Of a DNA stretch of 64,000 nt, positions 1-64,000 are shown in pieces (position 1 is the first letter of the stretch; the number at the start of each line of letters is the position of its first letter). A model generated the notes under the pieces. That model ran no database searches and was not told where the DNA came from. It saw only the letters and a list, made by a program, of their open reading frames with translations. Source of the DNA: a virus. The stretch lies in the IMG/VR virus record IMGVR_UViG_3300023112_000008, positions 62,001 to 126,000 of that record. One strand, 5' to 3'. The translations under genes and the position numbers were made by a program.

Positions 1-1968
1 GACGCGCCAGCTGCCTGTGTGAAGGTCAGCGCCATCTCCCCCCAGTCGCTTCACATAAAACTGAATGGTGTCTCCGGGGAGAAAGTTGATCTCTCCTGGG
101 TTTACCAGTACTTTGATTACGCTGCGGGTTAGGTCGGTAGTAGCAGGTACGACCAGATTGGCGGTTGCAGCTGGGAAAGTTACAGTATCGACGGTGCCGG
201 TCGACGATCTGATGATCTTAGCTGTCGTCTCTAGCACGATGTCCTGGGCTACGGCCGTAGTCATCTGGTAGGACGCCAGGAGCTCCATGTCCCCGCCGTC
301 GTAGTCTGCAGGGACTACGAAGTCGAATAGTTGTCCTGTGGTGATGACGTCAACGTAGTCCTGAACCGGGACATCAGCAGAAATGAAGCCTGCTGTGGGT
401 GCGGTGACTCCTAGGATATCTCTAGTAGTAAGCACACCGTGCGAGACAAGCCCTGTAGGGCTGATGGGCGCTCCCGTGGCTGTGAGTTCACCGCTGACAT
501 TGAAAGCGATAGAGGTAGTGTCAACTCTCACTTCTGCGATTGCATTAGTCGGACCGCCGGTGATCAACAGACCCTTGTCAGAGTCCATCGTCACCTTGCC
601 AGCTACCGCACCCCCAGAGCCAGATGTCGAGAAGGCGATTGCTCCTCCAGCTATTGTGAGCTGTCCGCCACCGTCGAAGGTAATTGAGGAGGTATCAACG
701 CGAACTCTAGCGATGCCGCCACCAACGACCTCAAGTCCGAAGTCTTCATCGAACGTGGATTGCCCTACGACGAGTCCACCGGGACCAGAGGTGGCCAGGG
801 AGACGGCTCCAGCACTTAGCTGCCAGGTCCCGGCATCCTCATTCCACACGAAGGCGCTATCCTCAGCACGGACGAGGTGAGTATCGTTTGGCTGCAGCGC
901 TGAGGTAATACGACCGAGCCCGAAGTTAGCCGTTGTTGGGTCAGCGGGTACTACCTGAATGCTGGTCCCATCCCGGTAGTCTGTGTCGCCGCCGAAATCG
1001 ACAAACTGAGCATCTGCTGGGGTGGCAAACACTCCGTAGAGCCTGTCGGCGGTAACGGCGGTAGGGACCTGGCGGTAAACGATTACGACATCACCGGTGC
1101 CTGAGTTGATTCCTTGAAGAGTACTGGCGTAGAAGATTGCTGCCCATGCGGTCGAATCAGTGTTGATACGGGCCGCAAGATCAGTCATCGAATCAAGCGC
1201 CGACGCACCTATCGCTGGAGCGAAGGCCCCAGAACCGCCTGCAAATGTCCAGGTTTCGGTGGTTCCTCCGTCTGAGAGAACAAACGTATCGCCGATTTGT
1301 GCTGTATTGACCAGGTAGAACGCACCACCGTTAGAGACTGCGTTGTTAACGCTGTCGAGCTGGTTCGCTGAGAGCAAAGTCTCTTTCCAGCTAGCTCCGC
1401 CAGATACGGCTACATCGACGTAGGCTTTGGAGGCTGCCGCCGTAGGCCCACTAGGAGTCACCGGGAGACCGAGCACCTCTTTACCCGAGCCCATGAGAAT
1501 GTCGTCAATGGCGACAATCTCGCCCCTGGTGACATCAGAAGTCGATTGGAGTGATAGGTCCTCGTTGGCAGCAGAGCCACCGATTAGTACCTGTCCACCC
1601 GCACGGCCCGCAAGGATCCCATACTGAGTGTGAACATCGCCAACGGTCAGGCTGCTGAGACCGTTGTGATCAACCGCTCCGCCCTCCGCCGGGGATGAGT
1701 GGTCGTGTTGGGCGTTGGTGAAATCGGTGATCGTAGGAGTAGGCAGAGTCTTGTTCGAGAGGGTCTGCGCTAGGTTCTCGTAGACGACCGCGTCGTTAGC
1801 AGTTGGGTCCTTAAATGTGATGTCGCGGTCAGTTACCGCTGGCTCAACCCAGATGAGATTGATGGCACGAGTAGCCGCCAGGTCCAACAGGCGGACGCGT
1901 GTGGCTATTTGCGGATCATCTAGAGTCTGGTCACTCTGGAGACGTAGTACCTGCTTCGTGGCTGCCAT
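1..1968 (-). CDS. Tail fibre-like virion protein, C-terminus beyond window
   Basis: The frame is open from an ATG at 1968 to the window edge (656 codons), so the C-terminus is missing. The N-terminal third carries phrases common in phage fibre proteins: SNKTLPTPTITDF, HDHSSPAEGG and a motif around HTQYGILAGRAGG. The remainder is beta-rich, with two related stretches of the form 'VRVDTSSITFDGGGQLT' and 'VRVDTTSIAFNVSGELT', suggesting repeated strands of a trimeric fibre. Its start overlaps the stop of the upstream gene as TAATG, which implies translational coupling. It lies at the promoter-distal end of the minus-strand virion module. Role as a fibre or adhesin is inferred from composition and context; no enzymatic domain is visible. 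Confidence 0.8.
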   Translation of the reverse strand, partial: MAATKQVLRLQSDQTLDDPQIATRVRLLDLAATRAINLIWVEPAVTDRDITFKDPTANDAVVYENLAQTLSNKTLPTPTITDFTNAQHDHSSPAEGGAVDHNGLSSLTVGDVHTQYGILAGRAGGQVLIGGSAANEDLSLQSTSDVTRGEIVAIDDILMGSGKEVLGLPVTPSGPTAAASKAYVDVAVSGGASWKETLLSANQLDSVNNAVSNGGAFYLVNTAQIGDTFVLSDGGTTETWTFAGGSGAFAPAIGASALDSMTDLAARINTDSTAWAAIFYASTLQGINSGTGDVVIVYRQVPTAVTADRLYGVFATPADAQFVDFGGDTDYRDGTSIQVVPADPTTANFGLGRITSALQPNDTHLVRAEDSAFVWNEDAGTWQLSAGAVSLATSGPGGLVVGQSTFDEDFGLEVVGGGIARVRVDTSSITFDGGGQLTIAGGAIAFSTSGSGGAVAGKVTMDSDKGLLITGGPTNAIAEVRVDTTSIAFNVSGELTATGAPISPTGLVSHGVLTTRDILGVTAPTAGFISADVPVQDYVDVITTGQLFDFVVPADYDGGDMELLASYQMTTAVAQDIVLETTAKIIRSSTGTVDTVTFPAATANLVVPATTDLTRSVIKVLVNPGEINFLPGDTIQFYVKRLGGDGADLHTGSWRV

Positions 1969-2246
1969 TAGATGACCTCGCTCGCTTCGATGCCGGGCAT
2001 CTTGTAGGTAACGATGCCCTCGTTGAGGTTAATCGTAACGTCCTTAGCCTCGCGCGGAACTCCCATTCTGGTCGTTACTGCATCGCCCGCTGCCTCTGAA
2101 ATGGCGCTAGACTGTTCCCACTCCACCCTGGCGAGTTCGGCCTTCTTTTTCTGGACCTCAGCAGCAAGTGCTAGCCGAATCAGATGATGCTTGTCGGAAG
2201 TTGGGAGTTCAAGAGTTTTGACCCCAGGTGTAGTGTCTACTGCCAT
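1968..2246 (-). CDS. Small protein of unknown function upstream of fibre gene
   Basis: This 92-residue protein is not recognised. It has a charged central helix (about residues 20-45, rich in A, E, K and R) and a C-terminal strand-like part with VTINLNEGIVTYKM. It starts at ATG 2246 after a good ribosome binding site (AAGGA) and has a promoter-like TGATAGAAT 23 bases upstream. Its stop overlaps the ATG of the fibre-like gene (TAATG), so the two are probably translated together. A fibre-assembly or fibre-attachment partner would fit the position, but nothing in the sequence proves it. Confidence 0.75.
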   Translation of the reverse strand: MAVDTTPGVKTLELPTSDKHHLIRLALAAEVQKKKAELARVEWEQSSAISEAAGDAVTTRMGVPREAKDVTINLNEGIVTYKMPGIEASEVI

Positions 2247-2267
2247 GTCCCATCCTTACGCATCATA

Positions 2268-2298
2268 GGATTCTATCAGACTCACCCACCTTCTTCGA
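2268..2298 (-). promoter_or_regulatory. Putative minus-strand promoter with GAGTCTGATAGA motif
   Basis: On the minus strand an extended -10 (TGATAGAAT, hexamer at 2275-2270) lies 23 bases before the ATG at 2246. Only a weak -35 (TCGAAG) stands 17 bases upstream. The 15-base string TGAGTCTGATAGAAT recurs exactly upstream of the gene starting at 17573, which argues for function. The 187-base gap 2247-2433 holds this element and otherwise only a 29-codon open frame (2393-2304, minus) that I do not call. Confidence 0.5.
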
Positions 2299-2433
2299 TA
2301 CTTCTATTCGTCCACTTCAATCCCGTAGATGACAATAGTGGCCCAAGTCCCGTCGAACTCGACAGGGCCACCGAGGTGGACCTGCATATACATCAGCTGG
2401 CTGGAAAGTAGGGGAATCGAGGACGCATAGCAT

Positions 2434-3024
2434 CTAGGTTAAATATGGTGCTGCGGCGGCTTCCGCGCTTGCTTCGTCCGGTGCCGCGGCAACGGCAGCA
2501 AGGTAGGTTTCAGCCAGATTACGTTCCGTCAGAACAGCCAGCGAGATCGTTCCAAGTGCCCCTGTGAGGTCGGCGCTGCTCACCAAGTCATACGACCCCG
2601 CGTGGTCTGCCGTGTGGGTCGTGAACGGATAGGTTATGAGCCCGCGCGAGTCGAGCATTGCCAGCTTGGACCAATTATCTTGGTCAGCAGTCGAACAGCC
2701 GAACATCAGGCCAGAGGCAGGTGGATACTCTGCCAGGATTACAGTCGCTAGCCGCTTCTCTCGTTTTCTTGTGATCGAGTCCAAGATCGGTTCGCGCCAG
2801 AGAGGGTAATGACTTGCCGGGAGCGCGAGGAAGGTCGCTTCCTCTGCGGGGCTGAGCGCGGAAACGAACCATGTGTCTATGATGTCGCCCTCGGTGGATA
2901 CGCCGCCCGCCTCATGGTCAATCGGGCTGGTGATTGAAAAGCCCACCTCAGCGACCCAGCCGTCCGAGTCGAACGATCCGCCAAAGTCGGCTGCGAGGCT
3001 CAGGGTATATTTTGTCGCGGGCAC
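2434..3024 (-). CDS. Fibre-associated protein, DUF4376/chaperone-like C-terminus
   Basis: This 196-residue protein starts at GTG 3024, overlapping the stop of the upstream fibre gene (TAGTG). The C-terminal half, with a W...L...G.ITYPF stretch followed by a helical tail rich in alanine and glutamate ending APYLT, recalls the small proteins (DUF4376 type) found directly after phage fibre genes and thought to help fibre assembly. The N-terminal half reads as a beta-rich domain. The assignment is by resemblance and position only. It is the last gene of the operon that begins upstream at about 7.26 kb. Confidence 0.65.
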   Translation of the reverse strand: MPATKYTLSLAADFGGSFDSDGWVAEVGFSITSPIDHEAGGVSTEGDIIDTWFVSALSPAEEATFLALPASHYPLWREPILDSITRKREKRLATVILAEYPPASGLMFGCSTADQDNWSKLAMLDSRGLITYPFTTHTADHAGSYDLVSSADLTGALGTISLAVLTERNLAETYLAAVAAAPDEASAEAAAAPYLT

Positions 3025-4712
3025 TAGGCCACCCTCCAGATTTCCACGTGCGCGTTGCGAATACTCGCCGTGTTGCCGCCCTGCTGGCGATACTGAAGCT
3101 CGAACGTTTTTGCCGCGCCAGAAAACACGACCTCAGCAAACCCCGCCGTGGTCATTCGATCCAGTATGTCTTTCGGCTCGTTTCTCGACCCGTTCGCGCC
3201 GCTTCCCGCAGGGTCGGCCCCGAGAGTGACGCCGTCAGTGGTGTTTCGCAGCCGGCACTCGACCTGGTCTCTAGTATTGGATTGGCCTACAAGCGCACAC
3301 CAGCCGACCCGGTATGTGCCCGTCAGAGAAGGCGTAGTCATGGTGATCTTTGTCTGAAACGTCGTGCTCGTCGTGGTGGACAAGGCTACCGAAACCGCCG
3401 TCTGGTAGTCCCGACCGAATAGCGCGGCTGGCGTGATCTCCGCTACACCTCCACCCCCGTCAGCTACCGCGCAGTCAATGAAATTAAGTGTCCCGTGCGG
3501 TCCACCGCTGACCGTTACTCCGTCGTCTTGGACGATGACATTGCTGCCGGAGCCCGTTGCACCCGTTGCGCCTGTTGCGCCTGTTGCGCCATTCGCGCCG
3601 ATAGCGTGAATCATTACGCGGACGCTGTTTGGTGCGGTGTCTAGCTGACTGGACCCCATCACGACCTGTGCCCTGATCCGTATCACCTCCGTAGCGGCAA
3701 GGGTCAGGATCGCCATTCCGTGGCTCCCATTGTCGTCTTGATTGGAGTCATGGAAAAGCCTGGACCGGGTGCCGCCTTGCTCGACGCCATTGACCTCAAT
3801 CCACATTTCTGCGGTGAGGTCGTTTGCTGACGCCTCCGCTGTAGAACAGTCGTAGTCAATGCGATAGTCGCCAGCAGTGTTACAGGTGATCTCCCCATTC
3901 ACATTCTTACTGAATGCGGCGTCGGTCTGGCGGGTCGTGTCCAGCGGCAGGGTGCTGGCGCTCGTGGTGATCCCGGCATAAGCCACCGCATGGTAGAAAT
4001 CCACGTAGATAGCAGGGACGGGTGCTATGTCCGCAACGCCAGTCCCGGCGTCTGTCGCAGTCAGGCCAACGAAATTCAGCGTCGAGTGCGGCCCACCACT
4101 GACGATGCTGCCATCCTCTTCAACGACAATAGTCGAGCCACCACCACCGCCAGGCAGACTGCCAATGGTGACTCGCTTCTTCGCATTGGCTGCCGCCGAG
4201 TCCTCGATCAGGAGAACATCGGCAGAAACCGGCGTGCCCTTCAAAGTCACAGCCGCAATCTCACCAGCTGTGTTGTCGTGAATCGCAGCTTGCACCGTGG
4301 TGTTATTGTCGACCTCTGTATCAAAGTCCGAAATGGTGCTCGCCGTCTGAGTGCCCGTATGGTTACCTCTGGCGAAAGTATCGGCAGCCACGGTTGTTGG
4401 ATCGTAGACATCAGCAGTCATCGCAGTGCCGCCTGATAGCACTGCTGTATTCTCTGGGGTAGGGATGCTGCTGAAGACGTAGTCCGTGTCGATGATTACG
4501 ATGTTGCCTGTCTGTGCAGTCCCAAAGGTAACGACCACCTCGTTACGAGGATCTGCCGGGTTTGGGTACGCAGACTCGATTAGGTCGTTGCGAGCTACTT
4601 CACCGATGCGGACAGAGATGGCAACCTGGAGGCGATCCAAACCATGCACCACAGTCACACTAGTTTGGGATACGAATGCCTTTTCGTGTAGCTTGTAGAA
4701 ATTGCCCGCCAT
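3024..4712 (-). CDS. Fibre protein with collagen-like repeat and C1q-like domain
   Basis: The 562-residue protein has a short N-terminal attachment region, a common fibre motif (RGNHTGTQTAST, about 116-127), a beta-sandwich resembling C1q/TNF trimers (about 235-370), and a short collagen-like GAT repeat (about 371-388). Its C-terminal domain (about 435-562) ends in FELQYRQQGG...EIWRVA. Two connector segments (about 194-230 and 391-427) are copies of one another, each with the phrase SGGPH.TLNF. The C-terminal domain is clearly related to that of the 194-residue protein at 11647-12231. Collagen-like stretches and C1q-like heads are typical of trimeric phage fibres. The receptor is unknown. It is immediately adjacent to the upstream gene (stop TAA next to ATG). 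Confidence 0.85.
   Translation of the reverse strand: MAGNFYKLHEKAFVSQTSVTVVHGLDRLQVAISVRIGEVARNDLIESAYPNPADPRNEVVVTFGTAQTGNIVIIDTDYVFSSIPTPENTAVLSGGTAMTADVYDPTTVAADTFARGNHTGTQTASTISDFDTEVDNNTTVQAAIHDNTAGEIAAVTLKGTPVSADVLLIEDSAAANAKKRVTIGSLPGGGGGSTIVVEEDGSIVSGGPHSTLNFVGLTATDAGTGVADIAPVPAIYVDFYHAVAYAGITTSASTLPLDTTRQTDAAFSKNVNGEITCNTAGDYRIDYDCSTAEASANDLTAEMWIEVNGVEQGGTRSRLFHDSNQDDNGSHGMAILTLAATEVIRIRAQVVMGSSQLDTAPNSVRVMIHAIGANGATGATGATGATGSGSNVIVQDDGVTVSGGPHGTLNFIDCAVADGGGGVAEITPAALFGRDYQTAVSVALSTTTSTTFQTKITMTTPSLTGTYRVGWCALVGQSNTRDQVECRLRNTTDGVTLGADPAGSGANGSRNEPKDILDRMTTAGFAEVVFSGAAKTFELQYRQQGGNTASIRNAHVEIWRVA
3549..3602 (-). repeat. Collagen-like GAT triplet repeat
   Basis: The coding repeat yields G-A-N/T-G-A-T units, five or six Gly-X-Y triplets, joining the C1q-like domain to the C-terminal domain of the fibre protein. 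Short Gly-X-Y runs of this kind trimerise phage fibres. Confidence 0.85.
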
Positions 4713-7259
4713 TTACAGTGTCTCTCCGTCAGTGAACATTACACCTTCAATGATCATCGCAATGATCGCAATGTTCTGGTTCGGAGTGCCGTCATTGTCT
4801 AGCTCCATCCGGACCAGGATCACATCTTCGGCATAATAGCCTGCGATGGGGTACGGCCCGAAATCAGCTTTGTAAAGGGTGTCTGCGGGCCAGACGGTTC
4901 CTATCAGTGACGAGTCGAACGTGTAAGAGATAGCCGCTTTCGCTATAGTCGTCTCGGTGTCAGCAATAGCTCGCGGGACAGGCACTTTGCCTCCTGCTGA
5001 ATCAGCCACCGTGTTGAATGCCGTTTGCACAGGTATCGCAGACACAAACCCAATGACCGGAGCAGATAGTGTTCCTCCAGGTTGCATGGCAAAAACAATC
5101 TCAACCCTTAAAGGGAATGCTGTGCAGATGCCGCCAGGTAGCGCGAACTGCGCGTATATCGCGTCGCCATTCGAATTCATCAAGCTGTTTGGGGAGTTGT
5201 GCGTCCACTCAGTAGGGATTCCACCCGTACCTACATCAAAGTTCGCGGATACCACTGTCCCAGTTTCCCCGAAGACGTTCCCGGCAGACACTAAGGTCTG
5301 CCGCCAGGAAGACAGGCCGAGCGCACGCCTACGCCCCAGGGGTGAATACATCACATGGGACGGAGTGAGCCACAGTCGCTCAAATGTCGGAGCCGTGGTT
5401 AGTGTCGTCGCTACCCGCAGACGGACCCAGTAGGCAGTCGTACCATCGACTGCAATCACTGCCTGAGTCGTCGTGGCGTCGATACCGTACTGGATGATCT
5501 CTTCTGATGCTGCCCGCAGAAACAGCGCATCAGCATAACGATATGTCTCGACCAAGCTGGACGCCATGACGCCAACCGCAACCCATGCGGCACCATCCCA
5601 AATCTCAACAGCGTAGGAGCCGCCCACGCCTGCCGTCACCTGTGAAGTGAATAGCCCCCAATGCTTCATTTCGGTGCCCGCAGGCAGCGTCCTGGTGCTC
5701 GCGACGTAGATACAGTGATTTGCCGTCAAGCCCTGGAACGACACCGTGGACCCGCTACGGGATTGCGCCGCTGCCGTAGCGTCCGTCAGGTTGCCTCCGA
5801 GGGTCGTGCTGGTCGCGGTGCCGTCACTTGTGACGACCTTGATCCCATCCGAATACGACGACCCCTCACCGACCATCAGGCCAGACCCAAGCTCCGGGAA
5901 CCCAGTCACAAGGGCCGAGCCGACCACTCTGGACTCTGCGTTCCGAACATCTGTTTCAGGCTGGTGAAACGACGCAGACAGCTTCATCTCGGCTATAGCC
6001 GCCGAAGGGAACGAGAACAGCGGCTGGATGTCGGTGCCGGTCACTGTGATGGTCGTGCCCACACCTGTCAGCGCCGGGTCCACTAGGAGCGTGGAGACTG
6101 TCGTAGCAATACGACCGCCTTCAATAACTACGGTGATTCCATCAGCTGCGATATGCCCGCCGATTGGTGCCGCCCCCCAGTTTGGTGAGTAGATAATCGC
6201 GGTGGCTGTGCCTTCGATGTGCAAGCAATCAACGGCATTGCTGCTCTCGATGTTGACCCCTTGGCCTTGGAACTTTCCCGTTCCTTGCACCAGAACTACG
6301 TCGTCAATCGTGCCCGCAGACTGTGGAACATGCACATCATCCAAGGCAAGCACTGCCGCATCAACGCGAAGCAGAGCAGCCATGCCGCCTCCCTCGCATC
6401 GGACGTTGCCCCCAACGATCTTCCCGGTCCCCGTCTTGTAGATGCCAGTTCCTTTGCCGGTCGCTCCATTACCTCGGAGATCCAAGTCATACAGCGTGCC
6501 GGTGCCTGCTGAGTGCTTAATCCCCGCATAGATCGGGGATGCCGAAACCGGAGCCGGGAGGGTGAGTCGGAAGCCCTGTAATAGGCTCCCACTAGACAAC
6601 GTGAAGATGTCAGCCGTTGCACTTGCGTCACCGACAATGGTGGTCAGCAACCCGTCTCCGATGCAAGCTACGCCAGTCGGGACAGTGAGTCCAGATTCGA
6701 CATAGGTGCCTCCTCTGACGCGCACCGTATCCCCACTCACTGCCACAGCAAATGCTGCGCTGATGGTTAGAAATGGCAAGTCTTGACGAGCGGTTGTTCC
6801 GGTGCCGTCATTGCCGTCTTTGGCTACCCAGACGGTATTGGCTGTGTCGATGTTGCCGCTGCCACCACCACCAACAGTGACCCAAGCCCCTCCAGAGCGG
6901 ACCTGATACTCGCCAAGGTCTGTGTCGTAGATCGACATACCGTTGGCGGCGACAAGCTGACCCTTCTGCGCTGTGGTGACCGAGACTGCCTGAGGAGCAG
7001 ACCCAGTCGTAGCGCCAGACGGCGCGTGGCCGATCACGAGCCCGGTTCCGTCGTCCGGTCCTCGGAGCGCGTCTGCAATCGTGACAGGCGTCCCAGCGGA
7101 GCCAATCGTGATCGCGGTCGTAAAGGCGTCAGTATAGAGAGCGGCGGTTCCAGCGGCCGTACGTACCAATCCAGAGATGGCGACGGTATCGTTCGCCTCA
7201 TCAGCCGACGTTAGGTGTCCCTTGCCGGTTTGTCTCTTTAGGATGGTGATTGACGGCAC
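4713..7259 (-). CDS. Tailspike-like fibre with right-handed beta-helix
   Basis: The 848-residue protein starts at GTG 7259. Residues 1-55 form an attachment module shared with the fibre at 8456-10951 (ILKRQTGKGHLTS...LVRTAAG...AFTTAITIG). Residues about 160-410 look like a pectate-lyase-type parallel beta-helix: GDTVRVRGGTYVESGLTVP is the classic first rung, followed by glycine-rich rungs. The C-terminal half is a further beta-rich domain. Such proteins are tailspikes that bind or cut surface glycans. I cannot identify catalytic residues, so depolymerase activity is only a possibility. It is co-oriented with neighbouring fibre genes and abuts the next gene. Confidence 0.85.
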   Translation of the reverse strand: MPSITILKRQTGKGHLTSADEANDTVAISGLVRTAAGTAALYTDAFTTAITIGSAGTPVTIADALRGPDDGTGLVIGHAPSGATTGSAPQAVSVTTAQKGQLVAANGMSIYDTDLGEYQVRSGGAWVTVGGGGSGNIDTANTVWVAKDGNDGTGTTARQDLPFLTISAAFAVAVSGDTVRVRGGTYVESGLTVPTGVACIGDGLLTTIVGDASATADIFTLSSGSLLQGFRLTLPAPVSASPIYAGIKHSAGTGTLYDLDLRGNGATGKGTGIYKTGTGKIVGGNVRCEGGGMAALLRVDAAVLALDDVHVPQSAGTIDDVVLVQGTGKFQGQGVNIESSNAVDCLHIEGTATAIIYSPNWGAAPIGGHIAADGITVVIEGGRIATTVSTLLVDPALTGVGTTITVTGTDIQPLFSFPSAAIAEMKLSASFHQPETDVRNAESRVVGSALVTGFPELGSGLMVGEGSSYSDGIKVVTSDGTATSTTLGGNLTDATAAAQSRSGSTVSFQGLTANHCIYVASTRTLPAGTEMKHWGLFTSQVTAGVGGSYAVEIWDGAAWVAVGVMASSLVETYRYADALFLRAASEEIIQYGIDATTTQAVIAVDGTTAYWVRLRVATTLTTAPTFERLWLTPSHVMYSPLGRRRALGLSSWRQTLVSAGNVFGETGTVVSANFDVGTGGIPTEWTHNSPNSLMNSNGDAIYAQFALPGGICTAFPLRVEIVFAMQPGGTLSAPVIGFVSAIPVQTAFNTVADSAGGKVPVPRAIADTETTIAKAAISYTFDSSLIGTVWPADTLYKADFGPYPIAGYYAEDVILVRMELDNDGTPNQNIAIIAMIIEGVMFTDGETL

Positions 7260-7275
7260 GTAACAGCCTCAGACC

Positions 7276-7701
7276 TTACTTCTGTTCTTCGGACCTTGCG
7301 ACGAGCCAGTAAACCTCTCCCGTTTTGGGATCCTTCTTGAGCTGTCGTCCTACGACGAGGCCGTAGTCCTCGCGCAGCTTGGTGTTCGCGTCGTTGACCT
7401 CGGTCCGCTTTGTCTCCAGAGCCTTCAGGTCGTTGTCGTGGACCTTCTGACGAAGCGCGATGATCAGCTGATCCTTCTTGATGATGAGCTGTTCCTGCTC
7501 AAGGAGCTTCTGCCGGAGCTCGCAGTTGTCCGCACGAGCCTCATGTAGCTGGCCAGCCTCCCACGCAGCATCGGTAGCAGGAACCCTCTCGAATTCTGGA
7601 GTCGGCTGAGAGGGCTTACTGACCCCTCCGAGTCCCTCGTTGTTGGCTGCGCCATTGATTCGATTCTTCACTGATGTCCTCTTGCGCTTGCGCTTCGACA
7701 T
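7276..7701 (-). CDS. Coiled-coil protein of unknown function
   Basis: The 141-residue protein has a basic N-terminus (SKRKRKRTSVKNR), a linker, then a long heptad-like helix (about 55-110) rich in Q, E, L and K, consistent with a coiled coil. The C-terminal part includes GRQLKKDPKTGEVYWLVAR. It lies between a tailspike-like gene and the YkgJ-type gene, downstream of two tandem 19-base repeats. It could be a structural or assembly factor for the adjacent fibres. No family is recognised. Confidence 0.7.
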   Translation of the reverse strand: MSKRKRKRTSVKNRINGAANNEGLGGVSKPSQPTPEFERVPATDAAWEAGQLHEARADNCELRQKLLEQEQLIIKKDQLIIALRQKVHDNDLKALETKRTEVNDANTKLREDYGLVVGRQLKKDPKTGEVYWLVARSEEQK

Positions 7702-7741
7702 GCGTAATCCCTTGTCATGTGTATCTCCGCCTACTGCCTGA

Positions 7742-7779
7742 TGCGGGTGAGTCTACCATCTGCGGGTGAGTCTACCATC
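7742..7779. repeat. Tandem 19-bp direct repeat
   Basis: Two perfect adjacent copies of TGCGGGTGAGTCTACCATC fill most of the gap between the YkgJ-type gene and the coiled-coil gene. The core GGTGAGTCT also occurs at about 2.28 kb and 60.17 kb. On the minus strand each copy contains GGTAGACT, a possible -10-like string, so these may be tandem promoters or operator sites for the gene starting at 7701. Confidence 0.8.
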
Positions 7780-7783
7780 CACA

Positions 7784-8389
7784 TCATACTCCAAAGCTCG
7801 CCCGTGCTGCGAGACACTCCTCACTTCCCTTCTCGAAGATAACGCACACCATTGGGCGTTTGCTGTAGATGCCGCACTTGCACGACTTGCCAATCGACCC
7901 GCTGAGAGCGGCGCAAACTGTGTGACCATCGGCGTTTTTCTTGGTCTTGATGTATGGGTGACCACCGTCTCTGACAATCAGCGTCTTACGCATTACCGAG
8001 GGGATATTGGCCACATCCTCTGGCTCAAGCGCCGCGTGTGTGTCTTTCCGCTGGTCCCTGGGACCGCAGCATGCCCCGCACTTCCTGCAGTCCGCATCAT
8101 CTGGCAGAGGCGGGTATTGCTTCTTCTGCCTCTTCTCCGGCTCGCGGAACACAGTCGGCTTCGCGGCTCCGATCACCGCCGACAGAGGAGGCGGAGGAGG
8201 TGCTTGTGATGCCTGTGGCAGCTTGACCGGGGTTCGCTTTACGGACCGGGTCTGCTCAGCCTTAGCGAGCATCCTGGTGGCCTGGGCCCTGAAATCAGAC
8301 ATGGACGAGAAGGTCAGAAGTTCAGGACTTCCCCCTTCTCGTCTCATGACCACCCAGTCGTCGCCAATTCCTTCGAGCAGAACAGCCAT
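7784..8389 (-). CDS. YkgJ-family cysteine-cluster (Zn/Fe-chelating) protein
   Basis: The 201-residue protein has a variable, proline-rich N-terminal part and a C-terminal cysteine cluster. Visible ligands are C101, C104, C107 and C108 (CRKCGACC), C159, C170 and C172, C182 after the IYSKRPMVC motif, and C192. This pattern (CxxCGxCC ... CxIYxxRPxxC ... GSxxC) is that of the YkgJ / PF03692 metal-binding family. The biochemical role of the family is poorly known; several members act on or near flagellin or unknown partners. It is unusual in a fibre cluster. The gene is separated from the upstream fibre by an 11-bp hairpin, suggesting its own transcription start or reduced read-through. Confidence 0.85.
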   Translation of the reverse strand: MAVLLEGIGDDWVVMRREGGSPELLTFSSMSDFRAQATRMLAKAEQTRSVKRTPVKLPQASQAPPPPPLSAVIGAAKPTVFREPEKRQKKQYPPLPDDADCRKCGACCGPRDQRKDTHAALEPEDVANIPSVMRKTLIVRDGGHPYIKTKKNADGHTVCAALSGSIGKSCKCGIYSKRPMVCVIFEKGSEECLAARASFGV

Positions 8390-8416
8390 TCACCCACCAG
8401 TGCTAGAGCAGGGATC

Positions 8417-8450
8417 AAGTAACCCAGCCTAGCCGAGAACTGGGTTACTT
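8417..8450. terminator. 11-bp inverted repeat after the fibre gene
   Basis: AAGTAACCCAG (8417-8427) and CTGGGTTACTT (8440-8450) form a perfect stem with a 12-base loop directly after the stop of the 831-residue fibre gene. No strong U-tract follows, so it may be a weak terminator, an attenuator or an RNA 3'-end stabiliser. It is symmetric and could act on either strand. Confidence 0.55.
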
Positions 8451-8455
8451 GTGGC

Positions 8456-10951
8456 TTACAACTCGATAAACGTGCCGGGACGCAGCTCAATGTTGAGCAG
8501 ATCGGAGGCTCCGGTCGTGGTGGCGGTTAGGCCCGTGTCGTTCCGCACGTAGCCGATCTGGTAGATCACCTCACCTGACTGGGGGTTACCAGACGGGGCG
8601 ATGGTCGTAACGCGCCCGGCCACAAGCTCAGACAGGTAAACCGGGTCACCAGCAACTGGGTAGTCGGTGGTAGTGAGCCCTGCTTCGACCAGGGCCGAGG
8701 CCGTTCCAGATGTGACGACCTCACCGGTGCCGAGCGCCCCGATTGTCCGAACGATTCCGACGAAAGCCTCAGAGGTAGCTAGAACGTCGGCCTGGGTCGC
8801 GGCCGTAGTGTCGTCGGTCGTTGTAATGTAAACGGGGTTTCCAATGGCCAGGCCAGTAGTGATCAGATCACTGATGACGGCGTCAGCCTCTCCAGCTTCC
8901 TTCAACTCGTTCAGGACACCGACAAGTGTGGTTGCCGTGAAGCTAGAGGAGAGATCCTGGTTACCCGTGTCGCCTGATGTCGTTCCGTTGAACGGCAACG
9001 GCGTCGTCATGGTGTTGCCGTCGAAAGTGATATCCCCGGTTGCACCAGACTGGAGCAGAAGCGAGGACGTCGTGGTCAGCGAGCCAATGGTGAGGGTCTT
9101 GGCCGCAGCACCGGTTCCGAAGTTCAGCGTGCCAGCAACGGCGTCTGCCCCAATGCTGATCGTGCCCGAGGCGAGCGTGTCGACGGTGATCGTGTCGTCA
9201 GCATCAATATCAATGACGCCCGAGCCGTTGGTGCTCGTGGCGTTGATATCCAGGGTGGAGTCGCCAGCAATGGCGCCGGTGTTGTCGACCGTGATCGTCT
9301 GGGTGATGTTGGTCGAAGCTGCCGTGTTGGTGGCCGTCAGGTTCGAGTCACCGAAGGCGTCGATGCTGACACCGGAGTCGTTTGCGGCGCTGGCGTCGAT
9401 GGTGACCGCACCGGCCGACCCCAGGATCAGGGTTCCCGAGCTCACCGTCTGAAGAGACAGGTTGCCAGAAGTGGCCGAGACGTTGCTGGCGCCCGTTCCG
9501 TCGATGCTGAACGTGCTCGTGGCGAGCATGTCGTAGGTGCCAGTGACGTCAATGTCGAGGTTGGCGCCTGCGTTGATGTCGATCAGACCGGCGGCGTCCA
9601 GGTCGATCTCAGCTGCACCACTCAGAAGAATGTTGCCTGCGGTTACGGTCGAGAGAGTCAGGTCGCCAGAAGTGGTCGTGCTAAGGGTCAGCGGGCCGGT
9701 GGTGACGTTGAAGGTAGAAGCCGTGTCGGCCTCGATCGCAACGCCTGCGGCGCTGTCGACTGTCATGCCGGTCGCACCAGCATTGATGTCGACCAGAAGG
9801 GCGTCGACCTGAACCTCAGTGGCTGAGGCGTTACCAATGGTGATTGTGCGGGCCGCCGCCGTTCCAATGTTGATCGCCTGAGCGTTGGCGTCGTCACCGA
9901 CGTTGATCGCGCCGCCCGAGCTGTTGACCGAGAGAGCGCCAGCAGCGTCGAGGTCGAGGATTCCCGCACTCGTGACGTCAATCGCACCAGAGGTGGTCGT
10001 GCTCAGCGTGAGGTTACCGCTGGCCACCGTGAAGTTCGAGGCATCAGCGGCGTCGAGGCTAATCGCCGGTGTGCCAGACGTGACGGAGACGTCGAAGTCT
10101 CCCTCGGCGTCCGTCATCGAGATCGTGTTACCAGCGACGTAGGACGCCTGCAGCGTAGAACCGGCGGCCGAGGCCAGGTCCGTGAAAACCAGAGCGCCGA
10201 CCGTGGAACCGGCGCCAGTCTCCCAAATGCCGTCTGTTCCGGACTGGATTGCCGAGACCGTGACCTTTGTGATCGTGGCCGTGGTGTCCGTCGCATCAAC
10301 CGTGAAGGCTGTTTGCGAGAAGGAGTGGGTTGGGGTGGTGTCGATCGTGATGATGTCCGGGTCACCACCGGCGGCGACGGACAGGACCTCGTAGAGGCCG
10401 TCGTTAGCGGCGATGGCTGCGCCGCTTACCTGGATGAAGTCACCGGCGGCAATCGCCGTTCCGTCGACCACATTGACCGTGGACGTGGTGGCAAACCCAC
10501 CTGTGTCCGTCGTGGAGGCGGTCGCTGTGGGCAGGTAGTTGACTACGAGCCCGCCAGTCTGGGCCGCGACCGTGGTGTAGTCCTTGTTCAGGTAGAGGTG
10601 GTTGTCGGCGATGTTGACCACCTCGGAGTCGACCGAGACAGTGGTCCCGCTCACAACCAGGTCACCGCTGACGGTTACGGTTGAACCCGCCCCGCCTAGT
10701 GTGAGGTTGTCGCCGACACCCATGCCTGCGCCGACGGTTAGCGTGTCCATCAACACACCATCGAAGAGCGAGCCAGTGGTCTGCACCGAACCACCAATGG
10801 TGATTCCCGTGGTGAACGCCTCATTCCAGAGGGTAGTCACGCCGGTGGTGCGCCTTACGAGACTGCTCAGAACAGCATCGTCGGTGCCCTCGGCGAGAGA
10901 GGTAAGGTGGCCCTTACCGGCGGCTCTCTTGAGAAGAATTACGTCAGCCAT
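8456..10951 (-). CDS. Long repetitive beta fibre, 831 aa
   Basis: Residues 1-55 share the KGHLTS attachment module with the tailspike-like protein at 4713-7259. Residues about 60-250 are beta-rich. Residues about 280-640 are an extended run of short strands with phrases such as LTLSTTTSGAIDVTSAG, AQAINIGTAAARTITIG and DLDAAGLIDINAG, the composition of a long triple-beta fibre shaft. The C-terminal domain (about 690-831) resembles the DUF2190-type beta domain and is related to the C-terminus of the 219-residue protein just upstream. It is probably a long tail fibre or head fibre. The gene starts at ATG 10951 and ends before a hairpin. Confidence 0.85.
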   Translation of the reverse strand: MADVILLKRAAGKGHLTSLAEGTDDAVLSSLVRRTTGVTTLWNEAFTTGITIGGSVQTTGSLFDGVLMDTLTVGAGMGVGDNLTLGGAGSTVTVSGDLVVSGTTVSVDSEVVNIADNHLYLNKDYTTVAAQTGGLVVNYLPTATASTTDTGGFATTSTVNVVDGTAIAAGDFIQVSGAAIAANDGLYEVLSVAAGGDPDIITIDTTPTHSFSQTAFTVDATDTTATITKVTVSAIQSGTDGIWETGAGSTVGALVFTDLASAAGSTLQASYVAGNTISMTDAEGDFDVSVTSGTPAISLDAADASNFTVASGNLTLSTTTSGAIDVTSAGILDLDAAGALSVNSSGGAINVGDDANAQAINIGTAAARTITIGNASATEVQVDALLVDINAGATGMTVDSAAGVAIEADTASTFNVTTGPLTLSTTTSGDLTLSTVTAGNILLSGAAEIDLDAAGLIDINAGANLDIDVTGTYDMLATSTFSIDGTGASNVSATSGNLSLQTVSSGTLILGSAGAVTIDASAANDSGVSIDAFGDSNLTATNTAASTNITQTITVDNTGAIAGDSTLDINATSTNGSGVIDIDADDTITVDTLASGTISIGADAVAGTLNFGTGAAAKTLTIGSLTTTSSLLLQSGATGDITFDGNTMTTPLPFNGTTSGDTGNQDLSSSFTATTLVGVLNELKEAGEADAVISDLITTGLAIGNPVYITTTDDTTAATQADVLATSEAFVGIVRTIGALGTGEVVTSGTASALVEAGLTTTDYPVAGDPVYLSELVAGRVTTIAPSGNPQSGEVIYQIGYVRNDTGLTATTTGASDLLNIELRPGTFIEL

Positions 10952-10987
10952 CTGTGTTCCTCCACGGAAGTGGCATCATAACAGGGA

Positions 10988-11647
10988 TTAGTATTCATCG
11001 AATCCCCTACTGATGTCCACCCATAGCTTACTAGCTGATGCGGCCAAACCCACCTTGTATCGTGTATGGCCGCTTTGTGGTGTTTCGTCTGGATAGTCTA
11101 CGTCTACGGTGTCTGTTTCTTCGACAATTAACCCGGCGGTCTGGCCGAGCAGATAAATTTCACCAACGGTTAGGCCGGTAAATCCCTCTAGATCGCCCAG
11201 GTAGCGAATAACGGCGTAACCGACCATTGGAACGTCGATTTGCTCGACAAACCCAGCGAGGATCGAGGTAGCTACAGTGGCGCACGAGGCCTTCTCGACT
11301 TTCCCGTTGGCCTTCTGGTAGACCACGTCTCTAACGGCAACACCCGTCTCGTATAGACGCGAGATAACTCCAGGCCTGCCCTCGGTTGGGTCCTCTGGTG
11401 TCGGGTCAACTGGGGTGTGGGCCGCGACTACAGCGTCTAGGGCGGTGACCTGTGGACCCGTTAAAACAGCCGTAAACGTGATCTCTACATCATCAGCGTC
11501 TTCGTCAACGAAGATGGTGTCGGCTGCAAACCCGAGCGAGTCTTCGATCTCCTGGTTGAGCTGAGAAGGGTAGACGTAGTCGGTGACCTGTGCAGGGGAT
11601 CCTGGCCATCCGAAGTCCGTGCTGATTACATAATTATGGACCGACAT
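10988..11647 (-). CDS. Virion protein with DUF2190-like C-terminal domain
   Basis: The 219-residue protein begins at an ATG overlapping the stop of the upstream gene (TAATG). Residues about 95-215 contain a pattern typical of DUF2190-type proteins: an early GVAVRDVVYQ strand, a middle FVEQIDVPMVGYAVIRYLG segment, GLTVGEIYLL, and a final KVGLAAS...LWVDI strand. The C-terminus of the next fibre (8456-10951) has the same layout. DUF2190 proteins decorate capsids or fibres. Which part of this virion it decorates cannot be told. Confidence 0.7.
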   Translation of the reverse strand: MSVHNYVISTDFGWPGSPAQVTDYVYPSQLNQEIEDSLGFAADTIFVDEDADDVEITFTAVLTGPQVTALDAVVAAHTPVDPTPEDPTEGRPGVISRLYETGVAVRDVVYQKANGKVEKASCATVATSILAGFVEQIDVPMVGYAVIRYLGDLEGFTGLTVGEIYLLGQTAGLIVEETDTVDVDYPDETPQSGHTRYKVGLAASASKLWVDISRGFDEY

Positions 11648-12231
11648 TAGGTCGCCACCTCAAAGAACTCAAAGCGAGTCCTGCGGATCAGTCCATTCTG
11701 TAGTGCCTGGACAGTTCGGTATTGTAATTCAAAGGTGGGTGTTTCAGCGGCGAGTACGACGTAGATGAACCCCGAAAAGGAATTCCAGTCATCGCCGTCT
11801 TGGGCTTCCTCCTCGGCGTAGCCCAGCACGGTCGAACCACCATCGGTCCGCACTACCTGACATTCGGTATCGCCGCCTGCTGGAGTGTGTGAGAATTCAG
11901 AACTCCAACCCAATCTAAATGTGCCTGTAAATGGTGCCCCAGTGGGGGCAAAGGCTAGTTTGACCTGAAACGCTGTTGTTCCGTTGGAGATGGACGTTCC
12001 GTCTGAGGAGCCCTGGTCTGTGAGCAGGAGTCCACTAGGCACAAGGATCGGGAATATCTGGACCCAGTCCGAGTCTGTAAACCCGGTGGCCATCCAAATC
12101 GAGTCGTCGGTCGTATTGCGATAGGTCTGACCAATCTGGTCCGGAGTGACCGAGCCTACGGGTGTACCGGCAGCGCCGACAAACGTGTTGCCGTGCCAGT
12201 GAACCGGAGGTAGATCGCGGTGCTCAGTCAT
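11647..12231 (-). CDS. Fibre-tip-like beta domain protein
   Basis: The 194-residue protein is related to the C-terminal domain of the collagen-containing fibre at 3024-4712: both have F.LGW/YRVGW, a cysteine after a charged strand, and end in FELQYR followed by a terminal E.W/EFFEVA. It therefore looks like a free-standing copy of a fibre-tip domain. Its N-terminus (QIGQTYRNTTDDSIWMATG) resembles short fibre linker motifs. It overlaps the upstream gene by four bases and the downstream gene by three (TAATG). Confidence 0.75.
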   Translation of the reverse strand: MTEHRDLPPVHWHGNTFVGAAGTPVGSVTPDQIGQTYRNTTDDSIWMATGFTDSDWVQIFPILVPSGLLLTDQGSSDGTSISNGTTAFQVKLAFAPTGAPFTGTFRLGWSSEFSHTPAGGDTECQVVRTDGGSTVLGYAEEEAQDGDDWNSFSGFIYVVLAAETPTFELQYRTVQALQNGLIRRTRFEFFEVAT

Positions 12232-12605
12232 GGTCCGGTAGCCACTACCGCATCACCCCCGGCCGTAACCACAGTTGTCTCGTGAAGGCTGGTGAGCGGT
12301 CCAGAAGCGACAACAATCCAATCCTCCTCAAACCTTGAAAGGGCGTCGAGACGTGCAGATACGAGAGACGGAGGAATAGGCCTTCCGCCATCGTCTAGGC
12401 TGATCGTACCAAACCCGGATGGGAAAGCCGCATCAGTTGCTAAAGTCCGTAACGAATCGGAATTTGCCGCGTTGTCTAGGAGCACTGGATCAGTGATGCT
12501 GACAGGTGTCGCAGCTGCAGCCGGGACGTCGAATCCCAAGTCCGGGATGATGACAGGACTACCTGTAGACGGGTGAGTAGTGATTGTGAGGGTTCTGAAG
12601 GTCAT
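12228..12605 (-). CDS. Small virion-module protein of unknown function
   Basis: The 125-residue protein is rich in T, P, D and A, with beta-strand character and no cysteines or recognisable motif. It overlaps the genes on both sides by four bases, so it is a firm member of the fibre operon. A small fibre-associated or baseplate-decorating protein is plausible but unproven. Confidence 0.65.
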   Translation of the reverse strand: MTFRTLTITTHPSTGSPVIIPDLGFDVPAAAATPVSITDPVLLDNAANSDSLRTLATDAAFPSGFGTISLDDGGRPIPPSLVSARLDALSRFEEDWIVVASGPLTSLHETTVVTAGGDAVVATGP

Positions 12606-13867
12606 GGCGTTGTGTATTCTAGCGCACCAATGATGCTCTTGATGGGATTAGAATTACCAGAACCGCCTGTCCGTCGAACTCGGGCCCCAATTTCGACACC
12701 CAGCCCAATTGCCACGGATAGATTTCGTCGTTCGTTGTTTCGGTCAGTCGGCGAGAGCACGATTGATCCCAGCACGAGAGGTCCGGTCCCCTGGCGACCT
12801 GTAGGGTCCTCCATAATCTCTAATGTGTAAGTATTCGTCGGATGGGCGAGGTTTACCGTAATCGAGCAGCCGATTAGCGTTGATGCAGCCATCGGCGTAA
12901 ACCCGACATCGGACGACGCGGTCGGACCCCAAACGCTGAGGTATTGGAAGGTAGTGGAAGCCGGAATGACCCCACGATAACCCAGAGTAACGGTGCTTCC
13001 GCCGCCTCCGCCGCCCCCGCCAGTGCTCTGATTCTCGGTAAAAGTGAGACCGGTAACTCCGACTGTGATCGGATCGTTAGTCGTTAGCTGCCAGAGGGTG
13101 TCCCCGTGCGCGGTTCCCTCACTGACCGAGACCATCTTGGCGCCAACAACCTCTGGGTCAGCATCAGCATCAACGGCTCGGACCCAAGCTCCTGCATCAG
13201 AAACGTAGATACCATTCTCGCTGGCAGTGGTCTGGTTCTTAACCAGCACCCGATAGGCACTAGTCAGAACACCGTCGATGACTTGCTCACCTGAGAGGGT
13301 GATGTTGCCGGTTGTGGCTACCCGAGCAGGATCCCAGTGAGCATTGCTGCCACCAGTGGCGCTCTTGATCTCAGCGAAGGACAGGCCGGTAGCGCCAACT
13401 GTGATCGGATTGTTGGTAGTTAGGATCCAGAGCGAATCGCTGTATGCGGTGCCCTCACTGACCGAGACCAGCTTTGCTGCGAGGATCTCTGCGTCAGTGT
13501 CGGCATCTGTAGAGCGGACCCAGGCTCCTGCGTCGGACACATAAATGCCGTTGTCAGCTGGAACCGCTTGACCATTAACCAATACGCGGTCCGCACTCGT
13601 GAGAACGCCATCAATAACCTGCTCACCTGAGAGGACGATGTTCCCGACTGAGGTGACTCGGACAGGATCCCAGTGCGAGTTAATGCTGCCGCTACCGCCC
13701 CCACCGACAGGAATCCAGACACCAGCATCACATTGATAGAGAAGGTTGGTGTCTTTGACGACGACCACAGACCCGTCGACGCACGATACGGGAAGGTCCC
13801 CGAACGTGGGTACTGGGTAGAGCCACGTGCTCTTTCTATGTAGTCCGCCGAGGCCGAAGGTGCCCAT
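12602..13867 (-). CDS. Fibre protein with duplicated 104-residue domain
   Basis: In the 421-residue protein residues 64-167 and 176-279 are clear copies, each with LSGEQVIDGVLTSA.RVLV, NGIYVSDAGAWVR, VSVSEGTA and ITVG.TGL.F. This unit is common in phage fibre proteins. A glycine run (283-290) leads to a different C-terminal beta domain with GIGVEIGARVRRTGG-like features. The N-terminus is short and proline-rich. The duplication suggests growth of the fibre shaft by domain copying. It starts at ATG 13867 and overlaps the next gene by four bases. Confidence 0.85.
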   Translation of the reverse strand: MGTFGLGGLHRKSTWLYPVPTFGDLPVSCVDGSVVVVKDTNLLYQCDAGVWIPVGGGGSGSINSHWDPVRVTSVGNIVLSGEQVIDGVLTSADRVLVNGQAVPADNGIYVSDAGAWVRSTDADTDAEILAAKLVSVSEGTAYSDSLWILTTNNPITVGATGLSFAEIKSATGGSNAHWDPARVATTGNITLSGEQVIDGVLTSAYRVLVKNQTTASENGIYVSDAGAWVRAVDADADPEVVGAKMVSVSEGTAHGDTLWQLTTNDPITVGVTGLTFTENQSTGGGGGGGGSTVTLGYRGVIPASTTFQYLSVWGPTASSDVGFTPMAASTLIGCSITVNLAHPTNTYTLEIMEDPTGRQGTGPLVLGSIVLSPTDRNNERRNLSVAIGLGVEIGARVRRTGGSGNSNPIKSIIGALEYTTP

Positions 13868-13939
13868 AATCTATCCCTGGAACCCCCAGTCTAACTCAGC
13901 TGATGCTCCTCTGACGTGTCTTGTGCCTACGTGGACTCC

Positions 13940-16051
13940 TTAGAGAGCGGCGGGATCAACATAATGAATAGTGACGGAAACGATTCCACTTGCTGGGGCG
14001 TCTCCGGACACAATGATTGGTGCTTTACTCTTCTGAACCATGCGACTTTGAGCCCAGTGGTCCATGCCATAGATCAACGCGCCACCAGCGAGATCGGTGC
14101 TCGGCCCTGAGAACCTGTTCGGGTCTGCAGTGTCTCCGACCATCAGGAAGCGAACCCCGCCAACGTCGGTCACGAGCTTGACCATCACGGCCTCGACTCG
14201 AACACCGGCCGGGATCTCGAAACTAGTGCTGTTGCCCTTGCTGAGATCGAGCTCTTCTGTGTGACTCTTGAATACGAGTCCACCTACTGCAAGATCGCAC
14301 GAAAGGTGAACCCCGCTCTTCTCGAAAACGACTTTGTCATCACAGAAACTGGCGCCGCCAGCAACGCCAAGCGCCTTGGCCTTGACTTCACCGGCATCCA
14401 GTTTCGACACACCAAGCAGCTCCCAGCTCTTGCCCTCAAAGGAGAGTCCGCAGTTGGGCCCACCCATCGAGAACGTGGCAGAGCCCCCCGCTCCCTGCAG
14501 GCGCAGCGTGTTGCTGACCTCGATCTTCGGAGACTTAAGCAACTGGAGGTTGTTGGTCACCAGGACCGGTGCATCGATAGCGAAGTCGACAGGGTGAGAA
14601 ATGCTGCCCGACCTGTAACCCGTATCGGCTACGGAGACGAACTTCTTAACTGTCAGCGAGCTCCACTTCTTCAGAGCCCCGCCAACCCCGACTAGATCCC
14701 CATCCGTAGAGGCAAAGCCTCCAGCCACCTCAAACGGTGTGCTGGTGTCGGACGATACGCGGACCGCACCTGAGAAGGTGTGCGACCTAGCCTTGTAGGA
14801 GGTAGCGCCATTCGAGAAGGTCATGCTCTCATCGGCGTGACCGGAGATCCCATCGATCGATATCTGGCCGAGCACGATTAGGTCGCCCTGGACTTTGGCG
14901 CCACCAAAGATGGTTGTGCCGTCATCGTTGACCCGCAGACGGGCGCTATCCCCGTCCCTCAGAACGAATTCGTCGCCGAATACAGCGCCCCATGAGCCTC
15001 CGGTAATCTCTCCGCTTGTCAGCTTGAGACGAGAGGTCCCGTCTCCGACTAGGATGTCACCGCGAACATCAAGACGTCCTTCAGGGGACTCAGTTCCAAG
15101 TCCAAGCTGGCCGGTTGGGGAGACGATAAGAGAGTTTCCGGGGGCCGATCCGAGAATCTTTAGTGGAGACTGCTTCGAGTTAGAAGCGATCTGGAACACC
15201 GCTCCGCCGCTGATGTCGAGATCAACAAGTGCGGCCGACTTCCACCGAGATAGGGGCACGCCTAGCGTGAGACTCCTGGACGGGTTCGGGTTCAGGCTGG
15301 ACCGCACGGTCCCACCAACAGAGAGGTGGTTTTTCACATCAAGTGAGCCAGACAGATTCAGGCCACTCGAAGTGAGCTGCGCCTTGATCTGTTTGCCAAC
15401 CATGAAAATGGTGCCTTTGTCCGCACCGAGAACCAGGTCGTGCCCCTTGGCGCCGTAGAGTCCCTCTGACGCGGTGATTTCGTCGTCAAAGGCGGCTGGT
15501 CCCTTGAACCCACCGGCGAATTGTGCGGCGCCTGACGACTTCAGTGAGCCGTCCCCGGATACCACGAACAAGTCCGAGCCCTTGCCGCCTACAACGCGGA
15601 GGACGGTTTGGGCGCCGTTACCGGCGTTGACCCACAGGAGGCCTTCTTTATTTCCGGCGTCTAGGCCGACCCGTAGGACGGTGTCACCAGACATGATGCG
15701 CAGTTGGTCGGCCTTATTTTTGCCCGAGAGGGCAACGCCCTTGGGGACCTTTACCGACGCGCCATCTCCAACGATGTCTTGGAGCGTTGTCTTGTGAGGG
15801 TTCCCCTCGGAGTCGACATGGTCCGCAAGTTCTTCTGGGAGCTTGCCGCCAACCTTCTTCAGAGTTCCGATGACTGACCACATGCGGGTGGTCTTGTCCA
15901 GGCCAAAGACCTCTTCCGACTCCCGCACGATGATGCGTGTTCCAGGTTCTGTATCGAGCGCAGATGGGAGATCCGCTACCGTGTTGACGATCTTCTGGAA
16001 GCGCGGCTGCCGCTTTACTCCTCCCCCGTGTGATCCGCCTTTACTGAGCAT
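13940..16051 (-). CDS. Large fibre protein, 703 aa, glycine/serine rich
   Basis: The N-terminus is glycine- and histidine-rich (KGGSHGGGVKRQPRFQKI), followed by a small domain (TVADLPSALDTEPGTRIIV). The long central part has many short strands, repeating phrases such as KSSGAAQFAGGFKGPAAFDDEI and LDVRGDILVGDGTSRLKL, as in fibres that precede an intramolecular chaperone. However, the C-terminal 100 residues (VEAVMVKLVTDVGGVRFL ... VTIHYVDPAAL) do not show the serine-lysine pair of S74 peptidases. The role is inferred as a fibre. The 72-base gap upstream of its downstream neighbour holds no clear signal. Confidence 0.8.
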   Translation of the reverse strand: MLSKGGSHGGGVKRQPRFQKIVNTVADLPSALDTEPGTRIIVRESEEVFGLDKTTRMWSVIGTLKKVGGKLPEELADHVDSEGNPHKTTLQDIVGDGASVKVPKGVALSGKNKADQLRIMSGDTVLRVGLDAGNKEGLLWVNAGNGAQTVLRVVGGKGSDLFVVSGDGSLKSSGAAQFAGGFKGPAAFDDEITASEGLYGAKGHDLVLGADKGTIFMVGKQIKAQLTSSGLNLSGSLDVKNHLSVGGTVRSSLNPNPSRSLTLGVPLSRWKSAALVDLDISGGAVFQIASNSKQSPLKILGSAPGNSLIVSPTGQLGLGTESPEGRLDVRGDILVGDGTSRLKLTSGEITGGSWGAVFGDEFVLRDGDSARLRVNDDGTTIFGGAKVQGDLIVLGQISIDGISGHADESMTFSNGATSYKARSHTFSGAVRVSSDTSTPFEVAGGFASTDGDLVGVGGALKKWSSLTVKKFVSVADTGYRSGSISHPVDFAIDAPVLVTNNLQLLKSPKIEVSNTLRLQGAGGSATFSMGGPNCGLSFEGKSWELLGVSKLDAGEVKAKALGVAGGASFCDDKVVFEKSGVHLSCDLAVGGLVFKSHTEELDLSKGNSTSFEIPAGVRVEAVMVKLVTDVGGVRFLMVGDTADPNRFSGPSTDLAGGALIYGMDHWAQSRMVQKSKAPIIVSGDAPASGIVSVTIHYVDPAAL

Positions 16052-16096
16052 GATTTCGTCTCCTAGGCCTATAGCTTAACAGGCATCAGTCCTTTT

Positions 16097-16429
16097 CTAC
16101 CAAGCCCAGACCCGATACTCTTCGTCTCCAGTAGCGCCCCGCAAGTAGACGATTTTCCGCCTGAAGGTGAAGAAGTTCATCGATTCCTGGGCGAGGAGAT
16201 CGCCTTCGACGGTGACACCATCGAATGAGAACTGGATCTCTCTGGCGGAGTGATCATTCGCCACGATCAGTCCCTGACTGATGAAGTTGGTTTTTCCGTC
16301 ACCCTTGTCGATGAACACGAGTTTGCAGTCGGCGAAGTCGGTAGTCAGGTCTGGCCCGATGCCGCCACTGGCGAGGTCCCTCACGTAAAAGCGGTAGCTA
16401 CGAACGCTCGAATCGAATGGTCCAGACAT
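16097..16429 (-). CDS. Tandem-duplicated virion protein, copy B
   Basis: The 110-residue protein is about four-fifths identical, by eye alignment, to its neighbour at 16442-16771. Both share FDSSVRSYRFYVRD near the start, DFADCKLV, DKGDGKTNF, QFSFDG and the terminal YRVWAW. The fold looks like a beta-sandwich. Proteins in this position are often decoration or tube-associated, but I do not recognise the family. Most differences between the copies are conservative, suggesting both are under selection. Confidence 0.8.
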   Translation of the reverse strand: MSGPFDSSVRSYRFYVRDLASGGIGPDLTTDFADCKLVFIDKGDGKTNFISQGLIVANDHSAREIQFSFDGVTVEGDLLAQESMNFFTFRRKIVYLRGATGDEEYRVWAW

Positions 16430-16441
16430 TGATTACTCTCC

Positions 16442-16771
16442 TTACCAGGCCCAGACCCGGTATTCTTCCCCACCAGACCCGCCGCGCAGGTAGACGACTT
16501 TGCGTCTGAAGGTGAAGAAGTTCATGGATTCCCCTGCCACAAGGTCGCCCTCGATGGTGATGCCGTCAAACGAGAATTGAATCTCAGTTACGGTGTCGTC
16601 ATTGGCGATGATCATGCCCTGACTGACGAAGTTGGTCTTTCCGTCGCCTTTGTCAACGATCACGAGCTTGCAGTCCGCAAAATCAGTGGTCAACGTCGGA
16701 CCGGTTCCGCCGCTGACGTTGTCTCGTACGTAGAAGCGGTAACTACGAACGCTCGAATCAAAAGGTCCCAT
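16442..16771 (-). CDS. Tandem-duplicated virion protein, copy A
   Basis: The 109-residue paralogue of the preceding entry starts at ATG 16771. It differs mainly at residues about 17-25, 57-61 and 78-100. The single conserved cysteine (in DFADCKLV) and the aromatic-rich ends are retained. Twelve bases separate it from copy B, and ten from the upstream baseplate-like gene. It could form hetero-oligomers with copy B. Confidence 0.8.
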   Translation of the reverse strand: MGPFDSSVRSYRFYVRDNVSGGTGPTLTTDFADCKLVIVDKGDGKTNFVSQGMIIANDDTVTEIQFSFDGITIEGDLVAGESMNFFTFRRKVVYLRGGSGGEEYRVWAW

Positions 16772-16781
16772 GTTCTATACC

Positions 16782-17573
16782 TTACAATGAAAGATCAGTT
16801 GGGCTGTGGGCGGAGATTTGGTAATCCCTGGCCAACGCCGAGTAAGCCTCTGCGCCAATGTAGCGAACGTTTGTGCCCTGGGAGGACGTAAGTTGGACGA
16901 TTTCGGCAAATTGCAATGATACTGATGCGGACCGCAATTCGCCAGAAGGGAACCATGATTCCATCGTGACGTTCGCAGCCTTCATAATGCACAGGATGCC
17001 GTCCTGATCTTTGGCGCGACCGAGTTTGGTCCCAGGAAGCACCAATACCAGCTTTTTGGGCGGTCTCGTGACGCCCTTTCCAGCTGTCTGATCTCCGTAT
17101 GTTGGGTAGAGGTATTGTTGGAGCGCCGCCAACGCGGCTGACACGTTTACCCTGTAACGAGAGGATGGAAGCATCCCAGCCCCGAGCCGAGCCGTTGTTA
17201 TCTCAACATTGGTGGGAGAGCCAGCAGACGCGTCCTGGATTCGTTGGTTAAACGGGACGTTGTTCCCAACCTCCTGCTCGCGAATTTCAGCAACAAAGTT
17301 TGCGGTGAAGGAGATGTTACGACCTGAACCGCCGATGTATTGAAAGAGGGGGTGGCTCGCACCGGGAATTTGCTTTGTTGAATAGTTAGGCGTGTAGCTG
17401 TCTGTTACTTGACTGGGCCAGAACTGGAATACGAAAACATCGTTAGTGTTAGCCCCAGCTGTAAATCCGCCGCTACCGTTTCCTTTGCCAGCCTGGTTGG
17501 TCGTTCCGCTAAACTCTGGGAATAGATAAGCCACACTCTGCCGAGGCGCTGCAATCGCATCTAGAAGGGCCAT
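16782..17573 (-). CDS. CIS tube/baseplate-like protein, 263 aa
   Basis: The pattern FWPSQVTDSYTPNYSTKQIPGASHPLFQYIGG followed by RNISFTANF (split here for length) resembles the N-terminal domain of contractile-injection tube/LysM proteins, which have 'IPG.S.P..QF..G..R.ISF'. The second half, with PPKKLVLVLPG and a strand pair around NVTMESWFPSGELR, matches the usual 'small-molecule sheath-facing' half of that family. It lacks an obvious LysM. It is the first gene of the minus-strand virion module, just downstream of the 17.6 kb promoter. The assignment to baseplate or tube initiation is an inference from these motifs. Confidence 0.65.
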   Translation of the reverse strand: MALLDAIAAPRQSVAYLFPEFSGTTNQAGKGNGSGGFTAGANTNDVFVFQFWPSQVTDSYTPNYSTKQIPGASHPLFQYIGGSGRNISFTANFVAEIREQEVGNNVPFNQRIQDASAGSPTNVEITTARLGAGMLPSSRYRVNVSAALAALQQYLYPTYGDQTAGKGVTRPPKKLVLVLPGTKLGRAKDQDGILCIMKAANVTMESWFPSGELRSASVSLQFAEIVQLTSSQGTNVRYIGAEAYSALARDYQISAHSPTDLSL

Positions 17574-17605
17574 AACTGCTCCAGCAGGGTGGTCGTAACT
17601 TCTAG

Positions 17606-17627
17606 GTATTCTATCAGACTCATCACT
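17606..17627 (-). promoter_or_regulatory. Putative promoter of the virion module (TGATAGAAT)
   Basis: On the minus strand GTGATGAGTCTGATAGAATACC contains an extended -10 (hexamer TAGAAT at 17613-17608), 34 bases before the ATG at 17573. The 15-base core is identical to that at 2.27 kb. No good -35 is visible, as expected if the extended -10 or a phage factor drives it. Confidence 0.5.
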
Positions 17628-17718
17628 TGGTAGGCTGAGCTATCGATGCTCGTTTTTACGACGCACTAAGTCATCTCACCGAGCTGAAAGGCGTTGCCGC
17701 TGATCTCATAATGAACTC

Positions 17719-17746
17719 TTGACGCGGACCGCGAGGGGGTGATATT
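17719..17746 (+). promoter_or_regulatory. Putative sigma70-like promoter of the reductase gene
   Basis: TTGACG (17719-17724) and GATATT (17741-17746) are separated by 16 bases. The predicted transcript would have a leader of roughly 295 bases containing the nested hairpin at 17854-17892. Confidence 0.45.
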
Positions 17747-18047
17747 CCTTGAGGGCGGCAGCGGGACTAAGAGATCAAGCGTGAGTAGAGATTCAGAAAA
17801 TTGTGAAAAACACCTCACTTCTGATATCAAAAACTTCTCGAAAATCTTTCATTTCGCTACTGCCATTCGTCGGTATAAGACCGATCTAGCGACTGGGATT
17901 TCTCCTTAGCAACTTCACCGCGTTCGGTGTCGTCGGGGAGTATCATGTCTGAGTCGTGAGGGGCGCTGTGAAGTCTGATAGCTTAAGCATCAACTGCCTG
18001 AACCCCCTCTCTAACCAAGCATCAATAGCTACTACGGGGAGATCCTT

Positions 18048-21000
18048 ATGGATTTCGGGACCAAATCCTACTATTCAAACGCCGTTCAACGCCCCGTGCT
18101 CAACATCCGAGACAGTGACCGCTTCAAGCTAGCCCCGGAGTTCCTGGCTAAGTTTGAGGGACAAGAGCCTGAGTGGGGTCCAGTCGGAAAGTTCACGTTC
18201 AAAAGGACTTACGCACGTCCCCTCAGCGAGGACAACCTGGAGACGGAAGAGTTCTGGCAGTGCCTAGAGCGAATCGTCAACGGCGTTTACACGGTCCAGA
18301 AGGCGCATTGCCTCCGCCTCAACCTGCCGTGGCTCGATTCCAAGGCCCAGCGCAGCGCCCAGATAATGTTCGAGCTCATGTGGGACTTCAAGTTCCTCCC
18401 TGGCGGTCGTGGGCTGTGGATGATGGGCACCGACTACGTGGAAAAGCACGGGTCAGCTGCGCTCAACAACTGCCTCGGATACAACACGGAGATCATCACC
18501 GCTGACGGGATCAAGAAGATCGGTGACTGTGCAGGGACAGTCCAGACGCTGCTGACGCGGGGCGGCAAGTGGGTCGACGCTCCAGTTCGGTCATTTGGAC
18601 ACCAGAAACTGATGAGGGTAACGCTGAGGCGTCAAGGCGCGGAGAAGGAGATCTACGCCACTCCCGACCATCGCTGGTTTGCCAAGGATCGACGACAGGC
18701 GCACCGGGACAAGGGACACTCGGAGTTCACGACCGAGAACCTCCGGCCCGAGGTTCATCGCCTCCAGTATGTCTTTGGGCAGGGGATCAAGAACGTCAAG
18801 CCATCGGCGTTCGGCATCGCGCACGGAATCGCTTTCGGAGATGGCACCACCATTCCCGGTGAACGAAATGCTAACTGCTTGTACCTCTGCGGTGAGAAGG
18901 ATGAACAGTTGGCTAAGTTCTTCTCACATTGTGCAGTTACCGACGCCCCCGAGGTGTCCGATGGCGGGGCGATCAGAGTAGCTGGGATCCCCAATAGTTT
19001 CCGGGAATTGCCATCGATTCGGGAGAACAAGGCCTTCCTCTTCGGCTGGTTGGCCGGTTATCTCGCGGCTGATGGGAATGTAAGCAAGCAGGGTCAGGTA
19101 TCGCTGTCGAGCAGCATCCGCGAAAACATCCTCTTCGTGAAAGATGTGTGCGCCGTCCTCGGCGTGGGGAGCTACTCCATCTCTGAGCAGACTAGAGAGT
19201 CAAACCTGACGGGCAGAGAATCAACCATGTATCGCCTGACACTCATGCGAGATACGTTGAGCGAGAAATTCTTCCTAGTCGATGAACACCGGCGCAACTT
19301 CGCCGCCAATTCCGATGCCTCATCTAGGTATTGGACCGTGTCTGATGTGCAGAAGACCAACGCTGTCGAAGAGGTCTTCTGTGCTACCGTAGATGGTTAC
19401 GGGGCCTTTGCGCTGGCGGATAACATCCTGACTGGTAACTGCGCGTTCGTCAGCACCAACGAGATCGACCTCGCCTTCGCAGAGCCCTTCTGCTACCTCA
19501 TGGACTTTTCTATGCTCGGCGTCGGCGTCGGGAGTGATTGCCGTGGCGCTGGCAAGGTTGTCATTCAGCGACCAGTCCAAGGTGATGACGTCCACGTCGT
19601 CGCGGATACCCGCGAAGGGTGGGTCGATCTACTCTTCCGCATCCTGGAGGCATACGTCGGCAACGGCTCACTTCCCAAGTCCATCGACTACAGCAAGGTC
19701 CGCCCTTACGGGGCTCTCATCAAAGGCTTCGGCGGGACAGCGTCCGGGCCGGATCCGCTGATTCGCCTCATTGAGGAGGTGCAGCGCATCTTGAATGCCC
19801 TGATTGACCAACCGATCACTTCTGAGGCGATCGTTGATCTGTGCGACCTTGTGGGCGTCTGTGTGGTCGCTGGTAACGTCCGTCGGACCGCAATTATCAT
19901 GTTCGGCGAGAAGGACGACACCGAGTTCCTCAACCTTAAGAACCCAAAGGTCAACTCAGAGGCCATGAAGAGCCACCGGTGGGCGTCCAACAACTCAATC
20001 TTCGCTGATGTCGGCATGGACTACACCGAGACGGCCGCAATCGCAGCTAAGGCCGGTGAGCCGGGCTACATGTGGATGGATAACGCCCGGAAGTATGGTC
20101 GTATGGGCGAGCTTCGCGAGGACAGCCGCGTCCTCGGGTTCAACCCATGCGCCGAGATCAGTTTGGAGAGTAACGAACTCTGCAACCTGGTTGAGACCTT
20201 CCCATCACGTCACGCCTCCTACGAGGAATTCGAGCGAACCCTCAAGTTCGCTTACCTCTACGCGAAGACGGTGTCCCTTATCCCGACGCATAACCCCAAG
20301 ACCAACATGGTCACGCTCCGCAACCGGCGGATAGGTGTGAGCCAGTCTGGGATCGTCCAGAGCTTCAAGCGCCACGGGCGCCGTCGGCACTTCGAGTGGT
20401 GCGATCGGGGCTACAACTACATCCAAAAGACGGATCGGCTCTACTCGGAATGGCTTTGCATTCGCAAATCCATCAAGACCACCACGGTCAAGCCCGCAGG
20501 GACTACATCGCTGCTACCTGGAGTCACGCCTGGTATCCATTACGAACACGCGGAATACTACTTCCGTACGGTGCGGATTGCGGCTCACAGCCCTCTAGTG
20601 GAGGAATACCGCAATGCTGGGTATCGCGTGGAGCAAGACGTCTACGACAAGTCGGGCCGCACTTCGGTCATCTACTTCCCCATCAAAGCCGAGCTCTTTG
20701 AGCGCGGCAAGTCCGATGTTTCCATCTGGGAGCAAATGGAAAACGCGGCCAAGCTACAGAAGTATTGGTCTGACAACAGTGTCTCCATCACTGTCTCGTT
20801 TAAGCCCGAAGAGGGCGACGACGTTCAGCGCTGCCTGGAGCTCTATGAGAGTCGACTCAAGACGGTGTCCTTCCTCCCATTGAACGATCATGGGTATGAG
20901 CAGGCGCCATACATCACGATCGATGTGGACACCTACAAAGAAGCTGCGGCTAAACTCAGTTCAACCAGCTTCACTGGAATCGGACACGACATCGACGCGA

Positions 21001-21068
21001 CACCGAAGTACTGTGACGGCGATCAGTGCACCGTCTCGTTCGGATCCACGGAGCAAGCTCTCCCGTAG
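18048..21068 (+). CDS. nrdJ: Class II (B12-dependent) ribonucleoside-triphosphate reductase with intein
   Basis: The product reduces ribonucleotides to deoxyribonucleotides for phage DNA synthesis, using adenosylcobalamin to make the thiyl radical. The 1006-residue precursor contains a 323-residue intein (142-464). After splicing the enzyme would be 683 residues, near the size of the monomeric Lactobacillus leichmannii enzyme (739). Key residues are in place: C465 (first residue after the intein) and C712 as the redox pair, C701 and E703 in NPCAEI as the radical and general-base residues, and C989/C994 (CDGDQC) as the C-terminal shuttle pair. The spacing C701-C712 equals C408-C419 of the leichmannii enzyme. 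KPAGTTSLLPG matches the family's conserved loop. It starts at ATG 18048 after GGGGAGA. Confidence 0.93.
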   Translation: MDFGTKSYYSNAVQRPVLNIRDSDRFKLAPEFLAKFEGQEPEWGPVGKFTFKRTYARPLSEDNLETEEFWQCLERIVNGVYTVQKAHCLRLNLPWLDSKAQRSAQIMFELMWDFKFLPGGRGLWMMGTDYVEKHGSAALNNCLGYNTEIITADGIKKIGDCAGTVQTLLTRGGKWVDAPVRSFGHQKLMRVTLRRQGAEKEIYATPDHRWFAKDRRQAHRDKGHSEFTTENLRPEVHRLQYVFGQGIKNVKPSAFGIAHGIAFGDGTTIPGERNANCLYLCGEKDEQLAKFFSHCAVTDAPEVSDGGAIRVAGIPNSFRELPSIRENKAFLFGWLAGYLAADGNVSKQGQVSLSSSIRENILFVKDVCAVLGVGSYSISEQTRESNLTGRESTMYRLTLMRDTLSEKFFLVDEHRRNFAANSDASSRYWTVSDVQKTNAVEEVFCATVDGYGAFALADNILTGNCAFVSTNEIDLAFAEPFCYLMDFSMLGVGVGSDCRGAGKVVIQRPVQGDDVHVVADTREGWVDLLFRILEAYVGNGSLPKSIDYSKVRPYGALIKGFGGTASGPDPLIRLIEEVQRILNALIDQPITSEAIVDLCDLVGVCVVAGNVRRTAIIMFGEKDDTEFLNLKNPKVNSEAMKSHRWASNNSIFADVGMDYTETAAIAAKAGEPGYMWMDNARKYGRMGELREDSRVLGFNPCAEISLESNELCNLVETFPSRHASYEEFERTLKFAYLYAKTVSLIPTHNPKTNMVTLRNRRIGVSQSGIVQSFKRHGRRRHFEWCDRGYNYIQKTDRLYSEWLCIRKSIKTTTVKPAGTTSLLPGVTPGIHYEHAEYYFRTVRIAAHSPLVEEYRNAGYRVEQDVYDKSGRTSVIYFPIKAELFERGKSDVSIWEQMENAAKLQKYWSDNSVSITVSFKPEEGDDVQRCLELYESRLKTVSFLPLNDHGYEQAPYITIDVDTYKEAAAKLSSTSFTGIGHDIDATPKYCDGDQCTVSFGSTEQALP
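18471..19439 (+). mobile_element. Intein with LAGLIDADG endonuclease in the reductase
   Basis: The 323-residue element starts at a cysteine (CLGYNTEI, block A), has TPDH in block B, and ends in FALADNILTGN before an extein cysteine. Two LAGLIDADG-like helices are visible (HGIAFGDGT and WLAGYLAADG). The penultimate residue is glycine rather than the usual histidine, a variant known in functional inteins. It interrupts the coding sequence immediately before the redox cysteine, so the enzyme is inactive unless spliced. Confidence 0.9.
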
Positions 21069-21099
21069 CTTGGTCCCAACCGGAGGTGAGCAGGGAAGG

Positions 21100-21129
21100 A
21101 AAGAGGGCCTAATGGGTCCTCTTTCTTTC
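21100..21129 (+). terminator. Rho-independent-type hairpin after the reductase gene
   Basis: AAAGAGGGCC and GGTCCTCTTT pair over ten positions (one G-T) around a five-base loop, followed by CTTTC. It lies 32 bases after the reductase stop and would separate its transcription from the clamp loader gene. Confidence 0.6.
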
Positions 21130-21157
21130 GTTACCGCTCATTCGGGTAGAACCTTAT

Positions 21158-22198
21158 ATGGCATTCAAGATCAAAGCTCGCGGCGAAGGTGACCTTAAGA
21201 CTCGGTATAGGCCGCAGAGACTCAGTGAAATCTGCCCGACCTTCCCGGTCAAAGAGGCCAAGAACATCCTCACAGACCCAAATGCCTCACAGGTTTACCT
21301 GTTTGAGGGGTTGACGGGGTGCGGAAAAACTACGCTGGCTAGGATCATCGCCAGGGCCACGGTCTGCAGTTCGACAGAGGCCGAGAAGCCGTGCCTCCAA
21401 TGCACTCCGTGCAAGGCAATGGAGTCCAGTAACGACTACATGGAGATCAACGGAGCAGACGTTCGTGGCATCGAAGCTATGCGAGCGATCACGCCTGGGT
21501 TCCGACAGTACGGTGGACAGCTTCAGCCTGGTAAGGGCACGAAGATTTACATCTTCGATGAAGCGCAGCAGATTACGCCCGCAGCACAAGAGCTTCTCAA
21601 TAAGGTTCTAGAGGAGCCGCCCGAGCACATCAAAATCTTCCTCTGCACGACTAACAAAAAAGGACTTAAACGAACCTTATTGGGCCGGTGCAACAAGATC
21701 AACTTTAGGAGAGTGACGAGGTCTCAGGCCAACTCTCTGATCGAGCAGGTGATGGCTGACGTAGGCAAGGAACTCCCCGAAGAGTCCGTGCTGGACGACC
21801 TGTTCATGCGTGCCGAGGGGTCAGTCCGCGACCTTCTGAACCTCTTGGACAAGGTAGTCCTCGGCACCTACAACGTCGGATCAGATGACTCTGGTGAGGC
21901 TCTGAGCACTGGTTCACCGGACATCCGCAAACTTGTTGCGGGATACATCAACAAAGACTGGGATGCGGTCCGCAAAATCCTGCAGACCGAGAACGTCAAA
22001 GGTGACCCGGACGGCTACCGAGAGACGGTCTGTACTTTCCTCTCACGGGACGCCCTCAAGTTCAAAGACTTGAAGATGAAGATCGCCGCTGCCCTAGGAC
22101 ACCTAGGCGGTTCGATGTGGAATGAGCCCAAGCGTGAGCAGTACAACCTTCTCGTGCTACGAAGCATGCGGTGCTGCTATGAGAAGTTATCGAGGTGA
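21158..22198 (+). CDS. dnaX: DnaX-like DNA polymerase III clamp loader subunit
   Basis: The 346-residue AAA+ protein matches the N-terminal region of bacterial gamma/tau subunits. It shows RYRPQ near the start, Walker A GLTGCGKTT (51-59), a zinc module C70, C79, C82 and C85, Walker B IYIFDEAQ (130-137), sensor 1 at CTTN, and an arginine finger in LLGRC. It would load the sliding clamp on phage DNA. It lacks the long tau tail, as expected for a gamma-type or phage version. It is encoded right after the reductase, so the two plus-strand genes form a DNA-synthesis pair. It ends one base before the stop of the convergent minus-strand gene. The RBS is weak. Confidence 0.9.
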   Translation: MAFKIKARGEGDLKTRYRPQRLSEICPTFPVKEAKNILTDPNASQVYLFEGLTGCGKTTLARIIARATVCSSTEAEKPCLQCTPCKAMESSNDYMEINGADVRGIEAMRAITPGFRQYGGQLQPGKGTKIYIFDEAQQITPAAQELLNKVLEEPPEHIKIFLCTTNKKGLKRTLLGRCNKINFRRVTRSQANSLIEQVMADVGKELPEESVLDDLFMRAEGSVRDLLNLLDKVVLGTYNVGSDDSGEALSTGSPDIRKLVAGYINKDWDAVRKILQTENVKGDPDGYRETVCTFLSRDALKFKDLKMKIAAALGHLGGSMWNEPKREQYNLLVLRSMRCCYEKLSR

Positions 22199-22507
22199 CT
22201 AGGTGCGGGAGCCCATGCTTCCGGAACTACCACCAGCGCCCCTAGAGCCGCTCACAGGCGCCACGCCGCCCACCATCTTGAAATCCATGCGGGCGAGCTT
22301 ACGGAGACGCTTCAGGCGCCTCTCACGAGCCGTGGTCTCTTCGTGCGCCTTCTTGATCATGTAGACGCGGAGCTTCTCGTCCTCGGCTGGATCACCAGAC
22401 GGTGGAACAGGATTTACCCCATCACTTGTGAAGGCAGCCCCGTAGCCGAAGTCCATTTCATGGACCAGTCCGATCTTCTCTAGGCACATTAGCCTTGAGC
22501 GGCGCAC
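22199..22507 (-). CDS. Small basic protein of unknown function
   Basis: The 102-residue protein starts at GTG 22507 (an ATG six codons in is also possible). The middle is a charged helix (residues about 50-80, rich in R, K and E). The tail is glycine/serine-rich. It is the last gene of the minus-strand operon, ending base-to-base against the clamp loader gene. No family is recognised. Confidence 0.65.
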   Translation of the reverse strand: MRRSRLMCLEKIGLVHEMDFGYGAAFTSDGVNPVPPSGDPAEDEKLRVYMIKKAHEETTARERRLKRLRKLARMDFKMVGGVAPVSGSRGAGGSSGSMGSRT

Positions 22508-22510
22508 GAG

Positions 22511-22882
22511 CTATCCCGTCGTCAACGTGGCGCGTACTGTTGCGCAGAGTTCGGTTAGAAATGAGTTGACCGCTTTGGAAACGGACTCATCGTTAAGTTT
22601 GAGCTGATCGACGGCTGCTTCGACGCCGACGCCGATAGCCTCGCCGATACTGCGAGGGGTCGCCGCGCCCGGCGCCCTTGTGATGGCGTATTCAACGATC
22701 GAGCGAACCAGCTCTGGGAGCAGCTCCTCCCGCTCATCGATAGCCTTTTGCTCTGGGCTCGTAGTTGGCTCGGCTGCGAGGAAGAATGACTCATCGATCT
22801 GAGGGGCGTCGTGGGTACGCGGAGCCGCTGTCAGGAGCTTAGCAAGATCCTCAGCCATCAACTTTAGGTCGTGATTGCCCAC
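22511..22882 (-). CDS. Small alpha-helical protein of unknown function
   Basis: The 123-residue, mostly helical, acidic protein has no cysteine cluster or nucleotide-binding motif; a single cysteine lies near the C-terminus. Its C-terminal helices (VGVEAAVDQLKLNDESVSK) look amphipathic. It starts at ATG 22882 after a purine-rich stretch (GAGGAGA). It sits in the unidentified minus-strand operon between the zinc-ribbon repeat protein and the last small gene. Confidence 0.65.
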   Translation of the reverse strand: MGNHDLKLMAEDLAKLLTAAPRTHDAPQIDESFFLAAEPTTSPEQKAIDEREELLPELVRSIVEYAITRAPGAATPRSIGEAIGVGVEAAVDQLKLNDESVSKAVNSFLTELCATVRATLTTG

Positions 22883-22902
22883 GTCGTCTCCTCTTCTGGT
22901 GA

Positions 22903-24546
22903 TTAGCTACGCGTCCGGGCCTTGCTGCGAATGGCGGCAAGGTTACCCAAACGAGGCGTCCGACCAGAGGCGCGGACCAGAGTTAGACGGCTACGGCTCG
23001 TGGTGTTCTCGGACATGGAGGACGCGCCAGGCTTTTTGCCCAAGATGAGGCTGAACATGAACCCCTCGTTACCTTTTTTAGGCGACTTGCTCTTGCCGAA
23101 CTTCTTCTTCAGCGCATCAGGAAGGTCTAGACCCTCGTGGCGGACTTCGATGTCAGGACGTGCTCCACATTCTGGGCACTTGCCGTGTTGACCGGCGTAG
23201 TCGGTATAGCTCGTACCGCTCGCGCCGCAGCCCTTACAGCCGCAGGATTTGTCCTCGTTGCGAACATCGATCTGCTCACGATCACTGAGCTGAGGATCGG
23301 TCTTGTTGCCACCAGGCGTAGCTGAACCGCCGCCGCCTTTGCCCTCTTTGTTCATGGCGACTTGCTGGCGCAAGGTCAACTGGGGGTCAGTTGACGCTGC
23401 GAGCGAATACTGAGTGTCTGGATTGCGCTGGAAGTGTTCGGCATCACCCGCTTGACGCGCTGCCTGATTACCAGAACGACGCGCTCTCCTGGTAATACCC
23501 CTCCGCTCGGCGTTTCCGCTACGACCATCACCGGTACGGTCGTAGGCCTTCCCTTGAGGCTTGGAGTAGGGAGTCTGTCCAGTCTTCTGCCCCGTGTGAC
23601 TCGTCGTTGCGCGGTTTAGGTGGTCGGCGAAATTGTAAGCTGGTGATTTGATCGGGTAGCTGTTCTGGTGAGGAGCGCCGCCAAGTCCGGACTGCTTTCC
23701 AGGGCCGGTGTCCCTGCGGACTGATTCACTGAACGCGCCAGTGTCCTTGTTCATGCGGACCAGCTGGCGCAGCTTCATCTGCGGGTCGCACTTGTTTCCA
23801 CCAGAAGTAGCGCCACCGCTGCCACCGCCAGTCTCGCTGTTGACGTCGACCAGTTCGCGCTTGTCGAGCTGGGCATCTCCATCTTCGACGTGCATCATCG
23901 AGTGTCGTAGAGGGCGACGATGAACAAAGCCGTTCTCGTCTTCCATATCCCAAGACTCACTCTTGGAGCCCGCACCTTCAGGGGCCTTAGGAACGCGATC
24001 GTCCTTTTCCTTGACCTCTTCGAACTCCGTCTCGCTCTCAGGGCCTGGGCCCTTCTTGCACTCGTTCTCGGTAAAGAACTTCTCCATGTTCCGGAGACGG
24101 CTCTTGCGACGGCCCTTTGAGCTCTTGGTCAGAGTCTTCTTGATACGGTCGAGCAGCATGTCGACGTCGGTGCGCTCCATCGTCTCTCGGAGAAGAGGCT
24201 GGCGCACCTCGATCAGGCGAGTGGTGGTGTCCCAGTCAGCGTCCTGGGTCATCTTTGTGAGCTTGTGGTAGTTGGCGTAGGTCAGGCCGGACTCGGTCAT
24301 GCAGACGAATGTTTCTCTGCCATCCCAACCAGTAACGTAGTGAGGATTTGACCCATCAGCCTCAGTGAGGCGCATCACAATGCTTGCATTGTCGCGGCCC
24401 GCACTGTTCCACTGTTCTTTGAGCGTGACGCTCGCCTCAGGGGATAGGATGGCCCGCTTTGCAGCAACGAGGTATTCCCTTCCACTGGCCCGATTACCGG
24501 TAGCCTTGAAGAGGATATCGCTGACAGTGTTTTGTTCTGCGCTCAT
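22903..24546 (-). CDS. Repeat-motif protein with C-terminal zinc ribbon
   Basis: The 547-residue protein has a globular N-terminal third, then a long polar region and a zinc ribbon (CKGC at 437-440, CPEC at 457-460, preceded by C435). Four copies of a 16-17-residue motif D-x-Q-hydrophobic-x-x-R-x-x-V-x-x-N-x-E/D-x-G occur at 224-240, 254-270, 387-402 and 417-432. They come in two pairs, each pair joined by a glycine-rich GGNK linker. The pattern suggests short binding modules on a flexible tether. The function is unknown. The start is ATG 24546, and the gene lies in the 22-33.7 kb operon. Confidence 0.8.
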   Translation of the reverse strand: MSAEQNTVSDILFKATGNRASGREYLVAAKRAILSPEASVTLKEQWNSAGRDNASIVMRLTEADGSNPHYVTGWDGRETFVCMTESGLTYANYHKLTKMTQDADWDTTTRLIEVRQPLLRETMERTDVDMLLDRIKKTLTKSSKGRRKSRLRNMEKFFTENECKKGPGPESETEFEEVKEKDDRVPKAPEGAGSKSESWDMEDENGFVHRRPLRHSMMHVEDGDAQLDKRELVDVNSETGGGSGGATSGGNKCDPQMKLRQLVRMNKDTGAFSESVRRDTGPGKQSGLGGAPHQNSYPIKSPAYNFADHLNRATTSHTGQKTGQTPYSKPQGKAYDRTGDGRSGNAERRGITRRARRSGNQAARQAGDAEHFQRNPDTQYSLAASTDPQLTLRQQVAMNKEGKGGGGSATPGGNKTDPQLSDREQIDVRNEDKSCGCKGCGASGTSYTDYAGQHGKCPECGARPDIEVRHEGLDLPDALKKKFGKSKSPKKGNEGFMFSLILGKKPGASSMSENTTSRSRLTLVRASGRTPRLGNLAAIRSKARTRS

Positions 24547-24586
24547 GGTCAGATTCCTTCGACGGTATTCTGCATCAATGTACAGT

Positions 24587-25483
24587 CTACTTCAACAACA
24601 GGCTCAGACGGGGCAAGTTGTTGGAAGTGAGTCTATACGACTCATGGTGAGGTTGAGATTGTTTGATCTGCCGCAGCAGTCCTTCTAGCTCGTCATTCAG
24701 GCTATCGATCTGCTTCTGCTTTTGATCAATTTGCTGATGAACCCCGATAAGCTGTGCCGACTGTGGTGGCGGCTGGGCGTGGTGGCGTCTCCCTTGATCG
24801 TGCTGGCGCTGTACCTGCAGACGCTCGCTATCGGACTTTCTAATCTGACGATAGTCTCTAGATGTCTTTTTGCGCAGTCCCAGAGGCTGTTCTCGGGGTT
24901 TCTCCAGGTTATTAACCCAGGTCATTCCGCCCGCACTGTCAGCGGGTCCGGGAGTATGTGGGTAGTCCCCGAGCGCCTCTCCAATCCGGACCGCAGATTG
25001 AGGATCATAGGCTGGTCTTTGGGACAAGGAGTCCTTCCCGGCCTGTGTTAATTGTTGCGACTGGTGGTTCAGCTCGGCGACCTTTTTCCGAAGCTCGGCG
25101 ATTTCTTTGTGGATAGCATCAACCCTATCGTGTCGATGGTCTCGGGCCCCAGGGGAGGGGTGGGCGGTCGATGAAGTGAACGATGGATGAGTAGGAGGGC
25201 TACTCTTGAATTCGCCTTCAGCCATATGCTTGGGCTTCGGAAGATCATACTTCCAGTCTTCTCGCTCTATCGCATCCCACGCATAGGGCGGCGCCATCTC
25301 GCCCCTCTGACGACCTGGTGGGACGATCTTTAGTCGCTTGATCGGTCGCTTACCCATCGTCTTCTTGAGAAGGCGCAATGGGACCCTATTGATGTTGTCT
25401 ACGTCAATTCCAGGAGGAGGCGGGTCGCTGGAATATCCACGCCCGACCGAGTTACCTGAAGTTGGAGCGAGGAATAAGCTCAT
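24587..25483 (-). CDS. Charged coiled-coil protein, 298 aa
   Basis: The N-terminal 80 residues are basic and proline-rich (KTMGKRPIKRLKIVPPGRQRGE). The central helix (about 120-150) with KEIAELRKKVAELNHQSQQL looks like a coiled coil, and a second helix near the C-terminus (HQQIDQKQKQIDSLNDELEG) also has heptads. The sequence between is disordered and rich in Q, S and R. No enzyme motif is seen. It is probably a structural or nucleic-acid-associated protein of the operon. Confidence 0.7.
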   Translation of the reverse strand: MSLFLAPTSGNSVGRGYSSDPPPPGIDVDNINRVPLRLLKKTMGKRPIKRLKIVPPGRQRGEMAPPYAWDAIEREDWKYDLPKPKHMAEGEFKSSPPTHPSFTSSTAHPSPGARDHRHDRVDAIHKEIAELRKKVAELNHQSQQLTQAGKDSLSQRPAYDPQSAVRIGEALGDYPHTPGPADSAGGMTWVNNLEKPREQPLGLRKKTSRDYRQIRKSDSERLQVQRQHDQGRRHHAQPPPQSAQLIGVHQQIDQKQKQIDSLNDELEGLLRQIKQSQPHHESYRLTSNNLPRLSLLLK

Positions 25484-25489
25484 ACTTGA

Positions 25490-26959
25490 TTAGTAGATCG
25501 ACCCGCGACCCTGCGCCATATCGATCATGCGATTGATGGTAAACACCAATGGCTCAGGAGTAGTGGACGACGCTCTAGACGCGTTTTGCTCAGTCTCGGC
25601 CGACATCATCGTCTGCCAGAGCTGGGTCAGGTTGGCGCCCTCAGCGACAAAGCCTTGATCTCTGATCCAAGGCTCTGCGAGAGAAGAGCTGACAATCTCG
25701 TGGTAAGCGTCCGGTGCGCCCTTACTGAGGCACTTCTTGTGGAGCTTCTTGGCCCACGTATCGGTGACCTTCTTGTCCTTCACGGCGGCGCAAGCATGGT
25801 CCATTTTGTGACCGAGCTGCTGGAACAGGGACGCAACTTTGACGTTGGCGATGGTTTTGTCCATCTTGTCCGGGTCGGCCTTGATGCCCAGAGCCTTCTT
25901 ATCTGGGGTCTTCTTACCACCCTTTTTGCTCTTGGTCTTGCTCTTGCTCTTCTTGGCCTCCGCGATCATGCTCTCCATCATGGTCGTCTTCTGGAAGAAC
26001 CCGTTTGAGGACTTGGAGCGCGTGCGCGTGCGGCGCTTCTCGTCCCGAATCGCCTCGCTGCGGATCTCGATCTCAGCGGCTTGATCTTTTGGATCCTTCC
26101 GCTTACCGCCACCTAGCGCGTTGAGTGGCTCCCTTTGAAGAAAGGCCCCTTGGCGCATTTTGCCGATGTCGCTGAGGTCGCCGAGAGGCTTCAGAAATGG
26201 GCCGACAGATGGGGCACTAGTCGCCTCATGGCGCTGGTTTGTAGGCACCTCTTGTCGTTGGGCCGCAGTTGCGCCCTGTGCCGGATGTGCGGTGCGCTGG
26301 GGCTGACCGGTGGGTTGATCAACATTGGTGGGACCAGCGCCCTCTGGGACGGCTGATCTCTTAGCAGCTTCCTGGGCGCAGCGCTCTGACTCACAGCCGT
26401 GATAGTCCGCCAGCGCAGCATGCGACGAGCGCAGCTGCTTGAGCATCCCCATCTTCGCCTGGTGCTTCGCTGCAGTGAACGGCAGACCAGCTTTGCTAGC
26501 TTCTCCCGCTAGTCTGGTTAGCTCTTCTTCTTCCCTGCCGCTCTGGTCGGCCAGCGTTGCGTAGTGCTTCTTGAATGCAAGATGCTTGGCCGCTTCGTTC
26601 TCGGAGATAACGGGGAGTCCCTTGCGAAGCTCCTGCTCAAGGCCGAGCATCGCTGTTGCGACGAAGTCCTTGACAGCAAGCGCTTCATCACCAGCCAGGC
26701 CATAAAGACCAAGGTCTGGAATGCGGCCCATGCGCATCGATGCCTCAACAGCACCGGCGACTACAGCCGGGTCAATCCGGCGATCTTCAGCGAATGCCAT
26801 AATCTCAGGCATACGGGCTCGAAGAACCAGTTCTCTGGTGTCCGGGCTCATATCACGGGCGTAACGGCTAAAGCCGCGAACTGGCGCCTCAAGGGGCGAG
26901 TTCTCAGAAAGACGACGGCGGAAAGTCGCAGCCGCTGCGTTGAACTTGTTCTTGCTCAT
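25490..26959 (-). CDS. Unknown 489-aa protein with lysine-rich linker
   Basis: The N-terminal 180 residues are alpha-helical and moderately hydrophobic (ARMPEIMAFAEDRRIDP). The middle (about 190-340) is disordered with Q, P, T and lysine/serine runs (KKSKSKTKSKKGGKK). The C-terminal 130 residues are again helical, with two cysteines about 25 residues apart. It starts at ATG 26959 after a possible promoter TATAGA at 26989-26984. It shares its style of basic low-complexity linkers with the neighbouring operon proteins but has no recognisable family. Confidence 0.75.
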   Translation of the reverse strand: MSKNKFNAAAATFRRRLSENSPLEAPVRGFSRYARDMSPDTRELVLRARMPEIMAFAEDRRIDPAVVAGAVEASMRMGRIPDLGLYGLAGDEALAVKDFVATAMLGLEQELRKGLPVISENEAAKHLAFKKHYATLADQSGREEEELTRLAGEASKAGLPFTAAKHQAKMGMLKQLRSSHAALADYHGCESERCAQEAAKRSAVPEGAGPTNVDQPTGQPQRTAHPAQGATAAQRQEVPTNQRHEATSAPSVGPFLKPLGDLSDIGKMRQGAFLQREPLNALGGGKRKDPKDQAAEIEIRSEAIRDEKRRTRTRSKSSNGFFQKTTMMESMIAEAKKSKSKTKSKKGGKKTPDKKALGIKADPDKMDKTIANVKVASLFQQLGHKMDHACAAVKDKKVTDTWAKKLHKKCLSKGAPDAYHEIVSSSLAEPWIRDQGFVAEGANLTQLWQTMMSAETEQNASRASSTTPEPLVFTINRMIDMAQGRGSIY

Positions 26960-26983
26960 TCGTTTGCCTCAAACTCGCTAAAG

Positions 26984-26992
26984 TCTATACCA
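26984..26992 (-). promoter_or_regulatory. Possible minus-strand -10 element
   Basis: The minus strand reads TGGTATAGACT in the 67-base gap between the 100-residue gene and the 489-residue gene, giving an extended -10 (TGG-TATAGA) 25 bases before the ATG at 26959. No clear -35 is seen. Confidence 0.3.
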
Positions 26993-27026
26993 GGCTTCAT
27001 GGTAACGCGGTAAGTGATGCAAGTCA

Positions 27027-27329
27027 CTACTCGTTCACCAGCTCGGTGTAATAGCCCTTGAAAAGTAGTTCCTGACGCGCCCGCTCTCGCTGGTTGGTCA
27101 GGTGGAACCGGAATTCGGCGAAATCGGTGCCGAAGCTACCGCCAAACTGCCAGTCCTCGGGATCTGGAACCACCCCTCGGATGATCTTACCGATGCTATC
27201 CTCGGTCTCTCCGGCAATCATTGCGTGGAACGGACTCCGACGACGAACCCTGAGCACGAGAGTGTAGAGCTTTGGGCACTCTACAATCTGCTCTTTCCGC
27301 TGAGGGAGGTTGTCGGAGAGGTATCCCAT
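27027..27329 (-). CDS. Small protein of unknown function, 100 aa
   Basis: The protein has a beta-strand/turn pattern (YTLVLRVRRRSPFHAMI) followed by acidic and aromatic residues (FGTDFAEFRFHL). It starts at ATG 27329, adjacent to the stop of the 862-residue gene, so it is translationally linked. No family is recognised. Confidence 0.7.
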   Translation of the reverse strand: MGYLSDNLPQRKEQIVECPKLYTLVLRVRRRSPFHAMIAGETEDSIGKIIRGVVPDPEDWQFGGSFGTDFAEFRFHLTNQRERARQELLFKGYYTELVNE

Positions 27330-29918
27330 TTAGGTGGAAAGCCTCAGTGAAACTGACTCGTAGAACACCTGCTCGTCGTGAAGAGCACGCAGCTCAGTGA
27401 TGATGATGTCGAGACGACCGGGGTGGAGATTGACGTGCTCACCGAGCCACCCACGGAACAGGGCCAACATGTCGTCTTCAACGAGACGCTGATCTTGATT
27501 AGGATCATGCTCGCGCGTATGAGCACCCTGTTGTCTAGAAAACCCTTTTAGGGCTGGGTGCAAAACGTGCCATTCTTCATTATGATTTATCGCGTTTTCT
27601 GCCCGCTTAGCGACACTGCCTGTTTGTTTCCCCAACTTATGGTCGCGCCCAACAATGGAATGCCAAAATGGGTAGTATTCGTGGGACGTGAGCTCTTCAC
27701 CTTTCAAACCCTTAAGGGAACTGGTGATGCGATCCCACTGAGGAATCTGCTTTCTAACAGCGTCCGCCATACTCTTTGAAGTCTTAACCGCCCCCCTCTC
27801 TATTTTACTCCTACCAGGCTTTTTAGAACCGGCCTGCCAATCAGCCATTAGCTTGACCGGATCGAGCTGATTGTTGTTGATCGCAATTCCGGGTGGTGGT
27901 TGAACCTCCAACTTATCAACTGAAATTGGTTGGAGCGCCGGGTGCCCAAGCGTCCGAAGCATGTCACCCCTAGCGGCTACACGCTGGGCATGAGCCTGAG
28001 GCTCTTCACCTATGTGTCGCTTAATTTCTGCGTGGGTATGCCACGCCTGTGTCGCCCGGTCCCGAAGACCATTGAGGATACCTGTCCACGGCCCACTGTG
28101 GGTGTAGTTAGGGATCACAGTCCTGAAATAATCAGCTCCAGAACCTCTCTTGAACATCCCCGCCTCTAACTGACCAGTCTTTGGGTTCTCTACCGCCGGA
28201 GCTCCGAGGGTGCTGCGCAACCAGTCCCCCATGTTGACGGTGTAGGGCACAACCGCCCCGGTATTTGGATCTTTGTAGGATCGTTCAAAAACCCCAAGCC
28301 GCCCTTTGTTTCCACCTAGTCGTGGATCAGTAAGCAGTCTCTCCGCTCTCGCTAGAGCCCTCCCCTGGTAGGCCTTGATAGCATCTCTCGGCGACATATC
28401 TCCGTGTTGGGCCGCATCGAACTCCGAACCCATTGCGAGTCTACCGAGTGCATCGCCAGCAGCTCGCTGTTTCACAGGGTCGAGAGGTGCGGCCTGCACA
28501 TCGCGTGCTCTTTCCAGGGCACCTTCTGCATGTTTATCAATCGTCTGGTCGCGGGCAACCTGTGCCCGCTCCTTGGGCGTCATAGCTTTAAGTTCTTCAG
28601 GAGTGTAACTAGGACGGGCTGCGCCAGTCCCCTGCCGCCTATCGTTAATTGCGGACCGCAGACCCGCTTCGCCCTGCTGTCTTCCTCGTGCCCCTAAGCC
28701 TTCGACCCCCGCTTGACCTTCTATATATCTTCCCATGTTCGTCAATTGCTTAACAAAGGTTGAAGCGTGGTCTTGGTGCGAGTCGTGGTCAACTTCGGGG
28801 TTTATTGACCCTGCCTCCCACGCCGCCTGCGCTTCCGCCCTCTTTGCACGGTGTGCATCCATTGCATCAGAAAAACCTGCCGGATCACCTCTAAAATCCT
28901 TTTTAACGGGCTCTCGCCCTAGCCCGAGGATAGCGTCATCGTGGTGCCTGAACTTCGTGGCGATGGCATTCGCCATAGCGGATCGACCGCCAATCGCATT
29001 ACCCTTACCGGCGGACGGAGTCGCCCATGTGGCAAGAATCTCTGAAGCCCTAGCATCACTCTGAGGATTACTCTGCCCATCATTTAGTGCAGCAGAGATG
29101 TGTGGGTGAAGACGGGTCACCATGTCATTTATATGAGGCCTTACATTGTCCTCGACGTACTTCGCCGCAGCGCGTTTAGCCTCCGTACGCTGGGCGCGGG
29201 TCATGCCTGCTCCATGACCTTTAGCGTGTACCTCCTTAGCCCCAGCAAGCCCTTTATTGATGGCATGTCCGCTTTGGCGGGCGTCATAGCCCTCTTTGTA
29301 GCCCGCAGCGTATTCTCCACCCTCGGCCGGGTCCTCGTAAGCCTTTCCACGCTTGGATGCCACCCAACCGGCCTGATAGCCCTTACGGTGCTCAGGGGTT
29401 CCACTTGCTCCAGATTTTGATGAAGCGGGCTTAGGCTCCGGCTCCGGCTTTGATTGCGGCGCCTGACCTCCAGATCCCCGCATGAACCTGGCAGCAGCGT
29501 CATCATCAGGAAGGGAGCCAGCATCGTCTGGATTATCATCGCTACCATCATCGATGAACAATGGCTCTGGTTCTGGTTCTGACTTTGGCTCTGACTTTGG
29601 CTCTGGCTCCTCAGAATCTTTGTGAATTTTGCGATAACCTGGATCGTTTTTCATTCTCCAATCGTGGATAGCATCGTCGTCTTCATCTTCATCTCCAGCA
29701 GCTCTGTCGCGCTCTTCTGCGCCGTCACTCCCATCATCAAAGTCATCGTCGTCGTAGTTATCCCAGTCGGGGCCCTCACTAAGGAGCTTCGCCTTGATAC
29801 CTGGGGATAGGCTCTCCAGAACATCAAGGGTCTTCTGATACATTCGCTCAAGAACGGCGTTGCAAGAGTAGAACCCGTCAATGCTCTCGGCAATCAATTT
29901 GCCTACATCTACTGCCAT
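27330..29918 (-). CDS. Large low-complexity protein, 862 aa, unknown function
   Basis: A helical N-terminus (about 1-45) is followed by an aspartate-rich stretch (50-75), a KSEPEPEP-type repeat (about 100-120) and a long hydrophilic helical body. A motif RKGYQAGW...GYKEGY near residues 180-215 repeats glycine-tyrosine pairs. The C-terminal 350 residues appear more ordered (GPWTGILNGLRDRATQAWHTHAE). It starts at ATG 29918. The last ten bases of the upstream homing endonuclease gene overlap this start, and before the endonuclease arrived the ParB-like gene probably ended at the same place. Size and composition would fit an internal or injected virion protein, but this is not shown. Confidence 0.75.
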   Translation of the reverse strand: MAVDVGKLIAESIDGFYSCNAVLERMYQKTLDVLESLSPGIKAKLLSEGPDWDNYDDDDFDDGSDGAEERDRAAGDEDEDDDAIHDWRMKNDPGYRKIHKDSEEPEPKSEPKSEPEPEPLFIDDGSDDNPDDAGSLPDDDAAARFMRGSGGQAPQSKPEPEPKPASSKSGASGTPEHRKGYQAGWVASKRGKAYEDPAEGGEYAAGYKEGYDARQSGHAINKGLAGAKEVHAKGHGAGMTRAQRTEAKRAAAKYVEDNVRPHINDMVTRLHPHISAALNDGQSNPQSDARASEILATWATPSAGKGNAIGGRSAMANAIATKFRHHDDAILGLGREPVKKDFRGDPAGFSDAMDAHRAKRAEAQAAWEAGSINPEVDHDSHQDHASTFVKQLTNMGRYIEGQAGVEGLGARGRQQGEAGLRSAINDRRQGTGAARPSYTPEELKAMTPKERAQVARDQTIDKHAEGALERARDVQAAPLDPVKQRAAGDALGRLAMGSEFDAAQHGDMSPRDAIKAYQGRALARAERLLTDPRLGGNKGRLGVFERSYKDPNTGAVVPYTVNMGDWLRSTLGAPAVENPKTGQLEAGMFKRGSGADYFRTVIPNYTHSGPWTGILNGLRDRATQAWHTHAEIKRHIGEEPQAHAQRVAARGDMLRTLGHPALQPISVDKLEVQPPPGIAINNNQLDPVKLMADWQAGSKKPGRSKIERGAVKTSKSMADAVRKQIPQWDRITSSLKGLKGEELTSHEYYPFWHSIVGRDHKLGKQTGSVAKRAENAINHNEEWHVLHPALKGFSRQQGAHTREHDPNQDQRLVEDDMLALFRGWLGEHVNLHPGRLDIIITELRALHDEQVFYESVSLRLST

Positions 29919-29950
29919 GCGGGTAGCTCCTTCTTGATCGCTGAGATCAA
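29909..29950 (-). repeat. Duplicated C-terminal coding segment, copy in the endonuclease gene
   Basis: The 42 bases encode LISAIKKELPAWQ and stop. They align without gaps to 30772-30813 with 13 base differences, nearly all at synonymous positions. This copy probably is the original 3' end of the ParB-like gene because it still overlaps the start of the downstream 862-residue gene. Confidence 0.85.
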
Positions 29951-30769
29951 GCCCGTTCTGTGACTACGATCCCCCCACGCTTGGCGTGCGTCGATCAGCC
30001 GTCTGTAGGTCTCATATTTTCGCGGCAGGTGGGGGACCTGATCGCGAATCTCAAACATCCATTCTAGGATGGTAACCGAATCGTGATGCGGCCAGATCAC
30101 CTGATTGGTTACTACTGATCCCCTGGTGTTGAGTTCAGCGCTGAGGCGAGACTTTACTGATTCCAGAAACTTAGGACTAGCTCCTGCGATAGATAGACCG
30201 ACCATCGGCTTACGCCCAGGTCGTGATCCGTTGCTGTGGTAAACAGATCCATCACCGTCGAATAGTCCGAGCATGAAGTGCTGCATCAGACTTTCAGGAA
30301 CTAGAGGAAGGTCAACCATCTTTAGGGACTTAGCCGGAACGACTCCTACCTGGGTGAGCCAGGTGGCCATTCGTGGGCTGCACACATTTAACGTGTAAAC
30401 GTCGTCTTTGTAGGGACCACGGACACTACCCCCGACCAGGGGAAGAACGGATCGCAAGTGGTCACGCCCGCTCTCATGGCTCTGACTAACGGAGAATCCG
30501 GTGCCGTTTTTCCTCACGTTCCCATCAGCGGTCAAAAACCCCACAACGTAGGACAACGACGCCGACCACGACTCGACGAATGCTTCGTTAGGAACGAGAT
30601 TTGAGCCCCCGGTATGTGGGACTCGGATCTTCCAATAACGATTGTTCCGGAGACGTACGGAGGTCCTAGACCGACCAAGTTGGTCGGCCACAGCTCCAAG
30701 ATCACGGCTCTCCTCAAGGAGGAGACGGCCCAGAGAATTATCGTCTGACGTCCAACGCTTACCGGGCAT
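29909..30769 (-). CDS. Free-standing LAGLIDADG homing endonuclease
   Basis: The 286-residue protein has an N-terminal helix-turn-helix-like part (DDNSLGRLLLEESRDLGAV) and two LAGLIDADG helices (YVVGFLTADG at 74-83 and FMLGLFDGDG at 165-174) with the acidic residues that bind metal. It would cut a long specific DNA site and spread by homing. Its C-terminal 13 residues repeat the C-terminus of the preceding ParB-like protein (LISAIKKELPxWQ), and its last ten bases overlap the next gene. It starts at ATG 30769, two bases after the ParB-like stop. Confidence 0.9.
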   Translation of the reverse strand: MPGKRWTSDDNSLGRLLLEESRDLGAVADQLGRSRTSVRLRNNRYWKIRVPHTGGSNLVPNEAFVESWSASLSYVVGFLTADGNVRKNGTGFSVSQSHESGRDHLRSVLPLVGGSVRGPYKDDVYTLNVCSPRMATWLTQVGVVPAKSLKMVDLPLVPESLMQHFMLGLFDGDGSVYHSNGSRPGRKPMVGLSIAGASPKFLESVKSRLSAELNTRGSVVTNQVIWPHHDSVTILEWMFEIRDQVPHLPRKYETYRRLIDARQAWGDRSHRTGLISAIKKELPAWQ

Positions 30770-30771
30770 CG

Positions 30772-30813
30772 CTATTGCCAGTTAGGCAACTCCTTCTTTA
30801 TGGCAGAAATAAG
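30772..30813 (-). repeat. Duplicated C-terminal coding segment, copy in the ParB-like gene
   Basis: The segment encodes LISAIKKELPNWQ and stop. Nine of thirteen codons differ synonymously from the copy at 29909-29950 and one differs in amino acid (N for A). It looks like a recoded replacement end brought in by the endonuclease element. Confidence 0.85.
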
Positions 30814-31677
30814 GAACTCATTGATCTGATCTGAATTTGCCTGGCAAGTCTCGACCAACTCGCCAATTAGTTTATTGAGATGCGCCGTCTCGTTGACGAC
30901 CAAGTGGGTGTGACCGGCAACGCCAAAGTAGAGATATCCCTGGGTGCACGTATCTGCGCTCTGTTGCAGGACGTCCATCTGGAACGCCTTCAGTGATGTC
31001 AGCAGGGCCCTTTGATCGGCGAAGGCCTTCTTCTTACCCTTGCCCGGCTGGGTCGTGACTTCGTTACCTTCGTCATCCTTTGGGGGACGGCGCTTATCTG
31101 GAGAGGCTCCAGTGTTGGCCTGCTCTGATGGTGTCTTGGAGTTCGAGGATCCGCCGCCGACCTTCGCCTTCTCCACTTCGACCATCGTGTCAATCACTTC
31201 TTGGCTGTAACGCTTCTTGAGATCCTCCATTCGCTCTTCACGAACGAGCATGCGCCGACGCGCAGCCTCAGATGAGATCCCCCACTTGCCAGTGATCTTC
31301 TTCTGAAGCTCTGCGTAACGCGTCCGGTTGATCTTGCCCCGGATGTTGTTCCGCTTAACGCTCCACTCCATGAGCGCTTCTTCGTCCGCATCAGAGAGGT
31401 GCTCTTTGACGACGCACGGCATGTGCGTCATCTCAAGCGCCAGGCACACCTTCTTACGGTGCTCACCACCGAGGAGACGGAACTTTCCTTTGTCCTCCCC
31501 CTCAGTGATAGGAACAACCTGTCCAGGCTCATCGAACCCGCCGTCCCTGACTGCTTCAAGTAGGGCCGCAAATTCAGGCTCGTCCATCTCGTTCACGTTC
31601 CAGTCGCACAAGACTAGAGCATCAACGGGAATTAGAACGGCACCCTCCCAGGTTGCGAATGACGCGTTTTTAGACAC
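30772..31677 (-). CDS. ParB-like protein with GxHR nuclease-type domain
   Basis: Residues about 15-90 match the ParB N-terminal domain: a strand-helix (NVNEMDEPEFAALLEAV), then PGQVVPI, and the GGEHR motif (70-74) that in ParB relatives binds CTP or forms a nuclease site. A helix-turn-helix-like part follows (GISSEAARRRMLVREERM, about 133-150), then a polar linker and a helical C-terminus. Such proteins act in DNA segregation, transcription control or as nucleases in phages. The start is GTG 31677 after a GGAG. The 3' end has been replaced or copied by the adjacent homing endonuclease element. Confidence 0.85.
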   Translation of the reverse strand: MSKNASFATWEGAVLIPVDALVLCDWNVNEMDEPEFAALLEAVRDGGFDEPGQVVPITEGEDKGKFRLLGGEHRKKVCLALEMTHMPCVVKEHLSDADEEALMEWSVKRNNIRGKINRTRYAELQKKITGKWGISSEAARRRMLVREERMEDLKKRYSQEVIDTMVEVEKAKVGGGSSNSKTPSEQANTGASPDKRRPPKDDEGNEVTTQPGKGKKKAFADQRALLTSLKAFQMDVLQQSADTCTQGYLYFGVAGHTHLVVNETAHLNKLIGELVETCQANSDQINEFLISAIKKELPNWQ

Positions 31678-31682
31678 AGGAA

Positions 31683-33668
31683 TTATCTCCGTGGCGACCC
31701 AGTGTCGCGACGGCTTTGCCGCGCTGCAGCGTCTTGGGCGATATTGCGGCTCGGCTTGTCCTTCTTGCCGCTCTCAGCAGCCTTGTGGAGCCCAGTAATC
31801 TTGTCCTTGTCGTCGTGCTCAGGCCCGAACCCGGTCTTGTATTCACTACGACCCTTCTTAGTACCGCCTACGCCGTCATGCGAACCCTTGCACAGACGGT
31901 AGAACTCTTTCGGGTCCCGAGCCTGCAGCGCTTGACCCGCTTGGCCGAGGTTGCCGTCCTTATCCTTCTGGCAGGCAGGGCGCTCATCGTGGAGATCACC
32001 AGTTGGGCGAACATTGATCTGGTGTCCAGACGAGTCTGCGAATCCGGTGCCCTTTACCTTGTCAATGACGCGCTGACTGGTCTCCTGGTCCTTGTGGTAG
32101 GACTTGCCCAGTGAAGCCATAGCTGATGCGTAACCGCCCTCCTTGGAGACGCGATACCACTTTTGGCGTGGATCCCTATCAGTGTCGCCGACAAAGGCGA
32201 ACTGATCATCACCGGCCGACCCGCGAGATCCGGCCTTGCTCTTGTCGGTGTGAAGCATCGCGTCATCGTCTGAGTTGCCGAACGTCGTCGCGTTGGCAAA
32301 CTTCTTGTTGTTCTTCTTCCCGGAAGAGTGGACGTTTTCACCTGTGTCGGGGTCCTTGTGGTGGCCCTTCCACTTCGGGTGCTCGTCCTTGCTGTAGCCC
32401 TTCGCATCGTCATGCTCGCGATCGCGCGAGGACGGGTTTGTGAACTGTGCCCGACGGAGCTTGGCAGCCTTTGCCCGTGTTGATCGTTCTGCGTAGTTAG
32501 GGTCCGAAGGATCTGTAACCCCTTGGGCCATTCCGTGCTTGTCCGGTCCTACTTTCTTGCCGGTATCCGGATCAATACGACGAGCTGAGTCGCGGTTTCC
32601 ACGGCCACGGCCACGGCGCTTACGCTCGTCACTCAGCGATTGGAAGTCGGCGTTCGCCGATGCTCGATAGCGGGCGTGCTGCTCAGCGTCGTGAGTATCT
32701 TCTGGGTGATGGGCCAGAGACCTACGACGATTAGGCGCCACGAAGGGAGCGGCCTTGGTTGCCTTTCGACCCTTCTCAACGTGTTGCGTCAGGTCATTGA
32801 GCGTGTTCTGAAGCGCAGCGACCTTGTCGTGGATGCTGTCACCGGCCATGGTCTTTTCTGGCATGGCCCCGCTGCCGACCTTGCCTTCTCCACGGCGCTT
32901 GGCCATACGGTTCAGTCCGGCCTTACGACCTTGTCGATTGCCAGCTGGTGTTTTGTAGACGTCTGCTGGGTCTTCGATCCCCGTTACCTTCTTGGCGCGG
33001 GACTTCCGAACACCTTTCAGCTTTCCTTTGATGCGGTCCGCAACTGCATCGTCGTCAGGAATCGGAGAAGGCTCAGGCCGGTCAGGACCAGGAGTAGGAC
33101 GACCTAGCCAAGCTGGCCTCTTCGACTTTTTCTTGGAACCTGGATCGTCATCTAGGGCCTGGGCCCCGGCGCCTGGGGCAGCCGGAGGTGGAGTTCCACC
33201 ACCACCATCACCACCACCACCACGGGGCGGCTTGTCCTTCTTGTCCTTCTTCGCCAGGGCCTTCATCTCATCTGGAGACATCCCGATCTTCTTACGGTCA
33301 TAAGCGATCTTCGGCTTGAACTTGGACGCTTCCGGCTCCGGCTCACCGGCCGCTGCACGCGCCGCTTTTGCCGCCGCACGCTTTCTGGCCTGCTTAGCCT
33401 TGTTCTTCTCGTTCGCCCGGTTCTTAGCCACCTTACGGGCGGCTTTGCCTTGAGCAAACTCTTCAGGAGATTGCTTCGGGATAGCCGCCTCCGCCAAGAA
33501 GCGAAGCGCGAAGCGCGAGTGTGTCCGACTTAGTCCTGCTGGGACTGGGGACTGGTGAGCACGTTCAACCAAGCGCATTGCGCCTGATCTACCGAGATCA
33601 GTATTGATGCTCTCAAGGATGTTGAGCACGCGAGCCGCGTGAAATTCCATCTTTGCTGTGTTGGCCAT
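31683..33668 (-). CDS. Lysine-rich low-complexity protein, 661 aa
   Basis: This is the first gene of the minus-strand operon. The helical N-terminus (1-60) leads into alanine/lysine-rich segments (KQARKRAAAKAARAAAGE), a glycine run (GGGGDGGGG), basic and proline linkers and a C-terminal half with repeated KDPDTG-type turns. Overall it is highly basic and disordered, so it may bind DNA or RNA or be packaged in the head, but no family is recognised. It starts at ATG 33668 with a plausible promoter TTGTTG/TATCCT upstream. Its stop is five bases before the GTG of the ParB-like gene. Confidence 0.75.
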   Translation of the reverse strand: MANTAKMEFHAARVLNILESINTDLGRSGAMRLVERAHQSPVPAGLSRTHSRFALRFLAEAAIPKQSPEEFAQGKAARKVAKNRANEKNKAKQARKRAAAKAARAAAGEPEPEASKFKPKIAYDRKKIGMSPDEMKALAKKDKKDKPPRGGGGDGGGGTPPPAAPGAGAQALDDDPGSKKKSKRPAWLGRPTPGPDRPEPSPIPDDDAVADRIKGKLKGVRKSRAKKVTGIEDPADVYKTPAGNRQGRKAGLNRMAKRRGEGKVGSGAMPEKTMAGDSIHDKVAALQNTLNDLTQHVEKGRKATKAAPFVAPNRRRSLAHHPEDTHDAEQHARYRASANADFQSLSDERKRRGRGRGNRDSARRIDPDTGKKVGPDKHGMAQGVTDPSDPNYAERSTRAKAAKLRRAQFTNPSSRDREHDDAKGYSKDEHPKWKGHHKDPDTGENVHSSGKKNNKKFANATTFGNSDDDAMLHTDKSKAGSRGSAGDDQFAFVGDTDRDPRQKWYRVSKEGGYASAMASLGKSYHKDQETSQRVIDKVKGTGFADSSGHQINVRPTGDLHDERPACQKDKDGNLGQAGQALQARDPKEFYRLCKGSHDGVGGTKKGRSEYKTGFGPEHDDKDKITGLHKAAESGKKDKPSRNIAQDAAARQSRRDTGSPRR

Positions 33669-33711
33669 TGAGCAACTCCGAAAACCGTGTGATGGAGGAA
33701 CAGACGTTGAG

Positions 33712-33741
33712 AGGATAGCATCAGCTGGATAGCTCCAACAA
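33712..33741 (-). promoter_or_regulatory. Putative promoter of the 22-33.7 kb operon
   Basis: On the minus strand TTGTTG (33741-33736) and TATCCT (33717-33712) are 18 bases apart, 44 bases before the ATG at 33668. It is back to back with the plus-strand terminase promoter. Confidence 0.4.
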
Positions 33742-33759
33742 GATCAAGTAGCTTATCTT

Positions 33760-33790
33760 ATGACGATGCGGGCTGTAATGTTGCTATAGT
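33760..33790 (+). promoter_or_regulatory. Putative promoter of the terminase operon
   Basis: ATGACG (33760-33765) and TATAGT (33785-33790) are separated by 19 bases, 27 bases before the ATG at 33817. A purine-rich AGAGAGA serves as RBS. Confidence 0.45.
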
Positions 33791-33816
33791 GATGGAGTCA
33801 AATTCCAGAGAGAAAC

Positions 33817-34506
33817 ATGGCAAAGAAGAAACAAGGCAAAAGAGCTAAGGCGACTCAGGCATCGATCCATGAGTTTCAGCAAAAGTTCGAAGCCCTCGAC
33901 AATAAGCGGAAAAAGCACACAGCTCAGGCTATTGAGCGAAGGCGACATGACGTATGGGAGATGATGTGCCAAGACATCCCTCAGACTGAGATGGCTAACC
34001 TTCTATGTGTCAGTCGGTCTACGGTTGCGCTTGACGTCAAGTACTGGAAATTGAAGCTGGCTAGACGGGTTAGCCGCATCAAGGAGAACCCCGACTACGC
34101 GAACATCGAGCTTGGAACAACGATTCGCAAGCTCGACTCCTGCACGGCAGCCGCATTTCAGGAGTACTCCATGGCCAAGAGCGGTGGAGAGAAGGCTAAG
34201 TTCCTGGACATTGTCACGAAGACACTGAGCACCAAGACGCGTATCCTCCAGGATGCTGGATATCTGCCAAAAGCGGGCATTGAAATTCGTACTAAGGTCG
34301 AGCACGTCGCGACATTTGCGGACCGCTTTGGTGAAGATCACGCCACCACAGCACTTGATGATGACACAAAGCGTCATAGACTCCTCGCCATGGCCGAGCG
34401 GTTCATTCGGTTGTCCGAGAGTAAAGAGACGATCGATGTTGAGGGCACGGTGGTCTCGTCCGACCCCGATGCCAGCAAGCGCCTCACCAACGGTGATTCG
34501 GCCTAG
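33817..34506 (+). CDS. terS: Probable terminase small subunit
   Basis: The 229-residue protein has a very basic N-terminus, a helix-turn-helix (about 50-75: DIPQTEMANLLCVSRSTVALDV), and a helical middle that would oligomerise. It lies immediately upstream of the large terminase, the normal place of the small subunit, which recognises the packaging site. Family identity is inferred from the helix-turn-helix, length and position. It starts at ATG 33817. Confidence 0.7.
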   Translation: MAKKKQGKRAKATQASIHEFQQKFEALDNKRKKHTAQAIERRRHDVWEMMCQDIPQTEMANLLCVSRSTVALDVKYWKLKLARRVSRIKENPDYANIELGTTIRKLDSCTAAAFQEYSMAKSGGEKAKFLDIVTKTLSTKTRILQDAGYLPKAGIEIRTKVEHVATFADRFGEDHATTALDDDTKRHRLLAMAERFIRLSESKETIDVEGTVVSSDPDASKRLTNGDSA

Positions 34507-34509
34507 TCT

Positions 34510-37119
34510 TTGATCACCTACCAAAACGGACGATTTCGCAGTGTTCGACCGGTTGCAGAGGCAATGGCCCTTCTGCAGACTGAAATTGATGAGCTCACTC
34601 CTGATGAGAAAGGAGCTCTCGATCTCCTAATTAAGGACATCGCTGGGAAGCAGGCAAAAGAGATTGCCGATGCTGCCGAGCGCCTTGAGTGGGATTCTGA
34701 TACTGGACCGGCCATCCCAATCCGTCAGTGGGTCAACGACGAATACTACCTCGGCGAGACGGCCCGCACTCTGTGGCCCAGGCTCAAGGAGGACATGATT
34801 GAGTATTTTGAGGGCGACTATGCGGAGTGCATCCTCACTGGGTCGACACGCTGGGGTAAGGATTATTTCAGCACTACAGCCCTAATCCGGATCATCTACG
34901 AGCTTTATTGCCTGAAGCGGCCCACTGACACACTGGGACTTGGTCGTGGTGAGATCATTCACATCGTCCCTATCTCGCATACTAAGGAAGCTGCTCAACG
35001 AGTCGTTTTCCAGGGAATCGTGCGTAAGCTCGCCCTGACCCCATTCTGGAAGGGCCGGTTCGAGGTCACTAAAGAGGAGATTCGCTTCCCAGGTAAGGAC
35101 ATCATCATCATTGGTGGTGGATCTAATGAGGGCGCTGCACTTGGTCTTAATGTGTGGGCCGCACTTATCGATGAGGGCAACTTCATGGGTAAGCAGAAGA
35201 AGGGTCACGTAGCCGCCGGTGGCGGTAAGGACGACAAGTCCGAGTCCATCTACGATTCACTGCGACGTCGTATTCGAGGCACCTACTCGGCCACAGGCCT
35301 TCGTGGTCGTCTGATCATGATTTCATCGAAGAAGTCGATATATGACTTCACCGAGCGAAGACTCCGCGAGGCGATGCGGGAAAACGATACGAGCGTTTTT
35401 GTCCGAGATTACGCCACCTGGGACGTCCGACCAAACGCGTTTATGGGCCAGAAATGGTGGCGTGCAGCCGTTTCTCAGAAGATTGGCCGCGTTCGCGTCC
35501 TTGATGATGGGGAAGAGGTAGAAGACCACGAGATTTGGTTCCGCTTCCCTGATGAGTATCTTCAGGACTTTCTGAACGATCCCGCAGGTGCGGCCCGAGA
35601 CATTGCTGGTATTGCGCTGGAATCGTTCCGTCCGTTCTTCTCGAATCGAGAAGCCATTGACGCAATGATGAAGCCAGAGCGGGCGCACCCATTCCATATC
35701 TACGAGTGGGTCACCAGTAGGGAGATCAAGCCGATCTGGGACAACATGATGATCCGGAACGTGCACGGAGATCCGGTCCCGAGATGTTGCCCAAACGCAC
35801 ACCGACACGTCCACATGGACCTTTCAAAGAACAAGGACGCTACAGGGTTTTGTGTGGGCCACGTTGCCGGAGAGGTCGAAGTCTCGCGCCTGGACCCAGA
35901 GACTCACGAGAAGAGGAAAGAGGACGCCCCTCTAATCCACATTGACTTGTGCCTCCGTATCCTGGCCCCTCATGCGGGAGAGATTGAACATCAACTTGTC
36001 AGATCGTTGATCTACATGCTCCGAGAGGGTGGTCTCCCGATCAAGTCGGTATCTGCGGACCGTTGGATGGGGCTTCCAAACCTCCAGCTCATCGCTAAGC
36101 ACGGATTCAAGACACAGGAGATATCGACCCAGAGAACCCTTGATCCTTACCTGTCTGCACAGGGAGCTCTCTATGAGGGGCGGATTGAGAGCCCTGTTTA
36201 CACCTTCTTGGCGAAGGAGCTCCGAGAGCTTGAGCTGAATTCCCAGGGAACCAAAGTCGATCACCCGCGCACGGGCTGCTTCGCGGGTGACACGAAGGTT
36301 CGCCTCTTGGACGGGAGGGCGATCACGTTTGAGCAGCTAGTGGCTGAGTATGGAGAAGGTCAGAGATTCCACACCTATACGATGCGAGAAGGTGCCGTGT
36401 CTGTCGGAATCGGTTACGCACCACGTCTGACGGCTAAGAACGCGCCTGTAGTGGCGGTCACGTTGGACAACGGCGAGACCGTCAGGTGTACGCCTGACCA
36501 CAGGTTCATGCTCCGAGATGGGAGTTATCGCGAGGCCGGGGAGCTGCAACCCGGCGACTCGTTGATGCCGCTCTACACCAAGTTGTCCACAAAGTCGGCC
36601 CACAAGATGGTCGGTTACGAGCTCTACTTGTGCCCCGGCGATGGTAAGTGGCACTTCACCCATCGGATGGTCGGAAAGTGGAAGTACCCGGGCTACACAG
36701 GCAACCAGCACGGTAATGGACTGATTCACCACGACCGGGGGAAGCTAAACAACGCGCCCGACGCGTTCTGCATCGCGCCCGGTAATCACAAGGTCGTGAG
36801 CGTTGAGCCTAGTGGGACCGCCGATGTCTACGACATTTCAGTCGAAGAGACATCGAACTTCGCTCTTGATGCAGGAATCTTTGTCCACAACTCAAAGGAT
36901 CTGGCCGATGCGTTTGCGGCCGTCTGCTACTTCCTAGCCACGAACTGGAGATCCATTGGAGGGGGCGGCATTTCAATGGGCGCCTCTGTTATCGAGACTC
37001 CAGGCCTGCCAGGCGAGGCGGTTCCTACGTCAGACGGTAATTTCAGGTGGCCAGACGAGCCGCCCCTACCCACTGAGGGCGGGGAAGATTGGACCGGTCT
37101 ACCAACGTGGATCATCTGA
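34510..37119 (+). CDS. terL: Terminase large subunit with intein
   Basis: The product is the ATPase/nuclease that packages DNA into proheads. The 869-residue precursor holds a 205-residue intein (590-794), leaving 664 residues. It shows a Walker A-like GSTRWGKD (111-118, with D instead of S/T after the lysine), Walker B AALIDE (217-222), nuclease motif D437 (HMDLSKNKDATG), and the third nuclease motif SKDLADAFA (795-803) directly after the intein. The listed start is TTG 34510, three bases after the small-subunit stop; ATG 34564 (MALLQTE) is an alternative. Expression is linked to the upstream small subunit. Confidence 0.92.
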   Translation: MITYQNGRFRSVRPVAEAMALLQTEIDELTPDEKGALDLLIKDIAGKQAKEIADAAERLEWDSDTGPAIPIRQWVNDEYYLGETARTLWPRLKEDMIEYFEGDYAECILTGSTRWGKDYFSTTALIRIIYELYCLKRPTDTLGLGRGEIIHIVPISHTKEAAQRVVFQGIVRKLALTPFWKGRFEVTKEEIRFPGKDIIIIGGGSNEGAALGLNVWAALIDEGNFMGKQKKGHVAAGGGKDDKSESIYDSLRRRIRGTYSATGLRGRLIMISSKKSIYDFTERRLREAMRENDTSVFVRDYATWDVRPNAFMGQKWWRAAVSQKIGRVRVLDDGEEVEDHEIWFRFPDEYLQDFLNDPAGAARDIAGIALESFRPFFSNREAIDAMMKPERAHPFHIYEWVTSREIKPIWDNMMIRNVHGDPVPRCCPNAHRHVHMDLSKNKDATGFCVGHVAGEVEVSRLDPETHEKRKEDAPLIHIDLCLRILAPHAGEIEHQLVRSLIYMLREGGLPIKSVSADRWMGLPNLQLIAKHGFKTQEISTQRTLDPYLSAQGALYEGRIESPVYTFLAKELRELELNSQGTKVDHPRTGCFAGDTKVRLLDGRAITFEQLVAEYGEGQRFHTYTMREGAVSVGIGYAPRLTAKNAPVVAVTLDNGETVRCTPDHRFMLRDGSYREAGELQPGDSLMPLYTKLSTKSAHKMVGYELYLCPGDGKWHFTHRMVGKWKYPGYTGNQHGNGLIHHDRGKLNNAPDAFCIAPGNHKVVSVEPSGTADVYDISVEETSNFALDAGIFVHNSKDLADAFAAVCYFLATNWRSIGGGGISMGASVIETPGLPGEAVPTSDGNFRWPDEPPLPTEGGEDWTGLPTWII
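36277..36891 (+). mobile_element. Mini-intein with HNH remnant in the terminase
   Basis: The 205-residue element starts CFAGDTKVRLLDG and has block B TPDH. It ends NFALDAGIFVHN before an extein serine. It is too short for a LAGLIDADG domain, but GLIHHDRGKLNNAPDAF (about residues 150-166 of the intein) resembles an HNH endonuclease. It splits the nuclease domain just before SKD, a site often occupied by inteins in large terminases. Confidence 0.88.
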
Positions 37120-37150
37120 TCACCAGGTCTGGACCTCACCGGTCGACTAT

Positions 37151-37159
37151 TGGTAAAAT
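37151..37159 (+). promoter_or_regulatory. Putative extended -10 promoter, possibly leaderless
   Basis: TGGTAAAAT (hexamer 37154-37159) ends six bases before the ATG at 37166. Transcription would start at or next to the A of the ATG, giving a leaderless message. No -35 is evident. Confidence 0.4.
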
Positions 37160-37165
37160 ACTGGG

Positions 37166-37486
37166 ATGACTTTGCCTAGACGACAACAAGTCAGCGATGC
37201 ACTGCATTTAATCGCAGACAGCATTCAAGAGGCAGATATTCTCTTGCGTGAAGGGATAGTGCACGGCAAGTTTGATGCTCCGAAGCCGAAGCTAAAGGAT
37301 GGCGTCGAACCCCATAAACGTGGAATCATGGACCGCATCGAGCGGCGAGTTCGAGAAAAGGTCACCCCACTATCTCGCAATGTCTTGCGAGCGCGACGTG
37401 AGCGGAAAGCTCGCGACCGTTATCAAACGCTCAAGAACGTCAAGACGCCTCGTAAGGTGCTCGGATCGAGAATCCGTAAGCGATGA
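37166..37486 (+). CDS. Small basic protein downstream of terminase
   Basis: The 106-residue, arginine/lysine-rich helical protein has no recognised family. Its stop codon overlaps the ATG of the NrdR-like gene (ATGA), so the two are coupled. It may be an assembly or DNA-binding factor. Confidence 0.65.
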   Translation: MTLPRRQQVSDALHLIADSIQEADILLREGIVHGKFDAPKPKLKDGVEPHKRGIMDRIERRVREKVTPLSRNVLRARRERKARDRYQTLKNVKTPRKVLGSRIRKR

Positions 37487-37731
37487 AATGCCCTCGGTGT
37501 GAGCATGAGAAGACGTATGTCTTAAAGTCGACAAGACCGTCCCGCAAAGCGGTTGATGTTTGCAAACAGAGAAGGCGTTCATGCGCCAAGTGCAAACGAT
37601 CGTTCATGACGTTTGAAGTTCACGAAGTAGAGTTTGAACGTCTCTGCGCTCTAATTAAGCTAGAAGGCCCGACACGGAGCCCTCTACTAACTAGGACAAC
37701 GGCGTCAGAGCCAGAGTCCAAGAAGTCCTAA
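37483..37731 (+). CDS. NrdR-like zinc ribbon protein
   Basis: The 82-residue protein matches the N-terminal zinc ribbon of the NrdR repressor: MKCPRC (C3, C6), RRRSCAKC (C34, C37) and FMTFEVHEVEF. Full NrdR is about 150 residues and senses dATP through an ATP-cone that is missing here. The zinc ribbon alone would bind NrdR-box DNA. Because the phage also encodes a ribonucleotide reductase, it may interfere with or mimic host control of nucleotide synthesis. It is translationally coupled to the gene before it. Confidence 0.85.
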   Translation: MKCPRCEHEKTYVLKSTRPSRKAVDVCKQRRRSCAKCKRSFMTFEVHEVEFERLCALIKLEGPTRSPLLTRTTASEPESKKS

Positions 37732-37761
37732 TCACCACCAGCAAACAGCTGAGGTAAGCAA

Positions 37762-38682
37762 ATGAGCGTTACTGATACCATCGAGACCCGCATCAAGTCC
37801 TTTAAGGCCTCCTCGTTCTTTACGGCAGGAGACCCTTATAGCTTCAGCGTGAAGCTGAGTGATGAGTTTGCGCTTCCCGGAAAGTACAACCCCCGAGACT
37901 ACCTGGCTCGCCTCGGGCTTGAACTTGAGGGCAAGAATGTCCTAGTTGTCTGCCCAGGCAATTCTGGCCTCTGCATCGAGGCGATCCACGCAGGAGCATC
38001 AACGGTCGTAGGGTTCGAGCCGCGCACGATCTACTTGCGGCCCATGAACACGATCGCTGAGTTCGTTGACGAGCTTGTCGGGACATCGTTTATCCGCAGG
38101 AAGGCAGACGCCGAACTCGTTGAGAAGTTCGATGTGGTCATTTGGGCCGAAGGTGTCGATGACATCCCCCACCCAAGGCAGATATTCAACAAGGTCTTCG
38201 ACGCTATTGCCCCTGGCGGGCAGTTCTGCTTGGAGATTGGTCTCGGGACTCACGGAGAGCTCCCCCTGACCACTAACTGCTGGAAGCCAACCTCCCAGGC
38301 CGTTGTGTCCACCGTTGAGTCCTACGGTGACTTCTCGGTCATTGGGAAGTCTGCGGGCCGCAATCAAACGCGAAAGATATTCACGATCGCCAACAACGAA
38401 AAAATGAAGGTGGAATCCCTGTCCGGTTCGGGGTTCACCACGGTTGAGAGTGTTGAAGATTTCGCTGCAAAGCTCAAGGAGGAGCTGTCCCCTAGCGATA
38501 CCGACATCGACATTACGGTGAGCACCCCCAAGAGGGGCGCCCCGGACACTGGACTGGATTCGGTCTACGATGCGGCTGCCGATGACCAGAAAACGGCTTC
38601 AACGCCCAAGAGTCAGGCCAAAAAGGACAAAGCAGCAGCTGAGGCTGCCATCAAGCCAAAGAATGGCAAGCCTAAGGCATAA
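37762..38682 (+). CDS. SAM-dependent methyltransferase-like protein
   Basis: In the 306-residue protein residues about 55-160 have the Rossmann pattern of class I methyltransferases: VLVVCPGNSGLCIEAIHAGA (motif I), FEP, DVVIWAEGVDDI (post-I/motif IV) and PGGQFCLEIG. A polar, lysine/alanine-rich tail (about 230-306) follows. The target is unknown. DNA, protein or cell-wall modification are possible, and its place among head-tail genes suggests a virion-associated role. It starts at ATG 37762 after a GAGG. Confidence 0.75.
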   Translation: MSVTDTIETRIKSFKASSFFTAGDPYSFSVKLSDEFALPGKYNPRDYLARLGLELEGKNVLVVCPGNSGLCIEAIHAGASTVVGFEPRTIYLRPMNTIAEFVDELVGTSFIRRKADAELVEKFDVVIWAEGVDDIPHPRQIFNKVFDAIAPGGQFCLEIGLGTHGELPLTTNCWKPTSQAVVSTVESYGDFSVIGKSAGRNQTRKIFTIANNEKMKVESLSGSGFTTVESVEDFAAKLKEELSPSDTDIDITVSTPKRGAPDTGLDSVYDAAADDQKTASTPKSQAKKDKAAAEAAIKPKNGKPKA

Positions 38683-38716
38683 AGGTAACTGGCTACGCGC
38701 GACTGATGCTGTCGTG

Positions 38717-38722
38717 TAGAAT
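38717..38722 (+). promoter_or_regulatory. Putative -10 hexamer TAGAAT
   Basis: TAGAAT in GTGTAGAATGC lies 18 bases before the ATG at 38741, in the gap after the methyltransferase-like gene. The hexamer is the same as in the two minus-strand promoters. No clear -35 is present. Confidence 0.35.
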
Positions 38723-38740
38723 GCCTGGACGAGGTGCGGT

Positions 38741-39103
38741 ATGGGTGCAAAGACAATCAAGGTCAACGGTACTTTCCAGGTCTACAATTCTGCTGGAACT
38801 ATCGAGGCGCAGAAGGTCCTCAACGACACACTCCTCGTGTCTGAGGTCACTCAGCACTTTCCAATGGTCATCGCTGGCGGGGCTGTAGATCAGCAAGTAG
38901 GCTTCGGAGGGGTGCAGCTGTGTAAGCGGTTGTTCCTGCGGACCAACTTTCCGGTCATGCTTAAGTTCGATAGTATTGTCGCGCCTGCATTCTCGTTCGG
39001 TCCTGGAGATGGAATCCTGATGTCTGAAAACGGCATCACCGCTCTCTTCGTCACGGCCGGTCCAAATGCAACAGAGCTTGAGGCGATGATCGCCGGTGAC
39101 TAA
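38741..39103 (+). CDS. Small beta-rich virion-type protein
   Basis: The 120-residue protein is rich in V, G and F strands, with one cysteine. Starting IKVNGTFQVYNSAG, it has the look of small head-tail connector or decoration proteins. No family match is recognised. It starts at ATG 38741 after GAGG. Confidence 0.7.
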   Translation: MGAKTIKVNGTFQVYNSAGTIEAQKVLNDTLLVSEVTQHFPMVIAGGAVDQQVGFGGVQLCKRLFLRTNFPVMLKFDSIVAPAFSFGPGDGILMSENGITALFVTAGPNATELEAMIAGD

Positions 39104-39146
39104 CACCACTAGTCGCCCTCAACACAGAAAGTAACGGGAGAATCAG

Positions 39147-39491
39147 ATGCACATCAAAAAGGACGACATCCCGCTCGTTGCAGCGCCGCTGGACGATCTC
39201 TGGATCAAGTTTGACACCCAGTCTCTAGGCGCTGTTATCTGGGTTTCGTCCGTGTCGTCTGGCGCCACGTTCGAAATTTCGAGTGGCGTGACGGCTGAGC
39301 CAGGACTTCTCACGGTTCCAGTTGTGACTACCCTAGGTCAGAAGGGTCTCGTCGCCCTGACAACACTCCCTCTTGGTGCTGGAGACGTTTCGCACCGCTA
39401 CGTGCGAGTGCGCCCTACTGCTGGACAGATATCTGTTTCAGTGGCCGGACCCCTTGGGTTTAGCCACCACATGAAGGTGCTGATCACGTAA
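39147..39491 (+). CDS. Small beta-rich virion-type protein
   Basis: The 114-residue protein has repeated strands (LWIKFDTQSLGAVIWVSSVSSG, LLTVPVVTTLGQKGL) and no cysteine or enzymatic motif. Position between another small protein and the 616-residue glycine-rich gene suggests a small structural component. It starts at ATG 39147 with a GGGAG RBS. Confidence 0.7.
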   Translation: MHIKKDDIPLVAAPLDDLWIKFDTQSLGAVIWVSSVSSGATFEISSGVTAEPGLLTVPVVTTLGQKGLVALTTLPLGAGDVSHRYVRVRPTAGQISVSVAGPLGFSHHMKVLIT

Positions 39492-39501
39492 CCTGGCATC
39501 A

Positions 39502-41352
39502 ATGCCACTGAATAGGTCAGCCCAGATGTCACTACAGCGATCTGCCTTAGTACTACGTGAGTCCGAGAGTATTGCCTGTCGGGCTTATCATCTAGTTGAG
39601 CATCAAGAGCTCGAACTGGAACACGCTCTTTACCGGAGCCCCCTGATTCTCCTTGATGAAGGCTTGGCCGGAGATGCGGCCAGAGGAATCGGAAGAGGAC
39701 TTGGCTGGGCAGGCAAGGGAATTGCCGGAGGGATCGGCAGGGGGATCGGTCACGTAGGCAAAACAGCGTTCGATGCCGGAAGTCACGCCGCTAAGAAGGT
39801 TGCTGGCGGTGTCGCTGATACGGCTGTGAACTTTGCCCGTGGAGCAGCTGGAGGGGGCGATGATAAGGCCAAGGAGACCGCAGCTTACGCCCTTGGCAAT
39901 AGGATGCAGTCGACACAGGTCGGCGGTAAGACCGCAGGAGGTGCTTTGGCCGGTGCTGCAATTGGCTCAGCCATCGCTCCTGGCGTTGGAACGGCCATCG
40001 GCGCTGGTATAGGTGCGGCAGCCCCTCACATCGCCAGTGGGGCAGCAAAAGCTGGTAAGAGCATCGCCGGTGGGGCAGCGGCGGCTGGACGCGGCGCAGC
40101 AAAAGCTGGTAAGTGGGTGCGCCAGAAGTGGCAGGACCGTGGGGGCGGTCCAACCGCAGATGCGCCAACTGGGGACGAACACGGCCCTGTAAGATCAACA
40201 CAGAATGCCCAAGATGCCCCGTTTACAAGGTGGGAAGCAGGTGAAAAGGAAAAAGCAGCCATTAACGCAAGGGCTACTGCTGCTGGTGACGACACACCGA
40301 AACTAGACACGTTTAATATGAATCCGGAAGCCGCCGCCGCCGAGCGCAACCGGACCGCTAAGGCCTCTAAGGCTACGGCTGATGCCTTACAAAAGCAGCA
40401 ATGGACACAAGGTAAGGCGATAGCCAATGCCGGACCTTCCGCCGAATTCGCGGATCAAGCTCGCAAGCAGGCACGACTTGATAAGGTAGCCAAGGCAAAA
40501 GCGGCAGCAGTTCTACCGCCCGATGCTGTACCTAGCATCGGACCCAGCGCACGGGCAGCGGCAGCACCAACGGCAGCACCAACGGCAGCACCAACGGCAG
40601 CGCCAACACCAGCAGCTTCTGATGCCAGTGCGATGAGCCAGGCCTACGCCCAGGGCGCCCAGACTCAGAGGGCGCCATTCTCCTACCCAGAAGGCGCCAA
40701 GCCTGAGGTCAAGCCTGAGGTCGAGCTGACCCCACAACAAAAGAACGACCAGGCCTCTGCTGATTTTGCAAATCAGCAAAACATTAACAGGAGAAATACT
40801 CAGCAGACTAATCAGCCAACATCCAACATCCCGAGTAACCTTAAAGGTGGGGGAGCGCCAGTTGCTGCCCAAGGCCAGCAACTTCCAAGTAATCTTGGAG
40901 GAGGAGCAGCGCCAGTCGCCAGTAACCCAGAAGCCAACCCTCTCGGTGACCCTACTGGAGATGGTGAGCAGATAGACCTTCACGACACACCACCGCACGC
41001 AGCAGCGCCTCCAGGTGGTGCTGCCCAGGCTATTCCGAATATCGGAGGAAAGAGGGAAAAGTCAGCTGGCGGTGGCGGTGGTAATGCTGATGACGCGGCC
41101 AGTTTAATGCCAGGCGTCGAAAACGCTGGCGACGATGATGATCCAACAAGCTGCAACAAACAAGCTGATGGCTCCACAAAGTGCTACAACCGAAGCCTGT
41201 CGAAGAAGGGCTTGAAGGGTAACGTAGGGCGCAAGCCATCAGGAAAAACAGCAACGGCAACACCGACAGCATCGGTTAATGCGCTGATCGACTCCTTCGA
41301 TTACTCACGAACCTTCAGAGCTAGGACCTGCCGGTTCAAGCTGCTAGCCTAG
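39502..41352 (+). CDS. Glycine-rich protein with glycine-zipper segment
   Basis: In the 616-residue protein residues about 55-115 are glycine/alanine-rich with RGIGRGLG motifs. A hydrophobic glycine-zipper block (about 145-175, ALAGAAIGSAIAPGVGTAIG) could insert in a membrane or oligomerise. A perfect 12-base repeat encodes AAPT units (about 353-369). The rest is disordered, rich in A, Q, P and G. Such proteins are candidates for internal virion proteins that help DNA cross the envelope, but this is inference. The start could also be ATG 39526. Its last bases overlap the convergent gene. Confidence 0.75.
   Translation: MPLNRSAQMSLQRSALVLRESESIACRAYHLVEHQELELEHALYRSPLILLDEGLAGDAARGIGRGLGWAGKGIAGGIGRGIGHVGKTAFDAGSHAAKKVAGGVADTAVNFARGAAGGGDDKAKETAAYALGNRMQSTQVGGKTAGGALAGAAIGSAIAPGVGTAIGAGIGAAAPHIASGAAKAGKSIAGGAAAAGRGAAKAGKWVRQKWQDRGGGPTADAPTGDEHGPVRSTQNAQDAPFTRWEAGEKEKAAINARATAAGDDTPKLDTFNMNPEAAAAERNRTAKASKATADALQKQQWTQGKAIANAGPSAEFADQARKQARLDKVAKAKAAAVLPPDAVPSIGPSARAAAAPTAAPTAAPTAAPTPAASDASAMSQAYAQGAQTQRAPFSYPEGAKPEVKPEVELTPQQKNDQASADFANQQNINRRNTQQTNQPTSNIPSNLKGGGAPVAAQGQQLPSNLGGGAAPVASNPEANPLGDPTGDGEQIDLHDTPPHAAAPPGGAAQAIPNIGGKREKSAGGGGGNADDAASLMPGVENAGDDDDPTSCNKQADGSTKCYNRSLSKKGLKGNVGRKPSGKTATATPTASVNALIDSFDYSRTFRARTCRFKLLA
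40561..40608 (+). repeat. Four tandem 12-base repeats (AAPT)
   Basis: GCAGCACCAACG occurs three times in a row, with a fourth copy GCAGCGCCAACA. It encodes repeated A-A-P-T in the disordered part of the 616-residue protein. Confidence 0.9.
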
Positions 41353-41718
41353 GATACCTGGGATATCTAGCCCTTCACTCTTAGCCAGCTTCTTAGCGAT
41401 GTCGAGGAGTCCGTTCCCGACGCCTGGTTGCACGCTGCGCAGCTTGTCGATCTCTGCGTCGAGGTCGAGGCCTTCGTACTTGGCGAGCTTCCTCAGCACT
41501 ACGAGGAAGTCCTCTACGCACTTGTCCGGGTCTAGCTTTCCAGTCCGGTAGACCACCTTTGATGCGGTCTCTCTAGTAGTTGCTAGAGCTTGGGCCGCAT
41601 TTAGGATCTCCTGAGCCATCGGATGATCCCTAGGGATACTTAGACTGATGGGTGCGGTCGGCTGGCCTGTTGGCGGATTAGACAGCCCACCGAGTAAACC
41701 GAGTAGATCACCAAGCAC
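41344..41718 (-). CDS. Small alpha-helical protein at the end of the tail operon
   Basis: The 124-residue protein starts at GTG 41718 after a good GGAGAG RBS. Its N-terminus is leucine/glycine-rich (GDLLGLLGGLSNPP). The rest is helical (AQEILNAAQALATTRETAS, EDFLVVLRKLAKYEG) with one cysteine. It is the last gene of the minus-strand tail module, overlapping the end of the plus-strand gene by nine bases. Function unknown. Confidence 0.65.
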   Translation of the reverse strand: MLGDLLGLLGGLSNPPTGQPTAPISLSIPRDHPMAQEILNAAQALATTRETASKVVYRTGKLDPDKCVEDFLVVLRKLAKYEGLDLDAEIDKLRSVQPGVGNGLLDIAKKLAKSEGLDIPGILG

Positions 41719-41736
41719 TTTGTCACTCTCCGATTA

Positions 41737-44277
41737 CTAACCAACGAACATCACAACTGCGCCGCCAGTTATGGCCAGGGATGGTGTCAGTGTTATACCG
41801 CCAGCCCCGAGGGCCGACGAGACTATGGCAGCGGAGAAACCGACATTGTTTTGGAAGGATGTCCCCCACCCACCTGTGAGGGCATCCAACACTCCAGCAA
41901 TCTCTCCTGAAGCTGTACACGTGGTATGGACGTGCCCATTGCCGCCACCTGTGGCCATGTGGGTGCCGCCGACCGCCCACTGACCCGCACCGGTGATGAA
42001 CCCGAAGCTGTTCGCAGATTCACTGATACTTCTGACAGTCGTGTATCCGGAGAAGATGACGAAGCCGAAGAGAGGGGTAAAGGAGACGACGCCGGTACTT
42101 TGACCGGTCAAAGAGTTGGCCCAGGCTAGAGGAACTACATCGACCTTTAAAGAGGCTGGGTGAGTGTGGTCTGATGCTGAGGCAAGTAGACTTCCAAGAG
42201 GGTTAGCAGCGCCAGACCCACTTTCGATCAAGGGTGGGGTCCCTGTTTCTAGCGCCAGTCCGGCAGGAGGCGCTACCGCTGTCGACCTGATAGTGATGTT
42301 GATCCGCCCTGTTGCTGGATCGTCTTTGACGACGAGTCCAATATCCGCCCCTTCAATGAAGTTGAGCACTCCCTGAGGCGCACTGATTGCCGTTGCGCCT
42401 AGGGTAGAGCCCGTGTCCGTGCCCGCATACTGAGCCCTGACCGACAGAGGAGCTTCGCCTGGTTGCGCGTCGAGGGCCGCATTGAAGTTTGATTTCTCTG
42501 CCGTAAACCACGCTGGGAAATAGAACTGGTAGTCACCGGCTGGAAGTGTAGCCGCTACTTCAGCGCCAGCGACCACTGTGTAGAACTCAAGAATGTAACG
42601 ATGCCGGGTCATGCTGCCGACGTTGATCGCGGTCGGGCCAACGTAAGGCTTGGCGACTGGAGTGTCGAAGCTCGTGATCGGACCGCCGGTGACCGAGGAT
42701 ATCTCGTAGAACCTTCCATCATCGCCTTCGATGATGTCTCCAACGTCGAGATCCGCTGGGGTGTTGATGGTTCCCGCAGCTACAACTACCGTCGACGTGC
42801 TCGCCGTGAAGTTGAGTTGCTGGCCCGCCGCCAGTGTCAGGGCTCCTGGATTACTTGCCCCGCCAGGACCGTAGACCACTCGACCATAGATGATCTGGCC
42901 GGTGGTGTTGACGAGCTTCTGACCAGTGTCGGAGTCGACAATGGTTGCTACGTTCCGGCTCTCAATTACGGCCCCAGAGACCTCTGTAACGGCACCTTCT
43001 CTTAGGCTCACGGTTGAGACTGTTGCCGTTGCCGCAGGAGGGCCGCTCTGGTTAATTACCTCGCCGACAAAGAGTGATCCGACAAAATCACCTAACGTGA
43101 GTGTGAGCCCGACCACCTCTTTAACGATGGCAGTGCCACCGCTCGTAGCTCCTGTTATGAGGAGTCCCGGTGTGAAGGTTCCAACCAGTCCGGTGATCAC
43201 TACGTCAATGAACTCAGATCCATCGTCAGCAATGATTACGGGCACTCCTGCTGGTAAGTTAATTCCGGTAGCAGGGGAGATGTCCTTGTACGGCTCAAAG
43301 TCCCTATTGCGGGCCGCAAATGATCCGGAGACGTTAGCAGAGGTTCCAGGGGCAGCGAGTGTGAACTCGTTGCCTCTGACAGTGATGAGATTTTTACCCA
43401 GTCTCCCTGCCATGCTTACGTTAGACAGATCAGCTTTAAGACGCGCTGGGAGTCCAGTCGTTTGAGGAAAGAGCGAGTCGAACGTGCTCCCAGCAGTTCC
43501 ATCGATGAGTTGGCGTGACGCGATTACCTCTTCTGTAGTGATCGCGGCAGCGATCAGCTTGGTGATCGAGCCGCCCGGCATGAAGCCGATCCGAGTGCCG
43601 TCGAACGCTACGGGCTCGTGTCGTGTCACGGGTGCTGTCGCAGCAACCGTCAGCACTGCTCCTACCTTTGTCACGACACAGATCAGGACCTCCGCAGCGC
43701 CGGACGGTTCTGGGGTAGTTCTGGTAATAATCGAGCCTAGAGTCGCGGCCCCAACCTCGTAAGACGCCTGAAGGATGACGTAGTAAGTGCCGTCGCTGAA
43801 TCCTGTGAAGTCCAGCGAGGTGGTGTCTGTGGTTACCACATCCAGCATGCGATCACTGCGGCCCGCAGATAGTGCAGAACTGGAGACAACACGCCCTATA
43901 GAAACATCCTCTTCTATGAAGAGTGCCACCGTAGCGGATATAGGACCACTAGTGACGGTCTCCCCTGTTTGGAATATCCCGACCACATTGTCTACGAGGA
44001 TGTAGCCATCGCTGATTACGCGGATGGTTGCGGTCGCTCCGCTAATACCGCCGAGGATCGCGCTTCCGATAACGAATGACCCTACCAGCGTAGTGAATGT
44101 GATGGCCTTATCGACCTTGAGATCGAGAACAGCTCCAGTAGGGGACGGGACAAACCCGAGGTAGATCCCACGGGGAAGCCCGAGGAATTTCTTGTTGATG
44201 GCATCTGATGTATAGCGTTCAGTCCAACGCGCTTTGACGTCGTCCTTTGTGAAAACTTGAACTGGTCCGGCTACCAT
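41737..44277 (-). CDS. Fibre/baseplate protein with repeated 'GETVTG-SGA' module
   Basis: The 846-residue, beta-rich protein has at least two copies of a module with 'G-x-F-x-x-G-x-x-V-T-G-x-x-S-G-A-T-A' (about 30-115 and 370-425). The same module occurs in the next two upstream proteins. The middle contains glycine/valine-rich strands, and the C-terminal 150 residues are a separate domain (LFGFVIFSGYTTVRSISES ... VVMFVG) that may bind a receptor. It is adjacent to its neighbour by two bases. It most likely forms part of a baseplate fibre. Confidence 0.8.
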   Translation of the reverse strand: MVAGPVQVFTKDDVKARWTERYTSDAINKKFLGLPRGIYLGFVPSPTGAVLDLKVDKAITFTTLVGSFVIGSAILGGISGATATIRVISDGYILVDNVVGIFQTGETVTSGPISATVALFIEEDVSIGRVVSSSALSAGRSDRMLDVVTTDTTSLDFTGFSDGTYYVILQASYEVGAATLGSIITRTTPEPSGAAEVLICVVTKVGAVLTVAATAPVTRHEPVAFDGTRIGFMPGGSITKLIAAAITTEEVIASRQLIDGTAGSTFDSLFPQTTGLPARLKADLSNVSMAGRLGKNLITVRGNEFTLAAPGTSANVSGSFAARNRDFEPYKDISPATGINLPAGVPVIIADDGSEFIDVVITGLVGTFTPGLLITGATSGGTAIVKEVVGLTLTLGDFVGSLFVGEVINQSGPPAATATVSTVSLREGAVTEVSGAVIESRNVATIVDSDTGQKLVNTTGQIIYGRVVYGPGGASNPGALTLAAGQQLNFTASTSTVVVAAGTINTPADLDVGDIIEGDDGRFYEISSVTGGPITSFDTPVAKPYVGPTAINVGSMTRHRYILEFYTVVAGAEVAATLPAGDYQFYFPAWFTAEKSNFNAALDAQPGEAPLSVRAQYAGTDTGSTLGATAISAPQGVLNFIEGADIGLVVKDDPATGRINITIRSTAVAPPAGLALETGTPPLIESGSGAANPLGSLLASASDHTHPASLKVDVVPLAWANSLTGQSTGVVSFTPLFGFVIFSGYTTVRSISESANSFGFITGAGQWAVGGTHMATGGGNGHVHTTCTASGEIAGVLDALTGGWGTSFQNNVGFSAAIVSSALGAGGITLTPSLAITGGAVVMFVG

Positions 44278-44279
44278 GC

Positions 44280-45902
44280 TTAAACCCCAGTAATCCTGTC
44301 TACGATGCGAAGGAGTAGGTTATCAAAGTCACCATCAAGGTCGGCGAACGTATCCCAGTTAAAGAAGTAAGGATCGCCAGATGGTGTCGCTGCGAGACTG
44401 TCTACGCCGCTATCGGCATCACCTTGCGTCATCGGGAAATACTGGTCTCCATCGATTGAATACTCAGGGAGTATTCCAACAGTACGCGCCGGATCGGCCT
44501 TTACGATGTAATCAATCCTAACCCGACCAGGGAAAGGTTGTGCGGCACTTGTGATGTGGACCGTTGGCTGCAGATTTGTAAAGGTTGCGCCTTCGCCTGT
44601 GCGCGTAGCTGGTAGAAGAAAGTCGGACCCGGTAATGATCCCTTCTTCTACAAGAGCGGAGGCCCCATCCCAGGATGTAACTAGAGTCGTCCCTGCGTTC
44701 AGGTCGCGGATCAAAAGAGTCTGAAGAATGTTATCGCGGCGTCGGTCATCGGTGTATAGCGTAATGCCGAGGCTCGTCTTGGCCGCTATCGCTGAGGGGA
44801 GGATAGTGTTTGTCAGATCCAAGAACGAAAGAGGAAATAGCTTACTGGTTGTTTTCGCCAACTTGGTGCTACCAGACCCAGAGTAAAACAAGCAGAGGTC
44901 GTCAGTCTTGTTGACGAACATCGACCACATACCGGCATCTCCCGATACGGTTGCGATACCAACGTCACCGACTCCTGTGAAGATGACAGCCGTCCACTGC
45001 GGGGCAGGGACAACGAGAGGGGCTTCCCAGCTCGCGTCGAGCGAGTAGATCCTGATAGGACCATTGACCGTCTTCGGCTGCATAAAGTAGAGATTGCCAT
45101 CCCAGCTTGCAAAGCTCCCGAGCAGGTTCGCTGAGCCCGATGCTCCCGTAAGGAACGTGTCGCTTCCGGTATCCGGTGCAGCGTTTACGAATGATGTGCT
45201 CGACGAAAAGTTTCCAGTGGCACCGCTGTTAAGACCGGTGACTACATCACCTATGGCAAAGCCAGTTCCTGAGACCGTATCAATGCGAAGCAGGGAACCG
45301 CTGAAGCTCCTGACCACACCTGTAGTTAGGCTAACGCTTCCGGTAACGGTCTCACCTGCTGTGTAGGCCCCTACGATACCGGCGAGCGTAATGAACCTGG
45401 CTAGGGGCGCATAACTCCACAGACCAATCGCCGTTGCAAACCAAATGGCGCCACGATATACGATTGAGTCTCCACCGTTTGATGCGCCGATTACGGCCAG
45501 CTCAGTCAAAGGCGTTGACCACGTAGTTCCGTCAGTAGACGACGAGACCGAGATTCCGTCCCCCGCGCCCGCTTCGTCTGACCACAGGGCCACAACGGTG
45601 TCATTGACGATCTGTAAGCAGATTGGCGTAAGGACATGCCCAACTAGAGGAGAGAACGGCCCAGCAACGACGGACCATGTCCCAGCTATCAGCTGGTGAA
45701 CTTCTATGTCCCCGACGGCGGACACGACGAGTATCAGGGGATTTCCCTGGAATACGGTGTAGATATTCACACAACGCGCTGGAAATGGCGCTGCAGTTTG
45801 CACGCCAGTGATGACAGTGCCTAAATCTGTGGCCGTAGCCTCCACCGTGTTGATGGTTACTGGCTGGCCAGTCGACCTCTTTAGCGCAAACGCTTTAGCC
45901 AT
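44280..45902 (-). CDS. Fibre/baseplate protein, propeller-like N-terminal part
   Basis: The 540-residue protein starts at ATG 45902. The N-terminus (ALKRSTGQPVTIN) resembles the attachment start of two fibres in the 4-11 kb region. Residues about 60-160 and 265-370 have strand-turn repeats with STDGTTWSTPL-like BNR/Asp-box phrases. Between them (about 178-238) lies one 'AGETVTGSVSLTTG' module shared with its neighbours. It is probably a baseplate-attached fibre or adhesin. Confidence 0.75.
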   Translation of the reverse strand: MAKAFALKRSTGQPVTINTVEATATDLGTVITGVQTAAPFPARCVNIYTVFQGNPLILVVSAVGDIEVHQLIAGTWSVVAGPFSPLVGHVLTPICLQIVNDTVVALWSDEAGAGDGISVSSSTDGTTWSTPLTELAVIGASNGGDSIVYRGAIWFATAIGLWSYAPLARFITLAGIVGAYTAGETVTGSVSLTTGVVRSFSGSLLRIDTVSGTGFAIGDVVTGLNSGATGNFSSSTSFVNAAPDTGSDTFLTGASGSANLLGSFASWDGNLYFMQPKTVNGPIRIYSLDASWEAPLVVPAPQWTAVIFTGVGDVGIATVSGDAGMWSMFVNKTDDLCLFYSGSGSTKLAKTTSKLFPLSFLDLTNTILPSAIAAKTSLGITLYTDDRRRDNILQTLLIRDLNAGTTLVTSWDGASALVEEGIITGSDFLLPATRTGEGATFTNLQPTVHITSAAQPFPGRVRIDYIVKADPARTVGILPEYSIDGDQYFPMTQGDADSGVDSLAATPSGDPYFFNWDTFADLDGDFDNLLLRIVDRITGV

Positions 45903-45912
45903 TTAACCCTCT

Positions 45913-47721
45913 CTAGACCGCGACGTCTGCTGATACAGGACCGGTTGTCCATACCTGCGAAGTTGCTAGTTGATTTCCGACCACTGAAGCTGACCACACG
46001 GCAGCTGCGGACGAGTCCGCATTAACCCCAGCTATCCGCCACACCTGTGATGACGCACGTGCCCCATCGAACGAAATTTTATCAAACTCGACGTGAATCG
46101 GCCTAAAAGACTCTAGAGCGAGCAGAACTCGGGCCGCGACATCGGTAAAGTTCTCGATTTCGGTGTTGTCTGGGGTAAAGAAGAAGAGTCTCAGTGAGTG
46201 AGACCGGCACTCACCATCGGTGATGATCCCTCCCCTAATTCTCACAGGTCTGAGCGTGTCGGGCCATTCTTCGTATCTGTCCGTCTTGATGAGGTCTATA
46301 GGCAGGAGGTCCGCACTCACCTCATCGTAGGACGCTAAGAACTGGGTAGGGCCAGCAGTAAGTAGTTCGACAACGAAGTTAACCGTGGAACCGGCCAGAA
46401 GAGGCACAGTCTCTCCGACCATCGATCCGCCGATGTAATCAATTGTGCCGTACGAGATTGCGTCAATGGTGGCCGAGTTGGCCCCAGAGGTAATAGTTTC
46501 CCCAACAGAAAATCCTGGGAGAGTGATCAATTCGACGTTGATAGCTGATCCGCTGACACTTCCCACCAACCCTACAGAGGTGCTAGTGCCGCCAGTGACC
46601 TCGTCATCTGCGATAAACGCGCCAACTATGGCTGAGAGCGTAAGGCGAGCCCGTAGAGGACCAGGCACTAGTTGAGTGGTAATTCCGGCGATAGCGCGGC
46701 CTGAGCCCGTCAGACAGCGCAGAACTTCTCCGGGAGTGAACCCGGCAAGCGTGGTAATCCGGTCAATGATCATGAAAGACGTTTTGAAGTCTCTGAGAAC
46801 TGCGGTAGTCCCAGATGTTTCTCCTACGAACGTATCCCCAGCAGCGATTACATCTGGCGAGGTGATGGTAACCGTAGCTGTAGCGAGAGACGTGGTGTCG
46901 AGGATAGCGCCTGTCCCAAACACGCCAGCAGTAGTGACAACATTGATAGAGGAGGCACCTATGGCGATGATCGTCCCGGTTGTGGCGCCCTGGGTGACCG
47001 TGTTGCCGACTCCGAAAAGCCCGACGATTGACGTGAGAGACAGAGTAGTAGTAGGGGTAATATCGATGCGAGTAAGTGGACCGTTTTGCTGATTGCCAGT
47101 TCCGAATAGCGAACCAAGTTCGTCATCGCTGATCTGTTCCGAAATACCGTATTTCGTGGTCACGTTGATGTGTAAGGTTCCAGGGCCGATAGGACGTGGA
47201 TTGAGGAGAGTTGTGGAAAGATCGAACGGAGTTGCGAGCTCTCCAATAGTGCTGAGAACATGGTCCGCAGGCCCACAGGTCTGGGCCCACAGTGGGGTGG
47301 TCGTAACGAGCAGTCCTTCAAATGCGGCAGTGATGTCGTAACCCTTATCGGTGCCCTTATTCACCCAGAGTGTGCTGGCATTGAGGACCGAGCTTCGCTG
47401 TAGGCCTTCAGACTTGGTTGGATCGACCGTAATCCCGACGTTGTAGGCCAGCTGCGGGAGTTGGTCTAACGGAACCCTGATCGCATCCCACAGAGTTAAA
47501 AACTGGTGCCATTTGATCCGTAGATCCTGGTAGGACGGTTTGAGCGCCGATTGGAACTTTCTTAGTGGCTGCTGGACCGAGCTTCCTGTTGGACCTTCTT
47601 CATCACAATCCCTGTAAGTCTCTGGAATAGCTTTCCAGAGCATCTCTTCGGCCCAATCACCAAACCCGAATTGGTGACTTCCGAACGGATTGTGTCCCCA
47701 ACCGATAGAGGAATCAGGCAC
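45913..47721 (-). CDS. gpI-like baseplate protein with repeat extension
   Basis: Residues about 20-135 match the phage P2 gpI / PF09684 type: an acidic LWKAIPETYRDCDEE start, the DQLPQLAYNVGI strand, and TLWVNKGTDKGYDI. gpI joins wedge and fibres at the baseplate edge. The next 300 residues hold several 'GETVT..SGA' modules that extend the protein. The C-terminal domain (about 470-602) has SLRLFFFTPDN and SQVWRIAG. The gene lies between the fibre-type proteins and the wedge genes, as expected. Its start overlaps the stop of the upstream gene. Confidence 0.8.
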   Translation of the reverse strand: MPDSSIGWGHNPFGSHQFGFGDWAEEMLWKAIPETYRDCDEEGPTGSSVQQPLRKFQSALKPSYQDLRIKWHQFLTLWDAIRVPLDQLPQLAYNVGITVDPTKSEGLQRSSVLNASTLWVNKGTDKGYDITAAFEGLLVTTTPLWAQTCGPADHVLSTIGELATPFDLSTTLLNPRPIGPGTLHINVTTKYGISEQISDDELGSLFGTGNQQNGPLTRIDITPTTTLSLTSIVGLFGVGNTVTQGATTGTIIAIGASSINVVTTAGVFGTGAILDTTSLATATVTITSPDVIAAGDTFVGETSGTTAVLRDFKTSFMIIDRITTLAGFTPGEVLRCLTGSGRAIAGITTQLVPGPLRARLTLSAIVGAFIADDEVTGGTSTSVGLVGSVSGSAINVELITLPGFSVGETITSGANSATIDAISYGTIDYIGGSMVGETVPLLAGSTVNFVVELLTAGPTQFLASYDEVSADLLPIDLIKTDRYEEWPDTLRPVRIRGGIITDGECRSHSLRLFFFTPDNTEIENFTDVAARVLLALESFRPIHVEFDKISFDGARASSQVWRIAGVNADSSAAAVWSASVVGNQLATSQVWTTGPVSADVAV

Positions 47722-48734
47722 TAGAACTCGACCTCGCGGAAGACGGTGAACCTCTCACCGGTAACCGCAGGAATGGTGATCGTGACCAGACCAGATGGTA
47801 GATCCAGTGTGTAGTCATCTGGAGCAGATTGGATCGAACCGTTTCGGTGGAACTCGATGCGCTGCAGAGCTGGGTAATCCAGAGATGTGACAAGCATGTC
47901 GATTTGGAAGGTCCCTGAGAGGGGATCAACGACACGCGGCGCCATATGTTGGTGATCGCCGGTAGTAATGATTGGAGGGAAGGTCTCCATCAAGATGACG
48001 AATCGCTCTGGATCCGGATCGAGGAGGTTCGGCCGAAAGCTGGGTACTACAAGCGTGACCAGTCCGGTACCAGTGTCTACAGAGTAATCATCTGGCTCAC
48101 TCTGGAACTCGCCGTTACGGAAGAGCCTAATCCGCTTGAGGAGCGCCGGGGCGAAGCTGGCAATGTTCAGATCAAGGATTGATGTCCCTGAAAGTGGGGG
48201 CTCTATGATCTTCGCCGTCTGATGCTCGTGTGGTTGGACAGTAGATCCGGTGCCTCCACCGAATATCTCTCCAGACTCTCCATCCTTCAGGGACTTTCCG
48301 TCAGCGAAGAATACAGTTGTCCCTACCCGCGTGGCGAGGAGAGTGATGTCGTGGAGTCGTGTGCCAGGAATTAGAGTGATCGGGCCAACAATTAGAGAGG
48401 CGATCTGATTTCCAACGAGCAGTCGGGGGTGCTTGAAATAGGCACACTCGCCATCCAGTAGTACTACAGAACCACCGGGGGCAGGCGGACCTTGAATGGT
48501 GATGTTCCAGACCGTTGTCTTGGTGCGGATTTCCACTGGGTTCGACCATATAAGAGCGCCCGTAGTGGCGCTCCAGGAGAAAGACCCACCTCCGGACCAC
48601 ACAAAGTTATCGTTCTCAGCAAGAGCCCAATCGGCCATGTCGGTAGCGAGAAAGTAAGACTTGATGGTCGGGTAGTAGGGCTCCTCGAACTCTGTCGGGA
48701 TCGGGAATTCATTTTGTGGGGTTAGGTCGGCCAT
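47721..48734 (-). CDS. Baseplate protein with duplicated C-terminal domain
   Basis: The 337-residue protein has an N-terminal domain (1-165) with SWSATTGALIWSNPVEIR and two related domains (about 173-250 and 262-337). Each of the latter has a HEH/HQH start and I.L.RNG..QS.PDDY...TGLVT strands. Duplicated beta domains of this kind are found in phage baseplates and fibres. It is encoded between the J-like and gpI-like genes. Function beyond structure is unknown. Confidence 0.75.
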   Translation of the reverse strand: MADLTPQNEFPIPTEFEEPYYPTIKSYFLATDMADWALAENDNFVWSGGGSFSWSATTGALIWSNPVEIRTKTTVWNITIQGPPAPGGSVVLLDGECAYFKHPRLLVGNQIASLIVGPITLIPGTRLHDITLLATRVGTTVFFADGKSLKDGESGEIFGGGTGSTVQPHEHQTAKIIEPPLSGTSILDLNIASFAPALLKRIRLFRNGEFQSEPDDYSVDTGTGLVTLVVPSFRPNLLDPDPERFVILMETFPPIITTGDHQHMAPRVVDPLSGTFQIDMLVTSLDYPALQRIEFHRNGSIQSAPDDYTLDLPSGLVTITIPAVTGERFTVFREVEF

Positions 48735-48747
48735 TGTTTCCTATCTC

Positions 48748-51312
48748 CTACAAGAGCGATATATCAGGAGAAGCGCCCATCGTAATCACCTCGAACTCCG
48801 AGATTTCGAGATCGCCGAACGAGTTGAGTCTGGTGGAGCTAATATCGTCCCCGATGTTGTTTCGCACAACCACTGTGATGTGGGAATAGTCGACCCCCGT
48901 GATAGCCTCGACTGTCTGGTAGAGGTCTCCAGCCCTAAGAGAGTCGCCAAACTCCCGACCAATCAGGAGACTTTGAACTGCCGTACGAACATTGTCGACG
49001 ATGCCGATTCGTATCTCATCACTGGTGATGTTACTAAGGGTTTTGACACCAATGATGGCATCCACCGATAGTAGGTTGACGGAACCATCTGTTACGACCG
49101 CCTCCACAGTGCTTTCAGCGATACCATTCAAAAACGTCGCTAGGTTTCTTGCCAGGCCTTCACTGGCAGGGACGTAGCGCCCGATCGAATCGGCCGCGAG
49201 GATCTGCGCGTTGACCACATTAGCCGAACAGTTTGATGACAGGATAGCTTCGACGTAGTCCGAGAGGCGAGTTGTGAGCGAGGTTGGGACGTTGAGGGCG
49301 ATCAGGCTAGCAATAATGCTCTGGGCTTCAGCGTCAGCAATAGCTGACCTAGGCGATGTGGCACGGCCTTTAGATACCGCGCCAAACACAGGATCAACGT
49401 AAGAGTTGATCCAGCCCGTTAGGTCGTCAGCCGTGACCGCCCGTCCAGCTGCTTGGAATACTTGAGGGGCGTTGACCTTGATGCTGTTCAGCGGCTCTGG
49501 GTCAGACCCTGGAGTAGACGGGGACGTGTTTGAGAGCACGGTCGAGATGGTGGTCGTCCCGGCCACAATTGGAGTGGTGAAGTTTCCAATCGTGTCAGAG
49601 GCAATCGACCCAAATACGCCAGATGTTACGAAGAACGTGACGATGATCTCCGCATCTTTAGGTGGAATGTTTCCGGCAATACCATCGCCGAAGATCACGC
49701 GCGGAGGGGACAGGCCATACTCGATCTCAACCTGATCAGTCTGCTCATACGCTAGTAGAGCGGTCTCCGGCCACAGAATGCCAGCTACTGAGGTAACAGG
49801 CGATCCCTGGGCGATGGTAGAGGTTCCCGGTACAGAGAGTTCGTATATCTGGAACGGCTCTCCAGTGCTACGGAACACAGCCTGAAGCGTTCTCCCCTCC
49901 CGCATCTGAACGATCTTGATCGGATCATCAATCCCATTGTTGATCGGATCCCATGTGACTGCTGAATTGATCGACACGAAGATGCCGCCATCGGTTGACC
50001 CAGCGTAGACGGTTACCGGGGTCAACGGATCAATAGCAAGGGCCTGATTGTTCGTGGCCGTCAGACCAGAAACAGCTGTGGCCCAGTTTGCGCCGCTATC
50101 GACGGTCTTAAAGACACCAGAGTCACTTGATGCCGCGTAAATGATCGATGGGGTGACCGGGTCGATTTTAATGTCTACTGGGGAGGTTGCGGTGAAACCG
50201 GCGTTAGTCTGGGCCCAGAGTGCACCAGATGTCGTCGTCTTGTAGATCCCCCCGCCTACGGTAGCCAAGTAGATCGTTGCGGGGGTGACTGGGTCGATGG
50301 CGATGTCTGTGACGTTGGTATCTGCGAGCCCGGTGTTCGATGCGGACCATGACAGGGCAGAGTTGATGGTCTTGAATACTCCCCCGCTGAACATTCCCGC
50401 GTAGATAGTAGCCGGGGTAACAGGATCGATGGCAATGGACTGAATGACAAAATCAATGATTCCTACGTTGACCGACGACCACGTAGTCCCTGAGTTGATT
50501 GACTTGTACAGCCCGCCAGCGTTTGTCCCGGCGTAAAGCGTCGAAGGGGTAACCGGGTCGACTGCAAGCGCGGTTATCTTGATGTTCGACAAGCCGGTGC
50601 TGGAGGGTCCCCACGTTAGTCCGCCATCTGTCGTCTTGAAGACCCCAGAAGTAAGCGTCCCTGCGTAGAGGGTGGTAGGTGAAAGCGGATCAATAACCAA
50701 CGCCGTTATGTTGGTGTTGCTCAGACCACTATTGGCAGAACTCCACAGCGTACCGGATGAGAGTGTTTTCAACACTCCGGACGTTGTGGCCGCATAGATC
50801 GTCGCTGGTGTCGCTGGATCGATGACCAGTTCGACCACGTTCATGCCCAGGGGCAGCCCAGCGCCAACTTGACCAGGATCAAACACGAGATCCGCTAGGG
50901 TCTCGAAGCCTAGCCCGTCAGGTCCGGACGCCTTCTGACCCTTCGGAATGGTGAGTTGCACTGGAGGGGCTGTTACGAGCTGGACTCTTACATCAACTAC
51001 GGCTGGAACTGACGAGGTGGTCTTGTAGCCCAACTGACGGGCGATAGTGACGGCCGCAAAACGCAAGCGTGCGTATTGAAGTGTGACGTCATCGCCCTGA
51101 CGATCTCCATACCACGACAGGGTAGAGAGGGCGTTAGCGTTCGCCTCGATGAGCATGACTCCCTGCTCAGATGCGACGATGTTTGATGCTACATCTGCGC
51201 CAAATGTGGCGTTGATCGCATCAATGATCTCCTGACGATGGGTGTCGAAGTCTTTGCCGAAAAATGTGGACCGTGTCAGGAGCCGTGCGGTTGGGCTAAG
51301 TTCGATGCTCAT
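48748..51312 (-). CDS. Baseplate J/gp6-like wedge with inserted seven-bladed propeller
   Basis: In the 854-residue protein the N-terminus (1-150) and C-terminus (about 480-854) read as a baseplate J-like wedge (RSTGEPFQIYELSVPG, IFGDGIAGNIPPKDAEI, RAVTADDLTGWI, TSPRSAIADAEAQSI). Between them, residues about 158-460 are seven repeats of 43-44 residues with IDPxTPxTIYAGT, SGGVFKT and SGxxW phrases, i.e. a BNR/Asp-box beta-propeller. Wedge proteins of this class normally lack such an insert. It may project outward to bind the cell surface. It lies downstream of the gp25-like gene, as usual. Confidence 0.9.
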   Translation of the reverse strand: MSIELSPTARLLTRSTFFGKDFDTHRQEIIDAINATFGADVASNIVASEQGVMLIEANANALSTLSWYGDRQGDDVTLQYARLRFAAVTIARQLGYKTTSSVPAVVDVRVQLVTAPPVQLTIPKGQKASGPDGLGFETLADLVFDPGQVGAGLPLGMNVVELVIDPATPATIYAATTSGVLKTLSSGTLWSSANSGLSNTNITALVIDPLSPTTLYAGTLTSGVFKTTDGGLTWGPSSTGLSNIKITALAVDPVTPSTLYAGTNAGGLYKSINSGTTWSSVNVGIIDFVIQSIAIDPVTPATIYAGMFSGGVFKTINSALSWSASNTGLADTNVTDIAIDPVTPATIYLATVGGGIYKTTTSGALWAQTNAGFTATSPVDIKIDPVTPSIIYAASSDSGVFKTVDSGANWATAVSGLTATNNQALAIDPLTPVTVYAGSTDGGIFVSINSAVTWDPINNGIDDPIKIVQMREGRTLQAVFRSTGEPFQIYELSVPGTSTIAQGSPVTSVAGILWPETALLAYEQTDQVEIEYGLSPPRVIFGDGIAGNIPPKDAEIIVTFFVTSGVFGSIASDTIGNFTTPIVAGTTTISTVLSNTSPSTPGSDPEPLNSIKVNAPQVFQAAGRAVTADDLTGWINSYVDPVFGAVSKGRATSPRSAIADAEAQSIIASLIALNVPTSLTTRLSDYVEAILSSNCSANVVNAQILAADSIGRYVPASEGLARNLATFLNGIAESTVEAVVTDGSVNLLSVDAIIGVKTLSNITSDEIRIGIVDNVRTAVQSLLIGREFGDSLRAGDLYQTVEAITGVDYSHITVVVRNNIGDDISSTRLNSFGDLEISEFEVITMGASPDISLL
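49933..50841 (-). repeat. Seven BNR/Asp-box repeats in the wedge gene
   Basis: The IDP motifs begin at residues 164, 207, 251, 295, 339, 383 and 427, a spacing of 43 or 44. DNA copies are similar but not identical. Seven blades would close a complete propeller. Confidence 0.88.
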
Positions 51313-51318
51313 TGTCCG

Positions 51319-51687
51319 TTACACCACTCGTGGGAGGGCCAAAGTCGTTCTGGCTTCAAGGTTTCCACTAGACCTCCATGTTACATGGAGGGTGATCGTA
51401 GTATCGTCCAGCTCGAACAAAACATCTTGAACAGCGACCCTTGGCTCCCATACTGAAATGGCCCGAAACACCTCAGCACGAGCGCGGAACCCGGTGGCCC
51501 TTGAGATCGAATCGAACAGAATAATGCGTAGGTAAGACCCGAAGGTCGACCGCATTACGCGTTCTCCTGGAATCGTGCTTAGGATTGTGAATACGGAGTC
51601 GTGAAGACACTTCTCATCCACACACGACTCTGGATAACCACGACTCGTGAACTTGAAGGGGACTGAGATTCCTTTGATTCTGGTCAT
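51319..51687 (-). CDS. gp25/W-like baseplate wedge protein
   Basis: The 122-residue protein has the family signature: VFTILSTIPGERVMRSTFG followed by AISVWEPRVAVQDV. T4 gp25 and P2 gpW sit at the centre of the wedge and are thought to start sheath polymerisation. It lies between spike and J-like genes, as in other contractile systems. It starts at ATG 51687. Confidence 0.9.
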   Translation of the reverse strand: MTRIKGISVPFKFTSRGYPESCVDEKCLHDSVFTILSTIPGERVMRSTFGSYLRIILFDSISRATGFRARAEVFRAISVWEPRVAVQDVLFELDDTTITLHVTWRSSGNLEARTTLALPRVV

Positions 51688-51688
51688 G

Positions 51689-53131
51689 TTAGGTCGACTT
51701 CATGATTGATGCGTATTGGGCCAAGGTAATAGGGGGCAAAGCGTTTCCAACGAATCCAGGGGCAAGCGTGCTGATAGGCCCTGGAGTAGGTATTCCGGTC
51801 GGCGAGCCTGAGTCTCCGAGAGGGTGCTCGTGATTAAGCACAAAGTCTACAAGAAGGTCATTGGCCAGGTTCCTGGCAGTAGCCGGGTTACCGATGGTGA
51901 CGAGCCCGCCGAACAACACGATCCCCGTTCCAGGGGGCCCCAGAGACACAGCCGCTGCGGGGACGTTGAAGATCCCCGAGTTAATGATCAGGGAAGGCGT
52001 AGTAATGAGCATCGATGTGGTCGCAGTAATCGCCACGGTCGCGGCCGTCTGGGCAAACGATCCCAGCGTCTCAGTGACAGCTCCTACGAAGTTGATGATC
52101 TTCGCACCGACCCCTGTCTCGACTGCAACCCCAGGACCACTAGGAGCAGGTGGCGCAGCCCCAGAGCCCATCGCGATGCCTCCAGCAGCGGACATGGTTA
52201 GAGCCCCAGTAGCAGTCACGTTGATGTTCCCGGTGTTCGAGTCGATAACGACAGACTGAGTGGGCCCAACTCTTGACTGAATTGTGATCAGGCCAGTCTT
52301 GTTATCAAGGTCGATCGTATGCGCTAAGCCTGCTGGACCAGCTGTCTTAACCGTGACCTTGCCAGGTATGTCTTCTATCTTGATCGAGTTGGCATTGATT
52401 CCATCTACATCAGCTCGGAGTCCGGAGATCATGATGTATTTGGATGTGTCGTTAAGAGCGATGCGGTGACCGTAGATCGTGTCGGCGTAAATGCCTTCCT
52501 CAACTGTTTCATCCCTCACAGTGGGAGCGGCCGTCGTATCAGAGAGCGTGATCTGCTGACTGCGCCGAGCCTCACCCTGCTTAGGACGCCCCTTGTCGTC
52601 TTTTCCTAGCTGCTCGCCGCTCCAGATCGCCACATAGGGCTCCTCTGGGTCATCGCAGAAGATCAGACCATGGCCGAACCCAGTCTTGATTCCACGCTTC
52701 AGTGGAATGCCCTTCCCCTTTTTGGCTTTGAATTCGGTCGGTAGGTGAGATGTGCTAGCCGCCTTCGACGCGTTTGGGTTCGACCAGAAACTTCCGACCT
52801 GTCGAGGGGCTTGACCATCACCGTGATCGAAGGACACGTAGATCGAATCACCGTCTTCTGGAGGGAAGTAGATGCCGTGCTCGACCCCTGCGTAAATGGA
52901 CATAGGCATGAGCATTTCCGGGTGAACGTCCGGAGTAAAAACTTTAGCCGCGTCCGTAGTCCCGATTGCTAAGACGCCAATTCTCGCTGAGACACGTCCT
53001 TGCTGGCGCCTGTCATCGTTCGACTCTACAGTGGCTCCGTAGAGCCCGTAGTAGCGCCTCGACGCGAACTCTAGCCCGAGCTCGGTTACGTTTGAGATCC
53101 ATCTCACTACTGAGTTAGCTGTAAATTCCAT
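51689..53131 (-). CDS. gp5/V-like baseplate spike protein
   Basis: In the 480-residue protein residues about 25-125 look like an OB-fold (RRYYGLYGATVESNDDRRQQGRV split; PPEDGDSIYVSFDHGD). Residues about 225-330 have strand repeats of a beta-helix (DLDNKTGLITIQS, DSNTGNINVTATG). The C-terminus contains LNHEHPLGDSGSPTGIPTPGP, typical of phage spike tips. It pierces the cell envelope. It shows no lysozyme domain, unlike T4 gp5. It starts at ATG 53131, one base after the hub gene stop. Confidence 0.85.
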   Translation of the reverse strand: MEFTANSVVRWISNVTELGLEFASRRYYGLYGATVESNDDRRQQGRVSARIGVLAIGTTDAAKVFTPDVHPEMLMPMSIYAGVEHGIYFPPEDGDSIYVSFDHGDGQAPRQVGSFWSNPNASKAASTSHLPTEFKAKKGKGIPLKRGIKTGFGHGLIFCDDPEEPYVAIWSGEQLGKDDKGRPKQGEARRSQQITLSDTTAAPTVRDETVEEGIYADTIYGHRIALNDTSKYIMISGLRADVDGINANSIKIEDIPGKVTVKTAGPAGLAHTIDLDNKTGLITIQSRVGPTQSVVIDSNTGNINVTATGALTMSAAGGIAMGSGAAPPAPSGPGVAVETGVGAKIINFVGAVTETLGSFAQTAATVAITATTSMLITTPSLIINSGIFNVPAAAVSLGPPGTGIVLFGGLVTIGNPATARNLANDLLVDFVLNHEHPLGDSGSPTGIPTPGPISTLAPGFVGNALPPITLAQYASIMKST

Positions 53132-53132
53132 A

Positions 53133-54812
53133 CTAATTCCCCAGATTGAGGACTTGGTCCTTTTGAAGGTCTAGTTTCTCTTCCTCAATTGCACTTGCAG
53201 TAGCATCCCCTCCGCCAGCCCCGGTTGTCGGCGAGCGCACGTCTTTCGGCTTTTTCACATCGTGCCCTTTAACCGTGAGTCGCATCAATTCAAGCTGCAT
53301 GTCATAGCCGCTATTCCCGATGGTGTGCGTCGCATTCAAGACGTAGTAAGGACCATCAAACAGGACGCTAGTGCCCTCAAGTTGCACAACTACACCAGGC
53401 CACATATCAACAACACCTGGGGCGGTCACCCCCACCTTGGGGTGGGAAAATGTCTGCGCCTCCTTGACTACGGCCGCAGCTTTCTGATTAGCGTTGTGGC
53501 CTTTAGCTGGAGTGGATAGCACGTTAGGAAGATCCTTATCCTTTTCGTTTGCGGGTGACGGTGTAGTAGGGCCTATCTCTTCGTCCGGCTCGCTTACTCC
53601 GCTTCCTTTATCGAAAAGAATTCCAGCATCCTCGGGAGAGTTCCCTGTGGTCTTACCGGGCTCACCGCTTCCCGGACCGAGCAGGGGTTTGTCTGAGTCT
53701 GCCCCAGTGTCCTCAACCATTGAGCTTTTGTCGTCACCGTCAGCATCAGGATCGTATTTGTAAGAAACTAACCCTCTACCGGATACTGGTAGGAAAACCC
53801 ACGGTTGCAGATTCCCGTTAATGTTCATGACGGGTATATCGTTCGGCCCCTCAGGGGCTTGACGATAAAGAAACCGATAGGAGTAGGTGTTGTCCTTAGA
53901 CGAATCGTGCAAAGAAAAAATGCGGAACGTGTTGCTCGATGATGTGAAGGTCAACGAGTGGTCACGGCACAGTCTTCTAATGAGGGCCCAATCTGTGACC
54001 TGCTGCATAACCCCGCCTGGAGGGGCTGGGGGCCCCTCTTCTACCGGCCTGTTCGCTCCGGTAAGGAAGGTTGAATCTTCCGGCACTGCCGAGATGTCTA
54101 GAAGGGTCTGAGTTCGGCCTACGATCTCAGCTACGATCTCGCAATCGTTCTTGTACTCTTTGAACAGCCAGTTCCTACGACCTGTGTTCCTAGAACCAAC
54201 AGAGTAGGTCAGGTCATGCCCAGAAACGGTGATCGAAATATCCTCCCCAAATTGGGCCTGCGGATAGTTGTTCCGGAACACATAGACATCGCTAAGAATG
54301 GTGGCCCCTCCCCAACCCGCGTAGCCCCATTGAACCTTTACTAGGGTTCCGAAGTTAAGCAGTTTATTGTTCAGCAGCCTGATCCCATCATCGTATGGAG
54401 GGGTCAGAACCAGCGTGAACTTCAACGGGGACCCAGCCTTTGATTCAATCTTCAGATTCGCGGCTATATTCTGGAGCAGTCTGGAATCGAGCGCGAACGA
54501 ATCATCTCCTGGAACCAAGGATTCTTGCTCAGAGAAATCTGAACTTCCAAGATTGGAGATGATGCTCCCGAGAGCCGATACATTCGTTGCGCCCGCAAGT
54601 GGATCTGCACCTGGAACGAGTGCAAGCGCGTCGTTTATTTGATCGATGTCGAACTGATCCTGGTTTCTTTGGTTAGCGACTTGCTCCTTGGAGACGTTCT
54701 TAAACTGCACTCGAAAGAATGGCGCAAACAGATCACCGACGTTGCCGGTCTGGGAGGACCCAGATACAGGATCGGCACTATCGTCTGGAAGTTTGGCGCC
54801 CGCTTGACTCAC
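53133..54812 (-). CDS. gp27/D-like baseplate hub protein
   Basis: The 559-residue protein resembles late-control D / hub proteins: SPLKFTLVLTPPYDDGIRLL, KVQWGYAGW, SITVSGHDLTYSVGS and a later LIRRLCRDHSLTFT segment. The region about 360-430 is a disordered, acidic linker, and the C-terminus returns to VDMWPGVVVQLEG and GPYYVLNATHTI strands. The hub holds the spike and connects it to the tube. It overlaps the LysM gene by four bases. Confidence 0.85.
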   Translation of the reverse strand: MSQAGAKLPDDSADPVSGSSQTGNVGDLFAPFFRVQFKNVSKEQVANQRNQDQFDIDQINDALALVPGADPLAGATNVSALGSIISNLGSSDFSEQESLVPGDDSFALDSRLLQNIAANLKIESKAGSPLKFTLVLTPPYDDGIRLLNNKLLNFGTLVKVQWGYAGWGGATILSDVYVFRNNYPQAQFGEDISITVSGHDLTYSVGSRNTGRRNWLFKEYKNDCEIVAEIVGRTQTLLDISAVPEDSTFLTGANRPVEEGPPAPPGGVMQQVTDWALIRRLCRDHSLTFTSSSNTFRIFSLHDSSKDNTYSYRFLYRQAPEGPNDIPVMNINGNLQPWVFLPVSGRGLVSYKYDPDADGDDKSSMVEDTGADSDKPLLGPGSGEPGKTTGNSPEDAGILFDKGSGVSEPDEEIGPTTPSPANEKDKDLPNVLSTPAKGHNANQKAAAVVKEAQTFSHPKVGVTAPGVVDMWPGVVVQLEGTSVLFDGPYYVLNATHTIGNSGYDMQLELMRLTVKGHDVKKPKDVRSPTTGAGGGDATASAIEEEKLDLQKDQVLNLGN

Positions 54813-55114
54813 TTAACGATCCCCCGTGCCTGCAAGCTCGCCCTAGTCGGGATAAAGATCCTGTGACCAGGTACGAGATCGTTGGGAGCTAGGCGGAGGT
54901 CGTTCCGGTGGAGAATGACCCAGCCCAGTTGTTCATCCAGGAGCTGCTCCGCTGCAATGTTGTCGAGGCGGTCGTGACTGCGGATGAGATAGACAACATC
55001 ATCGTCACGAGGCAGGATCTCCGGGGGCCTGGTTGGCGCCCAGAAGATTACCTCGTTCACTCGACGCAGAGTCGACGTGGTAAGTGGTCCAGTTGGGTTT
55101 CGTTTAACTCCCAT
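54809..55114 (-). CDS. LysM-type gp53-like baseplate protein
   Basis: The 101-residue protein has DRLDNIAAEQL, WVILHRNDL and DLVPGHRIFIP, the LysM-like core seen in T4 gp53 and similar baseplate proteins. It joins wedges or binds the peptidoglycan side. It follows the tape measure gene directly (start 55114 next to the tape measure stop) and overlaps the hub gene by four bases. Confidence 0.85.
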   Translation of the reverse strand: MGVKRNPTGPLTTSTLRRVNEVIFWAPTRPPEILPRDDDVVYLIRSHDRLDNIAAEQLLDEQLGWVILHRNDLRLAPNDLVPGHRIFIPTRASLQARGIVK

Positions 55115-58100
55115 TTATTGACCGGCTCCAGTCTTTCCGGCTAGATCATTCTCATCAGCCTTCACTTTGAGACTCTCTTGAGCATTCGCAGCGAGTCCGA
55201 CCTGGAAATGGGGCGGAACCTGCCACCACGCGGGAGGTTTGTCCCAGAACGCCCCTTGACCTTGTCCCTGACCGGGGGCAACCGGGCCAAGCCCCGCTGA
55301 CGCAGCCCCGGCCGGGGTTGGGACTGCCTTTGCAGTGGCCTTACGCACGTTCTCCTGAACAGCTTGTGACGGGTCAGCCGATCCTGCCGTCTTGTAGGCA
55401 TCACTAGCCTTAGCCTCGCCAAGCACCTGTGACCCGACAAGGCCTTCTGTCTCCTTCATGAGAGACATCATCTTGTTTGGATCGTGCATGACCGTGAACT
55501 TGTCAATGTTCTCGCTCATCTGCGACATTGTTGAACCGATGCGATCCGCGAATTCAATCTTGCCCGCCTTGGCGTACTGGCCTTGGTAGTGGGCAAGACG
55601 ACCCATCAGGGCCTCGGTACGGCCAATAAATCCGCCGCGCATCTTGTCGGCGATTGCGCCCTGGGCGAGCTTTTCATCGTGTACAGCTTTACGGCGGAGG
55701 TGCTTAGATTTCGCTGTCTGCTCAGCACGGCCTCGTCGCTCTCTTGCATTCTTATCACGCGCCTCAGCCTTGAGCTTGTAAGACGCCTTACCCCTCTTTT
55801 CTTCTTCAGCGAAAATAGTCGCGTAACCGTCCGCAGCCGTCCGAGCTGCCTTTGCCGCTTCTTCGATCCCCTTTGTCTTGATTGTGCTCGCTTTTATCGA
55901 TGCCTCGGCCTCTTTGCCCAGAGAGGCGGCTGTGGCATCGGCGACCTTCATTCGCTCTTTGTAGAGAGCGTTCGCCTTTAACAGGTCAGCCTCCTCGCCG
56001 TTAGCTGCATAACTGGCCTCAGCCATCGCCATTGCTACCTTTGCGTAGCCCTGCAACAGCGGCCCGAATGTATGCTCAATTATCCAGCCGATGGCTGTGG
56101 CCATTGAGTACTTAATGGTGTTCCACGTCTTTGACGTTTCTACGACCAAGGCTGACCATACCTCTAAGGCATCCGCTTTTACCTCTAACCACGTTGCGGT
56201 AATCGGAGCCATTGCTACGTCTTTGAACCAATCTGCCCAGTCCTGGAACCAATCTCCGACATCCTGGAACGACGCCTTAACCTCCTCCAGGCTGGACCCA
56301 AAGCTCAAGAATATCTCCTCGGCAACCCCAGCAGAAAATTCTGACACGACGTCCCAAACCCCTCCCAAGATGTTCATGAAAGAGTTATTGAGATCCGTAT
56401 CAGAGGCGAACCATTCGGTGACGGCTTTCCACGCCTTCTGCCAGTTACTGACTTTGAACAGCTCTTTGATGCCGTCCCAGGCCCACTTTCCCAGTCGACC
56501 CAAGACTCGACCGATGTTCTTACCCATTTCACGAGCACCGGTCTTCCAGCCCTCAAGTTTCCCCTTCATGTTGGCCCAGATGTTGTCGAGCTTTTCGCCC
56601 ATCCAAATGCCGATTCTGGTGAACACCTCTGAGAACGAGGAATTACCGGCTCGAACCATCTCCGCTTGGAGGTGGAGGAACAAACGACGAGTACCATCTG
56701 CGAGTGTACCCCGCATTTTAGGGAAGAAGAACTTCACGATCTTTGTTGGGATGCCCATCAGTAGCCCATCGACGAGGTCAACGATGCCAACAAAGACGCT
56801 TTCAACTCCCTTCAGCATCGCCTCAGCGCCGCCGAGGTTCGGGTCGGCCAGGGCTTTACCAAACCCCTCGATAGCCGTAACAACGGCCGCGATAGCCGTA
56901 AGCGGGAACAGGATCTTCTTGCCGAGAGTCATGGCGATCTTCCCAAGACCGCCGAAGAGACTAGAAACCGGACCGCCTACGATCGGGAGTCTAGTCAGAA
57001 GTACCTTCAAAGATGTGAACGGCAGGACCAGAGCACCGACAGCTGAGGCCAGCGTGGCAGCAGTAGCTCCGAGGATGGCGCCGTACTTAATCAGCTTCTG
57101 AATCTGAGCAACAACAGGTTTGTTTTCGTCCCGCCAATCAGCGAAGCTGGTTGCAAGGCCCTTGATCCTGAGGTTGAGAGCCTTCGCCCAGTCATGGAGA
57201 TCCTCGAAAGATTTCGAGGCGTCGTCCACTATTGAAAGCCCAATAATGGACTTCCCAAGGTCTAGAAGGTTTTTGAGGGTGTCGAGCGCCGTAGCTCCAA
57301 CTTTACGGAGTGCGCCGGACATTTGAGCGAAAGTTGCTTTCCCCTTTCCAAAATTAGACGCCGCCTCCTTCTCGGCCGCACTCGCAGCCTCAAACGACTC
57401 TTTAATCTTGCTCGGGAACTGGAGCATATCCTGTACGGTCTCGGAAGATGACGCCCTTACCTGCTCCATCAAGCGGCCTGCCATCATCTCCCCGGCCGGG
57501 CCTGTCGCGAGCATCGCATCGCGCATCTTCAAAATTTGATCAGCAAATTCGGCTGGATTATCTTGACCCTTAGTTATCAACTCATCGACTTCGCTGAACT
57601 GCAGACCAGCTTCAAATAAGGCATTGGTGAGAGGGCTAAAGCTATCCGCCAATCCGAGGAATACCTTCTTGTTTGTCGCAGACTGCTGCATGAAGTGCTG
57701 CTGGTGCTGCTGAGCTTTAGCGATCCCGCCAGCGATGTCTGTCCCGTAGACCTTCGCGAAGGTAGCACCGAGCTTTATCGTATTTTCGACCATATCCCGC
57801 GAGTTAACTCCGAGGAGTGCTCCGAACTCCACAACGGACTTCTCGGCGAATGACACGGCTATAGGGATCTGGCCGATCATTCCGGGGATCTTGTATTCCT
57901 TCTGCCACTTGGTGACATCGTCTGACAAATCCCCCAGGGACGATCCCATGTGACTAAGCGACTTGTTCGTCTTGATAACGGCGGACGCAGCTAGACCATG
58001 TCGACCGGTCAGCTCGGCCATCATCTCAAGGTTCTTGGCGCCGCCCTTACTGATGGCCCCGAAGGTGTCCTTTTGTCCCTTAAGACTCTTGTCCAAGTCT

Positions 58101-58390
58101 TCGGCGGTTAGTCCGGCCGCAGCCATTGCGTTGACGAGTGCGCCCGTCTTTTCGGTACTCAGTCCAGTGACGTTGGACAGACCGGTAATCGTGTCTGCCA
58201 TCTGCGTCGTCTGTTGGCGATTGAGTCCCATCTGAATGCCAAAATTCTTGATCTGTCGATCAATGGCAAACGTCTTGGTAGCGGCGATCCGAGTTACATC
58301 TAGTTGAGATGCAATTTGGTTAAGGTTCGTGATGATGGCGCGTGCACCACGAAACTCTCCTTGGATTGCGTAGTTTGGGTTCCTAGGCAT
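55115..58390 (-). CDS. Tape measure protein
   Basis: The 1091-residue, mostly helical protein has long coiled-coil parts (about 1-350 and 810-940) and a hydrophobic central region (about 430-520: ILGATAATLASAVGALVLP and LFPLTAIAAVVTAI). Its length would set a tail of roughly 160 nm if 0.15 nm per residue applies. It lies between the chaperone pair and the hub genes. The C-terminal region carries an alanine/proline linker and no visible peptidase motif. It starts at ATG 58390. Confidence 0.9.
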   Translation of the reverse strand: MPRNPNYAIQGEFRGARAIITNLNQIASQLDVTRIAATKTFAIDRQIKNFGIQMGLNRQQTTQMADTITGLSNVTGLSTEKTGALVNAMAAAGLTAEDLDKSLKGQKDTFGAISKGGAKNLEMMAELTGRHGLAASAVIKTNKSLSHMGSSLGDLSDDVTKWQKEYKIPGMIGQIPIAVSFAEKSVVEFGALLGVNSRDMVENTIKLGATFAKVYGTDIAGGIAKAQQHQQHFMQQSATNKKVFLGLADSFSPLTNALFEAGLQFSEVDELITKGQDNPAEFADQILKMRDAMLATGPAGEMMAGRLMEQVRASSSETVQDMLQFPSKIKESFEAASAAEKEAASNFGKGKATFAQMSGALRKVGATALDTLKNLLDLGKSIIGLSIVDDASKSFEDLHDWAKALNLRIKGLATSFADWRDENKPVVAQIQKLIKYGAILGATAATLASAVGALVLPFTSLKVLLTRLPIVGGPVSSLFGGLGKIAMTLGKKILFPLTAIAAVVTAIEGFGKALADPNLGGAEAMLKGVESVFVGIVDLVDGLLMGIPTKIVKFFFPKMRGTLADGTRRLFLHLQAEMVRAGNSSFSEVFTRIGIWMGEKLDNIWANMKGKLEGWKTGAREMGKNIGRVLGRLGKWAWDGIKELFKVSNWQKAWKAVTEWFASDTDLNNSFMNILGGVWDVVSEFSAGVAEEIFLSFGSSLEEVKASFQDVGDWFQDWADWFKDVAMAPITATWLEVKADALEVWSALVVETSKTWNTIKYSMATAIGWIIEHTFGPLLQGYAKVAMAMAEASYAANGEEADLLKANALYKERMKVADATAASLGKEAEASIKASTIKTKGIEEAAKAARTAADGYATIFAEEEKRGKASYKLKAEARDKNARERRGRAEQTAKSKHLRRKAVHDEKLAQGAIADKMRGGFIGRTEALMGRLAHYQGQYAKAGKIEFADRIGSTMSQMSENIDKFTVMHDPNKMMSLMKETEGLVGSQVLGEAKASDAYKTAGSADPSQAVQENVRKATAKAVPTPAGAASAGLGPVAPGQGQGQGAFWDKPPAWWQVPPHFQVGLAANAQESLKVKADENDLAGKTGAGQ

Positions 58391-58411
58391 GCCGTCTTCC
58401 TTTTGATGCTC

Positions 58412-58693
58412 CTATACGCCGTAGTCTAAGCTAATCGCCTCCGAAGAAGTATGTGCTGGCTCGATACCTGTCGGAACTGATGGCTGTAGATTTGTTGTTT
58501 GACCTTTACTTGCTGCGTTTTCCTGCCGTGTGACCTCTTCTTGCAATCGGAGCATCCTCCGACGTCTTGATGAGGTCATGTTCATGACTGACTCTGGTGA
58601 CCAGTGAAATACCTTGGCCAGAATTAGCATGTCGATTTCAAGCTGCGATTTTGACCCGAGTGGGGAAAACGCAAAGAACCTGGGGCCATCCAC
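58412..58693 (-). CDS. Tail assembly chaperone extension (frame -1)
   Basis: The frame is coding from at least 58783: upstream of the GTG at 58693 it continues without stop (VIYDQSGWWTVDGPRFF), so the real product is likely a -1 frameshift fusion with the gene upstream rather than a separate start. The visible part has a helix (SQLEIDMLILAKVFHWSPES), an arginine run and a polar tail. A GT-like partner of the chaperone precedes the tape measure in many phages. If frameshifted at 58783, the fusion would be 400 residues. Confidence 0.7.
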   Translation of the reverse strand: MDGPRFFAFSPLGSKSQLEIDMLILAKVFHWSPESVMNMTSSRRRRMLRLQEEVTRQENAASKGQTTNLQPSVPTGIEPAHTSSEAISLDYGV

Positions 58694-58731
58694 AGTCCAC
58701 CAGCCGGACTGGTCGTAGATGACGGGGGTTT

Positions 58732-59613
58732 CTACACCCAGTCCAGAGTCTCCACGCTGAGCTCTTCCTCCTCGGGGTTGGAGAAAAAAACCTGGCCCAA
58801 ATCCAAGTCAAATTTGAACTCGGTCTGACAGCCGGGTCGATTGCAATTGATTTCGATCTCTGTCTCGATACTCCCTTCCATGATGTTGATTACGTTAATG
58901 AGGTGAATGCGATCTACGCGAGGCAGACTTTGAACTACCTTCAGGTCCTCAACGTCATTCTCGCCGGTAACGGCGTAGTCATCGATTGAGACCAGCCGTC
59001 CGAGGATGGCGTAGGATCGAGCGTTCTTGGCTGTGGGACGCGCCTCAGACACACGACGCTCTCCCGAAGCCGCGAGAACTGTGAGAGTGGCCGTCTTCTT
59101 ACTCTTGGGCAGCTTGACCCGCACATTGCGCTTCGTAGCGTCTTTGCAGAAGCCAACCTCTAGCTTAGACAGGTCGATGCGCTTGTTGTGGAGCGGCTTG
59201 TTGCACCCTGGGCAAATGCGCCCGTCCACCTTGTAGTTGTCACCAAGAGACAGCCGACGAATGTAGAGCAAACACGCCATGCGGTCCGCAATTGTGAACG
59301 CCAATCCACCTTTCAGATCATCACCCACAGCGCCCATGATCTCGTCTCGATCGGTGATCATCTGAGGGCCTGCGCCCTCCTTGCTTATCGTGGAGAGCTT
59401 TTCGATGCAGTTGCCAATGATCTGAGTCATACGATCTGATAGGTGCAGATCGTCGTCTCCCATAATGTCGTCCTCCAGACCAGACATTTCTCGGAGGTAG
59501 ACATGGTTGTAAACACGACCCTCGGCGCTGACATAGCCGCACGGCAGCCTGAAGTCGCCGCGCCCTTTGCCGAACACTTCTAGGTTCGGGATGTTGTTGT
59601 GTGGTGCTGCCAC
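58732..59613 (-). CDS. T4-baseplate-family protein / tail assembly chaperone, zero frame
   Basis: The 293-residue protein resembles PF12322-type proteins (T4 baseplate hub assembly): LPCGYVSAEGRVY near the start, IADRMACLLYIRRLSLGDNY, a zinc-like motif CPGC at about 135 paired with CNRPGC near the end, and an EIEINCN strand. It starts at ATG 59613. A T TTT TTC heptamer near its end (58789-58783) should let some ribosomes shift to -1 and continue into the next frame, as for the lambda G/GT pair. Confidence 0.8.
   Translation of the reverse strand: MAAPHNNIPNLEVFGKGRGDFRLPCGYVSAEGRVYNHVYLREMSGLEDDIMGDDDLHLSDRMTQIIGNCIEKLSTISKEGAGPQMITDRDEIMGAVGDDLKGGLAFTIADRMACLLYIRRLSLGDNYKVDGRICPGCNKPLHNKRIDLSKLEVGFCKDATKRNVRVKLPKSKKTATLTVLAASGERRVSEARPTAKNARSYAILGRLVSIDDYAVTGENDVEDLKVVQSLPRVDRIHLINVINIMEGSIETEIEINCNRPGCQTEFKFDLDLGQVFFSNPEEEELSVETLDWV
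58783..58789 (-). promoter_or_regulatory. Putative -1 ribosomal frameshift site T TTT TTC
   Basis: The zero-frame codons are GTT TTT TTC, so X XXY YYZ is T TTT TTC. The -1 frame is open from here to 58412. The zero-frame stop lies 17 codons downstream. Confidence 0.7.
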
Positions 59614-59639
59614 TGTGATGCTCCTTGGCGGTAAAGCGC

Positions 59640-60137
59640 TTAAGTTGTTGGCTTACCTTGAGTTACAAATGCTTTGCATAGATCGTAGACTAGTTCTTCG
59701 ACTGGCTGCTGGCGATCAGCAGCCACCATCGCCAATTTGGTGAAGGTGATCCGGTCAATGAAAGGTGCGATCCTCACCATTTCAGTGCCAGCATGGTTTG
59801 CTCTTGTAGACAAGAACTCATTAAGCAGGAACGCGATCACCGCGCTTTTGCCTGGGTATCCGTCCTCGGTCAGCTTTTTATCGAATGTGGTTAATGAATG
59901 AGCTGACATCCACATGTCCGTCCGTCGATCTCTGCGATCACCATCACGCACAAAGGCGACGATATCCGCCGGAGGGGGCAATGGGCGGTCGTCCTCAAGG
60001 ACCTCGCATACGAGCTGTCTCACTAGGTCCGATGCGGTCCGACCCGTGATCTCGCAGTAGCCGGAGAGGAGATCGTCTATCGAATTAGAAATCGTGTAGT
60101 TAAGCCGGACATTATCTGGCGCCATAGTGATTAGCAT
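59640..60137 (-). CDS. Possible ribbon-helix-helix protein, first gene of tail operon
   Basis: The 165-residue protein has an N-terminal VRLNYTISNSIDDLLSGYCEI segment followed by TASDLVRQLVCEVLED, which resembles a CopG/ribbon-helix-helix fold, and a second similar segment (SAVIAFLLNEFLSTRA). It may be a regulator or an assembly factor. It starts at ATG 60137 (ATG 60125 is an alternative) downstream of the GAGTCTGAT motif region and precedes the chaperone gene by 26 bases. Confidence 0.65.
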   Translation of the reverse strand: MLITMAPDNVRLNYTISNSIDDLLSGYCEITGRTASDLVRQLVCEVLEDDRPLPPPADIVAFVRDGDRRDRRTDMWMSAHSLTTFDKKLTEDGYPGKSAVIAFLLNEFLSTRANHAGTEMVRIAPFIDRITFTKLAMVAADRQQPVEELVYDLCKAFVTQGKPTT

Positions 60138-60160
60138 GCCTCGCTCGTATTCCCTCGAAA

Positions 60161-60191
60161 GAGTCGATCAGACTCACCGAGTCTATCAGAA
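60161..60191 (-). promoter_or_regulatory. Tandem copies of the GAGTCTGAT/TAGACT motif
   Basis: On the minus strand TTCTGATAGACTC and GAGTCTGATCGACTC stand 18 bases apart. They flank a GACTC-GGT-GAGTC palindrome, upstream of the ATG at 60137. The motif is shared with the sites at 2.27 and 17.61 kb. Confidence 0.45.
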
Positions 60192-60340
60192 TCATCAATG
60201 TCTGCAAGGTATTGATGTAGATGCCCTTTATTAGGCATCATTTGGCGAAATGCTGATATCAGAACCCACTTAATGCGCTCTGGGGATCGCTTAATTGATC
60301 GATTCTGGCGGGACGCATCTATCCCTTGTTGAAATTGCCC

Positions 60341-60369
60341 TTGCCCACGGTCACTGATGGACTTAGAAC
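60341..60369 (+). promoter_or_regulatory. Putative promoter of the head operon
   Basis: TTGCCC (60341-60346) and TAGAAC (60364-60369) are 17 bases apart, 20 bases before the ATG at 60390. This supports 60390 as the start. The rest of the 252-base gap 60138-60389 holds the minus-strand motif and a small GATGCC/GGCATC dyad (60220-60239). Confidence 0.4.
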
Positions 60370-60389
60370 CATCACTAACGGAGACATCT

Positions 60390-61235
60390 ATGTCAAACGA
60401 TTCGACTATTGCAGAAGCACTCCGAGCTGCCCGTGGTGAGGTTGACCTCATCACTAAGCTCAAGGAGGGTTCGCTTGAAGCTCGTCGTGATCGCATCTCA
60501 GAAGCTCTTAAAAGTAATGACTGGGATGGAGGACCGGCTGAGCTTATTGCCAGCTACCCCCACCACGCCATTGCTCGCAAGGAAGGGGTCCTGATGCGGA
60601 TCCCCGTAGCCGAAGAAGATGGCAACCTCACATTCGGCAAAGCCGATGTGTTCTCCGTCCCCACACCTGTCGGGGATATCGGAACCGAGGTCATGGAGAC
60701 GGCGAAGCGAGCCGTCGAGTTCCTCCTCGCAGAGGACCACGAGGCCGCAGACCCGATGATTCGTGGCATTGCGGGCGCCCTCGACGTGAAGGGTGACCTC
60801 CACCGTCGCCTGTCGATGGCAGTTCAGTTGAAGAGCCTGGGCCGCAAAACGTGGTGGCAGGAGACGATCGGTGAGCAGTTCGCCGCTGACGTCGTCATTC
60901 CAGGGGTCGTTCAGTCGAGTGAGCTGGCAGAAATGTCTGACGCCATTGAGGCGATGCACACACTCCTGAAGGAGAGCACGACTTTCGCGGTTACCGCGTT
61001 GACCGAGCTCCATACCGCCGGGACCCCAAATACTGGCGCGATTGAGTGCGCTGGTGATATTGCCGAAGACCTCAAATCGGCGATGTCAATTTTGAATGAC
61101 GTCAACCGCACCGATCTTGAAGAGATGATCCAAGTCCACGAGGAAGTACGGCAAGTTGTGCCGCGCCTACTCGCAGGCATCAACTTCCTCACCCACTTGA
61201 CCGGGGCGACTTCCAGGGATTCCGGACAGGAGTAA
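60390..61235 (+). CDS. Unknown helical head-region protein, 281 aa
   Basis: The start is set at ATG 60390 because a GGAGA stands at the right distance, while the in-frame ATG 60357 has no RBS and precedes the predicted transcription start. The protein is helical with charged repeats (ITKLKEGSLEARRDRISEALK); residues about 55-140 are more globular. No family is recognised. Position ahead of the protease gene suggests a prohead core or connector role, but this is not shown. Confidence 0.75.
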   Translation: MSNDSTIAEALRAARGEVDLITKLKEGSLEARRDRISEALKSNDWDGGPAELIASYPHHAIARKEGVLMRIPVAEEDGNLTFGKADVFSVPTPVGDIGTEVMETAKRAVEFLLAEDHEAADPMIRGIAGALDVKGDLHRRLSMAVQLKSLGRKTWWQETIGEQFAADVVIPGVVQSSELAEMSDAIEAMHTLLKESTTFAVTALTELHTAGTPNTGAIECAGDIAEDLKSAMSILNDVNRTDLEEMIQVHEEVRQVVPRLLAGINFLTHLTGATSRDSGQE

Positions 61236-61238
61236 GAA

Positions 61239-62219
61239 ATGTACGACCAGAAGCCGACAACCTCGCTGATGGAGGACCTCCAAGTCCTCGGTCTCGTCAA
61301 GCAGCCAAGGGGCAATCGCCGTCTCAACGAGATGGATGATCCGAATGATCCGATGGCGCCTGAAGAAGATCCCAGCATGGCCGCGCCAGATCCGACCGGC
61401 GCTCCCGCTGCTCCGGCGCCCAAGCTCACTCCGTTCCAGCCCAAGGGCGGCGGCGGAGCTCCTCCTGCTCCTGCTCCTGCTCCTGCCCCTGAGCCGGAAG
61501 AGAAGGAAAACTACGACACGGGCGCTGGCTTCAGCGACTACGACATGTCCCCAGAAGAAGAGTACGCGTCCTACGAGTCCGCATGGAACTGCGTCAAGCA
61601 GTACTACGCCCTCAACGAGCGCAATGAGCGTCTCAACGAGTCCGACTATAAGACCGTCGTCAACGCCATGTCCTTCATCATCGAGACCCAGGGCAAGTAC
61701 CTCAAGCAGGAGCCTGACCACGATCCCGATGAGCTTCCCGCCGGAAACTTCCCAGCATGGGCTGGTAACGGCGAGAACAACCCGATCGAAAAGGTCGACG
61801 GGACTAACGCGATGCGTCAGAACAAGGGCTGGCGTTACCACGACGCTTCCCCTCGCCCCAGCGAAAAGGCCGAGTCTCTCGGCAGCCTCGTCGGTGAGCT
61901 CAAGAAGCTGACGGCGAAGACCGAGTCCAACGACGAGATGCAGGATCTTGGCAACAAGATCATCGAGGGTTTCGAGGCGATCCGCGACACGGCCAGCGAA
62001 GTTGCTCACGGCATCGCTAACCAGCTCCGCGAGTCGAACCAGCGGGTCACGTCCGGCAACCCACGCGTGAAGCTCGGCAAGTTCTTCGAGGGTGTCGCAA
62101 GCGATGCGGTGCTTCTCCTCAGGGCGATCTCCGAAAGCCAGACCACTGATGTGGACGACGCGATCGAAGACCTCAACAGCCTGTCTCGCGATCTCAAGAG
62201 GGGTCTCGCACAGCTGTAA
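61239..62219 (+). CDS. Proline/alanine-rich head-region protein, 326 aa
   Basis: The N-terminal 100 residues are disordered with an APAPAPAP run and acidic clusters. Residues about 105-180 (ESAWNCVKQYYALNERNERL) and the C-terminal 120 (LGSLVGELKKLTAKTESNDEMQ) are helical. It starts at ATG 61239 three bases after the previous stop, so the two are co-translated. It could be a scaffold or core component. It is followed by a hairpin and a tRNA-like element. Confidence 0.75.
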   Translation: MYDQKPTTSLMEDLQVLGLVKQPRGNRRLNEMDDPNDPMAPEEDPSMAAPDPTGAPAAPAPKLTPFQPKGGGGAPPAPAPAPAPEPEEKENYDTGAGFSDYDMSPEEEYASYESAWNCVKQYYALNERNERLNESDYKTVVNAMSFIIETQGKYLKQEPDHDPDELPAGNFPAWAGNGENNPIEKVDGTNAMRQNKGWRYHDASPRPSEKAESLGSLVGELKKLTAKTESNDEMQDLGNKIIEGFEAIRDTASEVAHGIANQLRESNQRVTSGNPRVKLGKFFEGVASDAVLLLRAISESQTTDVDDAIEDLNSLSRDLKRGLAQL

Positions 62220-62226
62220 CGTTTGA

Positions 62227-62250
62227 TGCTAGCCTGATGCTTGGCTAGCA
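62227..62250 (+). terminator. 8-bp hairpin after the 326-residue gene
   Basis: TGCTAGCC and GGCTAGCA pair perfectly around an eight-base loop, seven bases after the stop. No U-run follows, so it may be a processing or stability element next to the tRNA-like sequence rather than a terminator. Confidence 0.4.
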
Positions 62251-62256
62251 ATGGTT

Positions 62257-62324
62257 TGTGGAGTGCCCATTGGGGGCAAGCTGGCCTTAACAACTAGCGC
62301 CGGGTTCGAATCCTGGCTTCACGA
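62257..62324 (+). tRNA. Degenerate tRNA-like element
   Basis: The 3' part is tRNA-like: CCGGG-TTCGAAT-CCTGG is a perfect T arm and CTTCACG pairs with TGTGGAG upstream to make a seven-bp acceptor stem with two wobbles. GCTGG and CTAGC could form an anticodon stem, but the loop is nine bases, not seven, and the D and variable regions are short (68 bases in all). No 3' CCA is encoded. It is probably a decayed tRNA or a structured element within the head operon. Confidence 0.35.
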
Positions 62325-62345
62325 TAAAGAAACAAGGGAGCACAC

Positions 62346-64000
62346 ATGTCGACCACGCTAATTACTGAGCGTCGTGTTCTGATCGACAACCAGGGCGTAG
62401 CGCAACTCGCGGCGTCCATCGTTGAATCGGAGGACGGCGGAGACAAGAAGCTCTTCGCAGAAGGCAAGATCGGACACTGCGACACCCCAACAGCTAACGG
62501 GCGCATCTACCCCACTCGACTCATGAACCGTGAGTTGGACCGCCTTCAGACACGCATCGATGAGTCGTCTCTCTACGCAGCCGTTGATCACCCAGGCGAT
62601 GGCAAGAGTCGTATCCGCGACACCGGTGCGATCATCCGTGCCCTCCGCATCGAATCTGACGGAACGATCTTCGGCAAGTTCCAGATCATTGAAGAGACCG
62701 ACCACGGCCGCAACCTGGCCGCAATTCTTCGCGCTGGCGGCGCCGTTGGTGTTTCTAGCCGTGGCCTCGGGTCGACCCGCCCACACCACGAGTCCGGCAA
62801 AGAGATCGTTGGTGAGGACTTCCGCCTCGTCGCGTTCGACTTCGTCCTCGACCCCGCAGTCTCCACCGCCTACCCCAAGTTCTTCTCCGAATCAGATGAG
62901 GGCATCGCCGAGAACGTCACCTCAGACGATCTTCGCGCCAAGTTCCCTAGCTTGATCAACTCGATTGAGGAGCAGGCACTCAGCATTGGATCTTCGACCA
63001 CCGTCGAGGCGATGCGAGTCGAGATGGAGCAAGACGTCCAGAAGGCACTTGCGGCGAGTCGTGAGACCCTCCGTGAGGACTTCAAGGTCGAGCTCTACCC
63101 AGTGGTCGTCAAGGAGCTGAAAGAAGACTTCGCGGCCAAGCTGGTTCGGGCAACCGCTGGTATCCGCGAAGAGGTCGAAGCCGTCGTCCGCTCTGAGATG
63201 GCAGCGGATCCACAGGTCGCTGGCGCCAAGCTCGCTCTGGAGCAGATCGCCAAGCTCGTGATCCCCTTCAACCCTCCCGTCGACGTCAAGAAGGTCATTG
63301 ACGAGAAGCATGAGGAAGTTCAGAGCCTCTCCCAGAACATCAAGGGCTACCAGGCCAAGCTCGCAGAAGCTGCGGCTGAGAAGGCCGAAGCTGTCGAGCA
63401 CGCCCGTAACCTCGGCTTCCGCCTCTACGTCTCCGAGATCACTGCGGGCCGCAGCGATGCGACCACGATCAAAGAGATGGTCGGCGACATTGCCCTTATT
63501 ACCGACGTCGAGGTTCTTCAGCAGCGCGTTGAGACGGCGATCAACTCTGCCGACCAGGCTTTGGAAGAGGCGAAATCTGCGGTCCGCGAAGAGCGCGACA
63601 CTGAGCTCAAGGTTGAGCAGCAGAAGGCCAAGCTCGCCCAGAAGCGTGCGGACCGTCTCAAGGAAGAAGACTCCGAACTGCGCAAGCAGATGTCAGCTCT
63701 CGCTGAGCGCCTTGAAGAGGGCCTCGCCAGTAAGGATCGAACGATCTCTAACCTGGCCCAGCAGAACGACGAGATGCAGCAGCGCCTTGGACGGGCCAAT
63801 CAGCTCGCTGCACAGATGGAGGATCGCTCCTACGCGTCCACCCGTCTGGCCGGTCACCCAAACCGTCGAGAGCTCCTGGGCCGCATCGAAAGCGGCGAGG
63901 TTCGCGGCAAAGAACGAATCAATCAAATCGCCGAACACTCCGACTGGAGTGCGGACGAAATGGGCGCCAAAGAGCGCGTCCGTACGTTCTTCGGCTCAGG
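62346..64000 (+). CDS. Prohead protease (gp21/S80-like) fused to a scaffold, C-terminus beyond window
   Basis: 551 codons are visible from ATG 62346 (RBS AAGGGAG). Residues about 35-180 match T4 gp21-type prohead proteases: CDTPTANGRIYPTRLM, DHPGDGKS with the catalytic histidine (H82), and GVSSRGLGS with the serine (S137 or S138). The remainder is a long coiled coil (KAEAVEHARNLGFRLYVSE and SALAERLEEGLASKDRTIS), as in core scaffolds. A protease-scaffold fusion cleaves itself out of the prohead during maturation. The major capsid gene is likely just outside the window. Confidence 0.88.
   Translation, partial: MSTTLITERRVLIDNQGVAQLAASIVESEDGGDKKLFAEGKIGHCDTPTANGRIYPTRLMNRELDRLQTRIDESSLYAAVDHPGDGKSRIRDTGAIIRALRIESDGTIFGKFQIIEETDHGRNLAAILRAGGAVGVSSRGLGSTRPHHESGKEIVGEDFRLVAFDFVLDPAVSTAYPKFFSESDEGIAENVTSDDLRAKFPSLINSIEEQALSIGSSTTVEAMRVEMEQDVQKALAASRETLREDFKVELYPVVVKELKEDFAAKLVRATAGIREEVEAVVRSEMAADPQVAGAKLALEQIAKLVIPFNPPVDVKKVIDEKHEEVQSLSQNIKGYQAKLAEAAAEKAEAVEHARNLGFRLYVSEITAGRSDATTIKEMVGDIALITDVEVLQQRVETAINSADQALEEAKSAVREERDTELKVEQQKAKLAQKRADRLKEEDSELRKQMSALAERLEEGLASKDRTISNLAQQNDEMQQRLGRANQLAAQMEDRSYASTRLAGHPNRRELLGRIESGEVRGKERINQIAEHSDWSADEMGAKERVRTFFGS

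Follow-up and report, generated by a model that had tools for sequence, protein, structure and literature searches.

To our knowledge, the usual view is that endonuclease genes can coexist with conserved genes only when housed in introns or inteins or when located between genes. Several described systems come close to the arrangement analyzed here. In fungal mitochondria, mobile ORFs form gene hybrids with atp6, atp9, cox2, and nad3 of Glomus sp. and with atp6 of Allomyces macrogynus (PMC3630166). The endonuclease ORF directly follows a host gene that has received a diverged replacement 3' end, the native end lies downstream, and the inserted and native ends of Glomus atp6 share 63.5% identity in DNA and 91% in protein (PMC3630166). 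The free-standing endonucleases of T-even phages, such as SegF, SegG, and MobE, are encoded next to core genes, almost directly after the upstream stop codon, with break repair that co-converts the flanks (PMC2988022, where co-conversion and marker exclusion are treated). Their genes are located between genes or split a gene, as do Aeh1 mobE in nrdA and T4 mobA in gene 60, and the enzymes cut at sites hundreds to thousands of bases away (PMC2988022). Lastly, phage LAGLIDADG endonucleases borne by introns or inteins disrupt conserved genes.

The window, which is the whole stretch of 64,000 nucleotides analyzed here, is part of a virus record of 134,749 bases. A ParB-like gene on its minus strand (30772..31677; PHROG 26387, ParB-like partition nuclease, E value of 3e-15) is whole, with its own 3' end and stop codon. 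Two bases past this stop codon starts a free-standing LAGLIDADG endonuclease gene (29909..30769, minus strand; TAGCGATG), followed by a downstream gene on the same strand (27330..29918; MAVDVGKLIAESID...). The ParB 3' end is found twice on this strand. Copy P (30772..30813) lies within the ParB-like gene, whose protein ends in NEF-LISAIKKELPNWQ, and is probably the replacement copy. Copy H (29909..29950) is fused in frame to the endonuclease, which ends in RTG-LISAIKKELPAWQ. As an earlier note on this DNA had stated, copy H overlaps the start of the downstream gene: the TAG stop codon of the endonuclease overlaps the ATG of gene 29918..27330 (ATGGCAGTAG), and an AAGGAG motif spelled by K-E codons is positioned 8 bases upstream of this start codon. 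In copy P, the AAGGAG is kept, while the ATG/GTG of the old downstream start is gone (AACTGG). The region is also present in a second assembly of the same phage (L001), with 100% identity over 10.9 kb, and an assembly error is therefore an unlikely source of the duplicated ends.

Direct comparison of copies P and H bore out the earlier counts of 12 of 13 shared residues and of 13 differing positions in the 42-base segments. The further count of nine synonymous codon changes stood only in part: nine codons do differ, but only eight of the changes (L, I, S, A, I, L, P, and Q) are synonymous, the ninth replacing N with A. The codons for K, K, E, and W and the stop codon are the same in both copies. 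The sole residue difference (N/A, and L in the relative L002) falls in the codon whose last base is the first base of the overlapped start. A chance or convergent likeness of two C-terminal peptides has the shortness of the segment in its favor and nothing else, and we regard its probability as negligible. The 12 matching residues are found at exactly aligned stops, and comparable internal peptides in this genome reach at most 7 of 10. Furthermore, the ParB/endonuclease pair is an outlier among 11,794 same-strand pairs of ORF ends within 4 kb in two phages, scoring 60 against a background of 37 to 38 and below. Chance is also already refuted by empty-site relatives, which possess the same peptide at the same overlap. 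The only pair with a higher score consists of tandem ORFs of ~110 amino acids at ~16.1 to 16.5 kb of the window (~16129-16506, minus strand), whose near-identical ends (GDEEYRVWAW and GGEEYRVWAW) probably stem from a simple tandem duplication.

The LAGLIDADG gene was matched by Pfam PF14528 (33.4 bits; cut-off, 22.5), by the PHROG 4645 endonuclease family over residues 58 to 260 of 286 (E value, 2.6e-23), and weakly by the PDB entry 2dch (E value, 0.008). Its single chain contains two LAGLIDADG motifs, VGFLTADG and LGLFDGDG, both of which are conserved in a related free-standing endonuclease on the contig of L002 (L037:6400-7197, minus strand). This relative ends at about residue 260 and lacks the last ~24 residues. 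Beyond the family match, the window's protein continues with an 11-residue linker (residues 263 to 273, QAWGDRSHRTG; 29951..29983, minus strand) and then the 13-residue copy. Because the family match stops at residue 260 of 286 and the related endonuclease ends before the tail, the C-terminal tail is, on these alignments, an add-on foreign to the nuclease proper. The gene at 29909-30769 is an inserted homing-type endonuclease gene, with predicted activity and a predicted cleavage site. Related LAGLIDADG genes at six annotated phage loci, in some cases within intron-split genes, were not flanked by any copy of a gene end.

The position of the endonuclease gene and its in-frame fusion are intron-like, which raises the question of whether its tail is the second exon of a gene interrupted by an intron or intein. 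A real group I intron does occur in the tail tube gene of relatives, and inteins are abundant in these phages. However, no Rfam intron was detected at the ParB locus even with a permissive cut-off, although a search of identical design recovers the tail tube introns at 75 to 88 bits. An intein is opposed by the ParB gene's own stop codon ahead of the endonuclease, and no splicing domain is reported in the endonuclease or in ParB. With no catalytic RNA core, no splicing domain, and no continuous frame, both readings were rejected as very improbable. The locus thus shares with intron- and intein-borne phage endonucleases the LAGLIDADG family and the disruption of a conserved gene, but differs from them in having no splicing element.

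Relatives of the ParB locus were sought among viral contigs with searches for ParB, the endonuclease, ParB and terminase profiles, two 3'-end patterns, the tail tube, and the capsid. At the ParB locus, these yielded only L001 and L002, together with the distant L063. A search of genome contigs gave no ParB-locus relative, and among phage records the best ParB identity was 34%, which is too distant. Eight contigs retrieved with the relaxed 3'-end pattern were discarded as unrelated, with a chance AIKKELPTW. L002 carries a ParB gene that is 77% identical, has no endonuclease, and ends in NEFLISAIKKELPLWL. The TAG of this gene shares bases with the GTG start codon that follows (MAVDIGAVIAESI, compared with MAVDVGKLIAESI in the window), and the gene downstream has a homologous start (MAVDIGAVIAESIN); the stop/start overlap is like that in the window's phage (TGGCTGTAG / GTGGCTGTAG), and AAGGAG is again found 8 bases upstream. 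In L063, ParB is 37% identical, the endonuclease is likewise absent, and stop and start also overlap. Because these two endonuclease-free relatives keep the overlap, their gene layout shows an ancestral arrangement in which the stop codon of ParB and the start of the following gene overlap, with the endonuclease as an insertion and copy H in the native position. Since AAGGAG precedes the start by 8 bases in both L002 and copy H, the copy H segment is also the ribosome-binding site of the downstream gene.

The earlier note had proposed that the endonuclease copy is the original 3' end. The layout of L002 and L063 supports this by position, but at the DNA level the ParB comparison is a tie. L002 differs at 15 bases from copy P and at 13 from copy H, and so is no closer to the ParB copy; against a background divergence of 28%, these values amount to a tie. 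In addition, a changepoint test of the window's ParB against L002 was not significant (P = 0.36). Because DNA polarity at this locus is a tie, a foreign origin of copy P would rest on analogy with the other loci described below. Codon usage and GC3 of the P and H tails, which are too short for this purpose, did not tell their origins apart.

We consider it likely that break repair placed the LAGLIDADG gene within the final 13 codons of the ParB gene, importing a diverged 3' end and displacing the native end downstream. The recipient would have been an endonuclease-free ancestor, broken near the end of the gene and repaired from a donor. On the left side of the break, the endonuclease gene would have been copied in together with the gene end as spelled in the donor, including a stop codon; on the right side, the break would have rejoined the recipient's own gene end, which would now flank the endonuclease gene downstream and, at two loci, form the tail of the endonuclease itself. 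The recipient's last 42 ParB bases would in this way have been pushed downstream to serve as an in-frame endonuclease tail while still providing the following gene with its ribosome-binding site and overlapping start, and ParB would stay functional without splicing. The synonymous differences between P and H would follow if the imported 3' end derives from a diverged lineage of phages that already spelled the peptide otherwise. The duplicated length would correspond to how far from the stop codon the break occurred. This order of events is the one we infer.

A scan for repeated gene ends revealed three further host-gene 3' ends repeated past nuclease genes in the same genome. The tail tube gene (PF06841) ends in IVVELVVN, as does the GIY-YIG gene (PF22945) that follows it, and 2 of 27 bases differ. 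The PolA-type DNA polymerase gene ends in GRTWDELH and is followed by a putative HNH gene; an exact repeat of its last 26 bases lies 1 kb downstream, and 1 of 27 bases differs. The major capsid gene (PF07068) ends in MVNITNLV and precedes an HNH_3 gene (PF13392) and a nuclease-like gene that matched no Pfam family, and its end is repeated 2.1 kb downstream with 2 of 27 bases different. Only five exact direct repeats of at least 18 bases within 3.5 kb exist genome-wide, and two of them are such gene ends. The polymerase case is the weaker one, because a relative has the endonuclease at this locus but no far copy was found there. Six relatives with 68 to 69% identical capsid genes (G005, G006, G008, G009, G012, and G013), at least some of which are near-duplicates of one another, showed no endonuclease-flanked end copies. 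A weaker pair of copies at L041 9625/8105 was dropped, as it is antisense to tail-fibre repeats.

In an alternative scenario, a 42-base direct repeat arose from the phage's own sequence upon insertion, with silent drift of both copies afterwards. The near-identical repeats of 26 to 28 bases found in the polymerase, capsid, and tail tube genes resemble more recent products of such an event. Duplication in place at insertion would also fit the near-identity in three of the four cases. At the ParB locus, however, saturation of silent sites while 12 of 13 residues persist would require that the endonuclease tail had long been under purifying selection. Apart from providing the ribosome-binding site and the start overlap, this tail has no obvious function, and the wider endonuclease family does not have it. 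We therefore judge an origin of copy P from the same phage to be unlikely.

Polarity was also examined at the capsid and tail tube loci, using G001, the contig of L002. The G001 capsid gene is uninterrupted. Because the terminator past its stop codon matches the sequence past the far copy in the window's phage, the capsid far copy is, by this sequence match, the native one. In the G001 tail tube gene, divergence from the window's phage jumps from 13% to 44% in the last 15 codons (permutation P < 0.0005), while the relative's endonuclease-borne tail-tube tail is only 5 to 7 of 27 bases off the tails of the window's phage. At the L045 tail tube locus, where the relatives also carry the endonuclease, the corresponding values are 5 to 7 of 27 for the downstream copy versus 14 of 27 for the inserted copy. 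The divergent tract starts ~7 codons ahead of the duplicated part, and residues are changed as well (9 of 15 kept). The relative's tail-tube 3' end therefore looks more like a co-imported foreign end than like purely silent recoding, as far as these alignments indicate.

The 5' end of the tail tube gene offers a mirror case. In two relatives, a short MARAVDTDL (or MARAIDTSL) copy that carries the conserved leader GGAGACGAC is followed by an Endonuclease-I-like gene and, beyond it, by the tail tube gene with a differently spelled start. In L045, the two copies of the start differ at 8 of 27 bases, all of them silent. The window's phage lacks the tail tube intron and has its Endonuclease-I-like gene fused to the first five codons. 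The group I introns of the relatives (RF00028, 75 and 88 bits; L045:3689-3965 and L048:3688-3964) follow tail tube codon 11, and each directly follows a free-standing Endonuclease-I-like gene lying outside the intron, making these nuclease-intron pairs candidates for collaborative homing. Three other features of these phages were recorded. The large terminase gene of the window (34510-37119) carries an intein (PF14890); the G001 terminase gene has none at that position, and its Walker A motif is instead the site of a LAGLIDADG-bearing insert (residue ~112; G001:40811-42093). G001 (203,521 bases) is unusually intein-rich, with at least 14 LAGLIDADG_3 matches, several in very long frames (884 to 2464 amino acids). 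Finally, two adjacent kinase-like genes (L043:11816-12826 and 12869-14011; G000:131816-134011) share an identical 86-base 5' end, consisting of a leader and MLAQNFNLIEGSLYRSPLRLME, and then diverge.

Known free-standing phage endonucleases spare their own genome through sequence differences at the target. Copy P might accordingly have been selected for synonymous difference, as protection against cutting by the resident endonuclease and against recombining-out. Eight of the 11 degenerate codons for the same residue differ between P and H, including all outside the K-K-E ribosome-binding segment, and the tail tube gene likewise shows strong recoding, both at its 3' end in the relative and at its duplicated start. 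However, the 10 synonymous differences at shared residues are at the level of independent codon choice (mean of 7.4 for random codons; P = 0.15), so directed recoding is not needed, and P/H divergence is not significantly above gene-wide divergence (Fisher P = 0.13). The tail-tube tract, moreover, alters residues and extends past the duplicated part, as imported sequence would. Since the copies at three other loci differ at only 1 to 2 of 27 bases, hiding the site is not a general requirement, and the earlier proposal that the ParB copy was recoded to conceal the cleavage site is unsupported as it was stated. Adaptive recoding is rather doubtful on this evidence, although somewhat less so than duplication in place. 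P and H appear to be spelled as differently as would be expected of two distinct phage lineages, and import from a diverged phage would explain the pattern more simply than obligatory recoding. It is possible that the P/H difference also protects the carrier from self-cleavage.

The parallel drawn earlier with fungal mitochondrial atp6 proved apt, in view of the Glomus and Allomyces cases. As in those hybrids, the endonuclease ORF directly follows a host gene with a diverged and probably replaced 3' end, the native end lies downstream, and the copies are far apart in DNA (69% identity in the phage) while close in protein (92%). Unlike the fungal hybrids, the phage keeps the native end in frame as an endonuclease tail, reused as ribosome-binding site and overlap with the next start; it employs several nuclease families at four gene ends in one genome, in addition to a 5' version; and its duplicated segments are much shorter (27 to 42 bases). 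With the T-even free-standing endonucleases, it shares the position next to a core gene with hardly any gap to the upstream stop codon, likely translational coupling, and the proposed break repair with co-conversion of flanks; it differs from them in the position of the gene and in the predicted distance of the cut sites. Duplicated host-gene ends are not described in the phage reviews and surveys PMC2988022, PMC10448857, and PMC12724721. A search of largely open-access literature found no phage precedent, and as far as we found, the arrangement was previously described only in fungal mitochondria.

If true, gene-end replacement with several nuclease families in one genome would represent another route into conserved genes. 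We raise as a tentative possibility that it amounts to a third, splicing-free lifestyle of endonucleases in essential phage genes, in which cassettes replacing the last or first codons are used by several nuclease families and synonymous divergence blocks both self-cleavage and recombinational loss. Such replacement would leave a signature for genome scans, namely a short repeat of a gene's end across a nuclease gene. It would also explain abrupt jumps in divergence at phage gene ends, and the predicted cleavage site of each enzyme would be the junction of the two copies, which is directly testable.
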